Part shown: piece by piece, positions 1 through 64,000 of the stretch
How the letters are laid out: each line of letters begins with the position of its first letter
Position numbering within the stretch: position 1 is the first letter of the stretch
Origin: Phycisphaeraceae bacterium
GTDB lineage: Bacteria; Planctomycetota; Phycisphaerae; Phycisphaerales; SM1A02
Assembly: GCA_019636755.1 (NCBI GenBank)
Contig: JAHBWZ010000005.1
Location: 248,001-312,000, forward strand
Direction of reading: 5' to 3'
Length of the DNA: 64,000 nt
Translations under genes and position numbers: made by a program
The notes under the pieces: model-generated
Told to the model about the DNA's origin: nothing
What the model saw: the letters and a program-made list of their open reading frames with translations, nothing else
Database searches by the model: none

Positions 1-1138
1 CGGCAAGTCCGTCATCCGGATCGCGCGCGAAGATCTGTTCGAAGCCGTCAGAATAGAGGACCAGCCGATCGCCGGCGCCGAGCGTCGCCTCGGTCTGGTC
101 GAACTCGGCGTCCGCGAAGATCCCCAGGAGGCCGCCCTCGGTCGCGAGCAGCTCCGTGGCGCCGTCGGCGCGATACAGGATCGGGTGCGGATGTCCGGCG
201 CCGGACAGCCGGAGCCGTCGCGTCCGCACGTGGATGACGCCGTAGATCGCGGTGGCGAACCGCGGCGTCGTCGACTGGTGGCGGACAAGGTCCGCGTTGA
301 GTCGGGTCAGCACCTCGGCGGGCTCGATGATCTCCATCCGATCGCCATCCAGTCGGCGCGTGGTCAGGGCGCGGACGATCGTCATCGTCATGAGTGCGGC
401 GGGCACGCCGTGACCGACGCAGTCGGCGAGGAAGAAGCCGATGTGTTCCGCGTCCAGCGGCTGAACGTCATAGATGTCGCCGGAGACGAAGTGGGCCGGG
501 CGCCAGAACGCGGCGAAACTGAGCGAGCCCGGTGCCGGGAGTTCGCGGGGCAGGAATTCCCGCTGGATGCGCGCGGCCAGTTCCAGTTCCTCCTGGATGC
601 GCATGATCTGGCCTTCGAGTCCGCCATGGAACCGGTGCGCGGTTGCGATCTCGCGCTGCAGGGACGCAACGCCGCTCTGCATCCGGAGCATGCCCTCCAG
701 CATCGCGGCGAGGCGCGGCATGTCGATGTCCGAATCCACCCGCTGGCCGGCCGGAAACCATGCCAGGTCGTCGGCGCGTGCGCCGAGCACCAGCACGATG
801 CGTCCGGCCTCCTCCAGGTCCGCCGCGAGCGCGGCGAGCGGCGCCGGAGACGAGTCCCCGGTGACCACCAGCACCACGGCATCCGCGCCCGCGTCGCCTG
901 CATCCGGGGCGCCGGCATCGATCTGCGCCGGCGACTGGAACGCGGCGCGCAAACGCCCCGCGACCCGGTCGCGGGCGGCCTGGTCGTTCGAGAGCACGCG
1001 GATGCGATGCGGCACGGGGTGGCTCCGGAACACGGCGGTTCGAGGGACGGGGGCCGCGTCGATGTCACGGGAACGACGACGGGGCACGGACGCCGCGCGC
1101 CCGGTTTCCGGACGTCGGTGCGCATCCGCGCCGCTCAC
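1..1138 (-). CDS. SpoIIE/RsbU-type PP2C phosphatase with a degenerate receiver domain (C-terminus outside window)
   Basis: The frame is open from GTG at 1138 to the left edge, giving 379 visible codons with the C-terminus missing. Residues ~43-160 look like a response-regulator fold, but strand 1 (RIRVLSND) lacks the acidic pair and strand 3 (ADAVVLVV) lacks the phospho-acceptor Asp, so this is a pseudo-receiver. A short helical linker (IMRIQEELELAARIQ) leads into a PP2C domain with metal-binding motifs SGDIYDV (~218), DCVGHG (~238) and LYSDGFEQ (~360), so the phosphatase itself looks active. Known relatives dephosphorylate STAS anti-anti-sigma factors; no such partner is visible here. The start overlaps the stop of the upstream DUF192 gene (GTGA), implying translational coupling. 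Confidence 0.88.
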   Translation of the reverse strand, partial: MSGADAHRRPETGRAASVPRRRSRDIDAAPVPRTAVFRSHPVPHRIRVLSNDQAARDRVAGRLRAAFQSPAQIDAGAPDAGDAGADAVVLVVTGDSSPAPLAALAADLEEAGRIVLVLGARADDLAWFPAGQRVDSDIDMPRLAAMLEGMLRMQSGVASLQREIATAHRFHGGLEGQIMRIQEELELAARIQREFLPRELPAPGSLSFAAFWRPAHFVSGDIYDVQPLDAEHIGFFLADCVGHGVPAALMTMTIVRALTTRRLDGDRMEIIEPAEVLTRLNADLVRHQSTTPRFATAIYGVIHVRTRRLRLSGAGHPHPILYRADGATELLATEGGLLGIFADAEFDQTEATLGAGDRLVLYSDGFEQIFARDPDDGLA

Positions 1139-1692
1139 GCATCGGCCGATCGCGCCAGCCGCTTGAGACGTGGCAGATCGAGCTCGATCCGTTCCTCGAG
1201 GCGGAGTTCGAGTCGCCGGATGGTGCCGGCCCGGAACTCCAGCGCAAACTGCGCCGGCAGGCCGCTGGTGTACCGCCGCAGGCGCTGGCTGTACGCGTCC
1301 TCGGACTCGCCGGGCCCGCGGGGCGGCTCAGCCTTCATCGCGTGCAGGGCGGTGATCCGTCCCTGACCGTCCAGGAACGCGATGTCGATGTCCACCAGGC
1401 AGTTCTTCATCCAGAAGCTTCGCAGGGCCGAGTCCGGAAAGATGAAGATCATGCCGCCGTCGGCGGGAATGTCGGCGCGCTCCATGAGGCCGCGCGCGAT
1501 CGCGGCTTCGTCGGCGGCGACCTCCATCCGGAACCGTTCACCGCGGACGGTGATGATCTCCACGCGCGGCCCGGAGGCGTCCGCTTCCGTCGCGCAGCCG
1601 CCGGTGCCCGCGCCCGCGAGCAGCACCAGCGCGCCGGCCAGGAGGAGGGCGAGGGCCGGCCTGCGGTGGGGGTGGGATTCACGTCGATGCAT
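1135..1692 (-). CDS. DUF192 family lipoprotein
   Basis: 185 aa. The N-terminus is basic (MHRRESHPHRR), then hydrophobic, ending in a lipobox-like GTGGC at ~35, so it is probably a lipoprotein. The rest is a DUF192 (COG1430) domain with the family signature GLMERADIPADGGMIFIF followed by SFWMKNCLVDIDIAFLD; family function is unknown. A basic, Leu/Arg-rich helix ends the protein. The ATG at 1692 is preceded by AGGAG about 9 nt upstream. It lies 32 bp downstream of gluQ and overlaps the phosphatase gene by 4 bp, so the three genes probably form one transcript. Confidence 0.85.
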   Translation of the reverse strand: MHRRESHPHRRPALALLLAGALVLLAGAGTGGCATEADASGPRVEIITVRGERFRMEVAADEAAIARGLMERADIPADGGMIFIFPDSALRSFWMKNCLVDIDIAFLDGQGRITALHAMKAEPPRGPGESEDAYSQRLRRYTSGLPAQFALEFRAGTIRRLELRLEERIELDLPRLKRLARSADA

Positions 1693-1724
1693 ACCGGTTG
1701 CTCCTGGGCGCGGAACGGCGCGCG

Positions 1725-2693
1725 TCACCCCGAGGACCCATCGAGAAGGAACGCATGGTCCCCTGCCGTGAAGGTGACCGGCGCCGCGGGCCGATCCGGA
1801 TCGTACCGACTCAGAAAGTCCGCAGCGGTCATCGGGGCCGGTGCCTCCAGGAGTCCTGACCACGCGGCGACCAGGCCGATCACCCGGGCCGGATCGACGC
1901 CGGCGTCGCGCAGCGCCGACAGCCGGCAGGCGCCGTCGCGCTTCGCGAGCCGGCGGCCCTGCTCGTCGAACACGAGCGGCAGGTGGTGCCACCGCGGCGG
2001 CTCGTGACCCAGGGCGCGGAAGAGCAGCGTCTGCCGGGCGGCCGACTCCAGCAGGTCCTCGCCCCGGACCACGTCGGTCACGCCGGTCCGGGCGTCATCC
2101 ACGACGACGGCGAGCTGGTACGTCGGCACGCCGGCGCGCGACCAGACGAGGATGTCGCCGACGGTCTCGGACGGGTCCTCGTGGAGCACGCCGTGGAAGC
2201 GGTCCCGGATTTCCACCGTGCCCGGATCCACCCGGAACCGGTGATTCGCATGCGCCTCCAGGAACGCCCAGGCGGCGGGCTCCGGGGGCCTGAGTCCGAC
2301 GGGAAAGCGCGTCTCGCCCTCGCCCGCATGGGGCGCTGAGAGCGCCTGGGCCGCGATCTCCCGGCGCGTCCGTTCGCAGCGGAAGATGCGCCCATCGGCC
2401 GCGAGTCGGCGCATGGCGGCGCGATAGGGCTCCAGGTCCTCGGACTGCACCAGCACGGGGCCGTCCCAGTCCAGTCCGAGCCACCGGAGCAGGTCGATCG
2501 TGCGGGCGGTCTCGCCGGCCGGGACGCGCGACCGGTCCAGGTCCTCGATGCGCAGGCGCACGGCCCATCCGGCGCACCGTGCCATCGCCCACGTGGCGAG
2601 AAACGTGCGCGCGTTGCCGAGGTGAAGACTGCCGGTCGGCGAGGGCGCCAGGCGGGTGGTGCCCGCGCTGCCGGCGTGGGCGGAAGGGGTCAT
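1725..2693 (-). CDS. gluQ: Glutamyl-Q tRNA(Asp) synthetase (GluQRS)
   Basis: 322 aa, class I aminoacyl-tRNA synthetase of the glutamyl branch. The HIGH-type motif is APSPTGSLHLGNART (~15-29) and the KMSKS region reads RRLAKRDGACRL (~255). Its length fits GluQRS (~300 aa), which lacks the anticodon-binding domain of GltX (~470 aa or more). Known GluQRS enzymes attach glutamate to the queuosine of tRNA-Asp. The Cys-rich zinc site of E. coli YadB is reduced to a single visible Cys (FRCERTRREI). The ATG at 2693 places the catalytic core 15 residues from the start; the frame stays open further upstream but without family similarity. Confidence 0.88.
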   Translation of the reverse strand: MTPSAHAGSAGTTRLAPSPTGSLHLGNARTFLATWAMARCAGWAVRLRIEDLDRSRVPAGETARTIDLLRWLGLDWDGPVLVQSEDLEPYRAAMRRLAADGRIFRCERTRREIAAQALSAPHAGEGETRFPVGLRPPEPAAWAFLEAHANHRFRVDPGTVEIRDRFHGVLHEDPSETVGDILVWSRAGVPTYQLAVVVDDARTGVTDVVRGEDLLESAARQTLLFRALGHEPPRWHHLPLVFDEQGRRLAKRDGACRLSALRDAGVDPARVIGLVAAWSGLLEAPAPMTAADFLSRYDPDRPAAPVTFTAGDHAFLLDGSSG

Positions 2694-2794
2694 GCCGGGG
2701 TCATCCTGTATAGTCGGTCGCGGGGCGGCGCGTGCTGAGCGCGGGGCCGTGGTCAGGAGCGGTGCCCGAAGGACCACGCAGGAGCGTGTGATCA

Positions 2795-3094
2795 ATGCCC
2801 ATGGAACGGCTGAGTGAACCGGACATCGAGCGACGGCTGGCCGAACACGACGCGTGGTCCCTGTCCGGCGGCGCCATCCAGCGGACATTCTCCTTCGCGT
2901 CGTTCGCCGACGCGATCGCGTTCGTCGGCCGCGTCGCGGACCTCGCCGAGGCGCTGCAGCACCATCCGGACATCCTGATCCGCTACAGCCGCGTCACGCT
3001 CACGCTCACGACGCATGATGCGGGCGGGCTGACCGAGCGGGACTTCGCGTTCGCCAGGCAGATCGACGCGCACGGCGCGATCGCGGAAGCCTGA
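2795..3094 (+). CDS. phhB: 4a-hydroxytetrahydrobiopterin dehydratase (pterin-4-alpha-carbinolamine dehydratase)
   Basis: 99 aa, full length for the family. The signature LQHHPDILIRYSRVTLTLTT (~53) carries the catalytic histidines, and GGLTERDFAFARQID follows as in PhhB/DCoH proteins. The enzyme dehydrates 4a-hydroxytetrahydrobiopterin during pterin recycling, or can act as a moonlighting pterin dehydratase; no aromatic amino acid hydroxylase is visible nearby. AGGAG lies 10 nt before the first ATG; a second ATG at 2801 is possible. A TATAGT hexamer at 2709 may be its -10 element. It converges on mcsB. Confidence 0.93.
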   Translation: MPMERLSEPDIERRLAEHDAWSLSGGAIQRTFSFASFADAIAFVGRVADLAEALQHHPDILIRYSRVTLTLTTHDAGGLTERDFAFARQIDAHGAIAEA

Positions 3095-3102
3095 CACAGG
3101 CC

Positions 3103-3125
3103 GCCGGCCGGGGCGCCCCGCCGGC
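3103..3125. terminator. GC-rich hairpin between convergent phhB and mcsB
   Basis: GCCGG(C)CGGGG and CCCCGCCGGC can pair with one bulge around the palindrome GGGGCGCCCC. It lies in the 35 bp between the two converging stop codons and could serve both directions. There is no T-run. Confidence 0.45.
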
Positions 3126-3129
3126 CGCC

Positions 3130-4170
3130 TCACGAGGCACCCAGCGCCAGGCGGACGACCCGCGCCCGCTGCTCCCGCAGGGCGTCGGGTTCGGCGCTTC
3201 CGCCGGTCCGGGCATGCAGGTGGGCCGGCTGGATCTCCAGGAAGAGCCGGTTGACCACCTCCGCCGGGACGTCCCGGATCCGTCCGACGTGGATGCCCAG
3301 GCGCACGCGGCTGAGGAGTTTCATGGCTTCCTCGGTGCCGAGCAGGCGCGCGACGCGGAGAAGCCCGAGCGCCCGGTGCACGCGGTCGTCCAGGAGTACG
3401 GGACTCCGCCGTTCGATCATCTCGCGCGCTTCCAGTTCGTACTCGATGATGCGCGGCACGATCTTCTGTTCCAGTTCCTCCAGGAGTTCCTCCTCGCACC
3501 GCCCGAGCGTCACCTGGTTGCTCACCTGGTAGAAGTCGCCGGCGGACTCGGATCCCTCTCCGTAGTAGCCGCGGACCGCGAGGTGAAGGTCCTGCGCGGC
3601 GCGGCGCACGCGCTCGATCTCATCGGTGAGCCGGAGGGCGGGCAGGTGCAGCATCACGGAGAAGCGGACGCCGGTGCCGACGTTCGTCGGGCAGGCGGTG
3701 AGGTAGCCCCACCGCCGGTTGAACGCGAACGCGATCCGCGTCGAGAGCAGGTCGTCCAGCTGCGACACCCGCTTCCACAGCGCGCCCAGGCAGAGACCGG
3801 AGCCCAGGCACTGGATCCGGAGGTGGTCCTCCTCGTTGACCATGATGCTGAGCGACTCATCCTCCGACAGGGCGACGGCGCGTTCGATGTCGCAGTCGGC
3901 ATGGGCGGCGGAGATCAGGTGCCGTTCCACGAGAAGCCGGCGCTCCCGATCCGTCATACGGGCAAGATCGCACCACTCGAACCGGGGGGTGGTCCCGGGG
4001 GAGGTGATGGCCTGGCGCGTCAGTCCGACGATCTCGGCGCGCTGCGACTCGGTTGCCCGGTTGACGAACGGAAACCCGGCGAGATTCCGCGCCACGCGGG
4101 CGCGGCTGGTCATCACCACGGCGCTGTGCGGTCCGTCATCGAGAGTCCAGGCGTCGGGAGCCATGCGCAT
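3130..4170 (-). CDS. mcsB: Protein-arginine kinase McsB
   Basis: 346 aa, full length. It belongs to the ATP:guanido phosphotransferase superfamily and shows the McsB features VVMTSRARVARNLAGFPF (~19), MVNEEDHLRIQ (~109) and CPTNVGTGVRFSVMLHLP (~161). McsB phosphorylates arginines on proteins, marking them for ClpCP in Firmicutes. It lies 32 bp downstream of mcsA on the same strand. The ctsR and clpC genes that flank the pair in Bacillus are not here. ATG 4170 or ATG 4164 (MAPDAW) could be the start. Confidence 0.95.
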   Translation of the reverse strand: MRMAPDAWTLDDGPHSAVVMTSRARVARNLAGFPFVNRATESQRAEIVGLTRQAITSPGTTPRFEWCDLARMTDRERRLLVERHLISAAHADCDIERAVALSEDESLSIMVNEEDHLRIQCLGSGLCLGALWKRVSQLDDLLSTRIAFAFNRRWGYLTACPTNVGTGVRFSVMLHLPALRLTDEIERVRRAAQDLHLAVRGYYGEGSESAGDFYQVSNQVTLGRCEEELLEELEQKIVPRIIEYELEAREMIERRSPVLLDDRVHRALGLLRVARLLGTEEAMKLLSRVRLGIHVGRIRDVPAEVVNRLFLEIQPAHLHARTGGSAEPDALREQRARVVRLALGAS

Positions 4171-4202
4171 CGTCGGAGTCAGGTGGGCGGGTGGGCAGGA
4201 AC

Positions 4203-4724
4203 TCAGGCGTCGCTCGTCGTCGACCGGCTCTCGGCCTCCAGGCTCCGCAGTTCATCCCGGAGCCGGGCAGCGCGCTCGAACTGCTCGGCGCCGACCGCAT
4301 GGTCGAGGTCCTGGAGCAGGCGGCGGATCCGCAACTGGCGCGTGACCTGCCGATCGAGCGCTTCATCGGTGCCGCCGGGGTGCTTGCCGACGTGTCCGCT
4401 CGCGCCCGCGTGCGTCCGGAGGATGAGGCCCTCCAGTTGCGCCTCGAAGGCCTCGTAGCATTCCGGGCAGCCGAGTACCCCCGCCTGGCGGAAGTCGGCG
4501 AAGGCGAGGCCGCAGCCCGCGCAGACGCGCGGCCCCGACCGGGCGGCGGGCTTCGTGGAGATGATGAAGTGCCCGCTCAGCACCGTCTGGACCGGCTTCG
4601 CGGCGACCACCGGCATGCCGGCACCGCGCGCGCACTCCTCGCACAGGTGCAGGTCCGCCTTGAGCCCGTCGATGATGGTCACCTCGTGCACGGTGGCAGG
4701 GCGATCACAGCGATCGCATTTCAT
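4203..4724 (-). CDS. mcsA: McsA-like zinc-finger and UVR-motif protein, activator of McsB
   Basis: 173 aa. Four CXXC pairs (CDRC at ~3, CEEC at ~28, CAGC at ~68, CPEC at ~85) make two zinc fingers, and the C-terminus (~133-165) is a UVR motif as in UvrB/UvrC (AVGAEQFERAARLRDELRSLE). McsA binds and activates McsB in Firmicutes. The ATG at 4724 was chosen because it begins MKCDRCDRPA, giving the first zinc pair directly. There is no Shine-Dalgarno; a TACCAT hexamer sits 6 nt before the start, suggesting a leaderless mRNA. Confidence 0.93.
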   Translation of the reverse strand: MKCDRCDRPATVHEVTIIDGLKADLHLCEECARGAGMPVVAAKPVQTVLSGHFIISTKPAARSGPRVCAGCGLAFADFRQAGVLGCPECYEAFEAQLEGLILRTHAGASGHVGKHPGGTDEALDRQVTRQLRIRRLLQDLDHAVGAEQFERAARLRDELRSLEAESRSTTSDA

Positions 4725-4730
4725 GCTGCG

Positions 4731-4736
4731 ATGGTA
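4731..4736 (-). promoter_or_regulatory. -10-like TACCAT, 6 nt upstream of mcsA start
   Basis: Read on the minus strand, TACCAT-CGCAGC-ATG. With transcription starting ~6-7 nt after the hexamer, the mRNA would begin at the ATG. No -35 hexamer is recognisable. Confidence 0.55.
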
Positions 4737-4810
4737 CCCGCGGACCGTGCCGACCGACGAGGGGGAATTCTGAACCGACCGGCGACGGATCCGCCGCGGC
4801 GGCGCGGCGT

Positions 4811-5467
4811 TCAGTCGTCCCCGGTCGTCAGGCCGAGTTCGCTCTCGAGGCGGCGGAGCCTCGCTTCCACGCGGTCCAGCCGGTCGGCGAGCGAGCGCGT
4901 TTCCGCCGTCGCGACCGCGGTGTCCGGTCGGACGATGACGAGCGGCTCCCGCGTCGCGGCACCGAGCGGGTGCAGGTCCGGGCAGAGGCACTGCGCGAAT
5001 CGCTCGGCGCGCGATCCGGGGCCGGATGCGACCGCGCGGACGAGCGCCGGGGACCGTTCCGCCAGGGCCGCCAGCACGTTCGAGACCACCTCCACAGTCT
5101 CCAGCGGATGCATCCGGCCGGCGCGCTGGCGAAGTTCGGCGGCTGTCTGGGGACCGCGGAGGAGCAGTTCGGTCAGGACGACGAGTTCGGCCAGCGAGAG
5201 CGAGAGCGACTCGCGGAGGTCGTGACGGTATTTCGGCACCCGGCTGCCGGTCATCGAGACTTCGCGGACAAGTCCGATGCCGCGCAGGGTATCGAGCGCG
5301 TCCAGGACGTCTTCCTCCCCGAGCTCCAGGATCGGCTCGCGGTTGTTGCGCTGATTCGCTCCGGAGACGATCGCGTTCAGCGTGAGCGGGTACTGCGCGG
5401 GCGTCGTGAGCGCCTTCTCGACCAGGACGCCGACGACGCGACACTCCACCGGAGTCAGGTTCCGCAT
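4811..5467 (-). CDS. DUF480 (YceH/UPF0502) family protein
   Basis: 218 aa. The protein opens with the family signature LTPVECRVVGVLVEKALTTP and YPLTLNAIVSGANQR; the fold is two winged-helix domains, with a short Leu/Arg coiled coil near the C-terminus (LADRLDRVEARLRRLESELG). The function is unknown; in other bacteria it is described only as a conserved protein. The ATG at 5467 gives the usual family start. It has no Shine-Dalgarno but a TACACT 7 nt upstream. It diverges from hldE across 237 bp. Confidence 0.9.
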   Translation of the reverse strand: MRNLTPVECRVVGVLVEKALTTPAQYPLTLNAIVSGANQRNNREPILELGEEDVLDALDTLRGIGLVREVSMTGSRVPKYRHDLRESLSLSLAELVVLTELLLRGPQTAAELRQRAGRMHPLETVEVVSNVLAALAERSPALVRAVASGPGSRAERFAQCLCPDLHPLGAATREPLVIVRPDTAVATAETRSLADRLDRVEARLRRLESELGLTTGDD

Positions 5468-5474
5468 GGTCCGC

Positions 5475-5480
5475 AGTGTA
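5475..5480 (-). promoter_or_regulatory. -10-like TACACT, 7 nt upstream of the DUF480 gene
   Basis: Minus-strand reading TACACT-GCGGACC-ATG, the same layout as at mcsA, purC and the epimerase gene. Confidence 0.55.
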
Positions 5481-5691
5481 CCGCTGCGGCGCAGGCGACC
5501 GGGCACCCTGTGCGTGGCACGCGCGGTCCGGATCGGGTGCCGCCGTGTCACCGCGGCGCGGCGGCACCCGGGGAGCGTCCCGTGCGCGCGGCGCCCCGGA
5601 ACGGCGAACCCGGCGGTGCACCGGGGTCCGCGGAGATCGTGCCGACCGCCTGCGATGGCCGGCGACGGGCTCACGTGCCACAACCCGGCGA

Positions 5692-5697
5692 TACCAT
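5692..5697 (+). promoter_or_regulatory. -10-like TACCAT, 7 nt upstream of the hldE start
   Basis: TACCAT-CCCCGCC-GTG. It supports GTG 5705 as a leaderless start; no Shine-Dalgarno is present. Confidence 0.55.
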
Positions 5698-5704
5698 CCC
5701 CGCC

Positions 5705-7384
5705 GTGAACAGTTCGGGCGATCGGATCGTCTCGAAGGAGCGCGCTGTCCGCGTCATCGAGGACGCGCGGGCGACCGGCCGGCGGATCGTGCTCTGTCAC
5801 GGCTGCTTCGATCTCGTGCATCCGGGTCATGTGCGGCATCTCCGGCAGGCGGCACGGCTCGGTGACCTGCTGGTCGTCGGGGTGACGGCCGATGCGCTGG
5901 TCGGCAAGGGTGACGGACGGCCGCTCATTCCGCAGGAACTCCGCGCGGAGAATCTCGCGGCGCTGGACTGCGTCTCGCTGGTCGTGATCTCCGCCGAGCC
6001 GACCGCGGAGGGGCTCATCACCGGGCTCCGGCCGGACATCTACTGCAAGGGGCGCGAGTACGAGTTCAGCGAGGATCCGCGCTTTCTCTCGGAGCGCCGC
6101 CTGGTCGAGTCGCACGGCGGTCGCGTGGTCTTCACCTCCGGGGACGTGATCTTCTCCTCGACCGCGCTCATGCGCGACCTCGACGGCGCGATGCAGACCG
6201 CGCTCGATCGATCGCTGCCGGAGGACGATCGACGGATCGCCGCGCTGGTGCGCCGGCACGCCGCCTTCCTGGCCGGCGCGGACACCTTCATCGAGTCCTT
6301 CGCGGGCCGGCGCATCGTGGTCGCCGGGGAGTCGATCCTCGATGTCTACATCGCGTGCGACCGTCCGGATGTCGCCGGCGAGGCGCCGGTCATGACGCTC
6401 CGTCCGGTGGGCCGCCGGACCTTCGACGGTGGGGCGGCGATCATCGCGCGCCACCTGGCGGCGCTGGGCGCCCGGCCCGTCCTCGTGACGCCGATGCCGT
6501 CCGGCGCCGAGGCCGATGCCCTGCGGCTCCGCCTCGAGATCGAGGGCGTCGAGGTCCGGCCGTACGCCGTGGACATGCGCCTGGCGGAGAAGCAGCGGTA
6601 TCTCTCGGGCACGACGAAACTCGTCCGCATCGACCTCTCCGAGCAGATCGTGCTCGGCGCGGAGGACCAGGCGCGCGTGTGCGACGCGATTGTGGGCGCG
6701 GCGCAGGGCGCCGACGGCGCGATCCTGGTCGACTTCGGTCTCGGGTTCTGGACCGCGTCGTCCCTGGGCCACGCCGCGCGGGCGCTGCGCCCCGTCGTGC
6801 CGTTCATCGCGGGAGACGTTTCCGGCGCGCGCTCCAATCTGCTCACGCTCGTCCAGGTCGATCTCCTGACGCCGAGCGAAGCGGAACTGCGCGCGGCGCT
6901 GAACGACTGGGCGACGGGGCTGACCGCCTGTGTCTGGACGATGCTGGAGCGGACGGGTGCCGGCGGCGCCATCGTCACGCTCGGCGAAGAGGGCTGCGTC
7001 TCCTTCGAGCGCCGTTCGGCGCGACGTTCCCCGGCGCGTGGCGCCGGTGCCGGCGGCCGGGGCGCGGTCCCCGGCGGCGACGGGGATGCATGGCACAGCC
7101 GGCTCGCCGCCGCACCGGTGCCGGCGCTGACGCGCCTCGCGGTCGATCCGCTCGGGTGCGGCGACGCGCTGCTGGCGGCGGCGGTGCTTGCGCGGATCGC
7201 CGGCGCGACGGGCGAAGTCGCGGCGCTGGTGGGCAGCGTCGCGTCCGCGATCACCGCGGGCCGCCTCGGTAACCATCCGGTCTCCGCGGCGGACCTCCGG
7301 CAGGGTCTCGCACGACTGGCGGGGACCCGTCCCGTGTTCGATCCCACGGCCGGTGAACGGGCCGTGTCGACGCGCAGAACCTGA
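5705..7384 (+). CDS. hldE: HldE-like bifunctional enzyme: nucleotidyltransferase followed by PfkB-type sugar kinase
   Basis: 559 aa from GTG 5705. The N-terminal domain has the cytidylyltransferase motif HGCFDLVHPGHVRHL (~31), as in the ADP-heptose synthesis nucleotidyltransferase. From ~200 (RRIVVAGESILDVYIACD) it is a PfkB/ribokinase-type kinase ending in DPLGCGDALLAAAV (~481), with Asp487 as likely catalytic base. This order is opposite to E. coli HldE, which is kinase first. The kinase DTxGAGD motif is altered (DPLGCGD), and a Gly/Arg-rich insert sits at ~440-465. The likely role is activation of a heptose or related sugar for surface glycans, in keeping with the glycosyltransferase 42 bp downstream. 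Substrate specificity is not readable. Confidence 0.85.
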   Translation: MNSSGDRIVSKERAVRVIEDARATGRRIVLCHGCFDLVHPGHVRHLRQAARLGDLLVVGVTADALVGKGDGRPLIPQELRAENLAALDCVSLVVISAEPTAEGLITGLRPDIYCKGREYEFSEDPRFLSERRLVESHGGRVVFTSGDVIFSSTALMRDLDGAMQTALDRSLPEDDRRIAALVRRHAAFLAGADTFIESFAGRRIVVAGESILDVYIACDRPDVAGEAPVMTLRPVGRRTFDGGAAIIARHLAALGARPVLVTPMPSGAEADALRLRLEIEGVEVRPYAVDMRLAEKQRYLSGTTKLVRIDLSEQIVLGAEDQARVCDAIVGAAQGADGAILVDFGLGFWTASSLGHAARALRPVVPFIAGDVSGARSNLLTLVQVDLLTPSEAELRAALNDWATGLTACVWTMLERTGAGGAIVTLGEEGCVSFERRSARRSPARGAGAGGRGAVPGGDGDAWHSRLAAAPVPALTRLAVDPLGCGDALLAAAVLARIAGATGEVAALVGSVASAITAGRLGNHPVSAADLRQGLARLAGTRPVFDPTAGERAVSTRRT

Positions 7385-7426
7385 ACACCGCGCCGGCGAT
7401 CCGGGGTGCTCCGGCGCCCGAGCCAG

Positions 7427-8554
7427 ATGTCGAACATCCCCGTCACGGTCATCATTCCCACCCGCGACCGCCACGAGGTCTGTCTCAGGACGCTCGAGCG
7501 GCTTCCCCGCCTCCCCGACGGGAGCGAGGTGCTGGTCATGGACGATGCGAGCACGCCGGCATTCGAGGGGCCGCGCGTGGCGGGCGGGTGCCGTGTCCAG
7601 GTCTCCCGGACGCTGGAGCCGCGCGGCGCCTCGATCCGGACGCACGGCGCGCAGGTCGCGGCGCATCCGTGGCTTCTCATGCTGGACGATGACTCCTGGC
7701 CCGTCGACACGGCCTGGTGTTCGATCCTGGCGGAGATCCCGCCGGAGGTCGCGGCCGTCGGCGGCGAGATCCGGCGCACCGCCGACGCCGGCGGCGGACA
7801 TGAGGCCGGTGGTCTGCCGGAGGTGTTCGTCGGCTGCGGCGCGCTCGTCCGGCGCGATGCATTCCTGGGAGTCGGCGGGTACGACCGGCAGATGCAGTAC
7901 TACGCCGAGGAGTACGACCTGTGCGCGAGACTCCTGGCCTGCGGCTTCCGCGTCGAACACGACGGCCGGCTCCGCGTCCTGCACGCGCGGACCGCCGTGG
8001 GCCGGAACGCGGATCGCATGGTGGAACTGCTGACCCGCAACAACGCCTGGGTGATCCAGCGCTACGCGCCGGAGGCGGTGCGCGAACGTGCGCTTGCCCG
8101 TGCCCTGGCGCGCGTGAGCGCGATCGCGTCGCGCGAATCGGCGGCGGCGGGGCTCATGCGCGGACGACAGTCACTGGCCGACTCGCTTCCGCGCCAGCCG
8201 CGGATGCCGCTGACCGAGGCGCAGTGGCGACGCTTCACCGGTGAAGCCGCGTGCGACGGCGCGCTGGCCGATCTTCGCGCCCGGGGCATCACGCGGTGCC
8301 GACTCGTGCACCGGGGGAAGCATGCCGAGTACCTCGCGGATGCCGCGGCCGATCACGGGATCGAGATCGCGCCGGACGGCGCGCCCGACGTCCCGGCGCT
8401 GGTCGGTACGCTCTCGCCCGGACCGATCATGGACGCGCTGGCGGTGTGCGCGTCTTGGCCGGTCGTGCACGGATGCGGACCGGTCGCCGAGGACCGGCGC
8501 GTCGTGCATGCCCCGTGGCGGCCGCCGGGCTTCGGAGAGACGCCGTGGAACTGA
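7427..8554 (+). CDS. Family 2 glycosyltransferase
   Basis: 375 aa. The N-terminal GT-A domain shows VTVIIPTRDRH (~5), VLVMDDAST (~36) and the metal-binding MLDDDSWP (~85), then GCGALVRRDAFLGVGGYD and EEYDLCARLL (~168), where the ED pair is the usual catalytic-base region. The C-terminal ~130 residues (after ~240) do not look like GT2 and may be a separate, unknown domain. ATG 7427 starts three residues before the first beta strand; an in-frame GTG at 7406 is an alternative. Together with hldE it suggests a surface-glycan locus. The last codons overlap the next gene. Confidence 0.87.
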   Translation: MSNIPVTVIIPTRDRHEVCLRTLERLPRLPDGSEVLVMDDASTPAFEGPRVAGGCRVQVSRTLEPRGASIRTHGAQVAAHPWLLMLDDDSWPVDTAWCSILAEIPPEVAAVGGEIRRTADAGGGHEAGGLPEVFVGCGALVRRDAFLGVGGYDRQMQYYAEEYDLCARLLACGFRVEHDGRLRVLHARTAVGRNADRMVELLTRNNAWVIQRYAPEAVRERALARALARVSAIASRESAAAGLMRGRQSLADSLPRQPRMPLTEAQWRRFTGEAACDGALADLRARGITRCRLVHRGKHAEYLADAAADHGIEIAPDGAPDVPALVGTLSPGPIMDALAVCASWPVVHGCGPVAEDRRVVHAPWRPPGFGETPWN

Positions 8555-9162
8555 CCGATCGTGACCGCGTGGCGCGCGCCGCGGCGGAACTGCTGTCGGC
8601 GGGGCGCGAGTCGGATCCCGTCCGGGCCGCGGTGCGGGCCGCGCAGGCGCTCGGTCTCACCGGGATCCGCCTGCCGTCACCCGGGCGCATCCGCCGGCAC
8701 CTCGCGCTGCTTCAGGCCAGCCTCGGGCAGGCCGCTCCTCTGGAAGGGCCCCCCGGGCCGGGCGGGCCGGTGACCCGGCAGGCGATCGCCGATGAAGTCT
8801 GTGCCGCACTGGACGCGATCACCGCGGGTGACCCTGTCGGCGTCGTGGGCGCGCCGGGCGCATTCGACGCGAGTCTCGATCCGGGACCCCCCGGTCCCGT
8901 CGCCGACCCGGGGACCCTGCTCAACATCCGGCTCTTCACCGAGGTCCCGGCGGGCCGGATCGCCGACGACCTCCGCGACCTGGGCTACGCGGATCCGGTC
9001 GTGCGTTCCCGGACCACGGCGTTCGGGCGGATCGACGAACTGCTCTTCGAGGAGAACGGGGTGCCGATCGCAGTCCGGGTCTGCCCGCCGGGGTCCGTGT
9101 CGTGGGCGCGCCGGAGCCTCCGCGATGGCGCGCGGATCCGATTCACCTGGTGGCGGGCGTAG
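8545..9162 (+). CDS. Conserved-looking protein of unknown function, coupled to the glycosyltransferase
   Basis: 205 aa, starting at GTG 8545, 10 bp inside the end of the glycosyltransferase gene, so probably translationally coupled. The N-terminal half is helical (RVARAAAELLSAGRESDPV, then a Pro/Gly linker PPGPGGPV). The C-terminal half has alternating strands and helices (LLNIRLFTEVPAGRIADDL, FGRIDELLFEENGVPIAVRV) reminiscent of small nucleotidyltransferase-like folds, but I see no GS...D or other catalytic motif. No signal peptide or membrane segment. Strong GC3 bias supports coding. Function unknown. Confidence 0.75.
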   Translation: MELTDRDRVARAAAELLSAGRESDPVRAAVRAAQALGLTGIRLPSPGRIRRHLALLQASLGQAAPLEGPPGPGGPVTRQAIADEVCAALDAITAGDPVGVVGAPGAFDASLDPGPPGPVADPGTLLNIRLFTEVPAGRIADDLRDLGYADPVVRSRTTAFGRIDELLFEENGVPIAVRVCPPGSVSWARRSLRDGARIRFTWWRA

Positions 9163-9281
9163 GAGGGGCCGCGGCGGGGGCACGCCGCAGGGAATCCCGG
9201 GATCTCTGCCTCTCCTTCCGACGGTTCACGCGTCATCCTGTATCGAGGCGTCAGGTGCGCCCCGATCCAGGGAGTTCAGCC

Positions 9282-12119
9282 ATGTGTACCAGCAGCATTC
9301 GACGGTCCTCGTGCAAGGCCGGTCCGGCGCCGCACGGCGCCCCCACGCGTGTCCGCGCGGGACGATTCGTCTCCATCGGCATGGTCGCGGCGGCGCTCGG
9401 CGCGGCCGCGGCACCCGTGTCCGCGCAGTTCATCTGGACGGTGACGACGCCGGCGGATATGCCGGACGGCGTGCCCGGCGACGGGTCGCCCATCGACGTC
9501 AACGGCGACGTCTCGCTGCGTTCGGCCGTGACCGAGGCGACGTGGCTCGCGCGGCAGCCCGGGCTGCCGCTCACCGTCGAGATCCGCCTGCCGGACTTCT
9601 CGGCGCCGGGGCCCACCACCTATTCCCTCACGATCCCGAATGTCCCGGCGATGGTCGAGGAGGATGATGCGCTCACCGGCGACCTCGACATCGGCTCGCT
9701 CGCCGTGCGACCCCTGTCGCTCACGATCGTGCGACTCCCGGGCGCCCTCGGCGAGATCCGCATCCAGCCACAGGTGCATCCGGCGACGCTTCAGCCGATC
9801 GATCGCATTCTCCACGTCTTCCCGGGTGCGTCCCTCGGCCTGCGCGACGTGACGCTCCTGGGCGGTCGTCCCGACGTGGCGCCGGCGGGCGACGGCGGCG
9901 GCATCGCCGGTGACGGGTCGACCGTCGTGCTGGAGTCGGTGATCATCCGGTCGTGCAGCGCGACGCGCGACGGAGGCGGCATCTTCATGAAGGGCGGCGC
10001 GCTGCGCCTGGAAGCGAGCACGATCGAGCAGTGCTCGGCGGCCGACCGGGGAGGCGGCGTCTGCCTGCTGACCGTCGATCCGTTCGACTGCAACTTCACC
10101 ACCGTCGTGGGAAACAGCGCGCAGGGCGACGGCGGCGGACTCTTCCTCAACCTGGACACGCCTGCGCAGATCATGCAGAGCACGATCGTCGCCAACTTCT
10201 CCAACGACGGCTTCGGCGGAGGCCTCTGCACGGAGAGCGCGGCACCGCCGCACATCATGCGGCGCGTGACCGGGACGGTCTTCATGGAGAACGGAGCGGT
10301 CGACGGCGGCGGCGCGTGGCTCGCGGATCACTTCATCATCGACGACTGCGCGTTCATGGGGAACAACGCGTTCGGTCGGCCCGGCGCCATCCCGCCCAAG
10401 CCTGCCGTCGGTGCCGGGATCTACGCGTTCGCACCGGTCGCATCGTCCATCCTGGGATCGCGGTTCGAGTTCAACACGGCGGACAGCCTGCTGGGCGATG
10501 ACTTCGGAGCCGGGCTGGCCCAGTTCCTCGGCGTCCTGGTGGTCGACCGGTGCACCTTCCGGTTCAACAACGCGGTCGGCGTGCCCGGCCGCGGCATGGG
10601 CGGCGCAATCGGCTTCCAGGCCGGCGATCTTCTCGTCCGCAACACGCGCATCCTGGAGAACACCGCGGGCCGCGCGGGCGGCGGCACGGCGTCGATCCTG
10701 TCCGGTATGCGGCTGACGGAGTGCGTCGTCGCGATGAACATCTCGCTCGGTTCCGGCGGCGGAATCGCGCACAACCAGGGCTCGCTGGAACTCACCAACA
10801 CGACGGTGAGCGGGAACGTCGCCGAGTCGGGAGACGGCGGCGGCGTGCTCAATCGCGCGTTCCTGACACCGCAGATCTTCTCGGCGATCCAGGTCAGCCA
10901 CTGCACGATCGCCCACAACCGGGCGCCGCTCGGATCCGGAGGCGGGATCTGGTCGGTCGACGCCGGGAGCGGCTCGGTGGGGCTCGTCTCGTCGATCCTC
11001 GCCGACAACGTGGCGATGGACCTGCTCAGTCCGCCGCTGCCCATCCTCGAGAACCTGGCGTTCACGGCCGGCGGCATCACCCCCGTGCAGGATGCGGGCT
11101 CCAACGTGGACACCGACGGCACGGCCGGCCTGGGCCATCCCGTCCGCCGCAGCGGCACGCAGGCATCGCCGCTGCCCGCGGGACTGGGCGCGCTGCAGAA
11201 CAACGGCGGCCTCACCGAGACGCATGCCCTGCTGCCCGGCAGCCCCGCGCTCGGGCTCGGTGCGGAGTTCGCGCTCAGCGGCCAGTCCATCGTCCACGAT
11301 CAGCGCTTCTCGATGCGCTCGGCGCCGCGCGACAGCGGCGCGTACGAGGAACCGGGCGTCGGCACGAGTCCCTGTCCGGTCCTGCTGGATCAGCCGCCCG
11401 CCGCGGCCCTGCTCGGCATCTACTCGGACGCGGTCTGCACGCCGTGCGGCGGCACCGCGCAGGTCCTGGCGGAGTCGTTCATCCTCCATGAGCCGCAGTC
11501 GATCGGCTCGATCGTCCTGTGGGGCGGCTTCCTGCCCGCCGGCGGTTCGAATCCGCTCGAACGGCTGACCATCAACATCCACGAGGAAGTGAACGGACTG
11601 CCCGGCACGCTCGTGCACGCCGACTGCAACACGCTGGCCATCGGCGTGCCCACCGGCCAGATGCTCAACGGGGCGCCGGTCATGGAATACACGATCTGGC
11701 TCTGCCAGGACGTGACGCTTGCGCCGGGCCGGTACGTCGTCGAGATCTACCAGGCGTCGAGTCCGCCGGCCGCGCCGGCGCGCACGTTCTTCATCCTGCA
11801 GGGCGTGATGGACCCGGTGCACGGGCTTCCCGGCATCGCCGGCGACCTCGCCGCGGCGCCGGGCACGAACTGGACCTATGCGCCGCAGTTCGAACTCGCC
11901 ATGCAGATCCGCTGCGGGCCGGGCATGGATCCCTGCTGCCGCGGCGCGGCGCTCGCGCAGGCGGGATCGCAGATCGGGTTCGGCAGCCTGCTGGCGCTGC
12001 TCGGCGAATGGGGACAGGCGTGCTCCGCGGCGAACCTCTCGTGCGGTGGCACGGTGGGGCAGCCGGCGCTGCTCGTTCTCCTGTCGTACTGGGGACCGTG
12101 TCCGCAGCCCTGTCCGTGA
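9282..12119 (+). CDS. Secreted right-handed beta-helix protein with degenerate C-terminal WGPC-type repeats
   Basis: 945 aa. The signal peptide spans about residues 1-45 (VSIGMVAAALGAAAAPVSAQ). The opening DVNGDVSLRSAVTEA resembles the CSLREAI-type lead of polymorphic outer-surface proteins, followed by a long parallel beta-helix (~130-660) with many GDGGGI/GGGV turns, and a beta-sandwich-like region. The last ~60 residues keep two copies of the LLALLGEWG/LLVLLSYWGPC core but have lost the calcium-loop aspartates seen in the other tagged proteins in this window. AGGGAG lies 8 nt before the ATG. Probably an extracellular or surface structural or adhesive protein. Confidence 0.88.
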   Translation: MCTSSIRRSSCKAGPAPHGAPTRVRAGRFVSIGMVAAALGAAAAPVSAQFIWTVTTPADMPDGVPGDGSPIDVNGDVSLRSAVTEATWLARQPGLPLTVEIRLPDFSAPGPTTYSLTIPNVPAMVEEDDALTGDLDIGSLAVRPLSLTIVRLPGALGEIRIQPQVHPATLQPIDRILHVFPGASLGLRDVTLLGGRPDVAPAGDGGGIAGDGSTVVLESVIIRSCSATRDGGGIFMKGGALRLEASTIEQCSAADRGGGVCLLTVDPFDCNFTTVVGNSAQGDGGGLFLNLDTPAQIMQSTIVANFSNDGFGGGLCTESAAPPHIMRRVTGTVFMENGAVDGGGAWLADHFIIDDCAFMGNNAFGRPGAIPPKPAVGAGIYAFAPVASSILGSRFEFNTADSLLGDDFGAGLAQFLGVLVVDRCTFRFNNAVGVPGRGMGGAIGFQAGDLLVRNTRILENTAGRAGGGTASILSGMRLTECVVAMNISLGSGGGIAHNQGSLELTNTTVSGNVAESGDGGGVLNRAFLTPQIFSAIQVSHCTIAHNRAPLGSGGGIWSVDAGSGSVGLVSSILADNVAMDLLSPPLPILENLAFTAGGITPVQDAGSNVDTDGTAGLGHPVRRSGTQASPLPAGLGALQNNGGLTETHALLPGSPALGLGAEFALSGQSIVHDQRFSMRSAPRDSGAYEEPGVGTSPCPVLLDQPPAAALLGIYSDAVCTPCGGTAQVLAESFILHEPQSIGSIVLWGGFLPAGGSNPLERLTINIHEEVNGLPGTLVHADCNTLAIGVPTGQMLNGAPVMEYTIWLCQDVTLAPGRYVVEIYQASSPPAAPARTFFILQGVMDPVHGLPGIAGDLAAAPGTNWTYAPQFELAMQIRCGPGMDPCCRGAALAQAGSQIGFGSLLALLGEWGQACSAANLSCGGTVGQPALLVLLSYWGPCPQPCP

Positions 12120-12156
12120 GTGCCGCCGGATCGAACGCCGCCCGGGGGCGGCATCG

Positions 12157-12188
12157 GCGGGCGACGCGCTTCCGGGCGCGTCGCCCGC
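12157..12188. terminator. Strong hairpin terminator between convergent genes
   Basis: A perfect 13-bp stem GCGGGCGACGCGC / GCGCGTCGCCCGC closes a TTCCGG loop and is followed on the plus strand by GGTCTTT. It lies between the beta-helix gene (+) and purC (-). Confidence 0.8.
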
Positions 12189-12227
12189 GGTCTTTCCGTG
12201 GGGCGCGGAGCAGAGGCGCGACGCCCG

Positions 12228-13172
12228 TCAGCCGAAGAGCCGCCGCCACGCCTCCTCGTAGCGCTCGATCGTGCGCGCCACGACCTCGGGTGGAAGTCCG
12301 GGGCCCGGCGGGCGGCGATCCCATCGCCCCTCCGCTTCCAGCGCGAGCAGGTAATTGCGGACGAACTGCTTGTCGAACGACGGCTGCTCGCGACCGGGCG
12401 CCCAGGACTCCAGCGGCCAGTACCGGGAGGAATCCGGCGTCAGGATCTCGTCGATCAGCAGGAGTTCATCCGTCGGGCGTCCGTCGGGCCCCAGCGCGAA
12501 GCCGAACTCGAACTTCGTGTCCGCGAGGATGACGCCGCGCGCTTCGGCGTGCGCATGCGCCCGCGCGTAGATCGCCAGGGAAATCGAGCGCAGGCGTTCC
12601 ATGACATCGCGTCCCGCGATGGACGCCGCGGTGTCGAAGTCGATGTTCTCGTCGTGCCCCTCGGCGGCCTTGGTGGCGGGCGTGAAGATCGGCTCGGGCA
12701 GGCGGTCGGCCGTGCGCAGCCCGCGCGGCAGGGCGACGCCGCAGATCGCCTGCGTCCGCTCGTATGCCGACCAGCCCGATCCGGCCAGGTAGCCGCGGAC
12801 GACGCACTCGATCGGGATCACCGCCGCGGCGCGGCCGATCATGATGCGGCCCGCGAGACGCGACCGGTCGATGTCGGTCAGCCCCTCGATGTCGCCGGGA
12901 TCGGTGGACAGCAGGTGATCGGCGACCAGGCCGGATGGACGGAGCCACTCGAACCAGCGGACGGCACATTGCGTCAGCAGTCGTCCCTTGCCCGGGATCG
13001 GCGTCGGCAGGACCACGTCGAACGCGGAGATCCGATCGGTCGCCACGATCAGCAGGCGCGGCGCGTCGTCGCCGTGCGACGGCAGTCGGTAGCAGTCCCG
13101 CACCTTGCCCTCGCGCCGGTCCGGGAAGGGCAGCGCGGTGCGGACCAGGGCGGGCGCGGCGACGGTGGACAT
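12228..13172 (-). CDS. purC: Phosphoribosylaminoimidazole-succinocarboxamide synthase (SAICAR synthetase)
   Basis: 314 aa, matching the longer eukaryote/actinobacteria-like PurC form. Motifs are FPDRREGKVRDCYRL (ATP-binding start), VATDRISAFDVVLPTPIPGK (~43), VVRGYLAGSGWSAY (~121), ADTKFEFGF and LLLIDEILTPDSSRYW (~233). It joins CAIR and aspartate in purine synthesis, in the cytosol. ATG 13172 is preceded by TAGACT 7 nt upstream and no Shine-Dalgarno. It stands alone; other pur genes are not in the window. Confidence 0.96.
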   Translation of the reverse strand: MSTVAAPALVRTALPFPDRREGKVRDCYRLPSHGDDAPRLLIVATDRISAFDVVLPTPIPGKGRLLTQCAVRWFEWLRPSGLVADHLLSTDPGDIEGLTDIDRSRLAGRIMIGRAAAVIPIECVVRGYLAGSGWSAYERTQAICGVALPRGLRTADRLPEPIFTPATKAAEGHDENIDFDTAASIAGRDVMERLRSISLAIYARAHAHAEARGVILADTKFEFGFALGPDGRPTDELLLIDEILTPDSSRYWPLESWAPGREQPSFDKQFVRNYLLALEAEGRWDRRPPGPGLPPEVVARTIERYEEAWRRLFG

Positions 13173-13179
13173 CACCGGC

Positions 13180-13185
13180 AGTCTA
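13180..13185 (-). promoter_or_regulatory. -10-like TAGACT, 7 nt upstream of purC start
   Basis: Minus-strand reading TAGACT-GCCGGTG-ATG with no Shine-Dalgarno. Confidence 0.55.
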
Positions 13186-13346
13186 CCGCCCGCGCCCGGC
13201 GCCGGGGTGCCGGTGGCGAACGCGGTTCGAGTGCGATCGGTCGTCCGGCGGGCCCGTATACTCCGCGTTCCGGCCTCGGGCCCGGCGCGGATCGTGCACA
13301 CCATCGCCCCGTGCACGCGCTCCTCCGGATGCCGGGGAATCGCCCG

Positions 13347-14843
13347 ATGTCGTCGCTGCGCTTTCTCGCTCTGGATGCCGACGGTCCGGTCGCCTGTGGT
13401 CCGGTCGAGCGCTGCTGCGCGCTCGGCCCGGACGACCTCCCGCAGCCGGGGGCGCTCCGCATCACGGCGGGGGAGATCGAACTCGCGGCGGTCGATCGAC
13501 CGGCGGCGATCGCGCTGCCCTGGCGCGTGGGCGACGAGTCATTCATCCTCCAGACCTGCCTGCTGCCGCCGCGGACAGCGCCGTACAACCTCGCGGTCGA
13601 ACTCGCCCGGCATCGCATCAAGCTGTTCATCGCCAAGTGCGAGGACTGGCAGATGTTCGATCTCGTCTTCGAGGGCGGCGGCGAGCATCCTGCGCTGCGG
13701 CTCTTCGATGAAGCCCGGCAGGCACTGAGCCGCGCGATCGTCGAGCCGGACCCGCGGATGGCGGCGAGTCATGCGCTCGTCTCGCTCGCGCGCGGGCTCA
13801 AGGCGACGGACCGCCTGGCCATGGCGCATGCAGACCTGCTGCTGCGCCGGCGGTTTGCAGGTCGCGCCGCCGCATCCACGACGCTCGGGGTCGCCATCCC
13901 GCCGGGCCGGGACGGCCGGGCGCTGCGGGACCTGGTGGCCGAGAACTTCGACGTCCTGGTTCTGCCGCTGCGCTGGCGCGACCTGGAGGTGAAGGAGGGC
14001 GTGTACGACTTCGCGGGGCTGGACCGCTGGATGGAGTGGTCCGTGGCGCAGAAGAAGCCGGTGGTCGCCGGTCCGCTCGTGGACCTCTCGCCCGGCGCGC
14101 TGCCGCCGTGGACGCTCGCCTGGCGCCGGGACTTCCCGGCGCTGCGGGACATGCTCTACGACCACATGGAGAAGGTCGTGCAGCGCTATCGCGGCGTGGT
14201 GGGCATGTGGAACCTCGCCGCGGGGGTGAACGTGAATGACGAGGTGCAGCTCACCGAGCCGCAGATGGTCGACCTCGTCCGCACCGCGCGGCTGCTGGTC
14301 AGGCAGCATCGGCGCGGCGCCCGGACGATGGTGGAGATGGTGCAGCCGTTCGGCACGTTCGCCGGCCGCAATGCCGGGGCGATGGCGCCGCTGCCGTTCA
14401 TCGAGCGACTGCTGCACGACGGTGTCGTGTTCGACGCGGTGGGGATCCGCCTCCTGCTCGGCGGCACGTCGCCCGGATTCGAGGCGCGCGACCTCATGCA
14501 GGTGAGCAACGCGCTGGACCGCCTGCTTCACCTGTCGATCCCGGTCATCGTCTCGTCGCTCGGCGTGCCCGCCGAGGGTGGCGCCGCGACCACGGAGAGC
14601 CAGTCGCGATGGGTGAGCCGCCTGTTCCCGATGGCGCTGTCCAAGCCGTTCGTCGAGTCCGTGTTCTGGTGCCAGCTCTTTGATCATGACGGCGCCCAGC
14701 TCCCGGGCGCCGGACTGATCGACACCGAGGGCCGGCCGCGCCCCGCCCTCACGCGGCTGATCGGGATGCGCCGGCGCCTGCGGAAGCCGCTGGGTGATGC
14801 GGTGGCGGTGGCGGAGGAGGACGCGGCGGGAGGCGGCGCATGA
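13347..14843 (+). CDS. GH10-fold protein lacking both catalytic glutamates (pseudo-xylanase)
   Basis: 498 aa. An N-terminal domain (~1-165) is followed by a TIM barrel with the GH10 layout: WRDLEVKEGVYDFAGLDRWMEW (KWxxxEP...F..D equivalent), LPPWTLAW, then HMEKVVQRYRGVVGMWNLAAG (~275). In active GH10 enzymes this last segment reads WDVVNE; here the acid/base Glu is gone (W288-N-L-A-A-G). The nucleophile segment ITELD is IPVIVSSLGV (~398-407), again without Glu. No signal peptide is seen, so it is probably cytosolic. A TATACT at 13257 may be its -10. ATG 13329 is an alternative start. The 3' end overlaps the next gene (ATGA). Function unknown; glycan binding or a structural role is a guess. 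Confidence 0.8.
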   Translation: MSSLRFLALDADGPVACGPVERCCALGPDDLPQPGALRITAGEIELAAVDRPAAIALPWRVGDESFILQTCLLPPRTAPYNLAVELARHRIKLFIAKCEDWQMFDLVFEGGGEHPALRLFDEARQALSRAIVEPDPRMAASHALVSLARGLKATDRLAMAHADLLLRRRFAGRAAASTTLGVAIPPGRDGRALRDLVAENFDVLVLPLRWRDLEVKEGVYDFAGLDRWMEWSVAQKKPVVAGPLVDLSPGALPPWTLAWRRDFPALRDMLYDHMEKVVQRYRGVVGMWNLAAGVNVNDEVQLTEPQMVDLVRTARLLVRQHRRGARTMVEMVQPFGTFAGRNAGAMAPLPFIERLLHDGVVFDAVGIRLLLGGTSPGFEARDLMQVSNALDRLLHLSIPVIVSSLGVPAEGGAATTESQSRWVSRLFPMALSKPFVESVFWCQLFDHDGAQLPGAGLIDTEGRPRPALTRLIGMRRRLRKPLGDAVAVAEEDAAGGGA

Positions 14844-15253
14844 CGCGATCGCCGGGACCGGTCGATCCGCCCGATCCGGCGACGATCGCGCCGGCGTCCG
14901 ATCGTTCCGCGGTTCCGGGGCTGCGCGCCGTAGCGCTCCTGCTGCTGGTCGCGGCGATCGTGCTGGCGCCGCGCGCCGTCCGGTGGCCGCACCGCGATGC
15001 GGCGCCCGAGGCGGCGCCCGCGGTCCTCTGCCTCGTGGGCGCGGACGAGGCGGCGCTGCGCCTCCTCCCCGGTATCGGCCCGGTGCTGGCGGCGCGCATC
15101 GTCGAAGCGCGATCGCAGGCCGGGTTCGTTGCGATCGACGATCTGCGCCGCGTCCCCGGCATCGGCCCGGTGACGGTCGAACGACTGCGGCCGTTCCTGC
15201 GCGCGCCCGGCGCCCCGTCCCCGGGCGACCTGGGGACGACGCCGTGTCCGTGA
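14840..15253 (+). CDS. ComEA-like helix-hairpin-helix protein with one membrane anchor
   Basis: 137 aa. One hydrophobic segment at ~29-44 (AVALLLLVAAIVLAPRAV) precedes a tandem HhH domain (~64-120) with LRLLPGIGPVLAARIVEAR and LRRVPGIGPVTVERL, the layout of the DNA-receptor protein ComEA. It could bind DNA at the outer face of the membrane during uptake, but no ComEC is visible here. It starts in the ATGA overlap with the GH10-fold gene and overlaps the start of mfd, so all three are probably co-translated. Confidence 0.8.
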   Translation: MTRSPGPVDPPDPATIAPASDRSAVPGLRAVALLLLVAAIVLAPRAVRWPHRDAAPEAAPAVLCLVGADEAALRLLPGIGPVLAARIVEARSQAGFVAIDDLRRVPGIGPVTVERLRPFLRAPGAPSPGDLGTTPCP

Positions 15254-18200
15254 CGACCACGGCGCCGGCCTGGCTGGAGACGCTGGCGCATGAACCCGCG
15301 GTCCGCGCGATCATCCATGCGGCGTCGGCGGGCGGTCCGGTGCAGGTGCGCGGCGCGTGCGGATCCAGCACGCAGGTGCTCGCCGCCCTGCTGGCGAGGT
15401 CGCCCGCGGCGCCGCGCGGCCTCCTGCTCATCACCGCCCACCAGGATGACGCGGACGAGTCCGCGCACGAACTGGCGTCGCTCGATGTTCCGGCACTCCG
15501 CCTGCCCGTCATCGAACTCGAGCCGGGCGGCGGGATCCGGATCGAACTGGTCGCCGAGCGGCTCGCGGTGCTCTCGCGACTCGCCGCCCTGGCGTGCCCG
15601 GTGGTGGTGGCGGCGTTTCCCGCGATCATGCAGGAGACCCCGACGCGCGAGGCGCTGGCGGCCATGCACCGGACGATCCGCGTCGGCGATCGGATCGACC
15701 CCTCGGCGCTCGCGCGATGGCTCGGCGAAGCGGGGCTGCGCCGTACCTCCGCGATCGAGAATCCCGGCGAGTACGCGCAGCGCGGGGACATCGTCGATGT
15801 CTTCCCGCCGGGCGGTGAGCCGGTGCGGATCGACTTCTTCGGCGATGAGGTCGAAGGTCTCTTCGCGATCGACCTGGACACGATGGGCTCGGACGCGCGC
15901 CTGCCGGACGTGGATCTCGTCGGCGGTGCGGGCGCCGGCGAGCCGGCGCGCCACCGCGGATCGGACATCACGGCGTTCCTGCCGGACGGCTTCATCGCCG
16001 TGCTCGCGGAGCCGCCGGAGATCGTGGAGCAGGGACGCGCCTACTGGGACCGCGTCCGCGACGCCACCGGTGTCCAGGGACCCCCGGCGGCCCTTGCCGG
16101 CATCGAGCGGCGGGCCGCGTCGGTGATCTCCGTCAGCGCGTTTGCGCCGGGACCCGGGCTCGAGTTTCCCGTCGGGCCGCTGCCGGAATTCGCGCCGGAG
16201 ACCGCGGAGGCGTGCCGCGATCTTCTCGAACTCGCCGCGCGCACGGACCTGCGGCTCCTCGTGCAGAACGCGGGCGAGGCGGACCGGGCGCACGAACTGA
16301 TCCGCTGCGCGGCGACGGCGCCGCCGGCGCCGGAGGCGCCGCCCAGGGGCCCGGTCGACGTCGAGATCCGATGGCTGCACCGGGGCTGCATCATCGACCG
16401 GACCGCGGCGCCGCCGCTGGCGCTGGTGCCGTATCACGAGGTGCTTCACCGGTACCACGTGCGGCGCGGGCGCGCCCGACTGGGCACCGCGCGGGCCCTC
16501 GACGCGTTCACGTCGCTGGAGCCCGGCGACTTCGCGGTCCACCGCGACCACGGCATCGGCCGGTATCTCGGGCTGCGGGTGCTGGAGGAGGGCGGTGAAG
16601 AGCACCTGGTCCTGGAGTTCGCGAAGAACGCCCGGCTGAACGTTCCCGCCAGCCGCATCGATCTCGTGCAGCGCTACGTGGGCGCCTCCGGCCAGTCGCC
16701 GGAGCTCGCGACGATCGGGGGACGCCGCTGGAAGATCCAGAAGGCGCAGGCGCAGGAGGCGGTGCGCGATCTCGCGGCGGAAATGCTGCGACTGCAGGCG
16801 CTGCGCGCCTCGATGCCGGGGATCCGGTATCCGGCGGACACCGCCTGGCAGCGCGAGTTCGAGGCGGAGTTCCCGTACGAGGAGACGGAGGATCAGCTCG
16901 CGGCCATCGCGGCGGTCAAGCGGGACATGATGCACCCGAAGCCGATGGACCGGCTGATCTGCGGAGACGTCGGGTTCGGGAAGACGGAGATCGCGATCCG
17001 CGCCGCGTTCAAGGCGGTCGAGTCCGGTCGGCAGGTCGCCGTGCTGGTCCCCACGACGGTTCTCTGCGAACAGCACGAGCGGACCTTCCGGGCCAGGCTG
17101 GCGGACTACCCGTTCCGCGTCGAGTCCGTGTCGCGGTTCCGCGGCGCCGCCGATACGCGGCGCATCCTGGACGGGACCGCGGCCGGCCAGGTCGACATCC
17201 TGATCGGGACGCATCGGCTGCTGAGCCCCGACGTGCACTTCCGTGAACTCGGTCTGGTCGTCATCGACGAGGAGCAGCGCTTCGGCGTCGAGCACAAGCA
17301 GCGGCTGCTCGGGCTGCGGGCCACCGCCGACATCCTGACGCTGAGCGCGACGCCGATTCCGCGCACGCTGCACATGGCGCTGCTCGGGATCCGGGACATC
17401 TCCTCGCTGACCACGCCGCCGCTCGACCGCCGCGCGATCGTCACCGATGTCATTCCATGGAATCCGCACCGCATCCGGCAGGCGATCGAGCGCGAACTGG
17501 CGCGGGAGGGACAGGTCTTCTTCGTCTCCAACCGCGTGCATGACATCCACGCGGTGGCCGCGGAGATCGGGTCGCTGGTGCCGGCGGCGCGGATCCTCGT
17601 CGGCCACGGCCAGATGAAGCCGCGGGAACTGGAGCGCGTCATGCTCGGATTCGTCCGCGGCGAGGCGGACATCCTGGTCTCGACGACGATCATCGAGTCC
17701 GGCATCGACATCCCGCGGGCCAACACGATGATCATCCGGGACGCGGACATGTTCGGCCTGGCGGAACTGCACCAGTTGCGCGGCCGGGTCGGCCGCTCGC
17801 GCCACCGCGCGTACTGCTACCTGCTGCTGCCCCGTACGCGGGCGCTGTCGGACGTCGCGCGGCGGCGCCTGGAAGCGCTGGAGGGCTTCTCGATGCTCGG
17901 CGCCGGCTTCAGGATTGCGCTGCGCGACCTGGAACTGCGCGGTGCCGGCAACCTGCTCGGTGCCGAGCAGTCCGGTCACATCGCCGCCGTCGGGTACGAG
18001 ATGTACTGCCGGCTCCTGGAACAGGAGGTCGAGTCGCTCCGGCGCGGCGGCGCGGCGCTCGCGGCGCCGACGATCGTCGATCTGCGGGACACCGGCTCGA
18101 TTCCCGGATCGTGGATCGCGGCGGAGACACGGCGGCTCGACGCGTACCGGCGCATCGCGCTGGCATCCGATGCCGCACACCTGGAACGGCTGGAGCAGGA

Positions 18201-18531
18201 CCTGGTGACGGCGTACGGCCCGGTTCCGAAGCGGGCACGCATCCTGCTGGAACTGGCTGAGATCCGGATCCTCGCGACGCAGGCCGGCATCCGCTGCATC
18301 CGGCGGCACGATCCGGACATCGTGCTGGAGTGCGGCGATCCCGCGGCGCTCGCCCGGCGATGCGCCGACTTCCCAGGCACGCTGCGCGTCGTGGAGCCGA
18401 TGGAGGGGCGCGACGTGCCCGCGCTCTACTGGCGGCCTCCGGCGCGATTCCTCGAACCGCAGTCGCTGCGGACCGTCCTGCGCCGGAGGCTCGCCGGCGC
18501 GGTGGCGCCGTCCACGGAGGCGGGTGCGTGA
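15244..18531 (+). CDS. mfd: Transcription-repair coupling factor Mfd
   Basis: 1095 aa. The N-terminal UvrB-homology region (~30-300, with NPGEYAQRGDIVDVFPPGG) is followed by the RNA-polymerase-interacting domain (~415 onward, LEPGDFAVHRDHGIGRYLGL) and a superfamily 2 translocase: CGDVGFGKTEIAIRAAF (Walker A, ~575), VVIDEEQRFGVEHKQ (DEEQ box, ~675), LSATPIPRTL, and LRGRVGRSRHRAYCYLLL (motif VI). The C-terminal TRCF domain is present. Mfd removes RNA polymerase stalled at lesions and recruits UvrA. The start is GTG 15244 or GTG 15250; the latter forms a GTGA overlap with the ComEA-like gene. Confidence 0.96.
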   Translation: MSVTTTAPAWLETLAHEPAVRAIIHAASAGGPVQVRGACGSSTQVLAALLARSPAAPRGLLLITAHQDDADESAHELASLDVPALRLPVIELEPGGGIRIELVAERLAVLSRLAALACPVVVAAFPAIMQETPTREALAAMHRTIRVGDRIDPSALARWLGEAGLRRTSAIENPGEYAQRGDIVDVFPPGGEPVRIDFFGDEVEGLFAIDLDTMGSDARLPDVDLVGGAGAGEPARHRGSDITAFLPDGFIAVLAEPPEIVEQGRAYWDRVRDATGVQGPPAALAGIERRAASVISVSAFAPGPGLEFPVGPLPEFAPETAEACRDLLELAARTDLRLLVQNAGEADRAHELIRCAATAPPAPEAPPRGPVDVEIRWLHRGCIIDRTAAPPLALVPYHEVLHRYHVRRGRARLGTARALDAFTSLEPGDFAVHRDHGIGRYLGLRVLEEGGEEHLVLEFAKNARLNVPASRIDLVQRYVGASGQSPELATIGGRRWKIQKAQAQEAVRDLAAEMLRLQALRASMPGIRYPADTAWQREFEAEFPYEETEDQLAAIAAVKRDMMHPKPMDRLICGDVGFGKTEIAIRAAFKAVESGRQVAVLVPTTVLCEQHERTFRARLADYPFRVESVSRFRGAADTRRILDGTAAGQVDILIGTHRLLSPDVHFRELGLVVIDEEQRFGVEHKQRLLGLRATADILTLSATPIPRTLHMALLGIRDISSLTTPPLDRRAIVTDVIPWNPHRIRQAIERELAREGQVFFVSNRVHDIHAVAAEIGSLVPAARILVGHGQMKPRELERVMLGFVRGEADILVSTTIIESGIDIPRANTMIIRDADMFGLAELHQLRGRVGRSRHRAYCYLLLPRTRALSDVARRRLEALEGFSMLGAGFRIALRDLELRGAGNLLGAEQSGHIAAVGYEMYCRLLEQEVESLRRGGAALAAPTIVDLRDTGSIPGSWIAAETRRLDAYRRIALASDAAHLERLEQDLVTAYGPVPKRARILLELAEIRILATQAGIRCIRRHDPDIVLECGDPAALARRCADFPGTLRVVEPMEGRDVPALYWRPPARFLEPQSLRTVLRRRLAGAVAPSTEAGA

Positions 18532-19466
18532 ACAGCGCGACGGCCTGCCTGATCATCGAGGGCGCGCTGCTTGGCGCGGCGCTCGCGGTCTTCCTGGCGG
18601 GCGTGATCCGACCGCTGTCCCGCCACGGCGACGGTCCCGTGCTCCTGCACGGCGGCGCGCTGGTCGACGCATGGATTCCGCTGCTCTTCGTGCTGCCGCT
18701 GGTGCTGCAGGCGCCGGCGACCGGTGGCGCCACGGGAGACGTGGGCTGGATCGGCGTCGGCGGGCCGGTGACCATCGGCGCGATCGTGCTCGGGACGGCG
18801 CTCTGGGTCGGTGATCGCGGCGGCGGCGAGCCGGCCAGGCTTGACAGCACGATCGTCTGGGGCACCGTCGGCGCGATCGTGCTGCTCGTCCTCGCGTCGC
18901 ACGCCATCCTGATCGTGGAAGGGCAGGTCCTCTTCGCGATGGGCGCCGTTCTGCTCTGGTGGCGCACGACACGGACGGAGCGGCGCTCCCCGCCGATCGG
19001 TGCTGACGTGGCGCGGGCGGAGGACCGGCGTGCGCGGGCGATGCTGGTCGCCACCGCGCTGGCGGCCGCCGGTGGCGTGGCCGGGGCCAGGGCGGCGGTG
19101 CTCGGTGCCCAGGGTCCGGCGGCCGCGCTGGCGCTCGCCCCCGCCGCGCTCGCGGCGATCCCGGTGGCGCGCTCGCTCGGGCGCGGGTGGGCCGTCCGCG
19201 CGGCCGGCTGGTCGGCCACGCTCGGCGTCCTGTTCGGCATCGGCGGGCTCTCGCTGGCGCGACTGCTGCCGCGCCTGACCGGACAGGACCCGGCCGGGCT
19301 GGGTCTCGGCCGCGGCTTCGGCCACTACGCGCTGGAGGGCGTGCTGCTCCTGCTGCTGCCCATGGCGGCGCGCGCGCCGCTCAGCCGGCCGGGTCGGCGG
19401 GTGGCGGGATTCCTGCTGGCGGGCCTCGGCGCCGCGATCGCGATCGCCCGCCTCCGGGGGCCCTGA
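18528..19466 (+). CDS. Polytopic membrane protein of unknown function
   Basis: 312 aa, with about eight hydrophobic segments over its whole length (for example LIIEGALLGAALAVFLAGVI, VGAIVLLVLASHAILIV, LLLLPMAARAPL). A basic cytosolic loop (RTTRTERRSPPIG) lies near ~155. No recognisable transporter motif. It begins in a GTGA overlap with mfd, so it is coupled to it. Functional assignment is not possible from the sequence. Confidence 0.7.
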   Translation: MNSATACLIIEGALLGAALAVFLAGVIRPLSRHGDGPVLLHGGALVDAWIPLLFVLPLVLQAPATGGATGDVGWIGVGGPVTIGAIVLGTALWVGDRGGGEPARLDSTIVWGTVGAIVLLVLASHAILIVEGQVLFAMGAVLLWWRTTRTERRSPPIGADVARAEDRRARAMLVATALAAAGGVAGARAAVLGAQGPAAALALAPAALAAIPVARSLGRGWAVRAAGWSATLGVLFGIGGLSLARLLPRLTGQDPAGLGLGRGFGHYALEGVLLLLLPMAARAPLSRPGRRVAGFLLAGLGAAIAIARLRGP

Positions 19467-19663
19467 CGCGCCCGCCGACCCGGAGGGGCTTGCACCACAA
19501 GGGGTTGGATCGGGTGTCCGGCACAGCCCGCGATATTGTGCAGGGGGGCACCGGCCACGGTCGATCCACAGGGTGCCGACGGACCGCCATCCTTCGGCGT
19601 CCAGTCGGTATCGTGTGCGATCCGTTGTCCGTCCCGTGACGTTCCGTCTGCCGGTGATCCGCG

Positions 19664-20173
19664 ATGCTTTCGATGAACGAGCGACTGACCCTGCCACCGA
19701 CCCGCCGGTCGGTCACACACAAGTTCCTGATCGGCGGCCACGAGGGCTATCTCACGATCGGCCTCTTCGACGACGGGTCCCCCGGCGAGATCTTCATCAA
19801 GATGAGCAAGGAGGGCTCGACGCTCTCCGGCCTGATCCAGGGGTTCTGCCGCGCCTTCAGCCTGGCGCTGCAGTACGGCCTCCCGGTCCCCGATGCGTGC
19901 GAGCGCTTCCGCGGGATGCGGTTCGACCCGATGGGGCAGACGAACAACCCCAGGATTCCGGAGGCGTCGAGCATTCTCGACTACGTCGCCCGGTACCTCG
20001 ACCTTTATGCCCGCGGTCTTGCCGTGGACGACGGCGGCGCGGCGATCGAGGGCGCGGCCGGGGGGATGGAGGGGACCGGGGCACCGGGTCGCGCCCACCA
20101 GGACCCGGACGGCCGGCACGCGCGACTCGAACCACGACCGCTGCGGCATCCGCGGCTCGCGCCGGGATCCTGA
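19664..20173 (+). CDS. Stand-alone TSCPD protein, C-terminal part of B12-dependent ribonucleotide reductase (NrdJb-like)
   Basis: 169 aa. Residues ~15-115 match the C-terminal TSCPD region of class II ribonucleotide reductase: KFLIGGHEGYLTIGLFDDG, GEIFIKMSKEGSTLSGLIQG, ALQYGLPVP and ASSILDYVARYLDLY. In split reductases this part (NrdJb) is encoded apart from the catalytic subunit; the catalytic subunit is not in this window. The last ~50 residues are Gly/Arg/Pro-rich and may be disordered. The start is ATG 19664 or ATG 19673; no Shine-Dalgarno is clear. Followed by a 348-bp gap with a good promoter. Confidence 0.85.
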   Translation: MLSMNERLTLPPTRRSVTHKFLIGGHEGYLTIGLFDDGSPGEIFIKMSKEGSTLSGLIQGFCRAFSLALQYGLPVPDACERFRGMRFDPMGQTNNPRIPEASSILDYVARYLDLYARGLAVDDGGAAIEGAAGGMEGTGAPGRAHQDPDGRHARLEPRPLRHPRLAPGS

Positions 20174-20521
20174 CCGACGCCCGCGTCGGTTGACGCTTCC
20201 GGCGCCCGTCCGTACGATGGCCGCTTCCCATCACGGAGCCGTCGGCGACGGGCGGGCGGACCATGGTCCCTCTCCGGCGCCGCATGGGGCAGTCCGTCCG
20301 CGGCGATCGCGGCGCTCCAGCTCCCGGGAACGCAGCGCCGCGGACGTGGTCACGGATCCCCGAACCCGACCCGCGACACCCTGGTGAACGGAAGGCGCGG
20401 GCCTTCCCGGCGCCACACCGACGACGGAACCGCGACCCGATCGGGCGCGTCCCGGGCCGGCGTGCGTCGAGCGAGTCGGTCGATCTCGGTGGGTCTGTGC
20501 GTGTCGCGGCGATGACACCAC
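20174..20521. other. Gap before tRNA-Gln: promoter and possible untranslated RNA
   Basis: This 348-bp gap has no protein with convincing codon bias. It holds a promoter-like pair at 20190-20218 and a 7-bp hairpin GGAAGGC-GCGG-GCCTTCC at 20390-20407. It could be a long tRNA-Gln precursor leader or a small RNA gene. I tested it by eye against SRP RNA and found no match. Confidence 0.4.
20190..20218 (+). promoter_or_regulatory. Sigma-70-type promoter TTGACG-17-TACGAT
   Basis: TTGACG at 20190-20195 and TACGAT at 20213-20218 with the ideal 17-bp spacer. It is the best-formed promoter in the window, where most promoters show only a -10 hexamer. The first certain gene downstream is tRNA-Gln, ~300 nt away, followed by the glmU-prs cluster. 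Confidence 0.6.
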
Positions 20522-20592
20522 TGGCCCGTGGTGTAACGGTAGCACACCTGATTTTGGTTCAGTGAGTTCAGGTTCGAATCCTGGCGGGCCAG
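20522..20592 (+). tRNA. tRNA-Gln (anticodon TTG)
   Basis: A 71-nt cloverleaf. The acceptor stem TGGCCCG pairs with CGGGCCA followed by discriminator G; the D arm is GTGT/GCAC; the anticodon loop is TTTTGGT with TTG at 20554-20556; the T arm is TCAGG-TTCGAAT-CCTGG. CCA is not encoded. The outer base pair of the anticodon stem is a C/T mismatch and the variable loop has only 4 nt in this folding. Confidence 0.93.
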
Positions 20593-20666
20593 CTTCGCCT
20601 CCGGCCCGCCGACCGTCCGCGTTCCCCGACGCCGACGGAATGCCGGACCCTCACGGCGCGCGGGCC

Positions 20667-21569
20667 ATGACGTACCCATCGTCTCCATCGAACCCGTCGA
20701 ACGCGTCGAACCCGTCGACGCCCTCCGGCACCGCGACCGGCGTGCCGTCATCGACCGCGCCGACACGGCCGGTGGTGGCGGTGATCCTCGCGGCGGGTCG
20801 CGGAACGCGCATGCAGAGCGATCTGCCCAAGGTGGCGCACCCGGTGGCCGGGCGCGCGATGGTGGCCTGGGTGGTCGACGCCGTCCGCAGCGCCGGCGCC
20901 ACGCGCGTCCTGCTGGTCGTCGGATACGGAGAGCCGCAGGTCCGCGCGATCTTCGCCGGTGATGACGGCGTCGAGTTCGTCCGGCAGTCCGAGCAGCTCG
21001 GGACCGGTCATGCCACGCGCTGCGCGGCGCCGCTGCTCGCCCGCGAGATCGAACACGGTGCGGATGTGCTGGTGCTGGCCGGCGACGGTCCGCTCCTGCG
21101 ACGGGAGACCGTGTCGGCGCTCCTGGAGCGGCAGCGCGCCACCGGCGCCGCCGCGACACTGGCCACCGCGGAGGTGCCCGACGCAACCGGATACGGTCGG
21201 ATCGTCCGCGACGCCGCGGGCCGGTTCCATGACATCGTCGAGCAGAAGAACCTGGCCCCGGGGCAGCAGGCGATCCGCGAGATCTATCCCAGTTACGCCG
21301 TGTTCGACGCGCGGGACCTGTTCGCATCGCTCGCGTCCCTGCCCCCGGACCCGGTGAGCGGCGAGTACTACCTGACCGCCGTCCCGGCGATGCTCCGGTC
21401 GCAGGGGAAGCGGGTCGAACTCGTCAGCGGCATCGCGCCGGAGGATGTGCTCTCGATCAACACGCCCGGGCAGCTCGCGGAGATCGACCGCATTCTCCGC
21501 GGTCGGCTGGAAGGCGCGGCCGGCGGACGGTCCTGGGCGGTCCCGGTCTGTGGAGGAAATCACGCGTGA
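20667..21569 (+). CDS. GlmU-like N-acetylglucosamine-1-phosphate uridylyltransferase, lacking the acetyltransferase domain
   Basis: 300 aa. The nucleotidyltransferase signature VILAAGRGTRMQSDLPKVAH is at ~36, then VLVLAGDGPLL (~134) and YGRIVRDAAGRFHDIVEQKN as in GlmU. The left-handed beta-helix acetyltransferase domain of full GlmU (~450 aa) is missing, so the protein should form UDP-GlcNAc only from a pre-acetylated substrate. The first ~30 residues are Ser/Asn/Pro repeats encoded by 9-bp tandem repeats; the true start may lie downstream, at one of the GTG codons just before VAVILAAG (~20771). It is followed by prs with a GTGA overlap. Confidence 0.85.
   Translation: MTYPSSPSNPSNASNPSTPSGTATGVPSSTAPTRPVVAVILAAGRGTRMQSDLPKVAHPVAGRAMVAWVVDAVRSAGATRVLLVVGYGEPQVRAIFAGDDGVEFVRQSEQLGTGHATRCAAPLLAREIEHGADVLVLAGDGPLLRRETVSALLERQRATGAAATLATAEVPDATGYGRIVRDAAGRFHDIVEQKNLAPGQQAIREIYPSYAVFDARDLFASLASLPPDPVSGEYYLTAVPAMLRSQGKRVELVSGIAPEDVLSINTPGQLAEIDRILRGRLEGAAGGRSWAVPVCGGNHA
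20679..20723. repeat. 9-bp tandem repeat (TCGAACCCG-type, five units)
   Basis: Units TCGTCTCCA, TCGAACCCG, TCGAACGCG, TCGAACCCG and TCGACGCCC encode the Ser-Asn-Pro-rich N-terminus of the GlmU-like protein, if that region is translated. Confidence 0.7.
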
Positions 21570-22567
21570 ACGAGTCCGGCATTCCCGGTGGAGGCGGGCG
21601 TGATTCGCTGCGGATCTTCGCGGGTCGCGCCAGCCGCGCGCTCGCGGAGCGCATGTGCGCGCACCTCGACATGCCGCTCTCCCGCGGCCGGACCGAGGCC
21701 TTCGCGGACGGCGAGATCATCGTCAAGGTGGAGGATGATGTCCGCGGTCGCGACTGCTTCGTCGTCCAGTCGACGTGCGCCCCGGTGCACGAGCACCTGA
21801 TGGAACTGCTGATCTTCATCGACTGCCTCCGCCGCGCCTCCGCGCGCCGCATCACGGCGGTCATCCCGTACTTCGGCTACGCGCGGCAGGACCGCAAGGA
21901 CGAGGGCCGGGTGCCGATCACCGCGAAGCTGGTGGCGAACCTGATCACCTCCGCCGGTGCGGATCGCGTGCTGTGCATGGACCTGCACGCGGCGCAGATC
22001 CAGGGCTTCTTCGACATCCCGGTCGACCATCTCTCCGCCGGACCGGTCCTGCTCGATCACTTCCGCAGCATCCGCGCCGGACTCGGCGACCTCGTCGTCG
22101 TCTCGCCGGACATCGGGAACGTCAAGATCGCGAACATGTACGCGCAGGAACTCCAGGCGGAACTCGCGATCATCGACAAGCGCCGCGAGTCGGGCACGAC
22201 CGTCCGCCCGCGCCACCTGATCGGGAACGTCGAGGGACGGCCGGTCCTGATGGTCGACGACATGATCTCGACCGCGGGAACCATCTGCGAAGCCGCGCGG
22301 GTCGTGATCGGTCAGGGGGCGACCGCCGTCTTCGCCGCGGCCACGCACGCGGTCATGGTCGGCATGGCGATGGAGCGCCTGGCCGAGGCGCCGATCCAGC
22401 GCGTGATCGTGACCGACACCATTCCCGCCGAGTCGCGCCTCGACCGCATCCGCGATCGGCTCGACATTCTCTCCGTCGATCGCCTGCTCGGCGACGCGGT
22501 GCATCGAATTCACCATGACCGGTCCGTCTCGGCGCTGTTCCGTGGAGCCGGCGGGACGAAACGATGA
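21566..22567 (+). CDS. prs: Ribose-phosphate pyrophosphokinase (PRPP synthetase)
   Basis: 333 aa, normal length. Motifs are AFADGEIIVKVEDDVRG (~49), IPYFGYARQDRKDEGRVP (~104), MDLHAAQIQGFFD (~136), VVVSPDIGNVKIA (~177) and the PRPP-binding loop LMVDDMISTAGTI (~228), where the usual MIDTAGT has Ser for Asp. It makes PRPP for nucleotide, His and Trp synthesis. GTG 21566 overlaps the stop of the glmU-like gene. It leads into rplY after 31 bp. Confidence 0.96.
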   Translation: MNESGIPGGGGRDSLRIFAGRASRALAERMCAHLDMPLSRGRTEAFADGEIIVKVEDDVRGRDCFVVQSTCAPVHEHLMELLIFIDCLRRASARRITAVIPYFGYARQDRKDEGRVPITAKLVANLITSAGADRVLCMDLHAAQIQGFFDIPVDHLSAGPVLLDHFRSIRAGLGDLVVVSPDIGNVKIANMYAQELQAELAIIDKRRESGTTVRPRHLIGNVEGRPVLMVDDMISTAGTICEAARVVIGQGATAVFAAATHAVMVGMAMERLAEAPIQRVIVTDTIPAESRLDRIRDRLDILSVDRLLGDAVHRIHHDRSVSALFRGAGGTKR

Positions 22568-22598
22568 TGACTTTCACCCCTTTCAGGAACCCCATCGA

Positions 22599-23237
22599 AT
22601 GAGCAGAACCACCCCGTCCATCGTCGCCCGCCGTCGCGACCGGGTCGGCACCCGCTATGCCCGGCGGCTGCGCCAGACCGGCCAGCTTCCCGCGGTGATC
22701 TACGGGCATGGCGCGGCGCCGCTTGCCGTCTCCGTGGATCAGAAGCAGCTTCTCACCGTCCTGCGGCAGGGCACGCACGTCGTGAAGCTCGACATCGAGG
22801 GCGAAGGCGGAGAGACCTGTCTCGTCAAGGATCTCCAGTTCGGCTACCTCGGCGACAACCTCATTCACGTGGACTTCACGCGCGTGAACCTGGAGGAGCG
22901 CGTCACCGTCCATGTCCACCTGGACTTCGTCAACACGCCGGCGTCGCTCGGCGCCGGTTCGCTCCTCACGCATGATCACAGCGAACTGACCGTGACGTGC
23001 CGCGTGGACTCGATCCCGGACACCATCCGCGTCGACCTCTCGAAGATGCAGGGCAACCATCTCAATGCGGGCGAGATCGAACTCCCGCCGGGCATGGAGC
23101 TGGCGATGGATCCCGGGACCTGCGTGGCGTCGGTGACGCGCATCCGGACCGAGGCGACGGGCGAGGCGGCGACGGTCGTCGCCGAGACCACGCCGGAGCC
23201 CGCGGTCATCCGCGAGCGCAAGGAAGGGAAGGACTGA
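22599..23237 (+). CDS. rplY: 50S ribosomal protein L25 (CTC-type, with C-terminal extension)
   Basis: 212 aa. The L25 5S-rRNA-binding domain (~10-100) shows RRRDRVGTRYARRLRQTG and LPAVIYGHGAAPLAVSVD, followed by the CTC-type C-terminal domain (~101-195, ERVTVHVHLDFVNTP, GEIELPPGMEL). The acidic/basic end is RERKEGKD. ATG 22599 has AGGA ~11 nt upstream. It lies between prs and pth, a common arrangement. Confidence 0.95.
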   Translation: MSRTTPSIVARRRDRVGTRYARRLRQTGQLPAVIYGHGAAPLAVSVDQKQLLTVLRQGTHVVKLDIEGEGGETCLVKDLQFGYLGDNLIHVDFTRVNLEERVTVHVHLDFVNTPASLGAGSLLTHDHSELTVTCRVDSIPDTIRVDLSKMQGNHLNAGEIELPPGMELAMDPGTCVASVTRIRTEATGEAATVVAETTPEPAVIRERKEGKD

Positions 23238-23242
23238 CCGGC

Positions 23243-23818
23243 GTGAAGCTGATCGTCGGCCTCGGCAATCCCGGACCGGAGTACGTCGGCACCCGTCACA
23301 ACGTCGGGTTCGATGTCCTCGACCGGCTCGCACGGCGCTGGATGCCGGGCGAGGTCGCACGCGCCCGCTTCCATGGCGTCCTGCTGGACGGCCCGGTGGG
23401 TGACGCGCGTGTGATGCTGCTGAAGCCGATGACATTCATGAACCGCTCGGGGCTTGCCGTGCAGGAGGCCCTGGCGTTCTTCAGGCTCGACGCGGCCGCG
23501 GCGCTGCTCGTCCTCGTGGACGACATCGCGCTCCCGTGCGGAACCATCCGTCTCCGGGCGGAGGGTTCCGACGGCGGCCACAACGGACTCGCGGACATCA
23601 CGCGCCGGATCGGGACCACGCAGTACACGCGGCTCCGGATCGGGATCGATGCGCCCGGTCCGATCCCGCAGGCCGACTACGTGCTGGGCCGCTTCCGACC
23701 GGACCAGCGCGAGGCGATCGAGCCGGCGCTGGAGGCCGCGACGGAGGCCGCCGTCTGCTGGGTGCAGCACGGCGCGACGGAAGCGATGAATCGATTCAAC
23801 CGCAGGCAGACCGCCTGA
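23243..23818 (+). CDS. pth: Peptidyl-tRNA hydrolase
   Basis: 191 aa. Family motifs are LIVGLGNPGPEYVGTRHNVG (~3, containing the catalytic His), LLKPMTFMNRSG (~61), VLVDDIALP (~92) and GSDGGHNGLADI (~109). It frees tRNA from peptidyl-tRNA that drops off ribosomes. The GTG start lies 5 nt after the rplY stop. Confidence 0.95.
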   Translation: MKLIVGLGNPGPEYVGTRHNVGFDVLDRLARRWMPGEVARARFHGVLLDGPVGDARVMLLKPMTFMNRSGLAVQEALAFFRLDAAAALLVLVDDIALPCGTIRLRAEGSDGGHNGLADITRRIGTTQYTRLRIGIDAPGPIPQADYVLGRFRPDQREAIEPALEAATEAAVCWVQHGATEAMNRFNRRQTA

Positions 23819-23840
23819 TCACCGAAGGGAACCACCTGTC

Positions 23841-24293
23841 ATGTCGCAGGATCGCATGCACACCTACGAAGCACTCTTCCTGTTTCCGCAGTCGGCGTCG
23901 GCCGACCTCCAGGCCGCGCTTGACCACGTGAACGAGCTGTTCCGGCGGGCGAACGCGGAGATTCTCGCGCTCTCCAAGTGGGACGAGCGCCGGCTCGCGT
24001 ACGAGATCAGCGGCAACAAGCGGGGCGTGTACTTTCACGCGTACTTCCGCGCCGACGGCGCCCGCATCCAGGGCCTGGAACGCGACTGCAACCTCTCTGA
24101 GAAGCTGCTCCGCGCCATGGTGCTCCGCGCGGACCACGAATTGCCGGAGACGATCACGGCCGCGGAGGGACGTGAAACGCTGGCCGACGAGATCCGGCTG
24201 CGCCGGGAGCGCGGTCCGGCGACCGAAGCCGTCACCGCCGGCGGCGGTGACGAGGCGGACGAGGAGACGCCGGAGTACGACGACGAACTCTGA
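23841..24293 (+). CDS. rpsF: 30S ribosomal protein S6
   Basis: 150 aa. The S6 ferredoxin-like fold opens with MHTYEALFLFPQSAS and has LSKWDERRLAYEISGNKRGVY (~50) and NLSEKLLRAMVLRAD (~83). The C-terminus (~115-150) is an acidic tail, DEADEETPEYDDEL, longer than in E. coli if the unmodified form is counted. GAAGG lies ~12 nt before ATG 23841. It precedes ssb as in the usual rpsF-ssb-rpsR-rplI order. Confidence 0.96.
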   Translation: MSQDRMHTYEALFLFPQSASADLQAALDHVNELFRRANAEILALSKWDERRLAYEISGNKRGVYFHAYFRADGARIQGLERDCNLSEKLLRAMVLRADHELPETITAAEGRETLADEIRLRRERGPATEAVTAGGGDEADEETPEYDDEL

Positions 24294-24495
24294 TCCCGCG
24301 GCGCGGCGGCAGGTCCGGGATGGACCCGCCCCCCGGCGGTCGCGAAGGCCTCCGCGGGCGGCGCGGCGCGTTTCGGTCGCGGTCGCGGGGACGCCGATCC
24401 GCTCCGGCTATGCTGCCGTCGGGCGGCCCGGTGGACCGGGTCCCGGACGTGGCCCGGAACAGGGCCGGAACCTGTGGATGGTGGATGGAGGAACC

Positions 24496-24966
24496 ATGGC
24501 GAACGTGAACAAGGTGATCCTGCTCGGCCGACTGACGCGGGACGTGGAAACCCGGTACACCCAGTCGAACATGGCGGTCGGGAACTTCGGTCTCGCGATC
24601 AACCGCACGTACTTCGTCGGTGACGGACCGACGCGCGAGAAGCGGGAAGAGACGACGTTCGTCGACTGCGAGGCGTGGGGCCGGCAGGCGGAGACGATGA
24701 AGCAGTACCTGCGGAAGGGCAGCAGCGTCTTCATCGAGGGCCGCCTGAAGCTCGACCAGTGGGAGGACAAGGAAGGCAACCGCAAGAGCAAGCTGGTCGT
24801 CGTCGTGGAGAACTTCCAGTTCACCGATTCGCGGTCCGGCGGCGGCCACGGCGACGAGGGCCCGGCGGTGGAGGTTCCGCGGCGCGGAGCGCCGGCCGGT
24901 GCGGGTCGGTCGGTCCGGAGCGACGAGACCCACGATCCCATTCCGGAGGATGACATTCCGTTCTGA
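24496..24966 (+). CDS. ssb: Single-stranded DNA-binding protein
   Basis: 156 aa. OB-fold domain at ~1-112 (MANVNKVILLGRLTRDVETR, KGSSVFIEGRLKLDQWEDK), a flexible Gly/Arg linker, and the conserved acidic tip DDIPF for partner binding. GGAGG sits 5 nt before ATG 24496. A TATGCT at ~24406 in the 202-bp gap before it may be a promoter of its own. No transmembrane segment. Confidence 0.96.
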   Translation: MANVNKVILLGRLTRDVETRYTQSNMAVGNFGLAINRTYFVGDGPTREKREETTFVDCEAWGRQAETMKQYLRKGSSVFIEGRLKLDQWEDKEGNRKSKLVVVVENFQFTDSRSGGGHGDEGPAVEVPRRGAPAGAGRSVRSDETHDPIPEDDIPF

Positions 24967-25026
24967 CCGGGCGCGTTCCGGACCGGACACGTCCCGGCCC
25001 GGGGACCTGCCGGTCCGGACACCGGC

Positions 25027-25051
25027 GCGCCGCGCGATCGTCGCGCGGCGC
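25027..25051. terminator. Strong hairpin between ssb and rplI
   Basis: An 11-bp perfect stem GCGCCGCGCGA / TCGCGCGGCGC with a 3-nt loop. There is no T-run. It occupies the place where rpsR usually sits and may be a terminator, attenuator or mRNA stability element. Confidence 0.5.
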
Positions 25052-25108
25052 AGACACGCTGGGGCGACCGTCGTCGCTCCTCAACTTCACACCAGAAGGA
25101 CAGCGATC

Positions 25109-25693
25109 ATGGCAAGGAACCTGGAGCTTCTTCTCACGCGGACCATCGAACACCTGGGCATCGTCGGCGACATCGTCCGCGTCCGGCCCGGATACGCCCG
25201 CAACTACCTGCTTCCGCTCGGCATCGCCGAGCCGCCGACGAAGTCGAAGATCGAGGCGCTGAAGGAGGCCCGCGCGAAGGCGCAGGCGGAAGTTGCCGCG
25301 CTCCGCGCCGGCCGCGAGGCGCTGCTCTCGCGGATGGAGGACGTCCGCATCACGCTCACGCGGGCATGCAACGCGAACGGCCTGCTCTACGGGTCGGTGA
25401 CGCAGCGCGACCTGGCCGACGGTCTCCAGGCCGCGGGCTACGACGTCGGAATCCGCTCCGTCCGACTGGCGGCGGCGATCCGCCGGGTCGGCGAGTACCA
25501 CGTGCCGGTGCAGTTCGATCGCGATCTCCGTACCGAAATCACCGTGGTGATCGAGCCGGACCAGCCGCTGGAAGAGCGCGAGGAGATGGAGATCGACGAC
25601 GAAGGCGAACTGGTCCGGCCGGACCGGAAGAAGCGGAAGGCCGCACGGGAGGCCAGGGCTCCGGGCGGGACCGAGGCACCGGCGGAGGCATGA
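25109..25693 (+). CDS. rplI: 50S ribosomal protein L9
   Basis: 194 aa. The N-terminal domain has LGIVGDIVRVRPGYARNYLLPLG (signature, ~19), a long connecting helix (~45-75) and a C-terminal domain (GLLYGSVTQRDLADGL). About 45 extra residues, acidic then basic, extend beyond the usual ~150. AAGGA lies 8 nt before ATG 25109. It ends the ribosomal cluster. Confidence 0.96.
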   Translation: MARNLELLLTRTIEHLGIVGDIVRVRPGYARNYLLPLGIAEPPTKSKIEALKEARAKAQAEVAALRAGREALLSRMEDVRITLTRACNANGLLYGSVTQRDLADGLQAAGYDVGIRSVRLAAAIRRVGEYHVPVQFDRDLRTEITVVIEPDQPLEEREEMEIDDEGELVRPDRKKRKAAREARAPGGTEAPAEA

Positions 25694-25961
25694 CGCCCGC
25701 CACCACCGCCGGGTGACTTCCCGCGCCGCCGGATACCGCAACGCAGCGCGCGGCACGACCCGGGTGCGGTCTCTGCTTCCGCAGGCCGGTGGCTTCGTCC
25801 ACGGCCGGCGCAGGGCGGATCGTGCCCGGGTCGTGCCATCGGTCCGGCCGCCGCGCCGGCGGCGGCCGTGATCGCGCCGGCGAACCGGTGCGTCACCCGC
25901 CGATGTGGTGCACAATGCCCTGTCCGTGCGCGGGGTGACGGCACCTCGCGCGTGCCTCGCC

Positions 25962-28301
25962 ATGTCCGACGACCGACCCACTGCAAGCCTCGGTGCCTTC
26001 CCGCTGGATCCCGCGAGCGCGGTGAGCGCCGGCGTGCCCGTCCCCTTCGTGCTCGCCGCGGCGCGGGACCCGGAGACCATCGGTCACTACCGCATCCTCA
26101 GCAGGCTGGGCGAGGGTGGCTTCGGGATCGTCTACCTCGCGGAGGAGACCGAGCCCGTCCGCCGTCGCGTGGCGATGAAGGTGATCAAGCCGGGCATGGA
26201 CTCCGAAGCGGTCATCGGCCGCTTCGAGGCGGAGCGCCAGGCCCTCGCCGTCATGAATCACCCCTGCATCGCGAAGGTGCTGGGCGGCGGCGCGACCGAG
26301 GAGGGCCGGCCCTACTTCGTGATGGAGTACGTCCGGGGCGTTCCGATCACCGAGCACTGTGACCGGCAGACGCTGGGCGTGGACGAGCGCATCCAGCTCT
26401 TCATGCGCGTCTGCGAGGCGGTGCAGCATGCACACCAGAAGGGCGTGATCCACCGCGACATCAAGCCGAGCAACATCCTCGTTGAGTACGAGGGCGGCCA
26501 GGTGACGCCGAAGGTGATCGACTTCGGCGTCGCGAAGGCGCTCAACCAGCGCCTGACCGAGCGCACGATCTTCACCGAACTCGGACAGCTCATCGGTACA
26601 CCCGAGTACATGAGCCCGGAGCAGGCGGAGATGTCGGAGCAGGACATCGATACCCGCACGGATGTCTACTCGCTGGGCGTCGTACTCTACGAACTGCTGA
26701 CCGGCTTCCTGCCGTTCGACTCCAGGACGCTGCGCAGCGCCGGCTGGCGCGCGCTCCAGGAGATCATCCGCGAGCGGGAACCGCCGCGTCCGAGCACGCG
26801 TCTCAGCAGCGTCCGATCCGGCGGGGGACCCGCGCCCGGCGCCGACGCGTCGCCGGACGGGACCGAGGGCGGCACGACAGGCGCGTCCACGGGGGCGGAC
26901 TTCCTGGCGGAGATCGCGCGGCGGCGGCGCTGCGAGCCGAAGTCGCTCGTCCGATCCCTGCGCGGTGATCTCGACTGGGTACTCATGAAGTGCCTGGAGA
27001 AGGACCGGGACCGCCGGTACGACACCGCCAATGCACTGCGGTCCGAACTGGAGCGATACCTTCGCAATGAGCCGGTCTCCGCCGGTCCGCCGAGTGCGCT
27101 CTATCGCGCCCGGAAGTTCGTCCGGCGGAACCGGGCGGTCGTCGCGGCGATGCTGGTCGTGACCGTCGCGCTGGTGGGCGCCACCGTGGTGTCCGGCGCG
27201 TTCGCCGTGGCCGAGAATCGCCAGCGCGAGGCGGCCGAGCAGGCACGGATCCGGGAGGTGGAGCAGCGCGAGGTGCTCTCCGGCTTCAAGGGGTTCCTCT
27301 TCGATGACATCTTCGTCGCGCCCAATCCGCTGCGCGACGGCGCCGACGTCCGGGTCGTGGACCTGCTCACCCGGGGCGTCGAGTCGGCCGGTGAACGACT
27401 GACCGGGCATCCCGCGCTGCTCGCGGAGGTCCTGGGAGGCATCGGCACCGCGCTGGTGAACCTGGGCCTGGTGAGCGACTCGATCCCGGTCCTCGAGCGC
27501 GCGCGGGAACTCTTCGAGTCGACCGGCCGCCGGCAGGACCGGGCGGCGGTCACCGCGGACATGGCGTATGCGGCCGCGCTGGTCCGCGCCGGCGACGCGC
27601 GCGAGGCCGGTCGCGTCCTGGACGCGCGGCTCCGGGAGATCGCGGCCATGGAGCCGGGCGACGAACGCCTCCGCCTCGAGGCGCTGCTGCACCGGGCCAA
27701 TGCGCACAAGGACCTCGGTGAGCTGGACGATGCGGACCGGATCTACCAGAGCATCGGGAATTCGCGGCTGGCCATCAGCGATCCGAAGTGGGGCGTCATC
27801 CTGGATGCGCGGTACAACCGGGCGCTCATCCTGATCGAACGCGTGCGCCTGCGGAAGGATCGCATGGAGCCGCAGGAGGCGAAGCGGGCGCTTGAGGAGG
27901 CCCTCACGCTGCTCCGCGACGAGCACGCGAAGGTCCGGCTCCTGTTCGGCGCCGATCACGGCCGGACGCTCATGGTCGCGTCGGAGGAGGCCAGCGTGCT
28001 CAACCGGCTCGAGCGGTACGCAGAGGCGGAGCCGCTCTATCGCGACGTCGCGCAGTCGATGCGACGGACGTTCGGGCAGCACCACTGGCGCTACGGCGAG
28101 ACGGTCGCGAATTTCGGCAGGCTCCTGGACAAGTGGTCACGCCTGGAGGATGACCGGAATCAGCACCGCCTGGCGGAGGCGATCCTGCATTACGACGAGG
28201 CGCTGCCGATCTACGCCGAGCGCGGCTCCGGACAGCAGGCCGCGTTCGCGACGATCCGCGCCTGGCGTGACGCCGCAGCGCTGCGACTGCGGGCGCCGTG
28301 A
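25962..28301 (+). CDS. Membrane-anchored Ser/Thr protein kinase with C-terminal TPR-like region
   Basis: 779 aa. The kinase domain (~35-340) has [14 protein letters not shown] (P-loop), VAMKVIKPG (Lys), [14 protein letters not shown] (catalytic loop), [10 protein letters not shown] (DFG) and [12 protein letters not shown], so it looks active. A low-complexity insert (~288-312, [12 protein letters not shown]) lies within its C-lobe. One membrane segment at ~392-414 ([20 protein letters not shown]) is followed by a ~365-residue helical TPR-like part ([21 protein letters not shown]) that should lie outside the cytoplasm. This layout is very common in planctomycetes. The target is unknown. Convergent with the propeller gene. 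Confidence 0.93.
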
Positions 28302-28451
28302 TCCGGGCACATCGCCGGCGCGCGACGGTGTCATCATCCGGGGGGCGCGATGGCGGCGCGATCCGCCGTGCATGGCGGTGTCGCGGCGGCAGCCCCGCGG
28401 GTCGGTCGCTTCCGGTCGGGCGACGCCGGTCGGGTGCCGGGCGATCGAGGC

Positions 28452-30587
28452 TCAGGGCGCGATCGGCCCCCACGCGCTGAGCAGGTGCAGCAGGTCAGGC
28501 GTCCCGACCTGGCCGTCGCCGTTGAGGTCGGCGGGGCAGGGCGCGGCGATCGGACACGGTCCCCACAGGCTGAGAAGGACCAGGAGGTCGAACGCGCCGA
28601 CCATGCCGTCGCCGTCGAAGTCGGGTGAGGGCGTGCCGGGATCGGCGGGTGCCGTGAACTGCGAGACACCGTAGTCCGTGCCGACCCACAGGTCGCCGCC
28701 GGCGGCGACGAGGAGCGCCAGCGGGCGGTCGTTGATGAGCCCGTTGTGCGTGTTGAACACCGTGAAGGCGGTGCCGTCATACCGCGCGGCGCCGCCGTCG
28801 CGGACGCCGAACCAGGTCTCGCCGCGGCGCGCGTCATGGGCGATCGACAGGACATCGTTCCCGGGCAGTCCGGCGCCGGTCGTGTACGCGGTCCAGGTGT
28901 TTCCGTCGTATCGGGCGGCGCCGGCGTTCGTCCCCACCCACACGGCGCCATCGGGCTCGAACGCGACGGCCTGGACGAGGTTGCCGGGGAGGCCGTGCGC
29001 GATCGTGAACTGGGTCCATGTGCCGCCGCTCAGGCGCCAGGCGCCGCTGGACATGCCGCGCCAGACGTCGCCGTTGGGCGCGATGCCCAGCGCCCAGGTG
29101 TTGCTGAAGACGGGTGATCCCGCCCAGACGGTGCCGTCTTCGGCGACGGCCAGCCGGCTGATGTGGAGGCAGCAGAGGTCGGAGTCGGACGGCGTGAGCA
29201 CCTGAACGCCCGAACCGTCGTACACCGCGAGTCCGCCGCCCCAGGTGCCGATGTACGCGGTGCCCTGCGCGTCGAACTCGATCGCGCGCACGTCGTTGAT
29301 CGGAAGGCCGTCCGCGGTGGTGAACGACGCCCATCGACCGTCGCCCAGGTACCGCTGCGCGCCGGCGCGGGTCGCGATCCAGATCTCTCCCGAGGGCGAC
29401 TGGGCGACATCCGCGACGTGGTTGTCCAGCAGGCCGTCGGTGGCATGCAGCGTCAGCGAGGTCCCGTCGTATCGCGCCATGCCGTCCCACGTGCCGAACC
29501 AGAGGTCGTCGTCGACGCCCTGGATCGCCAGGACCGCTGGCAGCGACGGGAGCACATGGTGCACGGTCGTGCCGTCGAAGCGGGCGACGCCGGTGTGCGT
29601 GCCGATCCATGCATTCCCCTGCGCATCGAAGCCGGCGCTCGTGACGGAGTTCCCCGGCAGCGCCGAGTTCATGTCGGTGAACGCCGACCATGCGTCGTCA
29701 CCGATGTCGTGCTCGCCGCTGAAGCGCGTCGCGCCTTCCAGGATGCACCAGCCGTCGTCGTCGTTGAGGAACCAGGTCTCGCCGGTGACCGGGTGGACGG
29801 CGAGGACATCCGCGAAGACGGAGACCAGTCCCAGGTCCTCGGGCGGAAGCGAGAGGATCTCCGAGCATCCGCCGGGCGTGCCGGTGTTCCACGGGGCGTG
29901 GTTGCTCCACGAACCGTCGCGCAGGAGATCGACGCCGTCGCCCCACACGCCGATCCAGAGTCCGTTCGAGGGCCCGACCGCCAGCGACGTCACGAACCGG
30001 TCGGAGAGCGGGCTGCTGCCGGGCAGGAAGTTCGTCCAGGCGCCGCGCTCGTATCGGAACAGCCCGTCGTCGTACGAGCCCGCCCAGATCACGTTCGCAT
30101 GATCGACGACCACCGCGGTCATGGGCATGCCCGCGACGGGGCCGGTGCCCGGAGCGTGGATGACCTCCCACGCGGTCCCGTCGGGGGCGCCGCCGGGAAG
30201 ACGGGCAAGGCCGCGCTCGGTCGCGGCCCACACGTCACCGGCAGCGTCATCGAATGCCACGTCCATGACGAAGTTCGCCGGCAGTCCGGAGTTGTTCCGG
30301 GTGTGACTGCGGTACGTTCCCGTGCGCGTGTCCCACGCGATCACGCCGCCTCCGTGCGTTGCGATCAGCAGCGTGCCGCCGGCCGGCGCCATCGCGTTGA
30401 CGATCCGGTCGAAGGGATGGTCGACCCAGGTCCGGTCCTCCGGCAGCGCGGACGCCGCGAGGGCCGGGGCCGCGGTGCCGATCAGGATCGGCAGGGCGCG
30501 CAGCGCACGCCGCACCGCATGCACCGCGGACGGGCGGCAGGATCGGTCGGTGTGCGACGACGGCGCGGATCCCGGGTGCGTGTGCAT
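28452..30587 (-). CDS. Secreted beta-propeller protein with tandem C-terminal WGPC-type repeats
   Basis: 711 aa. The signal peptide is ~1-45 (RALRALPILIGTAAPALAAS). The body is made of two-component-regulator-type propeller repeats, each with a W.GT..G...YDG pattern (for example LPINDVRAIEFDAQGTAYIG). The last ~58 residues have two EF-hand-like units, DFDGDGMVGAFDLLVLLSLWGPC and a second with DLNGDGQVGTPDLLHLLSAWGP. ATG 30587 is preceded by AGGAG and, ~37 nt further up, a TATCAT. No kinase or DNA-binding domain is attached, so it is not itself a two-component sensor. Surface or periplasmic role inferred. Confidence 0.88.
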   Translation of the reverse strand: MHTHPGSAPSSHTDRSCRPSAVHAVRRALRALPILIGTAAPALAASALPEDRTWVDHPFDRIVNAMAPAGGTLLIATHGGGVIAWDTRTGTYRSHTRNNSGLPANFVMDVAFDDAAGDVWAATERGLARLPGGAPDGTAWEVIHAPGTGPVAGMPMTAVVVDHANVIWAGSYDDGLFRYERGAWTNFLPGSSPLSDRFVTSLAVGPSNGLWIGVWGDGVDLLRDGSWSNHAPWNTGTPGGCSEILSLPPEDLGLVSVFADVLAVHPVTGETWFLNDDDGWCILEGATRFSGEHDIGDDAWSAFTDMNSALPGNSVTSAGFDAQGNAWIGTHTGVARFDGTTVHHVLPSLPAVLAIQGVDDDLWFGTWDGMARYDGTSLTLHATDGLLDNHVADVAQSPSGEIWIATRAGAQRYLGDGRWASFTTADGLPINDVRAIEFDAQGTAYIGTWGGGLAVYDGSGVQVLTPSDSDLCCLHISRLAVAEDGTVWAGSPVFSNTWALGIAPNGDVWRGMSSGAWRLSGGTWTQFTIAHGLPGNLVQAVAFEPDGAVWVGTNAGAARYDGNTWTAYTTGAGLPGNDVLSIAHDARRGETWFGVRDGGAARYDGTAFTVFNTHNGLINDRPLALLVAAGGDLWVGTDYGVSQFTAPADPGTPSPDFDGDGMVGAFDLLVLLSLWGPCPIAAPCPADLNGDGQVGTPDLLHLLSAWGPIAP

Positions 30588-30744
30588 GGACGATCTCCTG
30601 TCGCGCGGACGCGACCGGGATGCATGATACATCCGGATCCGGCCGATTCGACGCGTCGTTCCGTGTGCCGAGGCTCGCGGATCGCGCGGATGCGGGGCCC
30701 GGGTGTCGCCGCGGGCGGCGTGACTGCGGAGCGCACCGTGCGCG

Positions 30745-33177
30745 CTACTCAGCGGCGCCGACCTCCAGCACCACCTCGACCACCGCGGAGAGCGACGGAT
30801 CCGCGCGCTCGGCGATGGTCCGCAGCAGGACCGCCGGGGAGGGCCGGATCGGGATCGTCCGCTCCTCGCGCCCGTTCATGGAGACCCGCAGCGGCGCGGC
30901 GAGGTCGATCAGCCGTTCGTCCAGCCGCAGCGCGATCGCCGGCACGCCGCGTGCCTGGATGCGCACACGGTTCCCGGGCAGGATCTCCGCGTCCACGGCG
31001 CCGCCGCGGGCCGGCGCCACCGCATGGATCCAGTACTGGGTGCGCAGGACCGCGTCGGTCATGCGCCAGGAGATCCGGGCCGGCATCGGCGGGCGGCGCT
31101 GCGGGAGCAGGGTCGCCAGCAGGTCACGGTCGGGCAGACCGCTGTGCCCGCTGGACTCGAGCAGCGAGAACGTGACCGGATAGGCGCCGGGCCACGCGTC
31201 GGCGAGGGCGCGGAGGTCCGCCGCGAACCGCTCGCATCGTTCACGGCGACCGTACGCGGTGTCGCGCCCGCCGACCATGAACGAGAACGACAGCGAATGG
31301 AGGTTCTCCCCGCGGGTCTCGCCGTCCGTCGGCGCGGCCGCCGAGGCGTGCACCGCCGCGAAGCGGTCGGGCTGCTTCGGCCCGATCACGAAGGCGCCGT
31401 ACCCGCCGTGCGAGTACCCGATGACGAACACGCGGTCCGGATCGACGCCCTCGCACACGATGAGCTGGCGGATGAGGCGCTCCACGAGCGGCACGATCGC
31501 GTGGTCGTAGAAGCCGTTCCACTCGTTGTTCGGCGCCCGCAGTGCTGCGTAGATGTATCCCGGTGCCTCGGCCTGTGCCCGGTAGTAGACCTGCATGTGC
31601 CGCCACTGGCTGTCATTGACTTCCGGCGGGGCGCCGCCGCCGCCATGCAGGGCGATGACCAGCCCCCAGCCCTCAGCGGGCCGGTGCCCGACGCGCTCGA
31701 CGGTGTACGGGCTTTCGCGATCGGCGGTCCGGACGAGGCGCGCCTGGTGATCCCGTTCGAGATCACCGTGCGCCCGTGCGGCGAGGAAGGCGCGCCAGAC
31801 CAGGGCGCGGGCCGACGCGCTGTCCGCCGCCACGCGGGTTTCCAGCGTGCCGAGTGCTGCATCGTCCTGCGCCCATGCCATGCCCTCGAAGTATCCGCGC
31901 GCCAGGGCAACGATCGGATCGTCGTCGGTCGGGGCGGTCGGTTCGAGCGAAAGGTCGATCTGCAGGTCCGTGCCGGACCATCCGTCCGACCCGACCAGGT
32001 GGGTCGCGGTCGCGACGCCGTCGTCCGCGACGATGGACCACGCGCTCGGCGCCGGCACCACGAAGGAGAGCATGTCGTTGAGGTCGTGCGCCTCATCCCG
32101 TGCGACGCCGCGCCGAGGCCCGGCGGGCGCGGGCTCCTGCCATCCCACGGGCTCGATCCGGACCATCGCCGCGACGCGACGACCGCCGCGCCACGCGCGC
32201 ACGCGCAGTTCGCCGTGACCCTCCGGCACGGTGCGCGGTCCTGCGTAGCGCTGACTGACATCGACGCCGGGGACGAAGGAGGCCTCTGGATTCCAGGGCA
32301 GGTGGAACGAGCGACCGGTGCGGCGCCACGTCGCGGCCATGATCGCGTGGCGCGGATCGCCGGGAACGGCGCGGGTGGCATCGGCGATGAACCAGCCGCG
32401 ATCGAGCCCCGCGGGATCCGGTTCCGCGGCGCCGACGAATCGCCACCCGTCATCCCAGATCTCGACCCACGTGTGATTCCCGCGCTTGTGGGGCCACGCG
32501 CCGATACCCACGATCCGTGCCGGCACGCCGACGGCGCGACAGGCGTTGACGAGCAGGATCGAGAGTCCCGTGCACGACGCCAGGCCGGACTCGATCGACT
32601 CGGACGGCGCCTGGTTCGGGCGCGCCCGCGCGGTGGAGTACCGGACGCCGAGCCGCGGGAAGAGTTCGCGGTTGAGGACCAGCGCCGCGTCACCCGGTGT
32701 CCGGCACCCGGCCACGAGCGGGGCGCAGCGCGCGTGCAGGACCGACCGCCAGGGTTCGCGCGCCTCATCCACGGAGGCATACGGGAGGACGGCGTCCCGG
32801 AAGATCTCCGCCGGGACCTGGTCGCGCCACGGCGCTGCGTCGAACACGGCGTGGGCCAGCCGGATGTTCTCCTCCAGGAGCGCCGGATCCAGCCCCTCCC
32901 GATCGTGTTCCGGCATGTGCGCCAGCAGGAACTCCATGGACTCGGCGAGGGCCGGGTCCTCCCGCCGGAACGTCTCGCGCAGCGCCGACCATCGCGCCGG
33001 AACGCCGGCGTCCGACGTCGTCGCGCGGTCGGACGCGTGGGGATGCGCCCGCGCCGAGGACGCGCCGTGTGCCGGGAGGATCGGCGCCGCGGAGGCGGTG
33101 CCCAGCAGGACGGCGACCGTGAACGTCCGTCGGATCCTCGCGCGGGCGCGATCCGGGCGCGATGGCGTGTGCATCAT
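30745..33177 (-). CDS. Secreted transglutaminase-like / alpha-beta hydrolase fusion protein
   Basis: 810 aa. Signal-like N-terminus (FTVAVLLGTASAAPILPAHG). A transglutaminase-like domain spans about 150-290, with LASCTGLSILLVNACRAVG (Cys ~200) and NHTWVEIWDDGWRFV (His ~232, acidic partner after). A linker/Ig-like middle part leads to an esterase of the PHB-depolymerase/prolyl-peptidase type from ~500: VIALHGGGGAPPE, VFVIGYSHGGYGAF (Ser ~590) and LESSGHSGLPDRDLL (His ~677). Both active sites look complete. I know these as separate families; the fusion is unusual. The substrate may be peptide or glycan esters. TACCAT lies 9 nt before ATG 33177 and there is no Shine-Dalgarno. Confidence 0.85.
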   Translation of the reverse strand: MMHTPSRPDRARARIRRTFTVAVLLGTASAAPILPAHGASSARAHPHASDRATTSDAGVPARWSALRETFRREDPALAESMEFLLAHMPEHDREGLDPALLEENIRLAHAVFDAAPWRDQVPAEIFRDAVLPYASVDEAREPWRSVLHARCAPLVAGCRTPGDAALVLNRELFPRLGVRYSTARARPNQAPSESIESGLASCTGLSILLVNACRAVGVPARIVGIGAWPHKRGNHTWVEIWDDGWRFVGAAEPDPAGLDRGWFIADATRAVPGDPRHAIMAATWRRTGRSFHLPWNPEASFVPGVDVSQRYAGPRTVPEGHGELRVRAWRGGRRVAAMVRIEPVGWQEPAPAGPRRGVARDEAHDLNDMLSFVVPAPSAWSIVADDGVATATHLVGSDGWSGTDLQIDLSLEPTAPTDDDPIVALARGYFEGMAWAQDDAALGTLETRVAADSASARALVWRAFLAARAHGDLERDHQARLVRTADRESPYTVERVGHRPAEGWGLVIALHGGGGAPPEVNDSQWRHMQVYYRAQAEAPGYIYAALRAPNNEWNGFYDHAIVPLVERLIRQLIVCEGVDPDRVFVIGYSHGGYGAFVIGPKQPDRFAAVHASAAAPTDGETRGENLHSLSFSFMVGGRDTAYGRRERCERFAADLRALADAWPGAYPVTFSLLESSGHSGLPDRDLLATLLPQRRPPMPARISWRMTDAVLRTQYWIHAVAPARGGAVDAEILPGNRVRIQARGVPAIALRLDERLIDLAAPLRVSMNGREERTIPIRPSPAVLLRTIAERADPSLSAVVEVVLEVGAAE

Positions 33178-33186
33178 GGTGAGCCG

Positions 33187-33192
33187 ATGGTA
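33187..33192 (-). promoter_or_regulatory. -10-like TACCAT, 9 nt upstream of the transglutaminase-esterase start
   Basis: Minus-strand reading TACCAT-CGGCTCACC-ATGATG. Spacing is slightly longer than at the other leaderless candidates. Confidence 0.45.
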
Positions 33193-33295
33193 CCGCTCCC
33201 GGCGCGGCGAGGTCCCGCGTCCGGCCATGGATCGGGCGGTGTCCGCCCGCAGACCGGGCGGTCTGCCCTGGAACGTGCCGATCCGCCGGCGCGGC

Positions 33296-34366
33296 TCAGG
33301 TGTCCGTCCGGGCCAGCCGCCGCTGCACCAGGAGCATGCCCAGTGCCCCGGTGATCGCGATCAGGCCCATGACCCACTGCACCATCGTCAGGCGCTCACC
33401 GAAGATCATGGAGGAGCACGCGGTGACGATGAACGGCTGGAGCTGGAGGATGCCGGCGGAGACGGCGACCCCGAGCCGCGCGATCGCGGTGTAGTAGAAG
33501 ACGTGACCCAGCGCGATGCCGATCACGGCGGAGATCAGGAGCCAGCCGAACTGGTCCCACGGCAGCGCCCACGCGGTCAGGCCCGCGCGATCGCCGAGCA
33601 TCAGCATCAGGATCACCATGGCGAGTCCTGTGTACTGGCAGATGACCGCGAAGGCGACCACGGGATTGACGCCGGCCATGTACTTCCGGACCGAGAGCCC
33701 GTAGCACGCGAAGAGCAGGCCGCTGCCGATGGCGAGCAGGCCGCCTTCCAGATGCGCGCCCTCCAGCGCCGTGCCGTCCCCCGCGAGCGTGCCGAGGACG
33801 CCTCCCAGCAGCAGCGCGGCGCCGAGCAGGTAGCCGGGATGGCGGATGACGCGGCGCTCGACCGGGAAGAGCAGGTACGCCCCGATCGCCACGAAGACGA
33901 GCTGGCTGCGCAGCCCGAACGTGAGCAGTCCCGGCTCGATCCGGTAGTGCGCCCACGTGAAGCAGACCTGCCCGGCCGCGTTCACGAGGCTCGGGATGAG
34001 CGCCAGTCCCCAGATCCGCGGCGGCAGGCGCCGCCGGGAGAACGCGATCACGACCAGCGGTGCCCAGAGCAGGGCGCTGAAGCCGTACCGCCAGCCGTTG
34101 CTCGTCCATGCATCGATCGAGGACGCGAAGTGCCGGAGGAAGAGCGGCACGCTGGACCAGCCGGCCAGCGTCATGAACACGGTGAGTATGCCGAGCGCCG
34201 TGCCGGTCGCCGCGGCGCCGGAGCCGGTGCGCGCGGTGGCCAGCACGGTGGTGGCGCCGGCGCCGGTGGCCCCGAGGACAGCCCCCGGCGCATCGGGCGC
34301 GTCGGGGACGCCGGCGCCGTCCGGGGCGGGTGACGTGGCTGTGACGGCAGCGCGGTCGCGTGACAT
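33296..34366 (-). CDS. EamA/DMT-family transporter
   Basis: 356 aa. After a ~50-residue Ala/Gly-rich N-terminal stretch there are ten predicted membrane helices in two EamA repeats (LTVFMTLAGWSSVPLFL; GLLAIGSGLLFACYGLSV), ending with LGVAVSAGILQLQPFIV and ERLTMVQWVMGLIAITGAL, the typical second-repeat signature. Such proteins move metabolites such as amino acids or nucleotide sugars across the inner membrane; the substrate is not readable. AGGAG lies 15 nt upstream and TACGCT ~60 nt upstream. Same strand as the DUF4139 gene but separated by 163 bp. Confidence 0.9.
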   Translation of the reverse strand: MSRDRAAVTATSPAPDGAGVPDAPDAPGAVLGATGAGATTVLATARTGSGAAATGTALGILTVFMTLAGWSSVPLFLRHFASSIDAWTSNGWRYGFSALLWAPLVVIAFSRRRLPPRIWGLALIPSLVNAAGQVCFTWAHYRIEPGLLTFGLRSQLVFVAIGAYLLFPVERRVIRHPGYLLGAALLLGGVLGTLAGDGTALEGAHLEGGLLAIGSGLLFACYGLSVRKYMAGVNPVVAFAVICQYTGLAMVILMLMLGDRAGLTAWALPWDQFGWLLISAVIGIALGHVFYYTAIARLGVAVSAGILQLQPFIVTACSSMIFGERLTMVQWVMGLIAITGALGMLLVQRRLARTDT

Positions 34367-34529
34367 GCGGGCGGCTCATGCTCCTGGCGCCGCCGTCTGC
34401 CGGAGGGTCGCCTGCGAGGGCGGCAAGCGTAGCACTCCCGCGTCGCCCGCATGGGCGGATCCCGGTCGGCGCCGGCCAGGGGGTCGGGCGGACCGGGATC
34501 CGCAGGGGGGGCACCGCGCGGCGACCCGG

Positions 34530-36644
34530 TCAGTCGAGATTGAGTCCGCGCAGCCAGGTCTCCAGGTCGCGGGCCCTGCGGTCGCGTTCCTCCGTCAGGG
34601 TGCGGCGCTGCGCCCGGAGGTCATCCAGTTCCTTCTCCTGCGCGGTCAGGCGCTGCATGTACTGCGCGTAGAGCGTGCTCTGCCGGTCGACCGCGCCCAT
34701 GTTGGACCGGATACGTGCCTGGTCCGCCACGATCTCGGACTCCTGCTTCGAGAGCGCTTCCATCTGCTGCTCGATGCGCCGGACCTCGGCACGGCGGTCG
34801 ATCGCCTGCCGGACCGCGTCCGCGATGCGCTGCGAGGCCCGCCCGCTGGTGACGTACTGAAGGACGGTCTGGAGTTCGACATCGGTGACGACCGTGGAGT
34901 CGATCCATGTGCGCCGCTCGCTGACCGTGAAGTCGACCTTCGCGGCCTTCGCCACCTGCACTTCGAACCGGTGGCCGGTCGATGTCTCGGCCTTCGGCTT
35001 CTGTCCTTCGACCAGATCGAACCCGGGCGTGCGCTGGTGCTCGATCAGGATGGTGCGATCGCGCAGCGTGTCGGCGTTCTCGACGGCATAGCCGGTGTCC
35101 AGGTCCTCCCGCATGCGCGTGCGCAGCGAGCCGCTGCCGATCGACACCGAGATCACGCTGCGCGTCCGCTTCGGCTCGCGGCGGATGGTGACTTCGCTGT
35201 CCTCGGCGAAGACGACCAGCCGCTCCTGCCCGCGCGACGTCTGCGCGATCGTCGCGTCGCCGGCATAGCGCTCGCCGTCATAGACCGCGATCGGACCGGG
35301 GAGCAGTTCAAGGTCGCTCTCGTTGACGATCTCGACGCCGCGCATCGGTGAGCGCGTCATCGTCGCCGGATCGAAGATGGAGAGCCGCCTGGCGCCGAGG
35401 CGCGTGGTCGCCAGCGGCAGCATGGCCGATCGCCGTCGTTCGATCGAGACCGGCACCGGTACCGTGAAGAGGAAGAGTTCACCGCTCACTTCACCCAGCG
35501 CATCGCCGCCGCTGATGTCGGCCATCGACATGGCACGTTCGGCGATCATGGCATCGCCGGCCTGTCCGCCGGAATCCCCGCCGCCCCGCCCTGCGGTGCG
35601 CCGCATGGCACTGCCGGGCGCCGCGGACGGCGGAGGCGCGGCGTCTGCCGGCGCCATGCCGCGCTCGAAGTCCCTCGGCCGCAGGCCCTCCACGGCCGGC
35701 ACCGGGATCAGCGGCCGCGAGGTGTAGTACGGATCGGAGAGCCGCATCTGGAACGCGATCGGCCGGCCCGACGCGAGCGAGAGCGACACGTTCGCCCAGT
35801 CCTCGTCGGTCTGGTTCTCGACGATGGCCCACGCCTGCATGATGGCGGCGCTGCTCTCGCCCTCGGGCAGGACCAGGCGGTAGCTGGTCTTCCAGACCGG
35901 TGCGACCTGCACATAGGCGACGGTGACCGGGCGCACCGCACCGCCGTCGCCGACGACCGAGACATCGACGGACCGGATCTGCTCGGTGCGCTCTTCGACG
36001 ACCGCGGCGAGGGCGCGCTGAAGATCCTCGGCCAGCCTGGCATCGAGCAGATCGAACGCGCGGATGTCCGCGATCGCGATCGCCCGGATGCCGGAAGTCG
36101 TGAGCACGCTGACCACCGGTTCAGCGCGCGGCGCAGCCGGTGCGCCGGCGCCCGCCGTGGAGGCGCGCGGGACGACGCGCTCCTCCACGCCGAGCACGGT
36201 GCCCTCGACGGCCTCGTCCGTCAGCGCGAAGCGCACGCGGCTGCCGCGCACCTGGAGCAGGATCTGGGCGATGGATGGATTGCCCGAGAGATTGATCGAG
36301 AGGCTTCCCAGCCGGCGCTCGAGCGGATCGCGCGAGGCATAGCCGACGACGCCCGGCCGCCCGGCCGGATCAAGCACCACCATGGACTTGAGCAGGTCAT
36401 CGATCTCGTCCTGCCGGAAGCGGAGCGTGAAGGTGTGATTGCCGCGTGCCTGCCCCTCGCGCTCCACGGCGGCGATGCCGGAGCGGTAGAGCGTGATGCG
36501 ACGGACGGGCAGATCGCTGTCCGCGGCGCTGCCGGTGGCGGCGAGGATGACCGGCGCGCCGAGGATGCAGAGCGCGGCACGGACACGGATGGACGCGCGG
36601 CAGGAGCGTTGCACGGGGCGCGAGGCGGGCGGGCGATGGTTCAT
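34530..36644 (-). CDS. DUF4139-domain secreted protein
   Basis: 704 aa. Signal peptide ~1-40 (AALCILGAPVILAATGSAA). The next part fits the mucoidy-inhibitor-like/DUF4139 family: RRITLYRSGIAAVEREGQ, YVQVAPVWKTSYRLVLPEG (~250), EDWANVSLSLASGRPI, with a Ser/Gly-rich insert (~345-395) and a C-terminal coiled coil (~610-704, EVRRIEQQMEALSKQESEIV). Family function is unknown; it is probably periplasmic or on the surface. AGGAA precedes ATG 36644. It diverges from a small membrane-protein gene across 310 bp. Confidence 0.87.
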   Translation of the reverse strand: MNHRPPASRPVQRSCRASIRVRAALCILGAPVILAATGSAADSDLPVRRITLYRSGIAAVEREGQARGNHTFTLRFRQDEIDDLLKSMVVLDPAGRPGVVGYASRDPLERRLGSLSINLSGNPSIAQILLQVRGSRVRFALTDEAVEGTVLGVEERVVPRASTAGAGAPAAPRAEPVVSVLTTSGIRAIAIADIRAFDLLDARLAEDLQRALAAVVEERTEQIRSVDVSVVGDGGAVRPVTVAYVQVAPVWKTSYRLVLPEGESSAAIMQAWAIVENQTDEDWANVSLSLASGRPIAFQMRLSDPYYTSRPLIPVPAVEGLRPRDFERGMAPADAAPPPSAAPGSAMRRTAGRGGGDSGGQAGDAMIAERAMSMADISGGDALGEVSGELFLFTVPVPVSIERRRSAMLPLATTRLGARRLSIFDPATMTRSPMRGVEIVNESDLELLPGPIAVYDGERYAGDATIAQTSRGQERLVVFAEDSEVTIRREPKRTRSVISVSIGSGSLRTRMREDLDTGYAVENADTLRDRTILIEHQRTPGFDLVEGQKPKAETSTGHRFEVQVAKAAKVDFTVSERRTWIDSTVVTDVELQTVLQYVTSGRASQRIADAVRQAIDRRAEVRRIEQQMEALSKQESEIVADQARIRSNMGAVDRQSTLYAQYMQRLTAQEKELDDLRAQRRTLTEERDRRARDLETWLRGLNLD

Positions 36645-36954
36645 GTCGAGTATTCCTGTGCGGGAGTGGTGTGCGCCGACCGGGCGCGGGCCCGGCAAGT
36701 CTGTCGAGTTCATCGACGCGTCGCCCGGTTGGACGCAGTCGCCGGTGCGGCGTCGTCACCGAATTGTCACAGATCCGCGGCGGTGCCGCGGCGCCGGACC
36801 GCCGCCGGGCGTCGCGCCCGGATCGCGGCCCGGCCGTCGTCCGGGTAGGATCCGGCTCCGGCCCCGCAGTGGTGGCGGTCGAATGCCCGGTCGGGGCGGC
36901 GGGCCGGCGAAGCCGCGCTGTCCCGACCGCGCCGGCCGCCGACCGGTCGACCCC
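36645..36954. other. Divergent promoter region between the DUF4139 gene and a small membrane protein
   Basis: 310 bp without a gene. On the plus strand, TAGGAT at 36846-36851 could be a -10 for the gene at 36955. A short less GC-rich patch at 36765-36775 (GAATTGTCACA) may hold minus-strand promoter elements. Nothing else recognised. Confidence 0.4.
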
Positions 36955-37437
36955 ATGACGCTGCGATTCCTCGTCATCCTGATGCTCCTGCTCAGCATCT
37001 CCGGCGCCGTGACCGTCTGGGCCGTCACGCGGTCGAGCCCGCTGGCGGGGGCGGCGCTGACCCTCTGGGTCGGCGTCTTCATCGTGGCGGTGGCCGGGCT
37101 GGCGTTCCGCATGCTCTGGCAGCCGATGCTGGCGCCGTTTCCGGCACGGCCGCCGGCACCGGACGCGGTCCACCGGCGGTTCCAGAGCTTCTCGGTCGGC
37201 ATTGTGAACATGGGATTCAGCATCCACGTGGCTGTCGACGAAGCGTTCCTGCACCTGCGTCCGGTGGCGCCGTGGCGCTGGCTGGGTGCCCGGGACGCCA
37301 GCATTCCGTGGACCGCGATGACGCCCGTCGGCCGGGCCGCCCGCGTGGCGAGGCTTCCCGGCGGGCACCAGATCGTCGGACCGCGCTGGTGCATGCGCCT
37401 GGTCGGGGCCGGTCGGACGGACGCCCCGCCGGCCTGA
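36955..37437 (+). CDS. Small membrane protein of unknown function
   Basis: 160 aa. Two hydrophobic helices at the N-terminus (FLVILMLLLSISGAVTVWAV and LWVGVFIVAVAGLAFRML) are followed by a ~100-residue soluble part with a mixed strand pattern (MGFSIHVAVDEAFLHLRPVA, SIPWTAMTPVGR) that resembles small PH-like or SHOCT-free domains only loosely. GC3 bias fits coding. No family recognised. Confidence 0.65.
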   Translation: MTLRFLVILMLLLSISGAVTVWAVTRSSPLAGAALTLWVGVFIVAVAGLAFRMLWQPMLAPFPARPPAPDAVHRRFQSFSVGIVNMGFSIHVAVDEAFLHLRPVAPWRWLGARDASIPWTAMTPVGRAARVARLPGGHQIVGPRWCMRLVGAGRTDAPPA

Positions 37438-37709
37438 TGCCGGCCGGCAGGCGCGCCGGCGCGGCGGCCGGGGGCGGAATCGCCCGGGAGGTGGGCGGTG
37501 CCGCACGCGGGGCGGCGCCCTCCGGCCGGGGAGATGCCCGCGCAGCACGCGGGCGACCTTCCGGGTAGCATCCACGCTTCATCCGATGGCCATGCGATCT
37601 CAGAACGTCGCAGGGCTTCGGTGAGACCTGCCGCGGCGCACGTGTGCCCGAGTCACCGCGCCGCTCCGGTTGTTCCTCTCACACTCGGGAATTCAGGATC
37701 GTCTTTGTC

Positions 37710-38036
37710 ATGCTCAATATCTACGTCGGCAACCTCTCGTTCAACACGAGCGAGGATTCGCTCCGCGACCTGTTCTCCCAGCATGGGACCGTGAGTCGCG
37801 TGAGCATCGTCACCGATCGCGACACCGGCCGTCCGCGCGGCTTCGCGTTCGTCGAGATGCCGGATGCGGCGCAGGGACGGGCGGCAATCGAGGCGTGCAA
37901 CGGTGCGGCGCTCGACGGACGGACGCTGACGGTGAACGAAGCGCGTCCGCGCGAAGAGCGGTCGGGCGGCGGCGGTGGCGGCGGTCGCGGTGGCGATCGC
38001 GGCGGCGATCGTCGCGGCGGCGGCAAGCGCTGGTAA
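37710..38036 (+). CDS. RRM-type RNA-binding protein with glycine-rich tail
   Basis: 108 aa. One RRM at ~1-80 with RNP2 IYVGNLSF (~3) and RNP1 RGFAFVEM (~44), then a Gly/Arg/Asp tail ending GGGKRW. This matches the small cold-inducible Rbp proteins of cyanobacteria and planctomycetes, which bind mRNA and may act as RNA chaperones. ATG 37710 puts the first strand at the N-terminus; a frame reaching back to 37644 is unlikely. The 272-bp upstream gap, with a TAGCAT ~140 nt before the start, could be a long leader as in cold-shock genes. Confidence 0.92.
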
Positions 38037-38380
38037 GCGTCGCCGGATCACGTTGACACGGCGCGCCGTCCTGCGGCGGCGCGCCCGACACGCACGCACG
38101 GCGTCGCGGAGCATGCTGCGGGCCGGTCGGTGGCGGTGGTGCCATCGATGGTCGACGCGGCGTGCGCGCGGTCGGCGCCCCGGGTTCCGGGTGGTCCGAT
38201 CGCCGGGCGTCTGGTCCGGAGCGCTGGCTGCGGGATCGCGGCGCCGCCGGTCCGTCGCGGCGGGGTCCGTGACGGGTTCGCGCGCCGTGTCGCGGTCGAG
38301 GCGCTACACTTGCAACTGCTGTGCGCACGCGTGCGCCAACCACCACATCGGACCGTGTCCTTCGTCCGGGACGTGGTGCG
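38037..38380. other. Gap downstream of the RRM gene
   Basis: 344 bp. It holds a hairpin at 38060-38085 that may end the RRM transcript and a TACACT at ~38306 that could be a -10 for the next gene. Short frames here lack codon bias; no gene seen. Confidence 0.4.
38060..38085 (+). terminator. Hairpin after the RRM gene
   Basis: 9-bp stem GGCGCGCCG / CGGCGCGCC with an 8-nt loop, 24 nt after the stop codon. No T-run, so it may need Rho or serve RNA stability. Confidence 0.45.
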
Positions 38381-38860
38381 ATGCTGCGCCTGTGCGTGCT
38401 GATTCTGGGGGCCCTGTCCTGGTCAGGCCTGTGTGCCGCCGCCCTCGCGCGCCCGGACCGGGCGCCGCGGTCGGTCGATGGACATGCCGCGCAGGCCGGC
38501 GCCGAGACGCGCGTGGTGCCGCATGCCCGGCTCCCGCAGACGGGCGGGCCGGTGACGCCGAGTCTGGGCCCGCCGTTCCCCGTCCTCGGCGCGGCCGAAC
38601 TCACGTCGGGTCGGTCCACCGTGCGCGCTCGAGGCACGGAAACCGTCGATCCCGAGCTCGTCGGCCTGGCGCCCGGCGCCATGGGCGGCGGCCTCCCGGC
38701 GGATGGACGCCGTACCTCCGCACGCCTGCACCGGCGCTGCACGGCCGGCGATCGATCGCTGGCCCGGACGGGGGGTCGGGCGCCACCCGGCACCCGATCG
38801 ACGGGCCTCGAGTCCCGGGCGCACCGCGCCGGGGCTCCATGGACACCGGCGATCGACTGA
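38381..38860 (+). CDS. Putative secreted protein of unknown function
   Basis: 159 aa. The start has a good signal peptide (MLRLCVLILGALSWSGLCAA, cut near ~21). The first ~100 codons show the GC3 bias of this genome; the last ~50 codons are weaker and Arg-rich, so the real end may differ through a frameshift or this may be a decaying gene. No domain recognised. Confidence 0.45.
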   Translation: MLRLCVLILGALSWSGLCAAALARPDRAPRSVDGHAAQAGAETRVVPHARLPQTGGPVTPSLGPPFPVLGAAELTSGRSTVRARGTETVDPELVGLAPGAMGGGLPADGRRTSARLHRRCTAGDRSLARTGGRAPPGTRSTGLESRAHRAGAPWTPAID

Positions 38861-39038
38861 CCGGTCGGGCGGCGACAGACCGGCCGCCTTTCACCTTCGC
38901 ACAGGCAGGACGCCCACGGGTCGACGGAGTCGGCGCGTGTCGCGCCAGGCGCCTGCGGGCGTACGCGTTCACTGGCCACCCGGCACCACCGCGGCCACCG
39001 CGCGGACGTGCCGCCGGGCGTGCAGGACACAGACTTCC

Positions 39039-39191
39039 ATGGCTTCTCATCGCCCTTCATCCCGCGAGACCGCTGACGACGGCGCCGAGTACGCGACCGG
39101 GCGCGGCTGTCTCACGCTCGTGCTGATCTGCGCCGGCGTTTTCGCTGTCGGCGCGCTCTTCACCTGGCTGCTGAACAGCTCAGCGCACTGA
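39039..39191 (+). CDS. Small single-span membrane protein
   Basis: 50 aa. A polar N-terminus (MASHRPSSRETADDGAEYAT) is followed by one membrane helix (LTLVLICAGVFAVGALFTWL) and NSSAH. The gene is too short for motif assignment; coding is supported by the clear helix and GC3 use. Orientation is probably N-in. Function unknown. Confidence 0.5.
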   Translation: MASHRPSSRETADDGAEYATGRGCLTLVLICAGVFAVGALFTWLLNSSAH

Positions 39192-39368
39192 CGGCTCGAC
39201 ACATCCGCCGCGGGCGGGCCTCTGCGGCGGCCGGCCCGGGTCGCGCGCCGGGAGATCCCGGTCGCCATGGTGGATCGCGCGCTGCGCCGCCCGGCGCGCC
39301 GGTGACGGTCGGCGGGCCGCGGCGGACCGGGCGGGGATCGCGGTGACCGGTCATCCGCCGGCGCAGCC

Positions 39369-39935
39369 ATGTCCGTCGTGGTAGCCTCTCCGCCGGTGAG
39401 CCGACAGCGCCGCCCATCCGCGTCCGACGCGCCGTTCTCGCATGTCGACGAGTGCGGGCGCGCGATGATGGTGGACGTCGGGGCGAAGGCCGTCACGGAG
39501 CGCGTCGCCATCGCGGAGGGCTTCGTGCGCCTCTCCGCCGATCTCGAGGCGAGGCTGCGCGCCGGTGATCTGCCGAAGGGACCCGCGCTGGAGGTCGCAC
39601 GTCTCGCCGGCATCATGGCCGCGAAGCGGACGGATGAACTCATCCCGCTCTGTCACACGCTGCCGCTCGACGGCGTGAACGTCACGGCCTCCATGGAGCC
39701 GGGCCGTGTCCGGTTCGAAGCGACGGTGCGCGTCCATGCGCGCACCGGCGCAGAGATGGAGGCGCTGACGGCGGTGTGCGTCGCAGCGCTGGCATTCATC
39801 GACATGGGCAAGGCCGTCGACCGCGCCATGCGGATCGACGGGGTGCGCGTCCTTGCGAAGTCCGGCGGTCGGCACGGTCCGTGGCGAGCGTCCGAACCGG
39901 CGGACCGCCCGGATGCTGGAGACCCGCCGGCATGA
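39369..39935 (+). CDS. moaC: Cyclic pyranopterin monophosphate synthase MoaC
   Basis: 188 aa. Motifs are FSHVDECGRAMMVDVGAKAV (~24), PLCHTLPLDGVNV (~91) and MGKAVDRAMRIDGVRVLAKS (~140), covering the active-site His and Lys residues. MoaC makes cPMP, the first intermediate of molybdenum cofactor synthesis. An in-frame GTG at 39396 is probably the better start: it has TAGCCT 8 nt upstream and gives a MoaC N-terminus of normal length. The stop overlaps the next start (ATGA). Confidence 0.95.
   Translation: MSVVVASPPVSRQRRPSASDAPFSHVDECGRAMMVDVGAKAVTERVAIAEGFVRLSADLEARLRAGDLPKGPALEVARLAGIMAAKRTDELIPLCHTLPLDGVNVTASMEPGRVRFEATVRVHARTGAEMEALTAVCVAALAFIDMGKAVDRAMRIDGVRVLAKSGGRHGPWRASEPADRPDAGDPPA
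39382..39387 (+). promoter_or_regulatory. -10-like TAGCCT, 8 nt before the in-frame GTG of moaC
   Basis: TAGCCT-CTCCGCCG-GTG. If real, moaC is leaderless and starts at 39396 rather than 39369. Confidence 0.4.
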
Positions 39936-40483
39936 TCCGCGCGGCGATCCTGACCGTGAGCGATCGCTGTTCGCGCGGCGAGGCCGAGGATCTCTCCGGC
40001 CCGGCGCTCGCGGCGCTGGTGCAGACACGGCTCGGCGGCCTGGTGGTCGCCATGGCGTGCGTGCCGGATGAACGGGACCGGATCGCGGCGCAGCTCCGGG
40101 CGTGGTCCACCGCCACGGCATCCATCGACCTCGTGCTCACCACGGGCGGAACGGGGCTGGCACCGCGCGACGTGACGCCGGAGGCGGCACGGTCCGTCTT
40201 CGAGCGAGAGCACGCCGGCCTGATGGAACTGGCGCGCCTGCGATCATCGGCCGGCACGCCGCGGGCCTATCTCTCGCGCGGTGTCGCCGGAACCGCCGGG
40301 ACCACGCTGATCCTGACGCTGCCGGGATCGCCCCGCGGTGCAACGGAGCAGATGGAGGCGCTCCTCGACATCCTGCCGCATGCGGTGGAGACGCTCCGGG
40401 GCGAAGTGCAGGACGATGGGCGCCCCGGCGCCGTCCCGATGTCCGGCCGCGTTGTCGTCCACGATGACGCCGGCGGGGCGTGA
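39932..40483 (+). CDS. MogA/MoaB-type molybdenum cofactor protein
   Basis: 183 aa. The MoCF-binding fold opens with IRAAILTVSDRCSRGEAEDL and has the family signature LTTGGTGLAPRDVTPEAA (~67) and LILTLPGSPRGATEQM (~127). It adenylylates molybdopterin or prepares metal insertion. ATGA overlap with moaC shows they are one transcript; other moa/moe genes are elsewhere. Confidence 0.93.
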   Translation: MIRAAILTVSDRCSRGEAEDLSGPALAALVQTRLGGLVVAMACVPDERDRIAAQLRAWSTATASIDLVLTTGGTGLAPRDVTPEAARSVFEREHAGLMELARLRSSAGTPRAYLSRGVAGTAGTTLILTLPGSPRGATEQMEALLDILPHAVETLRGEVQDDGRPGAVPMSGRVVVHDDAGGA

Positions 40484-40622
40484 CGGGACCGGTCGGCCCG
40501 GCACGGGCGCGACGGATCCCTTTATGATCCGCCGCGCCGACGCGTGCCGATGGGTGATCGAGGCGCACTGACGCGCCCGCCCGCCGCCATCGTCGAACGC
40601 CCGCAGCCGAGTGCCCCACGCA

Positions 40623-43337
40623 ATGATGACGCGAACGCCGTCCCGCCTCGTTCGATCCATTCCGCTGCTTCTGTCTCTGGCGCCCGCGGCGGTGGTGTGC
40701 GGCGGCGCCGTCTTCGTCTGGAACGGCGGGGGCGGCGACGCCCTGTGGAGCAACGACGCCAACTGGGCCGGCGGCGTGGCACCCGGCTCCGGCGCGTCGG
40801 TGGTCTTCGACGGAATCGTGCAGACGCTGGTCGACCACGACCTGGCGGCGGGGACCGACTACAACCTGATCCTCTTCACGGCCGACGCGGATGCGTTCAC
40901 GATCACGGGCAATCGCATCGCGATCGTGACCGGCGGCCGGATCACCAACGAGTCGTCACTGCTGCAGACATTCGAGGCGGACGTGGAGGCGCTCGGCGGC
41001 CTGGCCGTGGACGCCGCCAACGGCGCGTTCCTCTTCAGCGGCGTCGTGCAGCTCGGTCCGGCGGCGGCCCTGACGGTCGGCGGCGATTTCGATACGACGA
41101 TCAGCGGTGTCATCAACGGATCCGGCGCGCTCGTCAAGACCGGGAGCGGCACGCTGCACCTGACCGGCGCCTCGCCGAATGCGTTCACCGGCCAGGTCCT
41201 GGTGACCGAGGGGACGCTGCTGCTGGAGAAGCCGGTGGGCGCCCTTCCGCAGTTCGGAAGCGCGATCCAGGGAGATCTCACGATCAGTGCCGCCGGCACC
41301 GTGCGGCTCGCGCAGAGCAACCAGATCGCCGACACATCGACGGTCACACTGAACGGCGGCACGCTGGATCTCGGCGCGTTCGCCGACGCGGTCGCCGCGG
41401 TGTCGATCAACGGCGGCGGAACGATCGAGGGAGACGCGGGCGGAACCGGCCTCGGGTTCAGCACGCGGGACGCGGTCACGACCGACGGGACGGGCGCGGT
41501 GACCATTTCGGCGAACCTGTTCCTGCTCCCCTCCGTCGCCGCGGACACGGATCCGCGGCGCTTCGTGATCGGCGCCGATGCGCCGGTCACGGTTTCCGGG
41601 GTGATCGCCGACGGCCCGGGCGGCGCGGGCGTGCTGCGAAAGAGCGGCACGGGAACACTGACGCTGGAGGGCGACAACACCTACTCAGGGGGCACGAACC
41701 TCGCGCAGGGAACACTGATCCTGGCGCACGAGAACGCGGCCGGGACCGGCGACATGACGCTCAACGGCGGCACGCTCCTGGGCGCGGCCACGTTCGGCGG
41801 CGATCTCACGCTGAACAGCGGGCGCATCGATCTGGGCAACGGCATGGCGACCATCAGCGTCGCCGGGAACGTCGCCCTGAACGGCGGCACCTGGGATGTC
41901 GAGATCGACAACAGCGGCAACTCGGATGCGATCGCGTCCGCCACCGCGTCGATCACGGGCGGCACGATCCGCGCCGTCCCGATCGAGCCCATCTCGTTCC
42001 GCTGGGTCTACCCGATCCTCCAGACGACCGGCGGGCTGACCGGCGATGCCGATGACCTGGCGCGGCTGATCTCGGACACCTCGTTCCTGCTGGACTTCTC
42101 GCTCCAGGTCGACGGGAACGAACTCCAGCTGATCGCACTGCCCGTCTCGACGTTCGTCGCCGCGATCGCCGGTCAGCCGAACCCGAACCTGTCCGGCATC
42201 GCGGCAATCCTCGACAACGCGGTCCTCGGCGGCGAAGGTGGCGCCGAACTCGCCGCCGTGCAGATGTTCAGCCAGGAGGACATCGTCCGGACCGTCGGTG
42301 ACCTGCAGCCGCAGGTCCACCAGGCGAACGCGATGGTGCTGCGCCGCCAGCACCGGGCGATCGTCGGGAACTGGTATGAGCATCTCGCCGCGAAGCGTGC
42401 GGCGGTGCGCCGGGCGGATGCGGCGCGGATGCGCTTCGCGCTGGCCGATGCGGACGGCGGGTCCGAGGCGCTTCGAGCGGCCGTCAACGGAACGGATGCG
42501 CCGCCGGCATCGCGCGCCGCGCTGACGGGGTGGGTCCGGACGATCGGCGACTGGGGCCGGTTCGATGCCGATCTCTTCGCCGCGGGGTACCGCTGGCGGA
42601 TGTACGGCGCCGATGCGGGCGTCGAGTCGATGGTCTCCGACACCCTGCTCCTGGGGGCGAGTCTCGCGTCGCTCTGGAGCCGTGTCGACGGATCCGCGGG
42701 CACCGGGTCCGCCGACGCGACGTCGCTCCACGGGCGCGTCTACGGAAGCTGGATCGACCGCCACTGGCACGTCGATGCCGGCATCTCGTACGGGCATGCA
42801 TGGAACACGACGAAGCGGTCGATGACGGCGCTCGGGACCACCGGGCGCGGTGACTCGGACTCCGATCTCATCGGCGCCTTCATCGGCGCCGGCCGCGTGC
42901 TGCCCTTCTTCGGGTGGGACATCGAGCCCTACGCCCGTGCCGAGTTCACCTGGGTCCGCGCCGGCGGCTACACCGAGGAAGGCGCCGGGATCTTCAATCT
43001 CGAGGTCGCATCCACGAGCAGCGAGAGCCTGCGGCATGTCATCGGCGTCCAGGCGACGCGTCCGTTCCTGCTCCGCGACGGATCGACGCTGCGCCCGTAT
43101 GCCGGCGCCGCGTGGGAGTTCGAGTACCTGGACCGGCAGATCGAGACGGAGGCCAGGCTGCTGGGCGCCGCGTTCCGCGTGCGAAGCGGAGACGCCGGCC
43201 GCAGCAGCGGTCGCGTGAACGCGGGCGCCGAGTGGCACCTCCCCGCGAAATGGTCGCTGGTGGCGGAGTACTCGCTGACGGCGAGCAGCGAATGGCACGG
43301 GCAGACGGCGTACCTGGGGGCACGATTCGAGTTCTGA
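40623..43337 (+). CDS. Type V autotransporter (passenger plus outer-membrane beta-barrel)
   Basis: 904 aa. Signal peptide ~1-33 (SIPLLLSLAPAAVVCGGAVF). The passenger (~35-540) is a beta-helix with passenger-associated repeats such as GALVKTGSGTLHLTGA (~165) and GVLRKSGTGTLTLEGDNTYS (~340). A helical linker (~570-640) leads into the C-terminal ~270-residue barrel, which alternates strands and ends in ...YLGARFEF, with the terminal Phe expected for an outer-membrane protein. A GTG at 40611 is an alternative start. TATGAT at ~40519 is a possible -10. It shows that this organism has a Bam-type outer-membrane route. Adhesion or surface display is a family-based inference. Confidence 0.9.
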   Translation: MMTRTPSRLVRSIPLLLSLAPAAVVCGGAVFVWNGGGGDALWSNDANWAGGVAPGSGASVVFDGIVQTLVDHDLAAGTDYNLILFTADADAFTITGNRIAIVTGGRITNESSLLQTFEADVEALGGLAVDAANGAFLFSGVVQLGPAAALTVGGDFDTTISGVINGSGALVKTGSGTLHLTGASPNAFTGQVLVTEGTLLLEKPVGALPQFGSAIQGDLTISAAGTVRLAQSNQIADTSTVTLNGGTLDLGAFADAVAAVSINGGGTIEGDAGGTGLGFSTRDAVTTDGTGAVTISANLFLLPSVAADTDPRRFVIGADAPVTVSGVIADGPGGAGVLRKSGTGTLTLEGDNTYSGGTNLAQGTLILAHENAAGTGDMTLNGGTLLGAATFGGDLTLNSGRIDLGNGMATISVAGNVALNGGTWDVEIDNSGNSDAIASATASITGGTIRAVPIEPISFRWVYPILQTTGGLTGDADDLARLISDTSFLLDFSLQVDGNELQLIALPVSTFVAAIAGQPNPNLSGIAAILDNAVLGGEGGAELAAVQMFSQEDIVRTVGDLQPQVHQANAMVLRRQHRAIVGNWYEHLAAKRAAVRRADAARMRFALADADGGSEALRAAVNGTDAPPASRAALTGWVRTIGDWGRFDADLFAAGYRWRMYGADAGVESMVSDTLLLGASLASLWSRVDGSAGTGSADATSLHGRVYGSWIDRHWHVDAGISYGHAWNTTKRSMTALGTTGRGDSDSDLIGAFIGAGRVLPFFGWDIEPYARAEFTWVRAGGYTEEGAGIFNLEVASTSSESLRHVIGVQATRPFLLRDGSTLRPYAGAAWEFEYLDRQIETEARLLGAAFRVRSGDAGRSSGRVNAGAEWHLPAKWSLVAEYSLTASSEWHGQTAYLGARFEF

Positions 43338-43354
43338 GCGATGCGGCGCAGCGC

Positions 43355-43372
43355 CGGCGGGAGCCGCCGTTT
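43355..43372 (+). terminator. Small hairpin with T-run after the autotransporter gene
   Basis: CGGCGG-GAG-CCGCCG-TTT, 18 nt after the stop. It lies in the 87-bp gap to the converging CBS gene. Confidence 0.5.
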
Positions 43373-43424
43373 CCCTGGCCGCGCCGGAGCTGGCGACGCG
43401 TTGCGGCGGCGATGCCGGCGGGCA

Positions 43425-43937
43425 TCACGCCGCGTCGGCCCGGGGCTCGTTCGTCCGAGGTGCCTCCGCCGCACCGGTGATGACATGGCGCAGCAGGTCG
43501 CGCGATGTCACGATGCCGATCAGCCGGCCGCTCGCGTCGACGACGGGGAGGCAACTCACGCGTTCCCGCAGCATGAGCGCCGCGGCGATCTGCACGCGGG
43601 CGCTGCCCGGGACGGTCACGGGGCTCCGTGTCATGACCTGGTGCGCCCGTCTGCGCAGCGTATTGACGTCCTGGACCCGCTCCATGAGCCGCTGCCCGAT
43701 GAAGGGACTCAGGTTCTTGAGCAGGTCACGGTCGGAGATCACGCCGGCGATCCGGCCCTGGTCGAGCACGATGACGTGATGGAACTTCGCCTTCTGGAAG
43801 ATGCCGCGGATGTGCTCGAGCGTGTCGTCCAGGCCGACGGTGATGGTGTGGCGCGTCATGATCCGATCGACCGTCGTGGCGGTGGTGATCGGTGGCATCG
43901 GCGCCGGGTCCCTGGTCGAGTCCGTGGTCGCGGTCAT
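43425..43937 (-). CDS. Two-CBS-domain protein
   Basis: 170 aa consisting of a CBS pair: VDRIMTRHTITVGLDDTLEH...GVISDRDLLKNL (~23-75) and HQVMTRSPVTVPGSA...GIVTSRDLLRHVI (~98-153). CBS pairs bind adenosyl ligands and regulate linked activities; here there is no attached effector domain, so it probably acts as a separate sensor subunit. ATG 43937 has only a weak GAAG upstream and a long C-run. Confidence 0.9.
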   Translation of the reverse strand: MTATTDSTRDPAPMPPITTATTVDRIMTRHTITVGLDDTLEHIRGIFQKAKFHHVIVLDQGRIAGVISDRDLLKNLSPFIGQRLMERVQDVNTLRRRAHQVMTRSPVTVPGSARVQIAAALMLRERVSCLPVVDASGRLIGIVTSRDLLRHVITGAAEAPRTNEPRADAA

Positions 43938-44122
43938 GGGGGGGGTACTTCGAGGGCGGGCGGGAGTCGATCGCGGGCGCGACCCGCGGCGCCGCGCGTA
44001 CGGCGCCCCTGATCATCGGCTCCCCGGGGGTGCCGGTCCGGCGGGAGAGGGCGGCGATCGCGGCGACCGGGGCGATGTCCCGTTCCCATCGTCGGTTCCC
44101 GGACGCCGGCGACCCGGCCGGA

Positions 44123-47100
44123 TCACTCGCGCGGTCGTCGGCCGGGCGTCCAGGGCGCGTGCGCCGCGTCCAGCCGCTCCTCGATCGCGGCCAGGCGGAC
44201 GTCCATCAGGTCGTCGAGCGCCTGCAGGACCGGCGTCAGCAGGGACTCCGCGAAGGCCAGGCTCTCGCGTTCCGTGCCCGTCGGCGGCTGTGTCGTGCGG
44301 TGCTGGTTCGAGAGGATCGTGCGGATCCGCTCCGAGATCGACGGCACCTGCGGCTCGTTGCTGAGCAGCGGGGTGCGGTCGCCGCGCAGGGCGCGATCGA
44401 TGGTGCGCAGCGCGTCCGCGGCGGCGTCGATGTCCTGCACAAGTCCAAGGTCGACGCCCGGCGTGCGGATCGCCGTCTCGCGCATCAGCGCGATCCGGGT
44501 CGCGGTCTCGTCCACGATCCGCAGCGCGCCGCGCACGCGCCGGTTGGCGGCACCGACGCGGCGCTGGAACGCCAGCTGCTCCGCCGCATCCGCCGCCGGC
44601 AGGGTGCCGAGTTCCAGCGGCGTGACCTGGAACGTCTCGGGTCCCGCAAGCGTGCGGACCTCGCCGCCGTCGATCGCGACGAGCGTGACCGAGTAGTCGC
44701 CGGGAAGGGCGAGCGGCCCGGCGGGGGCGCCACCGCGCGCGTCCCCCGGGGAAAGCGGATCTTCCGAGGGATACCGGAGGTTCCACGCCAGCCGGTGGAG
44801 GCCGCGGCGCCGCGGGGCATCGAGGCGCGCCACCGTCTCGCCGGCATCGTCCTCCACCACCAGGAGCACGCGTGCCTCGGGTGCGTCGTGCTCGGCGCGC
44901 AGGTCGTCGTCCGTCGGAATGCGGACCGGCTCTCCGGCGCGCCGGCGTCGCCGCTCCTCCTCGCGCCGGGTCTCCTGCTTCGTGCGCAGCGACTCCTTCA
45001 TGTGGAACGTGAAGACGGCGCCGAACGGCGGATTCGCCGCCGTGAAGAACTGGGCACCCTGGGCGCCGCGCCCGGATCGTCCGCCCAGCCGGCTCGTCTC
45101 GATGTAGCGAAGCGCCGGGCGCACGGGATAGAGTCGCGCGGCCTCCGCCAGGCCGTCGGCGGCCAGCCCGCGCAGCGGCTCGATCTGATCGAGGACGTAG
45201 ATGCCGCGGCCGAACGTGCCGAGGACGAGATCGTCCTCCCGTTCCTGGATGGCGAGATCGCGTACCGCCACCGTCGGAAGGCCGCCGGACAGCCGGTGCC
45301 ACGCGAGCCCGCCGTCGAACGTCACGAAGACACCGAATTCGGTCCCGGCGAAGAGCATGCCGGGACGCTTCGGATCCTCCAGCACCGTGTACACCACCTG
45401 GCGGTCGGGCAGATCGCCGCGCATGCTGCGCCAGGTGTGCCCGGCGTCATCACTCCGCAGGAGGTAGGGGGTGAAGTCGCCCATCTTCCGGTTGTCGAAA
45501 GACGCGTAGATCACGCGCGCGTCGTGCCGGGATGCGACCACGCTGCTCACGAAGGTCACATCCGGGACCGAAGGGAACTCCGTGATCCGGCGCCAGTGAA
45601 CGCCGCCGTCCTCCGTGATGGAGATCGCGCCGTCGTCGGCGCCGGTGACGATGAGGTCCTCGACGAGCGGACTCTCCGACAGCGCCACCAGGTTGCCGAA
45701 GACGCTGGTGGAGTTGTGCCGCGCAACGGCGTCGACGCTCTGGATCACGCCGAAGACCGGCAGCGTGTGCCGGTCCAGCCCGCGGCTGAGGTCGTCGCTG
45801 ATCGCCCGCCAGGTGCTCCCGCGGTCATCCGACCGGAAGAGGCGCTGGGCACCGAAGTACAGGCGCGCCGGATCGTGCGGCGAGATGATGAACGGCGAGT
45901 CCCAGTTCCAGCGCAGCGGTCCGTCTCCCGGCGCCTCGCGCGGCTTGATGTCGACGTTCTGGCCGGTTCTGCGATCGTGCCGGACCAGGCCGCCGTACTG
46001 CCACTGGGAATAGACGATGTCGGGGTTGCCGGGCTCCGCGCGGGGGACGAAACCGTCGCCGCCGACGGTGACGAACCAGTCCTCGTTCGCGATCCCCGCC
46101 GGGCTGGTCGTGCGCGACGGACCGCCGACAGTGTTGTTGTCCTGCGTGCCGCCGTAGACGAAGTAGAACGGGGCGCGATCGTCGACGGACACGCGATAGA
46201 ACTGGCTGACCGGGAGATTCGGGAAGAACTTCCAGTGTTCTCCGCGATCGAAGGTCTCGTAGAGGCCGCCGTCGGAGCCGACGCGCAGGTGCGCAGCGTC
46301 CTTCGGGTTGATCCAGAGTGCGTGATCGTCCACGTGCTTTTCCCGGATCGGCACGCGCCTCACGGTGTCGCCGCCGTCCTCCGTGACATGAAGGACGGTA
46401 TCGAGGAAGTAGACGCGCCGCGCATCGTGCGGACAGGCCACGATCTCGTTGTAGTACTGCGGGCTCGTGGTCATGTACGGGTTGCGCCGCGACCAGGTCT
46501 CTCCCCGGTCGCTCGACCGGAACACGCCGCCCTCGTCCATCGCCGCCTCGACGATCGCGTAGAGCGTGTCCGGATCCGCCGGCGCGATCGCCATGCCGAT
46601 CTTGCCCATGTCCGCGGAGGGCAGCCCGCGCTGGAGTCTCCGCCACGTGCCGCCGCCGTCCGTCGACTTGTAGATGCCTGACTCGGGGCCGCCGTTGACC
46701 AGCGTCCAGACGTGGCGGCGCCGCTGGTACGCCACGGCATACATGACGCGCGGATCGCGCGGATCCAGGTGGACTTCGCTGATGCCCGTCTGCTCGCTGA
46801 CGTGGAGAATCCGCGCCCACGACGCGCCGCCGTCGATCGATCGGTAGAGGCCGCGGTCGCCGCCGTCGCGCCAGAGCGGGCCCTGCGCCGCGACGTAGAT
46901 CGTGTCCGGCGTCCGGGGATGCACCACGACCATGCCGATGTGCTCGCTTTCGCGCAGACCCATGTTCTCCCAGGTCCGGCCGCCGTCGCGCGAGCGGTAG
47001 ACGCCGTCGCCGAAGGAGACGCTGCGCTGGCTGCGGTTCTCGCCCGTGCCCACCCAGATGGTGAACGGATCGGACGGATCGATCGTCACGCAGCCGATCG

Positions 47101-47470
47101 AGTACGCGCCCTCGCCGTCGAAGACGGGCGTGAACGTCGTGCCGGCGTTCTCCGTCAGCCAGACGCCGCCGGACGCGGACGCGACGAAGTAGCGCTTCGG
47201 GTTCCTCCGGTCGACCGCGATGTCGGCGATCCGTCCGCTCGTCATGCCCGGTCCGAGGCCGCGGAAGCGCAGCCCCGAGAGGAACGCCTGGTCCAGGCGG
47301 ACCGGCTCATCCTCGGCGGGCGGCAGGCCCTGGCCGGGGGCGAGTTCCACCTGCGCGGCGGCGGTGAGGGCAGGGACGAGGCACGTGAGTACGAGCGTGA
47401 TCCGCACGCCCGGCATCCGGATGCGGCCGGGGCGGGCGGGCGAGGGGCGCTGGGTGGTGTCAGTGGTCAT
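44123..47470 (-). CDS. Secreted BNR/sortilin-like beta-propeller protein
   Basis: 1115 aa. Signal peptide ~15-40 (VRITLVLTCLVPALTAAAQ). About ten Asp-box repeats of SxDxGxTW type follow (YRSRDGGRTWENM, YKSTDGGGTWRRL, FRSSDRGETWSRR, LRSDDAGHTWRSM), making one or two large propellers like VPS10/sortilin N-domains or xyloglucanase-type glycosidases. The C-terminal ~330 residues are Arg/Asp-rich with a beta-sandwich segment (LPGDYSVTLVAIDGGEV) and helices. Such proteins are numerous in planctomycetes and are usually annotated as glycosyl hydrolases without proof; I see no catalytic motif. The start at 47470 lacks a Shine-Dalgarno. Confidence 0.87.
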   Translation of the reverse strand: MTTDTTQRPSPARPGRIRMPGVRITLVLTCLVPALTAAAQVELAPGQGLPPAEDEPVRLDQAFLSGLRFRGLGPGMTSGRIADIAVDRRNPKRYFVASASGGVWLTENAGTTFTPVFDGEGAYSIGCVTIDPSDPFTIWVGTGENRSQRSVSFGDGVYRSRDGGRTWENMGLRESEHIGMVVVHPRTPDTIYVAAQGPLWRDGGDRGLYRSIDGGASWARILHVSEQTGISEVHLDPRDPRVMYAVAYQRRRHVWTLVNGGPESGIYKSTDGGGTWRRLQRGLPSADMGKIGMAIAPADPDTLYAIVEAAMDEGGVFRSSDRGETWSRRNPYMTTSPQYYNEIVACPHDARRVYFLDTVLHVTEDGGDTVRRVPIREKHVDDHALWINPKDAAHLRVGSDGGLYETFDRGEHWKFFPNLPVSQFYRVSVDDRAPFYFVYGGTQDNNTVGGPSRTTSPAGIANEDWFVTVGGDGFVPRAEPGNPDIVYSQWQYGGLVRHDRRTGQNVDIKPREAPGDGPLRWNWDSPFIISPHDPARLYFGAQRLFRSDDRGSTWRAISDDLSRGLDRHTLPVFGVIQSVDAVARHNSTSVFGNLVALSESPLVEDLIVTGADDGAISITEDGGVHWRRITEFPSVPDVTFVSSVVASRHDARVIYASFDNRKMGDFTPYLLRSDDAGHTWRSMRGDLPDRQVVYTVLEDPKRPGMLFAGTEFGVFVTFDGGLAWHRLSGGLPTVAVRDLAIQEREDDLVLGTFGRGIYVLDQIEPLRGLAADGLAEAARLYPVRPALRYIETSRLGGRSGRGAQGAQFFTAANPPFGAVFTFHMKESLRTKQETRREEERRRRRAGEPVRIPTDDDLRAEHDAPEARVLLVVEDDAGETVARLDAPRRRGLHRLAWNLRYPSEDPLSPGDARGGAPAGPLALPGDYSVTLVAIDGGEVRTLAGPETFQVTPLELGTLPAADAAEQLAFQRRVGAANRRVRGALRIVDETATRIALMRETAIRTPGVDLGLVQDIDAAADALRTIDRALRGDRTPLLSNEPQVPSISERIRTILSNQHRTTQPPTGTERESLAFAESLLTPVLQALDDLMDVRLAAIEERLDAAHAPWTPGRRPRE

Positions 47471-48147
47471 GTCGGTGCACGGCGGGGTCGTGAGGCGCGT
47501 CGGGTCTGTCACGGGCGCGGTGGCGAGGGGGCTGGGAACGGGGCCCGGTCTGCGTACGCCGCCCTGGTCGATCGTCCGGTGGAGCGGCACACCATCATCG
47601 GCCTGCCCGGGACCCGGCTTCGACCCGCGGGCCGGATGCGCCGTGGCCGGCGCCCGCCATTGTCCTGTCCGGTGCCATCGGTGCAATGAGGCAGTGTCAA
47701 TTCCGCGGGGTCGCCGGCGCCGGGTCGGAGGCGCGTCCGACCATCCCACCGCCTCTCCGCGCGTGTCCGGGAACACGCATGAGCGGCCTGCGCGCCCGAC
47801 ATGCATGACTGACTCGGCTCACTGACTCGGATGACTGACATGGAACCGCGCGATCATCCGCGCGGCCCGGCGCAGGATCGCGCGTGCCGATGACACGACG
47901 CTGTCACATGGGTTGGCGCCGCGGAATCAGCCGTTACGCTTGACACAGGACGGCACGTCCACAGGCGGAACGATGGACGCGTGCCGATGGGCACGTCCGC
48001 CGGCGCCGGGGTGCAGGTCCGGATCGTCGTGGTGCATGTCCGGCCTGGGCGCCGGGATGGGCGCCGGTTGCGCCATGCACCATCACACCACGCGCCGTGC
48101 AGCATGACCTCGCGCCATGCGCCGCACGACAGGACCCGGGAGTTCCC
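47471..48147. other. Large divergent gap with possible promoters
   Basis: 677 bp. TTGACA occurs on the minus strand at 47700-47695 and on the plus strand at 47940-47945, each without a good -10 at 16-18 bp. TACGCT at 47935-47940 overlaps the second. A GACTGACT-type short repeat lies at 47806-47838. Frames here have weak codon bias, so no gene is called. Confidence 0.4.
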
Positions 48148-49731
48148 ATGCCTCGTTCATGTCACGGCGCACCGCGGTGCCTGTTCCGCGCGCCGCTCCG
48201 GATTCTCCTGGGTGTCGGCCTGTGGGCCGTATCTCTCCCGATCGTGCATGCCGCAGTCGATGCCCGCGCGCCGGCTGCGGCGGACGGTGCGGACACGGGA
48301 TCGCCGCCCGCATCGATGGCGGAGCGGCCGCCCGTCCGGTGGAACGTCTGCGGCATCCGACGGCGCATCCGGGAGGCCGGTCGCTGTCATGCCCTGGTGA
48401 TCGCCGACTCGATCGGATCGCGCGGCCAGGCGCATCGGCACTTCGGGGCGATCGCGCGGACGTTCGAACCATCGAGATGGTCCGGCTTCACGCTGACCAC
48501 GCGCCCGACCGACAGCGTGTATGACGGTTCGCGAAGTCGGCGCATCGCGCCCGGCGTCATCCGCTGGTTCAGTCCGAAGTCACCCGCGTTCACGAACCCG
48601 CCGGCGGTCCTGCTCGACTGCTGGCCGTCGAATGTCAGTGAGTTCAGAACGTCGAGCGGCGCGGGCGACGGCGAGCCGCTCATCGAGTTCCTCACCGCGC
48701 TCACGCCGGGCCTGTTCCAGCATGCGCTCGACGGGCCGACCGGTCCCGAGGTGACCGGCACGATGACCCATGTCCGACTGCTGTACGTGCGCGGCGATCA
48801 TGCGGACCTGGACCTCGTGCCCGCGCTGCGGTGGGCCGGGATCCGGGGCGGGACCACCGGGCCGCTCACGGACCCCGCGCGCGAGATCGCCTCGGGTGAG
48901 CCGGACATCGGAGTCGTGGAGGCCGCGCTGCCGCCGGGCACCGGCGCGCATCCGGTCGGCGGCGTCTGCGCGACGGGGCCGCCCGGCATGGAGGCGGGAC
49001 GATTCCTCTTCCCGGTGTCCGCGCTCGTCTGCGACGCGGATCGCACCGGCTTCCAGCTCGACGTCTGGGGCATGGACGGCGCCACCGTGCGTCACTGGTC
49101 CGAGCCCGACCACGGTCCGTACTGCCTGATCGCCGCCGCGCCGCTGGCGTCGTACCTGGCCGCCACCCGCGATCCCGACCTGTTCATCATCCTGCTGGGC
49201 CAGAATGACGGCTCCGGCGAGCCCGGTCATCGGTACCGAACGGATGTCCTTGCCCTGATCGCGAAGATCCGCGGTGCCAGTGCGCTGCCCGCCGATGCGA
49301 TCCACATCCTGCTGGTTTCGCCGCCGCGCGACGATCACGGCGACCACGCGCGATATGCCAACTATGCAGCACGACTCTTCGAGATCGCGCAGGCCGATCC
49401 GCACGGGACCGTCGGCTTCATCGACCTCTACCAGCTGACGCGCGAGGCGTGGCCCACCATGGGCACGTCCGGCGACGGCATCCATCCCGCCAGCGACGAG
49501 GAAGCGGACCGATTCTGGCAGCCGGTCTGGGCGCAGCTCATGGCCAGCGGGGCGGCCGGCGGATCGGCCGATCTGGATGGTGACGGCGCGGTGGGATTCG
49601 AGGACCTGCTCGTGCTGCTGAGCGCGTGGGGGCCGTGCCCCGGCGCGTGCGACGCGGATCTGACCGGTGACTGTCAGGTCGGGTTCGATGACCTGCTCGC
49701 GCTGCTGGCCGCGTGGTCGCGGGACCCGTGA
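48148..49731 (+). CDS. Secreted SGNH-hydrolase-like protein with tandem C-terminal WGPC-type repeats
   Basis: 527 aa. Signal peptide ~1-36 (ILLGVGLWAVSLPIVHAAV). The body has an SGNH-like layout: HALVIADSIGSRGQ (GDS-like block I, with ADS) near ~72, PDLFIILLGQNDGSGEPGH (block III) near ~345 and GDGIHPASDEEADRF (Asp-x-x-His, block V) near ~448, so a carbohydrate esterase or lipase is likely. The C-terminus (~472-527) has two EF-hand-like units, DLDGDGAVGFEDLLVLLSAWGPC and DLTGDCQVGFDDLLALLAAW; the second has Cys for Gly in its loop. GGGAG precedes ATG 48148. Its 3' end overlaps the converging epimerase gene by 58 bp. Confidence 0.82.
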   Translation: MPRSCHGAPRCLFRAPLRILLGVGLWAVSLPIVHAAVDARAPAAADGADTGSPPASMAERPPVRWNVCGIRRRIREAGRCHALVIADSIGSRGQAHRHFGAIARTFEPSRWSGFTLTTRPTDSVYDGSRSRRIAPGVIRWFSPKSPAFTNPPAVLLDCWPSNVSEFRTSSGAGDGEPLIEFLTALTPGLFQHALDGPTGPEVTGTMTHVRLLYVRGDHADLDLVPALRWAGIRGGTTGPLTDPAREIASGEPDIGVVEAALPPGTGAHPVGGVCATGPPGMEAGRFLFPVSALVCDADRTGFQLDVWGMDGATVRHWSEPDHGPYCLIAAAPLASYLAATRDPDLFIILLGQNDGSGEPGHRYRTDVLALIAKIRGASALPADAIHILLVSPPRDDHGDHARYANYAARLFEIAQADPHGTVGFIDLYQLTREAWPTMGTSGDGIHPASDEEADRFWQPVWAQLMASGAAGGSADLDGDGAVGFEDLLVLLSAWGPCPGACDADLTGDCQVGFDDLLALLAAWSRDP

Positions 49732-51005
49732 CCCGCCGCCTCGCCCGCGGCGGCGCGCGGCGGCACCGGTACGGCCGGGGGAAGCTGCGCGTCCGGAATG
49801 CCGCGCTTCTCCAGGAGGACCGGCGCGGGCGGCAGTGACGAGAGGATCTGCGCGATGCGGTCGGCGGCGCATCCGTCGCCGTACGGATTGACCAGCCCGT
49901 CCAGCGATGTACGGAACGCCGGATCCAGCGCGCGCCGGAGCGCCGCGCCGATCGCCGCACGATCCGCCGGCGCATCGATCACGTTGGCCGCGCGTTCGCG
50001 ACCCTGCTGCCGGCGCCCGACGCAGACCGCGGGCAGGCGCAGCGTGGGCGACTCCATGACGACGCTGCTGGAGTTCCCGGCCATCGCGTCTGCCATGCCC
50101 AGCAGCGACCAGTAGTGATCCGGCGGCAGATTGACGACGATCGCCCGGTGCACCGGATCGACCGCGACGAAGCGGTCGATCGCGTCGCGGATCGCGCGGT
50201 TGGACTCATCCGCGTTGGGATGGCAGAGGACCACCGTCGCACCTTTCCGCGCGACCACGTCGAGCGCCGCGAGAAACGGACGGGCCTCGGCGGCCGGATC
50301 CTCGTCGATGGTGACCGGGTGGACGGCGCCCACGATGAGCGGCGACGCGAGGCGGATGCCGATCCTCGCCTCGAGCGACGCGCGGTCGACGCGCCGCAGG
50401 GACGCCACGCGGTCGAGCGACCCGGCGCCGACGCGGTGGACGCGCCACGGCGCCTCGCCCATCGCCAGGAGCCGGCGGCGCGCGGCATCGGTCGTGACCA
50501 GGTGAACGTGCGCGAGCGCGGTGAGCGCGGTGCGCACCTGCTGATCGATGGCCCCTTCGCTCAGTTCGCCGCCCTCGATGTGGACGACGGGAATGCGCAG
50601 CGGGAGCGCGGTGACGGCGGGCGCCAGCATCTCCGAGCGGTCGGCGATCACCAGCAGCAGGTCGGGCCGTCGGCGCGCCAGGAGATCGGCGAAGCGCAGC
50701 GTCGCCAGTCCGAGGGTGACGGCGACGGCGCTGGCGCTGTCGCCGTCGAGCAGGCAGTCGATGGTCTCGACCTCGCCGCGGAAGCCGGAGTCCCGGATGA
50801 CCTCCAGGGTCCGGCCGAACGTCGGTGCCAGGTGAGCGCCGGTCACGTACAGCTCGATGCGGAGCCCCGGCTCACGGGCAAGGCGTTCGAGCATGACCTC
50901 CAGGTGCGCCCAGTCGGCGCGGGACGACGTGACGACACCGACGCGCCGCGGCTCGGCGCGGGTCGGCGCGGCGCCGGGGGCGTCCGATCGGGAGGCGCTG
51001 CCCAT
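49674..51005 (-). CDS. NeuC-like UDP-N-acetylglucosamine 2-epimerase
   Basis: 443 aa. GT-B-type epimerase fold: VGVVTSSRADWAHLEVMLERL (~22), VTGAHLAPTFG, LLLVIADRSEMLAPA (~115), VVHIEGGELSEGAIDQQVR (~139), VGAVHPVTIDED and AMAGNSSSVVMESPTLRLP (~310), as in hydrolysing NeuC/NnaA enzymes that make ManNAc for sialic or legionaminic acids. The usual ~380 residues are followed by a ~45-residue Ala/Arg/Ser tail that overlaps the SGNH gene in antisense and may be functionally free. ATG 51005 has TACCAT 7 nt upstream and no Shine-Dalgarno. No neuB or neuA is in the window. Confidence 0.9.
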   Translation of the reverse strand: MGSASRSDAPGAAPTRAEPRRVGVVTSSRADWAHLEVMLERLAREPGLRIELYVTGAHLAPTFGRTLEVIRDSGFRGEVETIDCLLDGDSASAVAVTLGLATLRFADLLARRRPDLLLVIADRSEMLAPAVTALPLRIPVVHIEGGELSEGAIDQQVRTALTALAHVHLVTTDAARRRLLAMGEAPWRVHRVGAGSLDRVASLRRVDRASLEARIGIRLASPLIVGAVHPVTIDEDPAAEARPFLAALDVVARKGATVVLCHPNADESNRAIRDAIDRFVAVDPVHRAIVVNLPPDHYWSLLGMADAMAGNSSSVVMESPTLRLPAVCVGRRQQGRERAANVIDAPADRAAIGAALRRALDPAFRTSLDGLVNPYGDGCAADRIAQILSSLPPAPVLLEKRGIPDAQLPPAVPVPPRAAAGEAAGHGSRDHAASSASRSSNPT

Positions 51006-51012
51006 GGCGGCG

Positions 51013-51018
51013 ATGGTA
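51013..51018 (-). promoter_or_regulatory. -10-like TACCAT, 7 nt upstream of the epimerase start
   Basis: Minus-strand reading TACCAT-CGCCGCC-ATG, back to back with the leaderless candidate of the methyltransferase. Confidence 0.55.
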
Positions 51019-51081
51019 TCGACGCGGCGCCGGGAGGTGCAGGCGATCGCCAGCGGCGCGGCGCCGCCGGGCGCCGCCTGC

Positions 51082-51087
51082 TACGCT
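51082..51087 (+). promoter_or_regulatory. -10-like TACGCT, 7 nt upstream of the methyltransferase start
   Basis: TACGCT-CGCCGCG-ATG, no Shine-Dalgarno. Both genes flanking this 89-bp gap have the same arrangement. Confidence 0.55.
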
Positions 51088-51094
51088 CGCCGCG

Positions 51095-51826
51095 ATGTTC
51101 GACCGCTGGGCCCGGTGGTATGACGCGATCTACCGCGCGCGCGGCAAGGACTTCGATGCCGAGGCCCGCGCGGTCACGGCGCTCTGCCGCCGCCATGGCC
51201 GGCGCGACTCCCTCGTGCCCGGGGCCGCGGCCCGGCCGCGGCTCCTGGACGTGGCGTGCGGAACGGGCGCGCATCTGCGGGTGTTCGCGGAGGTGTTCGC
51301 GGTGGAGGGACTGGACCGCTGCGCCGCCATGCTGGATGTCGCCCGCGCGGCGGTTCCCGGCGCCCCGCTGCACCACGCGGACATGCGGTCGTTCGCGCTC
51401 GGCACGCGGTTCGACGCGATCACCTGCCTTTTCGGATCGGTCGGATATCTGCCGGAGGAGGAGGATCTCAGCGCCTTCCTGGACGCGGCGGTCGGCCACC
51501 TGCACCGCGGCGCGGTCCTCGTCATCGAGTCCCCGCCCGCGCTGGAGAGACTCGCGCCGGCGACGCGGCAGTCGATGACGATCGAGGTCGACGGTGTGCG
51601 GATCCATCGGGACGCCGATGCCGCGTTCGACGGGCAGGTGCTCCGCATCACGTTCCGGTACGTCATCGGCGCGCCGCCGGACGGGACGCGGTTCGAGGAG
51701 GTGCACGCGATCCGCATCCGTTCCGATGCCGCGCTCCGCGCCGCGGTCCGGCATGCCGGGCTGCGCGTATGCCGGCTGGAGGTGGCGTCGAACGGCACCT
51801 CGCGGCTCGTCGCCCGGCTGGCGTGA
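51095..51826 (+). CDS. Class I SAM-dependent methyltransferase
   Basis: 243 aa. SAM-binding motif I LLDVACGTGAHL (~50), then AEVFAVEGLDRCAAMLDVARAA (motif II) and TRFDAITCLFGSVGYLPEEE. The pattern is closest to small-molecule N-methyltransferases acting on sugars or polyketides (TylM1/DesVI type) and FkbM-unlike. The neighbouring NeuC-like epimerase would fit an amino-sugar substrate, but that is inference. Followed by a 204-bp gap. Confidence 0.9.
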   Translation: MFDRWARWYDAIYRARGKDFDAEARAVTALCRRHGRRDSLVPGAAARPRLLDVACGTGAHLRVFAEVFAVEGLDRCAAMLDVARAAVPGAPLHHADMRSFALGTRFDAITCLFGSVGYLPEEEDLSAFLDAAVGHLHRGAVLVIESPPALERLAPATRQSMTIEVDGVRIHRDADAAFDGQVLRITFRYVIGAPPDGTRFEEVHAIRIRSDAALRAAVRHAGLRVCRLEVASNGTSRLVARLA

Positions 51827-52030
51827 CGCGAGCGCCGGCGCGGCGGCGCGCCCGCGCCCCGCATCGCGGCACCCGGCGATCGGCGGTGACCGTCCACGCG
51901 CCGCTCTCGCGCCGGCCCAGCGCCGTCCCTCGTGCCGGCCATGCCCCGGAGGCCCCGGACGATGCGGCGGACCCCGGCCCCGGCGCGACCGTGGTTGCTC
52001 TCGACCCGTCGCCGGCATGATGATGGGCCG

Positions 52031-54991
52031 ATGCAGCGGGTCGGATCGGAGTCAGCAGCGGGCCGAGGCAGGATCGCGCCGTCGTCGGAGGACGCCCGGC
52101 GGCGCGGGGGCGCTGTCGCCGGCGACGCGCGCATGGAGGTCGGCGGCGTCTACCGCGGGCTCGTCTTCCTCGCGATCTTCGGCAGCGGCGCCGCCGCGCT
52201 GGCGCTCCAGATCGCGTGGCAGCGGGCCCTCGCCCAGCTCGTCGGCGCCGAGGCGAGGTCGATCAGCCTGGTCGTGGCGATCTTCCTCCTGGGACTGGCC
52301 GCCGGGTATCGCGGCTTCGGCAACCGGACGGCGAGGATCGCCGGGCGCCGCTCGCTCTTCCGGCTTGCCGGCGCGGCCGAGATCGGCATCGCGTTCTGGG
52401 GGCTCCTCTTCCCGTGGCTCCTCGAGGGGGCGCGGGCGCTGCTCCTGCAACTCCCCGACCTGCTTCTCTCCGACGCGCTGATCACGGGGCTGCTCGTCGG
52501 ACCCCCGACGTTCCTGATGGGCGCCACGATCCCGGTGCTGACCGCGGCGCTGCCCGACCGGGCGGACCAGGTCGCCGATGCGCACGCGCGGATCTACGGG
52601 GTCAACACGGTCGGCGCGTGTGCCGGCGCGCTGCTGGGCGGCCTCTGGCTTGTGCATGCACTCGGCATCTCGGGCACGATCCGGCTGGCGGCGCTCGTGG
52701 ACTGCCTGGTCGGCATCCTGCTTCTCCTGGCGCCCGTGCACGGGCCGGCGCAGCCGGCCGATGAACCGCCGGTTCCGGACCATCCGTTCGGGACGCGCCC
52801 GCTCATGGCGATGGTGTTCATCTCCGGGGCGCTCTCCATCGCCTTCGAGATGATCGCCTTCCGCCTGACCGCGCTCGCGATCGGCGGCGCGTACATGGTC
52901 TTCCCGATGGTGCTGGGCATCGTCGTCCTCGGGCTGGGGGCCGGCAGCCTCTCGCTGCGGCGCTGGCCCGCCGAGGCGCGCACGCCCGCGCGGGCGCCGG
53001 TGGTGCTCGGCGCGCTCCTGCTCGTCGTGGTGGTGACGGCGCCGCACTGGCCGTGGTGGATCAGTCACATCCGCGTGAGCCTGGTGACCATCCCCAGCAA
53101 TGAAGCGGTCATGCTCGCGCTCCTGCACGTCTTCTTCGGCGTGATGCTGCTGCCGGCGGTGTTCATCATGGGACGGCTCCTGCCCGCGGGATACGCGCTG
53201 CTGCGGAAGTCGCGACTCGACTACGGCGTGGTCTGCGGCCGGCTGTACTTCCTCAACACGATCGGCACGCTCGTCGGCGCGGTCGGCCTGGGGTACCTCG
53301 CCCTGCACCTTTTCCCGATCGAGTGGATCCTGCGGCTGCTCACCGCGACCGCAGCGCTGACCGGCGCGTGGTTCGCCTGGCGACTGCGCTGGCGGCCGAT
53401 GCTGGCGGCGGCGGGGGCGATACTCCTGGCCGTCCTCCTGGTCCCCGGATGGAGCCCGGGCTTCCGGGCGCTGGGCATCTACCGCGTCCGCGCGGCGTCG
53501 GAGCCGCACTTCCGATCGCCGGTGCAGCCGCCGCTGGAGGGCGTCACGGTGTCGTTCGTCGTCGATGATCCGAACGCGACGGTCGCGGTCGTCCGCGACG
53601 AGGTCCCGGCGGCGGACGGCGTCCGCTCGTGGCGCGGCGGATCGGTGACCGTCAACGGCAAGTCCGAGGGGCACACGATCCACGACTACTCCAACATGGT
53701 CCTGAGCGGGATCGTGCCGTACCTCCACGCGCCGACCCGCCCGGACGGCCTCTCGGCGCTCGTCATCGGCCTGGGAACGGGGCTGACGACCGCGGCGCTG
53801 GCCGACGCGGCGGAGGTCCGTGCGGTGACGACGATCGAGATCACCCCCGCGGTCATCGCCGCCGCGCGTCAGCTTTCGGATGTCGCGCCGACGCGCTTCG
53901 AACGGGAGGGATCCGGGATCATCGTGCAGGATGCATTCCGCTTCCTCGCCCGCACGCGCGAGACGTTCGACATCATCGTCTCGGAGCCGAGCAACCCGTG
54001 GGTGACGGGAAACGACACGCTCTTCACGCCGGAGTTCTACGCGCGGGTCAGCCGGGCGCTGGCGGACGACGGCGTGCTCTGGCAGTGGATCCAGCTCTAC
54101 GAGACGGACGCGGATGTCATTGCGGCGATCGTCCGGAACGTCACCGAGGCATTCGCGCACGTCCGACTCTTCATGATCGGCAGCGCGGACGTGGGCATCC
54201 TGGCGTCGGCGCGGCCGATCGAGCGGACCGCCACGGGCCGGCGCCTGGCGGAGCCGCCGATGGCCGCGCTGCTGCGCCCCCTCGCCATCGAGGCGCCGGG
54301 ACACATCATGCTGCTGGAAGTGATGGACGAGGCGGCGCTCGCCGCGGTCGCGATCGGGTCGCCGCAGACCCCGCACACGCTCGACACGCCGTGGCTCTCC
54401 CGGGCGGCCAGCCGCGCGCGGTTCCTGGGCACCACGGCCGCGCTCGACGCGCTGATTCCGGCCGAGATCGCCCGGCATCTCCCCGCCGATCCGGCGCGGG
54501 CGGCGAACGCGGGCGGACCGCTGCGCCGCGGGGACCTGGACCCCGAGTGCGACCCGCGCCGGCGCGGACACGGCGCCGGCCTGCTCTGCACGCTTGTGTC
54601 ACGGCTTCATGACCGGTTCGGGCGGATCGAGGCCGAGCCCCGTGTCGAGCGCGCGGTCGGGATGCTGGACGCGTATGCCGACCTGCGCGGCGCCGGGCTG
54701 ATCGACGCCCGGCCGGACCTGCTCCGCGCGATCGAGCGGGCGATCATCGCGGACGAGGCGGCGGCGCCGATCGATCGGCGCGACGCGGCGGAATCGCTCG
54801 TCCGCGAGTGGGCCCGGGAGCGCGCCCCGGCGCAGGCGCGCGAGGCGATCGATCGGCTGCGGCAGGCCCGCGCGATGACCGAGGGTGAGGCGGCCCGGCT
54901 CCGCGCGCAGGTCGTGCAGATCGCCGCGCTGCAGGAAGCGTGGTTCGCGGCCTGGCACCGGCTCGGCGCCGGTCGCGCCCCGTCGGGATGA
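52031..54991 (+). CDS. Membrane-embedded spermidine-synthase-like protein (fused transporter/SpeE type)
   Basis: 986 aa. The N-terminal ~480 residues hold about 12 membrane helices in an MFS-like layout ([54 protein letters not shown]). Next comes a SpeE-like SAM domain (~500-760): [52 protein letters not shown] and SNPWVTG. The last ~190 residues are helical. In this family the true product is often not spermidine; the fold can bind SAM derivatives. ATG 52133 (MEVGGVYRG) is an equally good start. It ends 11 nt before the ABC ATPase start and probably shares its transcript. Confidence 0.85.
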
Positions 54992-55002
54992 AGGAGCACC
55001 GC

Positions 55003-55770
55003 ATGGCGCATGCATCCGATCCGGCGGCACCGCAGCCGCGATCCACGGCGGGACACGACGCGCTGCCCCGGCCGATCTTCGTCGTGCGCGGCGTCACGCG
55101 CGTCTACCGGATGGGCGAGGTGGACGTCCATGCCCTGCGCGGCATCGACCTCGACCTGTTCGAGGGCGAGTTCGTCGTCCTGCTCGGGCCGTCCGGCAGC
55201 GGCAAGAGCACGCTGCTCAACGTGCTCGGCGGGCTCGATCAGCCGACCGACGGACACATCGCCTTCGGCGGACTGGACCTGTCGCGGGCGGGGGAGGCCC
55301 GGCGGACGCGGTACCGGCGCGAGTCCGTGGGATTCGTGTTCCAGTTCTACAACCTGATCCCGTCACTGACCGCACTGGAGAACGTGGCGCTGGTGACGGA
55401 CATCGCCCGGGACCCGATGCCCGCGGCCGAGGCCCTCGAACTCGTCGGTCTCGGTCCGCGCCGCGATCACTTCCCCGCCCAGCTCTCGGGCGGCGAACAG
55501 CAGCGCGTGGCGATCGCCCGCGCGGTGGCGAAGCGCCCCGGCGTCCTGCTCTGCGATGAGCCCACCGGTGCACTCGACGTGGAGACGGGATCGCTCGTGC
55601 TGGAGGTCATCGACCGCGTGAATCGCGAGATCGGAACGACGACGGTGGTCATCACGCACAACGCGGTGATCGCGCGCATGGCGCACCGGGTCATCGCGCT
55701 GCGGGACGGCCGCATCGAGTCCGACGCCCGGAACGAGGTCCGGGCGCATCCATCGGAGCTCCGCTGGTGA
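55003..55770 (+). CDS. ABC transporter ATP-binding protein (MacB/LolD class)
   Basis: 255 aa. Walker [21 protein letters not shown] (~59), Q-loop [18 protein letters not shown] (~104), signature [18 protein letters not shown] (~154), Walker [14 protein letters not shown] (~175) and the switch His TTVVITHN (~205). ATG 55003 is chosen because AAGGAG lies 6 nt upstream; ATG 54988 overlaps the previous stop and lacks such a site. It couples by GTGA overlap to the permease gene. Confidence 0.95.
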
Positions 55771-58142
55771 AGGCGATCGACCGGAAGGTGCTCAGGGACC
55801 TGTCGCTCATGCGCTCGGCGGCCGTGTCGATCGGGCTCGTCCTCGCGTGCGGCATCGCCACGTTCGTGATGTCGACCTCGACGCTCGATTCGCTGCGGCG
55901 GGCGCTCACGGACTACGCGCGGACGGGCCGGCTGGGGCACATCTTCGCGCCGCTCGTGCGTGCGCCGTCGGGCCTCGTGGAGCGCATCGAGACCCTGCCG
56001 GGAGTCGCCGCGGCGGAAGCGCGGATCACGGCGGAGATCCTGCTGCTGCTGCCGGACTTCGAGGAGCCCGCGTCGGCGCGGGCGATCTCGCTGCCCGGCA
56101 TCGATGGGCCGGTCCTCAATCGCATCCATCTCCGCGCCGGGAGAATGCCCGATCCGCTGCGAAGCGGCGAGATCCTGATCGGCGAGTCGTTCGCCGCCGC
56201 GCACGGACTGCGCCCCGGCGACCGCCTGGAGGCGATCCTCTCCGGCCGCCTGCAGACTCTCGAAATCACGGGGATCGCGCTCTCCGCCGAGTTCATCTAC
56301 GAGATCCGCGAGGGTGACCTGCTGCCCGACCCGCGGCGCTTCACGGTGCTCTGGATCGGGGAGGCGGATCTCGCGGCGGCGGGCGACCTGGACGGCGCAT
56401 TCAACAGCGTCGTGCTGCTGCTCGAACCGTCGGCCACGGCCCGGGCGGTCATGGATGCCGTCGACGGTCTGCTTGAGCCGTACGGCGGCGCGGGTGCGGG
56501 CGACCGCGATGACCAGATGTCGTGGCGGGCGGTGACGGGGGAACTGGATCAGCTGCGCGCGATGGCGATCATCGCACCGATCCTGTTCCTGGCCGTTGCC
56601 GCGTTCCTCTTCAACATGACGATCTCCCGCCTGGTCGACCGGCAGCGCGAGATCATCGGGCTGCTCAAGGCGTTCGGGTACTCCGGCGGCGCGATCGCAC
56701 GACACTTCCTGCGACTTGCGTTCGTGATTGCGGCGCTCGGAGCGATCGTCGGGATTGCCGTCGGCGCGTGGCTTGGTCGGGCGCTGACGGCGACGTACGC
56801 ATCCTGGTTCCGGTTTCCCGTCTTCGACTACGTCCTCCGACCCGGCATCATCATCACCGCGACGGCGATCAGCGCCGGTTGCGCCCTGCTGGGGACGCTC
56901 TTCGCGGTGCGCCGCGCCGTCCGGCTGGAGCCTGCCGCCGCGATGCGCCCGCCGACGCCGCCGCAGTACCACCGCGGCGTGATGGAGTGGTCCGGGGCGA
57001 TCCGGTACGTGCCGGCCTCCCTCCGCATGGTCCTGCGCCAGTGTGCACGCCGCCCGGTCCGGACGACGCTGACGCTTCTCGGACTGTCGTTCGGCGTCGC
57101 GATCATGGTGCTCGGAACCTACAGCGCGGACGTGATCGACGAACTGATGGACCTGCAGTTCGGACGCGTGCAGCGGCAGGATCTCACCGTCCTCTTCACG
57201 GAGTCGCGCGAGGGCCGCTGCGTCCATGAGTGTCTCGGCATCGAGGGCGTGCTCGCCGCGCAGTCGTTCCGCGCCGTCCCGGTTCGACTCCGCGCGGGAC
57301 ACCGGTCCCGGCGGGTCGCGCTCCTGGGCATGGACGCCACGCGTCCCGGCGGGGAGGCACTCGTCGCGCTGCGGGACGAGGCGGGCGGACAGGTCGTCGT
57401 CCCGTCGGACGGCCTCCTGCTCTCCACCGCGCTGGCGGACCTGCTGGCGGTCCGCGCCGGCGACATGATCGAAGTCGAGGTCCTCGCGGAGGAGCGCCGC
57501 CGGTTCGAGATGCCCGTGGCCGCGACCGTCGCCGATCTGAGCGGGCTCGGCGCGTGGATCTCCGGGGATCCGCTCCGGGTGGCGCTCCGGGAGCAGGATC
57601 GCGTCTCGGGCGTGCATCTCGGCGTCGATCGCTCGATGGAAGCGGAGGTGCTGCGCGACCTGCGCGAGCTCCCGGCGGTGCGCGCGGTTCTCGTGAAGCG
57701 CGCGGCGCTGGCGGGCTTCGAGGAGACGATCGCACGCAGCATTCTCCGGATGCGCATCGCGAACACGGTCTTCGCCATGATCATCGCCGTGGGCGTGGTG
57801 CTCAGCAGCATGCGGATCGCGCTCCAGGAGCGGGGCCGGGACCTCGCCACCCTGCGCGTGCTTGGCTTCACGCGGGGCGAGGTGACCGGGCTGCTGCTGG
57901 CGGAGCTGCTCCTGCTGCTGGTCCTGGCGATTCCGCTCGGCCTGGTCATCGGGCACTGGTTCGCCGCCCTCGCGACGGCCTTCATGCAGACGGAGACGCA
58001 GCGATTCCCCCTCGTGATCCGGCCGGCGACGGACGCCCTGGCCGTACTCGTGCTTGCCGGCGGCGCCGCGCTCGCCGCCGCGACCGTCCACTTCCGGATC
58101 GCCCGGCTGGATCTTGCCGCTACGCTTCGCACCGCGGAGTGA
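55767..58142 (+). CDS. FtsX-type ABC transporter permease
   Basis: 791 aa. Two FtsX units, each with a large extracytoplasmic loop: helices at ~15-35 ([20 protein letters not shown]), then ~268-380 ([60 protein letters not shown]), a mid helix at ~435 and a C-terminal cluster at ~665-790. [20 protein letters not shown] and [19 protein letters not shown] are the coupling-helix signatures. Together with the ATPase and the adaptor it makes a MacAB/DevBCA-like exporter. GTG 55767 overlaps the previous stop. Confidence 0.94.
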
Positions 58143-58155
58143 GTGAATCCCCACC

Positions 58156-59358
58156 ATGCGACCCGTCTACTTCTGGTGTGCCCTCATCCTGATCGCGGCC
58201 GCCGCCGTGGCGATCGCGGCCTGGCCGGTCCGGCTCGAAGTCGAAACCGCCCCCGTCGTCCGCGGGCCGATCGCGTGGACGGTCAACGAGGACGGCGTTA
58301 CGCGGATCCGGGAGCGGTACATCGTGTCGGCGCCGCTGGCGGGCCAGGTGCAGCGCGTCCGCCTGCGCGCCGGCGACGCCGTGCACGCCGGCGTGACGCC
58401 GCTCGCGGTGATCGCGCCGGGTGATCCCGGACTGCTGGACGCGCGGGCCCGCGCGGAGGCCGAGGCACGCGTCCGCCGCGCGGAGGCGGCGCAGCGGCAG
58501 GCGGTGCCGCACGCGGAGCGGGCGCGGGCTGAAGCGGACCACGCGGAGAACGAACTGGCGCGCGTGCGCGCCCTCTTCGAGCGCGGGGCGGCGAACCAGT
58601 CGGAACTGGACGCGGCGGTCCTGCTCGCCCGGACGACGGCGGAATCGCTGCAGTCCGCACGGTTCGGGCAGGACATCGCGCGGTTCGAACTGGAACTCGC
58701 CCGCGCCGCGCTGCTCCGGACGCGCGAGGGCGCGCCGGCGGACGATGCCTGGCTGGAGATCATCTCGCCCGTCACCGGGGTCGTGCTCCGCGTCATGCAG
58801 GAGAGCGCGGCCGTCGTCCAGCCGGGGGCACCACTCGTCGAGATCGGCGATCCGGCGGACCTGGAGGTCGTGGTCGATGTCCGTTCCATCGATGCGGTGC
58901 GCATCCGGCCAGGTGCCGCGATCCTCGTGGAGCGGTGGGGCGGGGACGCGCCGCTGGAGGCACGGGTCCGCCTGGTCGAGCCGCAGGCGTTCACGCGGAT
59001 CTCCGCCCTGGGTGTGGAGGAGCAGCGGGTGCGTGTCATCGGAGACTTCACCCGGGGGCCGTCGGCGCACGAGGCGCTGGGCGATGCGTTCCGGATCGAG
59101 GCGAAGATCGTCATCGATTCGCACGACGACGTGCCGCTCGTCCCCGCCGCGGCACTCTTCCGCGACGGCGGACAGTGGGCGGTCTACGTGGTCGAGGGCG
59201 GGCGCGCGGCGCAGCGGATCGTCCGCATCGGCCTTCGAGGCGGCGCCCATGCCGAGGTCATCGAGGGCCTCCAGGCGGGAGACCGTGTCGTCCTCTATCC
59301 CGGCGATCGACTGGTCGAGGGCGCGCGTGTCCGCCCCGCGGACGGACCGCCCCGCTGA
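58156..59358 (+). CDS. HlyD/RND-type periplasmic adaptor protein
   Basis: 400 aa. N-terminal membrane anchor (VYFWCALILIAAAAVAIAAW), then a lipoyl-like half (IVSAPLAGQVQRVRLRAGDAV, ~57), a coiled-coil hairpin (~95-190, Ala/Arg/Glu-rich), the second lipoyl half (EIISPVTGVVLRVMQESAAV, ~197) and a beta-barrel and MPD part with GVEEQRVRVIGDF and GQWAVYVVEGGRA. It links the ABC exporter to an outer-membrane duct; no TolC gene follows within the window. It starts 13 nt after the permease stop. Confidence 0.94.
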   Translation: MRPVYFWCALILIAAAAVAIAAWPVRLEVETAPVVRGPIAWTVNEDGVTRIRERYIVSAPLAGQVQRVRLRAGDAVHAGVTPLAVIAPGDPGLLDARARAEAEARVRRAEAAQRQAVPHAERARAEADHAENELARVRALFERGAANQSELDAAVLLARTTAESLQSARFGQDIARFELELARAALLRTREGAPADDAWLEIISPVTGVVLRVMQESAAVVQPGAPLVEIGDPADLEVVVDVRSIDAVRIRPGAAILVERWGGDAPLEARVRLVEPQAFTRISALGVEEQRVRVIGDFTRGPSAHEALGDAFRIEAKIVIDSHDDVPLVPAAALFRDGGQWAVYVVEGGRAAQRIVRIGLRGGAHAEVIEGLQAGDRVVLYPGDRLVEGARVRPADGPPR

Positions 59359-59384
59359 CCCCGGCGCGTTCGGCAGGGGACGCA

Positions 59385-59429
59385 GGACGGCCGCCTGCGG
59401 TCCCGGGGCCGCGGTCCGGCGGCCCGTCC
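59385..59429 (+). terminator. Hairpin after the exporter operon
   Basis: GGACGGCCGCC and GGCGGCCCGTCC can pair with one bulge and a large loop, ~26 nt after the adaptor stop. No T-run. Confidence 0.4.
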
Positions 59430-59549
59430 TCAGGGCACTGCTGGCGTCCGCCGCGACCGCCGGTATGCTGGCGGACGCAGTCGGCACCCCCGGGGCATGT
59501 GCTCGGTGCGCTGCGGACGGGCGAGACACCGGGGCGGGAGTGACGGGCC

Positions 59550-60878
59550 ATGAGAATCCTGCACGCATGCGGAATCGCTGTTCTTGTGATGTCGACCGCG
59601 GTGTCGACGGTCCGCGCGGCCACGCTGTATTTCACCGCCGTGCTGGAGGGCAGCCAGGAGGTTCCGCCGAACGGCTCCACGGCGACCGGATCCGCGCTCG
59701 TCACGCTGAACACGGCGACGAACGCCCTCAACTGGCACATCGCGTGGAGCGGACTGTCCGCCACCGCGGCGCACTTCCACGGTCCGGCGACGCCCGGCGT
59801 CAACGCCGGCGTGCAGGTGAACATCGGGACAGCGAATCCGAACATCGGCAGCGCGTCGCTCTCCGCGGTGCAGGCGCAGCAGCTGATCGACGGCCTGTGG
59901 TACATCAACGTGCACACGGCGGCCTTCCCCGGCGGCGAGATCCGCGGTCAGTGCAACGCGGCGCCGGCCGGCTTCGGATTCCGGATCAACGAGATCCGGA
60001 TCGACGAACCATCCACGGACAACAGCGAGTACTTCGAGATCCTCGGTCCGGCGAGTACACCGCTGACCGCCCTGCACTACCTCGTGATCGGGGACGGATC
60101 GTCGGGACTGGCTTCCGGCGTCATCGAGGCCGTGGTCCCGCTCGGCGCGATGTCCACGGATGCCGGCGGCCTGGTCGCGGTCGCGGAGAGCACGATGGCG
60201 GTCCCGGGTGGTCCGAACATCGTCATCCTCCCCGGCACGAATCCGCTCAACTTCGAGAACAACGACAACGTCACGCACCTTCTGGTGTTCGGCTTTACCG
60301 GCACGGATGGACAGGACCTGGACCTGGATGACGACGGCGTCCTCGACGTGACGCCGTGGTCCGCCGTGCTGGATGCGGTGGGCATGGTCCTGCAGATGCC
60401 CCCCGTCTCGACCGAGTGGGCGTATGGTGCGTCCCTGGGCTTCGAGGACGTGGGCCCCGACGGCGTCTTCGTGCCGGGGCACATCTATCGATGCGGGACG
60501 GCGGGGGCGTGGACCATCGGGCCGTTCGATCCGCTGACCGGTGACGACACGCCGGCGCTGGACAACCCGGACTGTGCCCCGGAGCCGACGGGCGCGTGCT
60601 GCCTGTCCGACGGTTCGTGCATGGAGGTCAGCGAGAACGACTGCGTGATCGGACTGGGCGGCTCGTACGTCGGCACCGGCGTCGCGTGCGCAGAGGCCGG
60701 CTGCGTGCCGGCGTGTCCCGCCGACTTCAACGGGTCCGGTGACGTCGAATTCGGCGACCTGCTCATCATGCTCTCGGTCTGGGGGCCCTGCCCCGGATGT
60801 GATGAGGATCTCGATGGCAGCGGCACGGTCGACTTCGCCGACCTGCTGATCCTGCTCTCGGTCTGGGGTCCGTGCTGA
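59550..60878 (+). CDS. Secreted CHRD-domain protein with tandem C-terminal WGPC-type repeats
   Basis: 442 aa. Signal peptide ~1-24 (MRILHACGIAVLVMSTAVST). A CHRD domain (~25-133) has TLYFTAVLEGSQEVPPNGS, TAAHFHGPATPGVNAG and WYINVHTAAFPGGEIRGQ. Then a lamin-tail-like beta-sandwich (~140-310: FRINEIRIDEPSTDNSEYFE), a Cys-rich TGACCLSDGSC module (~348-387), and two EF-hand-like units, DFNGSGDVEFGDLLIMLSVWGPC and DLDGSGTVDFADLLILLSVWGPC, at ~390-442. GGGAG precedes the ATG and TATGCT at 59464 may be the -10. Surface protein of unknown role. Confidence 0.92.
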   Translation: MRILHACGIAVLVMSTAVSTVRAATLYFTAVLEGSQEVPPNGSTATGSALVTLNTATNALNWHIAWSGLSATAAHFHGPATPGVNAGVQVNIGTANPNIGSASLSAVQAQQLIDGLWYINVHTAAFPGGEIRGQCNAAPAGFGFRINEIRIDEPSTDNSEYFEILGPASTPLTALHYLVIGDGSSGLASGVIEAVVPLGAMSTDAGGLVAVAESTMAVPGGPNIVILPGTNPLNFENNDNVTHLLVFGFTGTDGQDLDLDDDGVLDVTPWSAVLDAVGMVLQMPPVSTEWAYGASLGFEDVGPDGVFVPGHIYRCGTAGAWTIGPFDPLTGDDTPALDNPDCAPEPTGACCLSDGSCMEVSENDCVIGLGGSYVGTGVACAEAGCVPACPADFNGSGDVEFGDLLIMLSVWGPCPGCDEDLDGSGTVDFADLLILLSVWGPC

Positions 60879-60990
60879 CCTGACGCAGGATCCGGCCCTT
60901 CTGCGCGTGCGCGTGCGCCCGCTCGCTCGCTGTTTCTTCGGGGACCACGGTCGGCGTTGCGGTTCCTGGATCCTGTGGATCTCCGTCCGG

Positions 60991-61090
60991 GTGCGCGAGC
61001 GCAGGGGGGGCTGAGGCCCCCCCTGCAACCCCCTTGCGCGCAGGTGGGTGGTGGTGTTCAGCCGGCGCGCGAGTGGTGGTGTCTGCGCGC
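60991..61090. repeat. Hairpin repeat, copy 1
   Basis: Begins GTGCGCGAGC. A perfect 10-bp stem GCAGGGGGGG / CCCCCCCTGC with loop CTGAGG lies at 61001-61026. An outer TGCGCG/CGCGCA pairing (60992 and ~61036) can enclose it. The right part has GCCGGCGCGCGAGTGGTG. Confidence 0.85.
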
Positions 61091-61230
61091 ATTGGGTGCA
61101 CGGTCGCGCGCTGAGGATGTCCGGCGACGACGGCGCGTCCGGCGCCGTGCGTCCGTGCTCGCTCGCTCGATGATTCTCGAATGACCTGGGTTGACGCCAG
61201 GTCTCGATGATCATGCGGTCTTCCGTTTCA

Positions 61231-61328
61231 GTGCGCGAGCGCAGGGGGGCTGAGGCCCCCCTGCAACCCCCTTGCGCGCAGGAGGGCGGCGGTGGTCAGC
61301 CGGCGCGCGAGTGGTGCGCTCTGCGCGC
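61231..61328. repeat. Hairpin repeat, copy 2
   Basis: Same order as copy 1. The inner stem is one pair shorter on both arms, GCAGGGGGG / CCCCCCTGC with the same CTGAGG loop (61241-61264). The outer TGCGCG/CGCGCA pairing is kept. It ends 30 bp before the stop of the MscS-family gene, for which it may be a terminator. Confidence 0.85.
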
Positions 61329-61357
61329 CTCAGGAGCGAAGGGGCGCTTCTGGCGTG

Positions 61358-64000
61358 CTACGCGCCGCCCGACGGGCCGCGCGGCACGGGCTCCGCCGGC
61401 ACGTCCGCCGGGATCGGCACGCCGCCGGGAAGCGTGCGGATGTGCAGGTCGCGCTGCGGGAAGGCGATCTCGATCCCCTTCTCGCGGAAGCGGCGCAGGA
61501 TCGACCGGTGCATGTCGTGCCGCACCGCGACCAGCCGATCGATGGACGGCACGAAGACGCGCAGTTCGAAGTCCAGCGTGCTGTCGCCGAAGCGGCCGAA
61601 GACCACGCTCGGTCCGGGGTCGGTCATGACGTCGGGGTTCGCCCGCGCGACCTCGAGCAGCGTCTCCTCGACCAGCGTGGGATCGGACCCGTAGGACGCG
61701 CCGACCGGGATGACGATCCTGAGCCGCGGATCGGAGAGCGTCCAGTTGATGATCTGGCCCGTGATGAACGACTTGTTGGGGACGATCAGTTCCTTGCGGT
61801 CGAAGTCGAGGATGGTCGTCGCGCGCATCCGGATCTGCGCGACGGTGCCGGAGACGCCATTCACCGTCACGACATCGCCGACGCGGATGGGCCTCTCGGC
61901 GAGGATGATCAGGCCCGAGATGAAATTCGCGAAGATCTCCTGGAGTCCGAACGCCAGTCCGAACGTGAGGGCCGCGGCCAGCCACTGGATGCTGTTCCAC
62001 GTGATGCCGATGGCGTTGAACCCGACGGTGACGCCGAGGATCGTGAGGGCATAGCGCGTGATCGTCGTCAGCGCGTTCCGCGAACCCGCGTCCATCGGGA
62101 GGCGCTGCAGGAGGATCATCTCCATCAGGCCCGGGACGTTGCGGACCGCGGCGATGGTGGCGATCAGCACGAGGAGCGCCACACCCAGGTCGGCCAGCGA
62201 GATCGTCCGCGGCGTGCCGTCCGGTGCGGCGGCATCCGGCGCGCCGCCGGGTCCGGAGAGGCCCGGCACCATCGGCAGGCCGGTGCCCGGCGCCGACCGT
62301 GGCGGTGCATCGGCCGATCCCGCGCGCGGCCGGTCGGTCGTGTCCGTGGCCGGATCGACGGCGCCCGCGGCCGGCGTGCCGTTCGTCCCCGAGGGCCGGT
62401 GGAGCAGTCGCGTGAACGCCTGCGTGGCGGGCGACTCCATCGCGGGCCGGACGACCATGCGCGGATAGAGCTCGACCCGGTCGAGCATCCGCAGCGCGGG
62501 CAGGACCGGGGCCCAGATCGTGTAGAGCACCACGATGATCGCCAGCACGGCCGACGTCCGGATGAGCTGACGGGTGCGCGCGTCCAGCGCGGGGATGTCG
62601 ACGTCGTCCGCCGGCGTGACCGTCGGGACCTCGGTGTCCGGGGCGGGCGGCGCTGCGGCGGCGGCCGCCTCGCGGGCGCGACGGGCCGCTTCGATGGCCA
62701 GTCGGCGCCGTGCGAGCAGCAGCCAGCGCAGCAGCAGCGCGTGCGTGATGACGGCGAGGATGACCAGCCAGAGCGAGGCTTCGAATCGGCGCTCGAGCTG
62801 GATCGCCGTGTAGGCGTACCCGGTCCAGGACGCGATGGCGAGCGCGATGGGAATGAGAATCGCGATCGGGTACCACAGGGAGCGCAGCCGGCCTGTCCAA
62901 GACGGTCCGGATCCGTGCAGCCAGTGACCGACGACCGCGCCGGATGGAAGCAGGATGCGCTGGATGCCGATCGCGAGGACGAGCATCGCCCCGATGAACG
63001 CGATGCGGGCGAGATCGGCGGTGACGCCACCCGCCACGCCATCCGCGCCCGGCGCGCTCATGAGCGCCGCACCGGTGCCCAGCGGGAGGATGAGCATCAC
63101 GAGCCAGCGCAGGTGATGCCGCAGCGCACGGATGCTCCCCACCGGCCATCCCAGGTGCGCCTCCGCCAGCCCGCCGCGGCGCAGCACCTGGCGCAGGAAC
63201 GAGAACGGAAGTACGATGACGGCACTGCGCAGGAGTGCATGCTCGGTCGCCGTCACCGGTCCCGGAACGGTCGCCGCCGCGCCGAGCAGGTATCCGGCCG
63301 CGGCCAGCAGCGCGGGAAGCGGCAGGGCGGCCACCACGGTCCATCCGAGCGCCGTGAACGTGTGCCGCATCGCGTCCGTGGACGGGGACTCGGCATGCTC
63401 TCCGGCGAGTCGGATGGCGCGGATCGCGCGCGGCCGAACGAGGACGAGTCCGGCGAGCAGGAGCATGCCCGCCAGGAGCGACAGCGGGCGCTCGCGCGGG
63501 ACGGCAAGCAGGCGCCCGGCGCCCGCACGCCAGGCCGATGCATCCAGCAGCCACGCGCCGGCGTCCCCGATCGCCCGCCAGCCCGGAAGCGGCGCGCCGG
63601 AGGCGCTGCGGACCCAGAAGATGCGCTCCGCGATGAAGGCACGGAACGCCTGCGCGAGGTCCAGCAGTTCCTGCTCCACGACCTCCAGTTCAAGCAGGCG
63701 GTCATGGAGCAGGCGCAGGTCACCGATGGCCTGGTCCAGCACGGTGCGCCGCGATCCCAGCAGTTCGCGGAGGATGGGCTCCAGGTCAGCCGCCTGGCCG
63801 TCGTCGCCGATCTCGGCGCTGTACGCACGGACCTGCGATTCGATGTCGCCGGCCTGCGATCGCTCGTCCTCCAGGAGGATCAGGCGGTACTCGGCGTCGG
63901 CGATCTCGCGCCGCCGGGCCCGCAGGTCCCGGCGGATGAGCGACGGGTCGGGAACGAGTTCGTACTGTCGGATGAGCAGGAGGCCGGTGGCTTCATTCAG
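61358..64000 (-). CDS. Large MscS/MscK-family mechanosensitive channel (N-terminus outside window)
   Basis: 880 residues visible; the frame is open to position 64000, so the start is missing. The visible N-terminal part is a periplasmic coiled coil (RARRREIADAEYRLILLEDE), then about 10 membrane helices and a Pro/Ala/Gly/Thr-rich loop (~525-580), then the MscS core: LTFGLAFGLQEIFANFISGL (pore-lining TM3 and vestibule start), ERPIRVGDVVTVNGVSGTVA and IVPNKSFITGQIINWTLSD. The C-terminal domain has HRSILRRFREKGIEIAFPQR. Layout matches MscK/KefA or YnaI-type channels with extra helices, which open under membrane tension. Confidence 0.93.
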   Translation of the reverse strand: MNEATGLLLIRQYELVPDPSLIRRDLRARRREIADAEYRLILLEDERSQAGDIESQVRAYSAEIGDDGQAADLEPILRELLGSRRTVLDQAIGDLRLLHDRLLELEVVEQELLDLAQAFRAFIAERIFWVRSASGAPLPGWRAIGDAGAWLLDASAWRAGAGRLLAVPRERPLSLLAGMLLLAGLVLVRPRAIRAIRLAGEHAESPSTDAMRHTFTALGWTVVAALPLPALLAAAGYLLGAAATVPGPVTATEHALLRSAVIVLPFSFLRQVLRRGGLAEAHLGWPVGSIRALRHHLRWLVMLILPLGTGAALMSAPGADGVAGGVTADLARIAFIGAMLVLAIGIQRILLPSGAVVGHWLHGSGPSWTGRLRSLWYPIAILIPIALAIASWTGYAYTAIQLERRFEASLWLVILAVITHALLLRWLLLARRRLAIEAARRAREAAAAAAPPAPDTEVPTVTPADDVDIPALDARTRQLIRTSAVLAIIVVLYTIWAPVLPALRMLDRVELYPRMVVRPAMESPATQAFTRLLHRPSGTNGTPAAGAVDPATDTTDRPRAGSADAPPRSAPGTGLPMVPGLSGPGGAPDAAAPDGTPRTISLADLGVALLVLIATIAAVRNVPGLMEMILLQRLPMDAGSRNALTTITRYALTILGVTVGFNAIGITWNSIQWLAAALTFGLAFGLQEIFANFISGLIILAERPIRVGDVVTVNGVSGTVAQIRMRATTILDFDRKELIVPNKSFITGQIINWTLSDPRLRIVIPVGASYGSDPTLVEETLLEVARANPDVMTDPGPSVVFGRFGDSTLDFELRVFVPSIDRLVAVRHDMHRSILRRFREKGIEIAFPQRDLHIRTLPGGVPIPADVPAEPVPRGPSGGA

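Follow-up and report, generated by a model that had tools for sequence, protein, structure and literature searches.

A probable decayed copy of a BIME-like extragenic repeat family in the genome of a Phycisphaeraceae bacterium

Introduction

Two G- and C-rich hairpins stand close together in the gap between two convergent genes of a Phycisphaeraceae bacterium. The locus raises the question of what kind of element the pair belongs to. The original prediction took it for an extragenic palindromic element whose structure is under selection, possibly a terminator or a repetitive extragenic palindrome (REP). Bacterial interspersed mosaic elements (BIMEs) are built from regularly spaced REPs of alternating orientation in a mosaic with other modules, as described in PMC2817692. 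According to the account in PMC3733652, described REP families come mostly from Proteobacteria; the GTAG kind is associated with a single transposase group, and no transposase is known for the CGTC kind. The same account already reports REPs in Planctomycetes, and a further paper bears, by its title and abstract, on such repeats in Planctomycetes or Phycisphaerae (PMC6006769). The window analysed here is the whole 64,000-nucleotide stretch (contig JAHBWZ010000005.1, positions 248,001 to 312,000, assembly GCA_019636755.1). The evidence indicates that the feature is probably a decayed member of a high-copy family of extragenic mosaic repeats that is restricted to the host and works in the manner of a BIME or an inverted REP doublet (REPIN).

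The repeat in the window

Repeat DNA (60902–61341) occupies the convergent gap nearly end to end. The gap is bordered by the stop of a plus-strand gene at 60878 and the stop of a minus-strand gene at 61358, which bears out the proposed location 3' of both genes. Two copies of 105 bp align without gaps at 79% identity and start 238 bp apart. Each contains a two-level hairpin, in which outer arms TGCGCG/CGCGCA enclose a core stem of G and C runs; the cores, G7/C7 in the first copy and G6/C6 in the second, are 240 bp apart, as first described. The hairpin itself is therefore present, and its proposed loop CTGAGG is in fact the loop TGAG plus the closing pair. The pair of roughly 100-bp repeats is likewise real, and the 105-bp repeat is one part of a 414-bp unit, not the whole element. 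The features of the locus are collected in table 1.

Read with nhmmer against the unit model, the window array runs 327–413, 2–173, 340–410 and 2–113. The jump from about 173 to 340, near 61155–61163, marks the loss of the second hairpin of the unit, hairpin B, with its surroundings, and the hairpin search finds no B in the window. With about 166 model positions gone, two A hairpins, 240 bp apart, are all that can be seen. The plus-strand neighbour is a CHRD-domain protein whose C terminus presumably resembles dockerin repeats.

Table 1. Features of the window locus, and full-length IS66 copies in the host genome (the latter in coordinates of the examined stretches).
Feature	Coordinates	Strand	Evidence or remark
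Flanking gene, CHRD-domain protein	59550..60878	+	
Leader segment of unit (model 327–413)	60902..60989	+	nhmmer with 414-position model, 26 bits; begins 24 bp past the stop of the upstream gene
First partial unit (model 2–173)	60992..61163	+	nhmmer, 150 bits, E 1.3e-44
Two-level hairpin A, copy 1; outer arms TGCGCG/CGCGCA enclosing G7/C7 stem	60992..61042	+	
Core stem, copy 1, GCA-G7-CTGAGG-C7-TGC	61001..61026	+	
AACCCC tag at 3' foot of core stem 1	61027..61032	+	read in sequence
Second leader (model 340–410)	61155..61226	+	nhmmer, 32 bits
Second partial unit (model 2–113)	61232..61341	+	nhmmer, 80 bits
Two-level hairpin A, copy 2 (G6/C6); outer arms TGCGCG/CGCGCA	61232..61280	+	
Core stem, copy 2, GCA-G6-CTGAGG-C6-TGC	61241..61264	+	
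AACCCC tag of copy 2	61265..61270	+	read in sequence
Convergent flanking gene, MscS/MscK-type mechanosensitive channel	61358..64000	−	extends beyond the window
IS66 full copy 1	L024:4549-7220		
IS66 full copy 2	L043:4284-6986		
IS66 full copy 3	L050:5161-7815		

Unit and arrays in the host genome

Further genomic copies, on whose existence the original prediction had staked itself, are abundant. Exact matches to the core pattern number 100 in the host genome, split 53 to 47 between the strands; the reversed pattern used as a control has none. With up to three mismatches allowed, 121 places are found, against five for the reversed control. Examination covered 43 stretches, nearly all around core matches and together a tenth of the genome; they omit some of the 121 looser matches, so that the array counts below are lower bounds. 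Scoring covered 40 of 237 first-look candidates and 16 of 270 own-genome candidates in the comparison of 41 genomes.

The family has two hairpin types. Hairpin A reads GCA-G7-CTGAGG-C7-TGC and hairpin B, on the opposite strand, GCA-G6-CTGAAGCG-C6-TGC. The two alternate on opposite strands, with intervals of mostly 223–255 bp from A to B and mostly 158–179 bp from B to A, and 92 of the 100 family hairpins in the examined stretches carry AACCCC at the 3' foot. A consensus of 414 positions was built from 18 A-to-A intervals. The unit is thus about 414 bp long, carries two unlike hairpins in opposite orientation, and occurs singly or in tandem up to about 3.5 times. A search with the unit profile finds at least 53 arrays in the examined stretches and the window, about 27 kb in total, with a median length of 465 bp and a maximum of 1446 bp. 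One nearly solitary A–B copy (model 2–285) lies in stretch L038.

Conservation within the unit is uneven. The alignment comprises 35 of 36 long unit matches; the one omitted, in L046, is a paralogue of that in L053 (83% over 2.1 kb). Mean column identity reaches 0.97 in hairpin A and 0.95 in hairpin B; the two spacers have values of 0.86 and 0.80. The B–A spacer is likewise conserved, and the copied unit is therefore not simply an A–B doublet. These properties bear on a reading as ordinary satellite-like tandem DNA, with its own persistence as sole function, which overlaps with the explanation preferred here. In its favour, the arrays are tandem and unit identity is 0.868 within arrays (10 pairs) against 0.785 between arrays (585 pairs), with some pairs from different arrays reaching 0.938; simple GCGC/GCTC runs near unit junctions fit the same picture. 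The greater conservation of hairpin cores than of spacers, and a strongly non-random position, argue in the other direction, and we consider the satellite reading somewhat unlikely.

Arrays contain, or come within 70 bp of, four of the 40 contig ends (C8 start, L033; C11 end, L034; C13 start, L070; C15 start, L042). The assembly may have broken there, so the true copy number is possibly higher. A further hairpin variant, GCAGGGGGGCTGCGCCCCCCC, with CTGCG in its loop, was seen at C1:511675/511910 and C14:206421/206658/213631 (L076, L072), forming inverted pairs about 235 bp apart at two places. Similar secreted-type proteins sharing the motif VEVITFTEHP(V/L)GTWLDDH adjoin arrays in several copies (L031, L052, L070, L071), and another related gene pair next to an array is common to L040 and L052.

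Predicted folding and stem lengths

The window hairpins fold better than nearly all shuffled sequences: the first reaches z −3.1 as RNA (1 of 200 shuffles as good) and −2.5 as DNA (4 of 200), the second −3.3 as DNA (1 of 200). One complete unit folded as RNA has a predicted energy of −238 kcal/mol (z −3.95, none of 100 shuffles as good). This predicted fold pairs the A arm with the B arm through 44 inter-arm pairs, the outermost being 2–255, and contains no local hairpin A. Isolated A and B hairpins each fold on themselves; for B alone z is −4.3 on one strand and −5.7 on the other. In the RNAalifold consensus of 35 units the tag-to-tag stem is retained and hairpin B forms locally; stem A is unpaired. 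A single strand may fold either as local hairpins A and B or as one stem of about 255 nt, running from tag to tag in the predicted shape of a REPIN.

Selection on this structure is a separate matter. The RNAalifold covariation term is 0.06 kcal/mol, double changes affect 5 of 44 pairs, and the stems are mostly invariant. Because the covariation term is so small, copy-to-copy changes lend selected structure no support, and selection on the long stem is an unproven hypothesis. The original prediction saw such selection in the window itself, where the G and C runs shorten together from seven to six. Run lengths were counted in hairpins fitting a strict pattern (55 A, 45 B). Equal runs occur in 44 of the 55 A hairpins, where 39.9 are expected if the runs are independent (permutation P 0.02, relatedness ignored), and in 41 of the 45 B hairpins, where 39.3 are expected (P 0.09, relatedness likewise ignored). 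The run pairs seen in A are 7/7, 6/7, 7/6, 6/6, 7/8, 6/8 and 5/8, and 11 of the 55 are unequal. Strict co-variation of run lengths is rejected as a rule, the excess of equal runs is slight, and the case for compensating stem length, which comes down to two 6/6 copies, is weak. Unequal runs had been named in advance as grounds for abandoning the prediction; they count against compensation and leave the element standing.

The window gap and a three-unit array were also compared with the Rfam 15 covariance models. No match was obtained at E ≤ 1, and identification with a known structured RNA was rejected.

Position relative to genes

Gene calls are provisional ones from an in-house codon-usage caller; long low-scoring calls were dropped before counting. 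Merging at 250 bp gave 51 arrays for this count, of which ten were set aside (five at a stretch edge, five far from a gene). The 41 classed arrays comprise 20 in convergent, 18 in codirectional and 3 in divergent gaps. For gaps in these stretches that measure 100 bp or more and hold no array, the corresponding numbers are 10, 70 and 26 (Fisher P 6e-7 for the convergent excess and 0.02 for the divergent class). The expectation that copies always lie between convergent genes fails, with 20 of 41 doing so. The 18 codirectional arrays lie a median of 130 bp from the 3' end of the upstream gene, against 511 bp to the next start (Wilcoxon P 3e-4). Hairpin A runs along transcription in 13 of these 18 (P 0.10, not significant), and in 6 of the 20 convergent gaps its direction is that of the nearer gene. 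An overlap of more than 30 bp with a called gene occurs in 5 of 53 arrays, either at the end of the gene or in a call that is short or scores low.

Strong stems, a site 3' of genes and the convergent excess are what would be expected of a bidirectional terminator or mRNA 3'-end element, selected at gene ends and multiplied through its usefulness. The same position is explained equally well by selection against insertion upstream of genes, and multi-unit arrays would be more than termination requires. A scan of 60850–61400 for intrinsic terminators found none where 0.2 are expected in shuffled sequence, a comparison of little power, and the stem is followed by a C-rich tag instead of a T run. 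The suggested terminator thus finds no support as an intrinsic one, and we regard this explanation of the family as unlikely. Under the preferred, BIME-like reading, arrays would persist 3' of stop codons, where insertion does least harm, and they may protect mRNA 3' ends there.

The search for a transposase

A REP-associated transposase gene had been proposed as something to look for, and none was found linked to the family. The host has a single Y1_Tnp gene, at C17:82123 (L054; L074:9855-11660), flanked by its own inverted repeats of 22–23 bp and by short tandem copies of these, all unrelated in sequence to the unit. The layout of these flanking repeats is TIRYT-like.

The gene could nevertheless act from a distance. 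The repeats might form a genuine REP/REPIN system that a Y1 (HUH) transposase mobilises in trans from a gene lacking the repeat at its flanks. REPINs do resemble the family in doublet architecture, in copy number and in position, and the Y1 protein is weakly similar to REP-associated transposases (NF047646, 43.5 bits, with a cut-off of 80). Against this, the inverted repeats of the gene are of another sequence, no unit match lies in the 20 kb around it (L074), and GTAG is absent from all 100 hairpins. A scan for the near-exact AACC-tagged hairpin within at most 1.5 kb of 21 Y1 matches in six genomes found none; three of these stretches were shortened by contig ends and one match was below the family cut-off. 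Movement in trans by such an enzyme therefore seems quite improbable.

Y1 genes of genomes from the same order (L107, L108, L109, L117, L119, L124) have exact inverted repeats of 24–37 nt, all different. Some of these appear self-complementary by eye, and none has the tagged hairpin.

Mosaic modules, duplications and IS66 insertions

Many arrays are accompanied by other repeated DNA. Four modules, M1–M4, were chosen by eye beside arrays, and M1 and M2 were searched genome-wide. M1 occurs at 10 places, 7 of them within 100 bp of an array, and M2 at 11, of which 8 are equally close. The other three places of each lie outside the examined stretches and near no core hairpin among the 100 exact matches. 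M3 has five copies and M4 three, both counted in the examined stretches, which were themselves chosen around arrays.

The ends of long duplications also cluster at arrays. Among 25 long duplications between examined stretches, 22 of 48 ends fall within 100 bp of an array, where random placing predicts 10.4; without three IS66 pairs the figures are 16 of 42 and 8.7. The duplications in this count are not mutually independent. Some arrays may have been copied along with flanking DNA in segmental duplications of this kind. Stretches L029 and L038 share sequence as far as a CATGCGCG junction, which in L029 marks the start of the array. An interpretation of this pair as an occupied and an empty site was rejected: the L038 sequence past the junction is absent after the L029 array, which indicates replacement.

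The IS66 pairs belong to an element of 2.7 kb encoding tnpA, tnpB and tnpC, with three full copies in the genome (table 1) and five short matches (29–115 bp). Each of the three full copies is embedded in an array, and the insertion point within the unit differs among them. Arrays in the examined stretches make up about 4.6% of non-coding DNA, assuming the coding share of the window genome-wide, and at that share the chance of finding all three copies in arrays is about 1e-4. Arrays may double as landing sites for this element. The REP-targeting insertion sequences surveyed by Tobes and Pareja in 2006 belong to the IS3, IS110, IS4, IS256 and IS5 families (PMC1525189), and the word IS66 is absent from the main text of that survey. 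As in the cases described there, every copy of one insertion sequence lies inside extragenic palindromes (PMC1525189). The present case differs in that the element is an IS66 and enters the unit at three different points.

The insertions also bear on whether the unit is a MITE, a non-autonomous transposon bounded by the opposed hairpins A and B and mobilised by a transposase encoded at an unlinked site, for example that of IS66. The arms are indeed opposed, the size is near the 100–400 bp range given for MITEs in PMC3116915, and one A–B copy, in L038, is nearly solitary. The ends of IS66 (GTAAGCG...CGCTTAC) are unlike the unit, and the element lies inside units, with 8-bp target duplications in two of the three copies and none in the third. 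Array ends are heterogeneous, which would also count against a MITE. We judge the MITE reading very unlikely.

Tags and occurrence outside the host

Foot tags distinguish the known REP super-families. GTAG and its complement are found near the stem in none of the 100 hairpins. CGTC lies upstream in 22 of the 55 A hairpins and in 2 of the 45 B hairpins; for its reverse complement GACG the upstream counts are 2 (A) and 21 (B) and the downstream counts 4 (A) and 16 (B). Neither is constant at the stems.

Among the 41 genomes compared, which include no other of the same genus, the unit is confined to that of the host; five others hold one or two short matches each (27–88 bp). In the collection scanned, which may leave out the records of the host itself, one named genome contains the core pattern with its tag: the Phycisphaeraceae metagenome-assembled genome (MAG) JAHBXK010000004.1, at two places. 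Seven hairpins of the form GCAGGGG...CCCCTGC were found in the MAG, all followed by AACC, five of them by a search that did not ask for the tag. Their inner pairs vary, with A-T in some and G-C in others. Another genome of the order, G073, has three hairpins, all tagged, two of which were found without asking for the tag. When the tag is required, one to three matches occur in 6 of 150 other genomes of the order and in 5 of 297 other genomes of the class, with no reversed-control match in either set. The search with the untagged pattern gave 21 hairpins; flanks were read for 13, of which 12 have AACC and one, in G009, does not. The reversed control of this untagged pattern does match in G013 (2 + 2). 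The tagged hairpin is thus rare yet present outside the host, and common descent of these copies would be a conjecture.

A second hairpin type, CCAGGGG...CCCCTGGCAAC, was seen by eye in the MAG (L077, L078, L100) near the GCAGGGGG type, the two having a CAAC tail in common. Viral contigs gave no exact match to the pattern. A plasmid origin was considered and rejected, there being no match.

Comparison with known repeat families

The family has the general properties of REPs, being high in copy number, extragenic and imperfectly palindromic. Like BIMEs, it has two kinds of hairpin, inverted and alternating at regular intervals, is extragenic, numbers some 100 copies and forms a mosaic with other extragenic modules (PMC2817692); REP heterodimers, described in PMC3733652, are similar. 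The scale is different. The host unit is 414 bp long, and its hairpins are spaced at about 170 and 240 bp, whereas units of about 20 to 130 bp are given in PMC3116915, and the host family is tagged with AACCCC, lacks GTAG and has no linked RAYT gene.

Similar agreement and difference are seen with the REPINs of Pseudomonas. There, too, an inverted doublet is predicted to form one long stem, and cores are more conserved than spacers (PMC3116915). The predicted host stem is about 255 nt long, and no RAYT gene flanked by the same repeat, as is typical of GTAG REPs and REPINs, lies beside the family. Compensatory changes are described as common in REPINs (PMC3116915); the host stem, with 5 of 44 pairs doubly changed, has no such covariation support. 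The GTAG and CGTC REPs of Di Nocera (2013) share with the host family a small stem, a tag at its foot and a site 3' of genes in convergent or codirectional gaps, and the CGTC REPs are likewise described without a dedicated transposase (PMC3733652). The host hairpins differ from both super-families in having no constant GTAG or CGTC. Architecture, copy number and position together uphold the proposal of an extragenic palindromic, REP-like element. The family has the architecture of a BIME or REPIN, but it has its own tag, a far longer unit and no linked transposase of the RAYT type.

Spread and significance of the family

Recombination or slippage between units would lengthen and shorten arrays, and such events would explain the missing hairpin B in the window. 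A bolder proposal is that the AACC(CC) foot defines a third class of tagged palindrome, represented here by 414-bp REPIN-like units that are spread by an enzyme other than the known REP transposases, with the arrays serving as landing sites for IS66 and as breakpoints of gene duplication. We put this forward tentatively and think it has a modest chance of being correct.

A BIME-like family that bears another tag, has a unit several-fold longer and lacks a linked transposase would provide a further case for studying how such repeats spread and settle behind genes. With the IS66 copies, all within arrays, the five REP-targeting insertion sequence families of the 2006 survey (PMC1525189) would become six.
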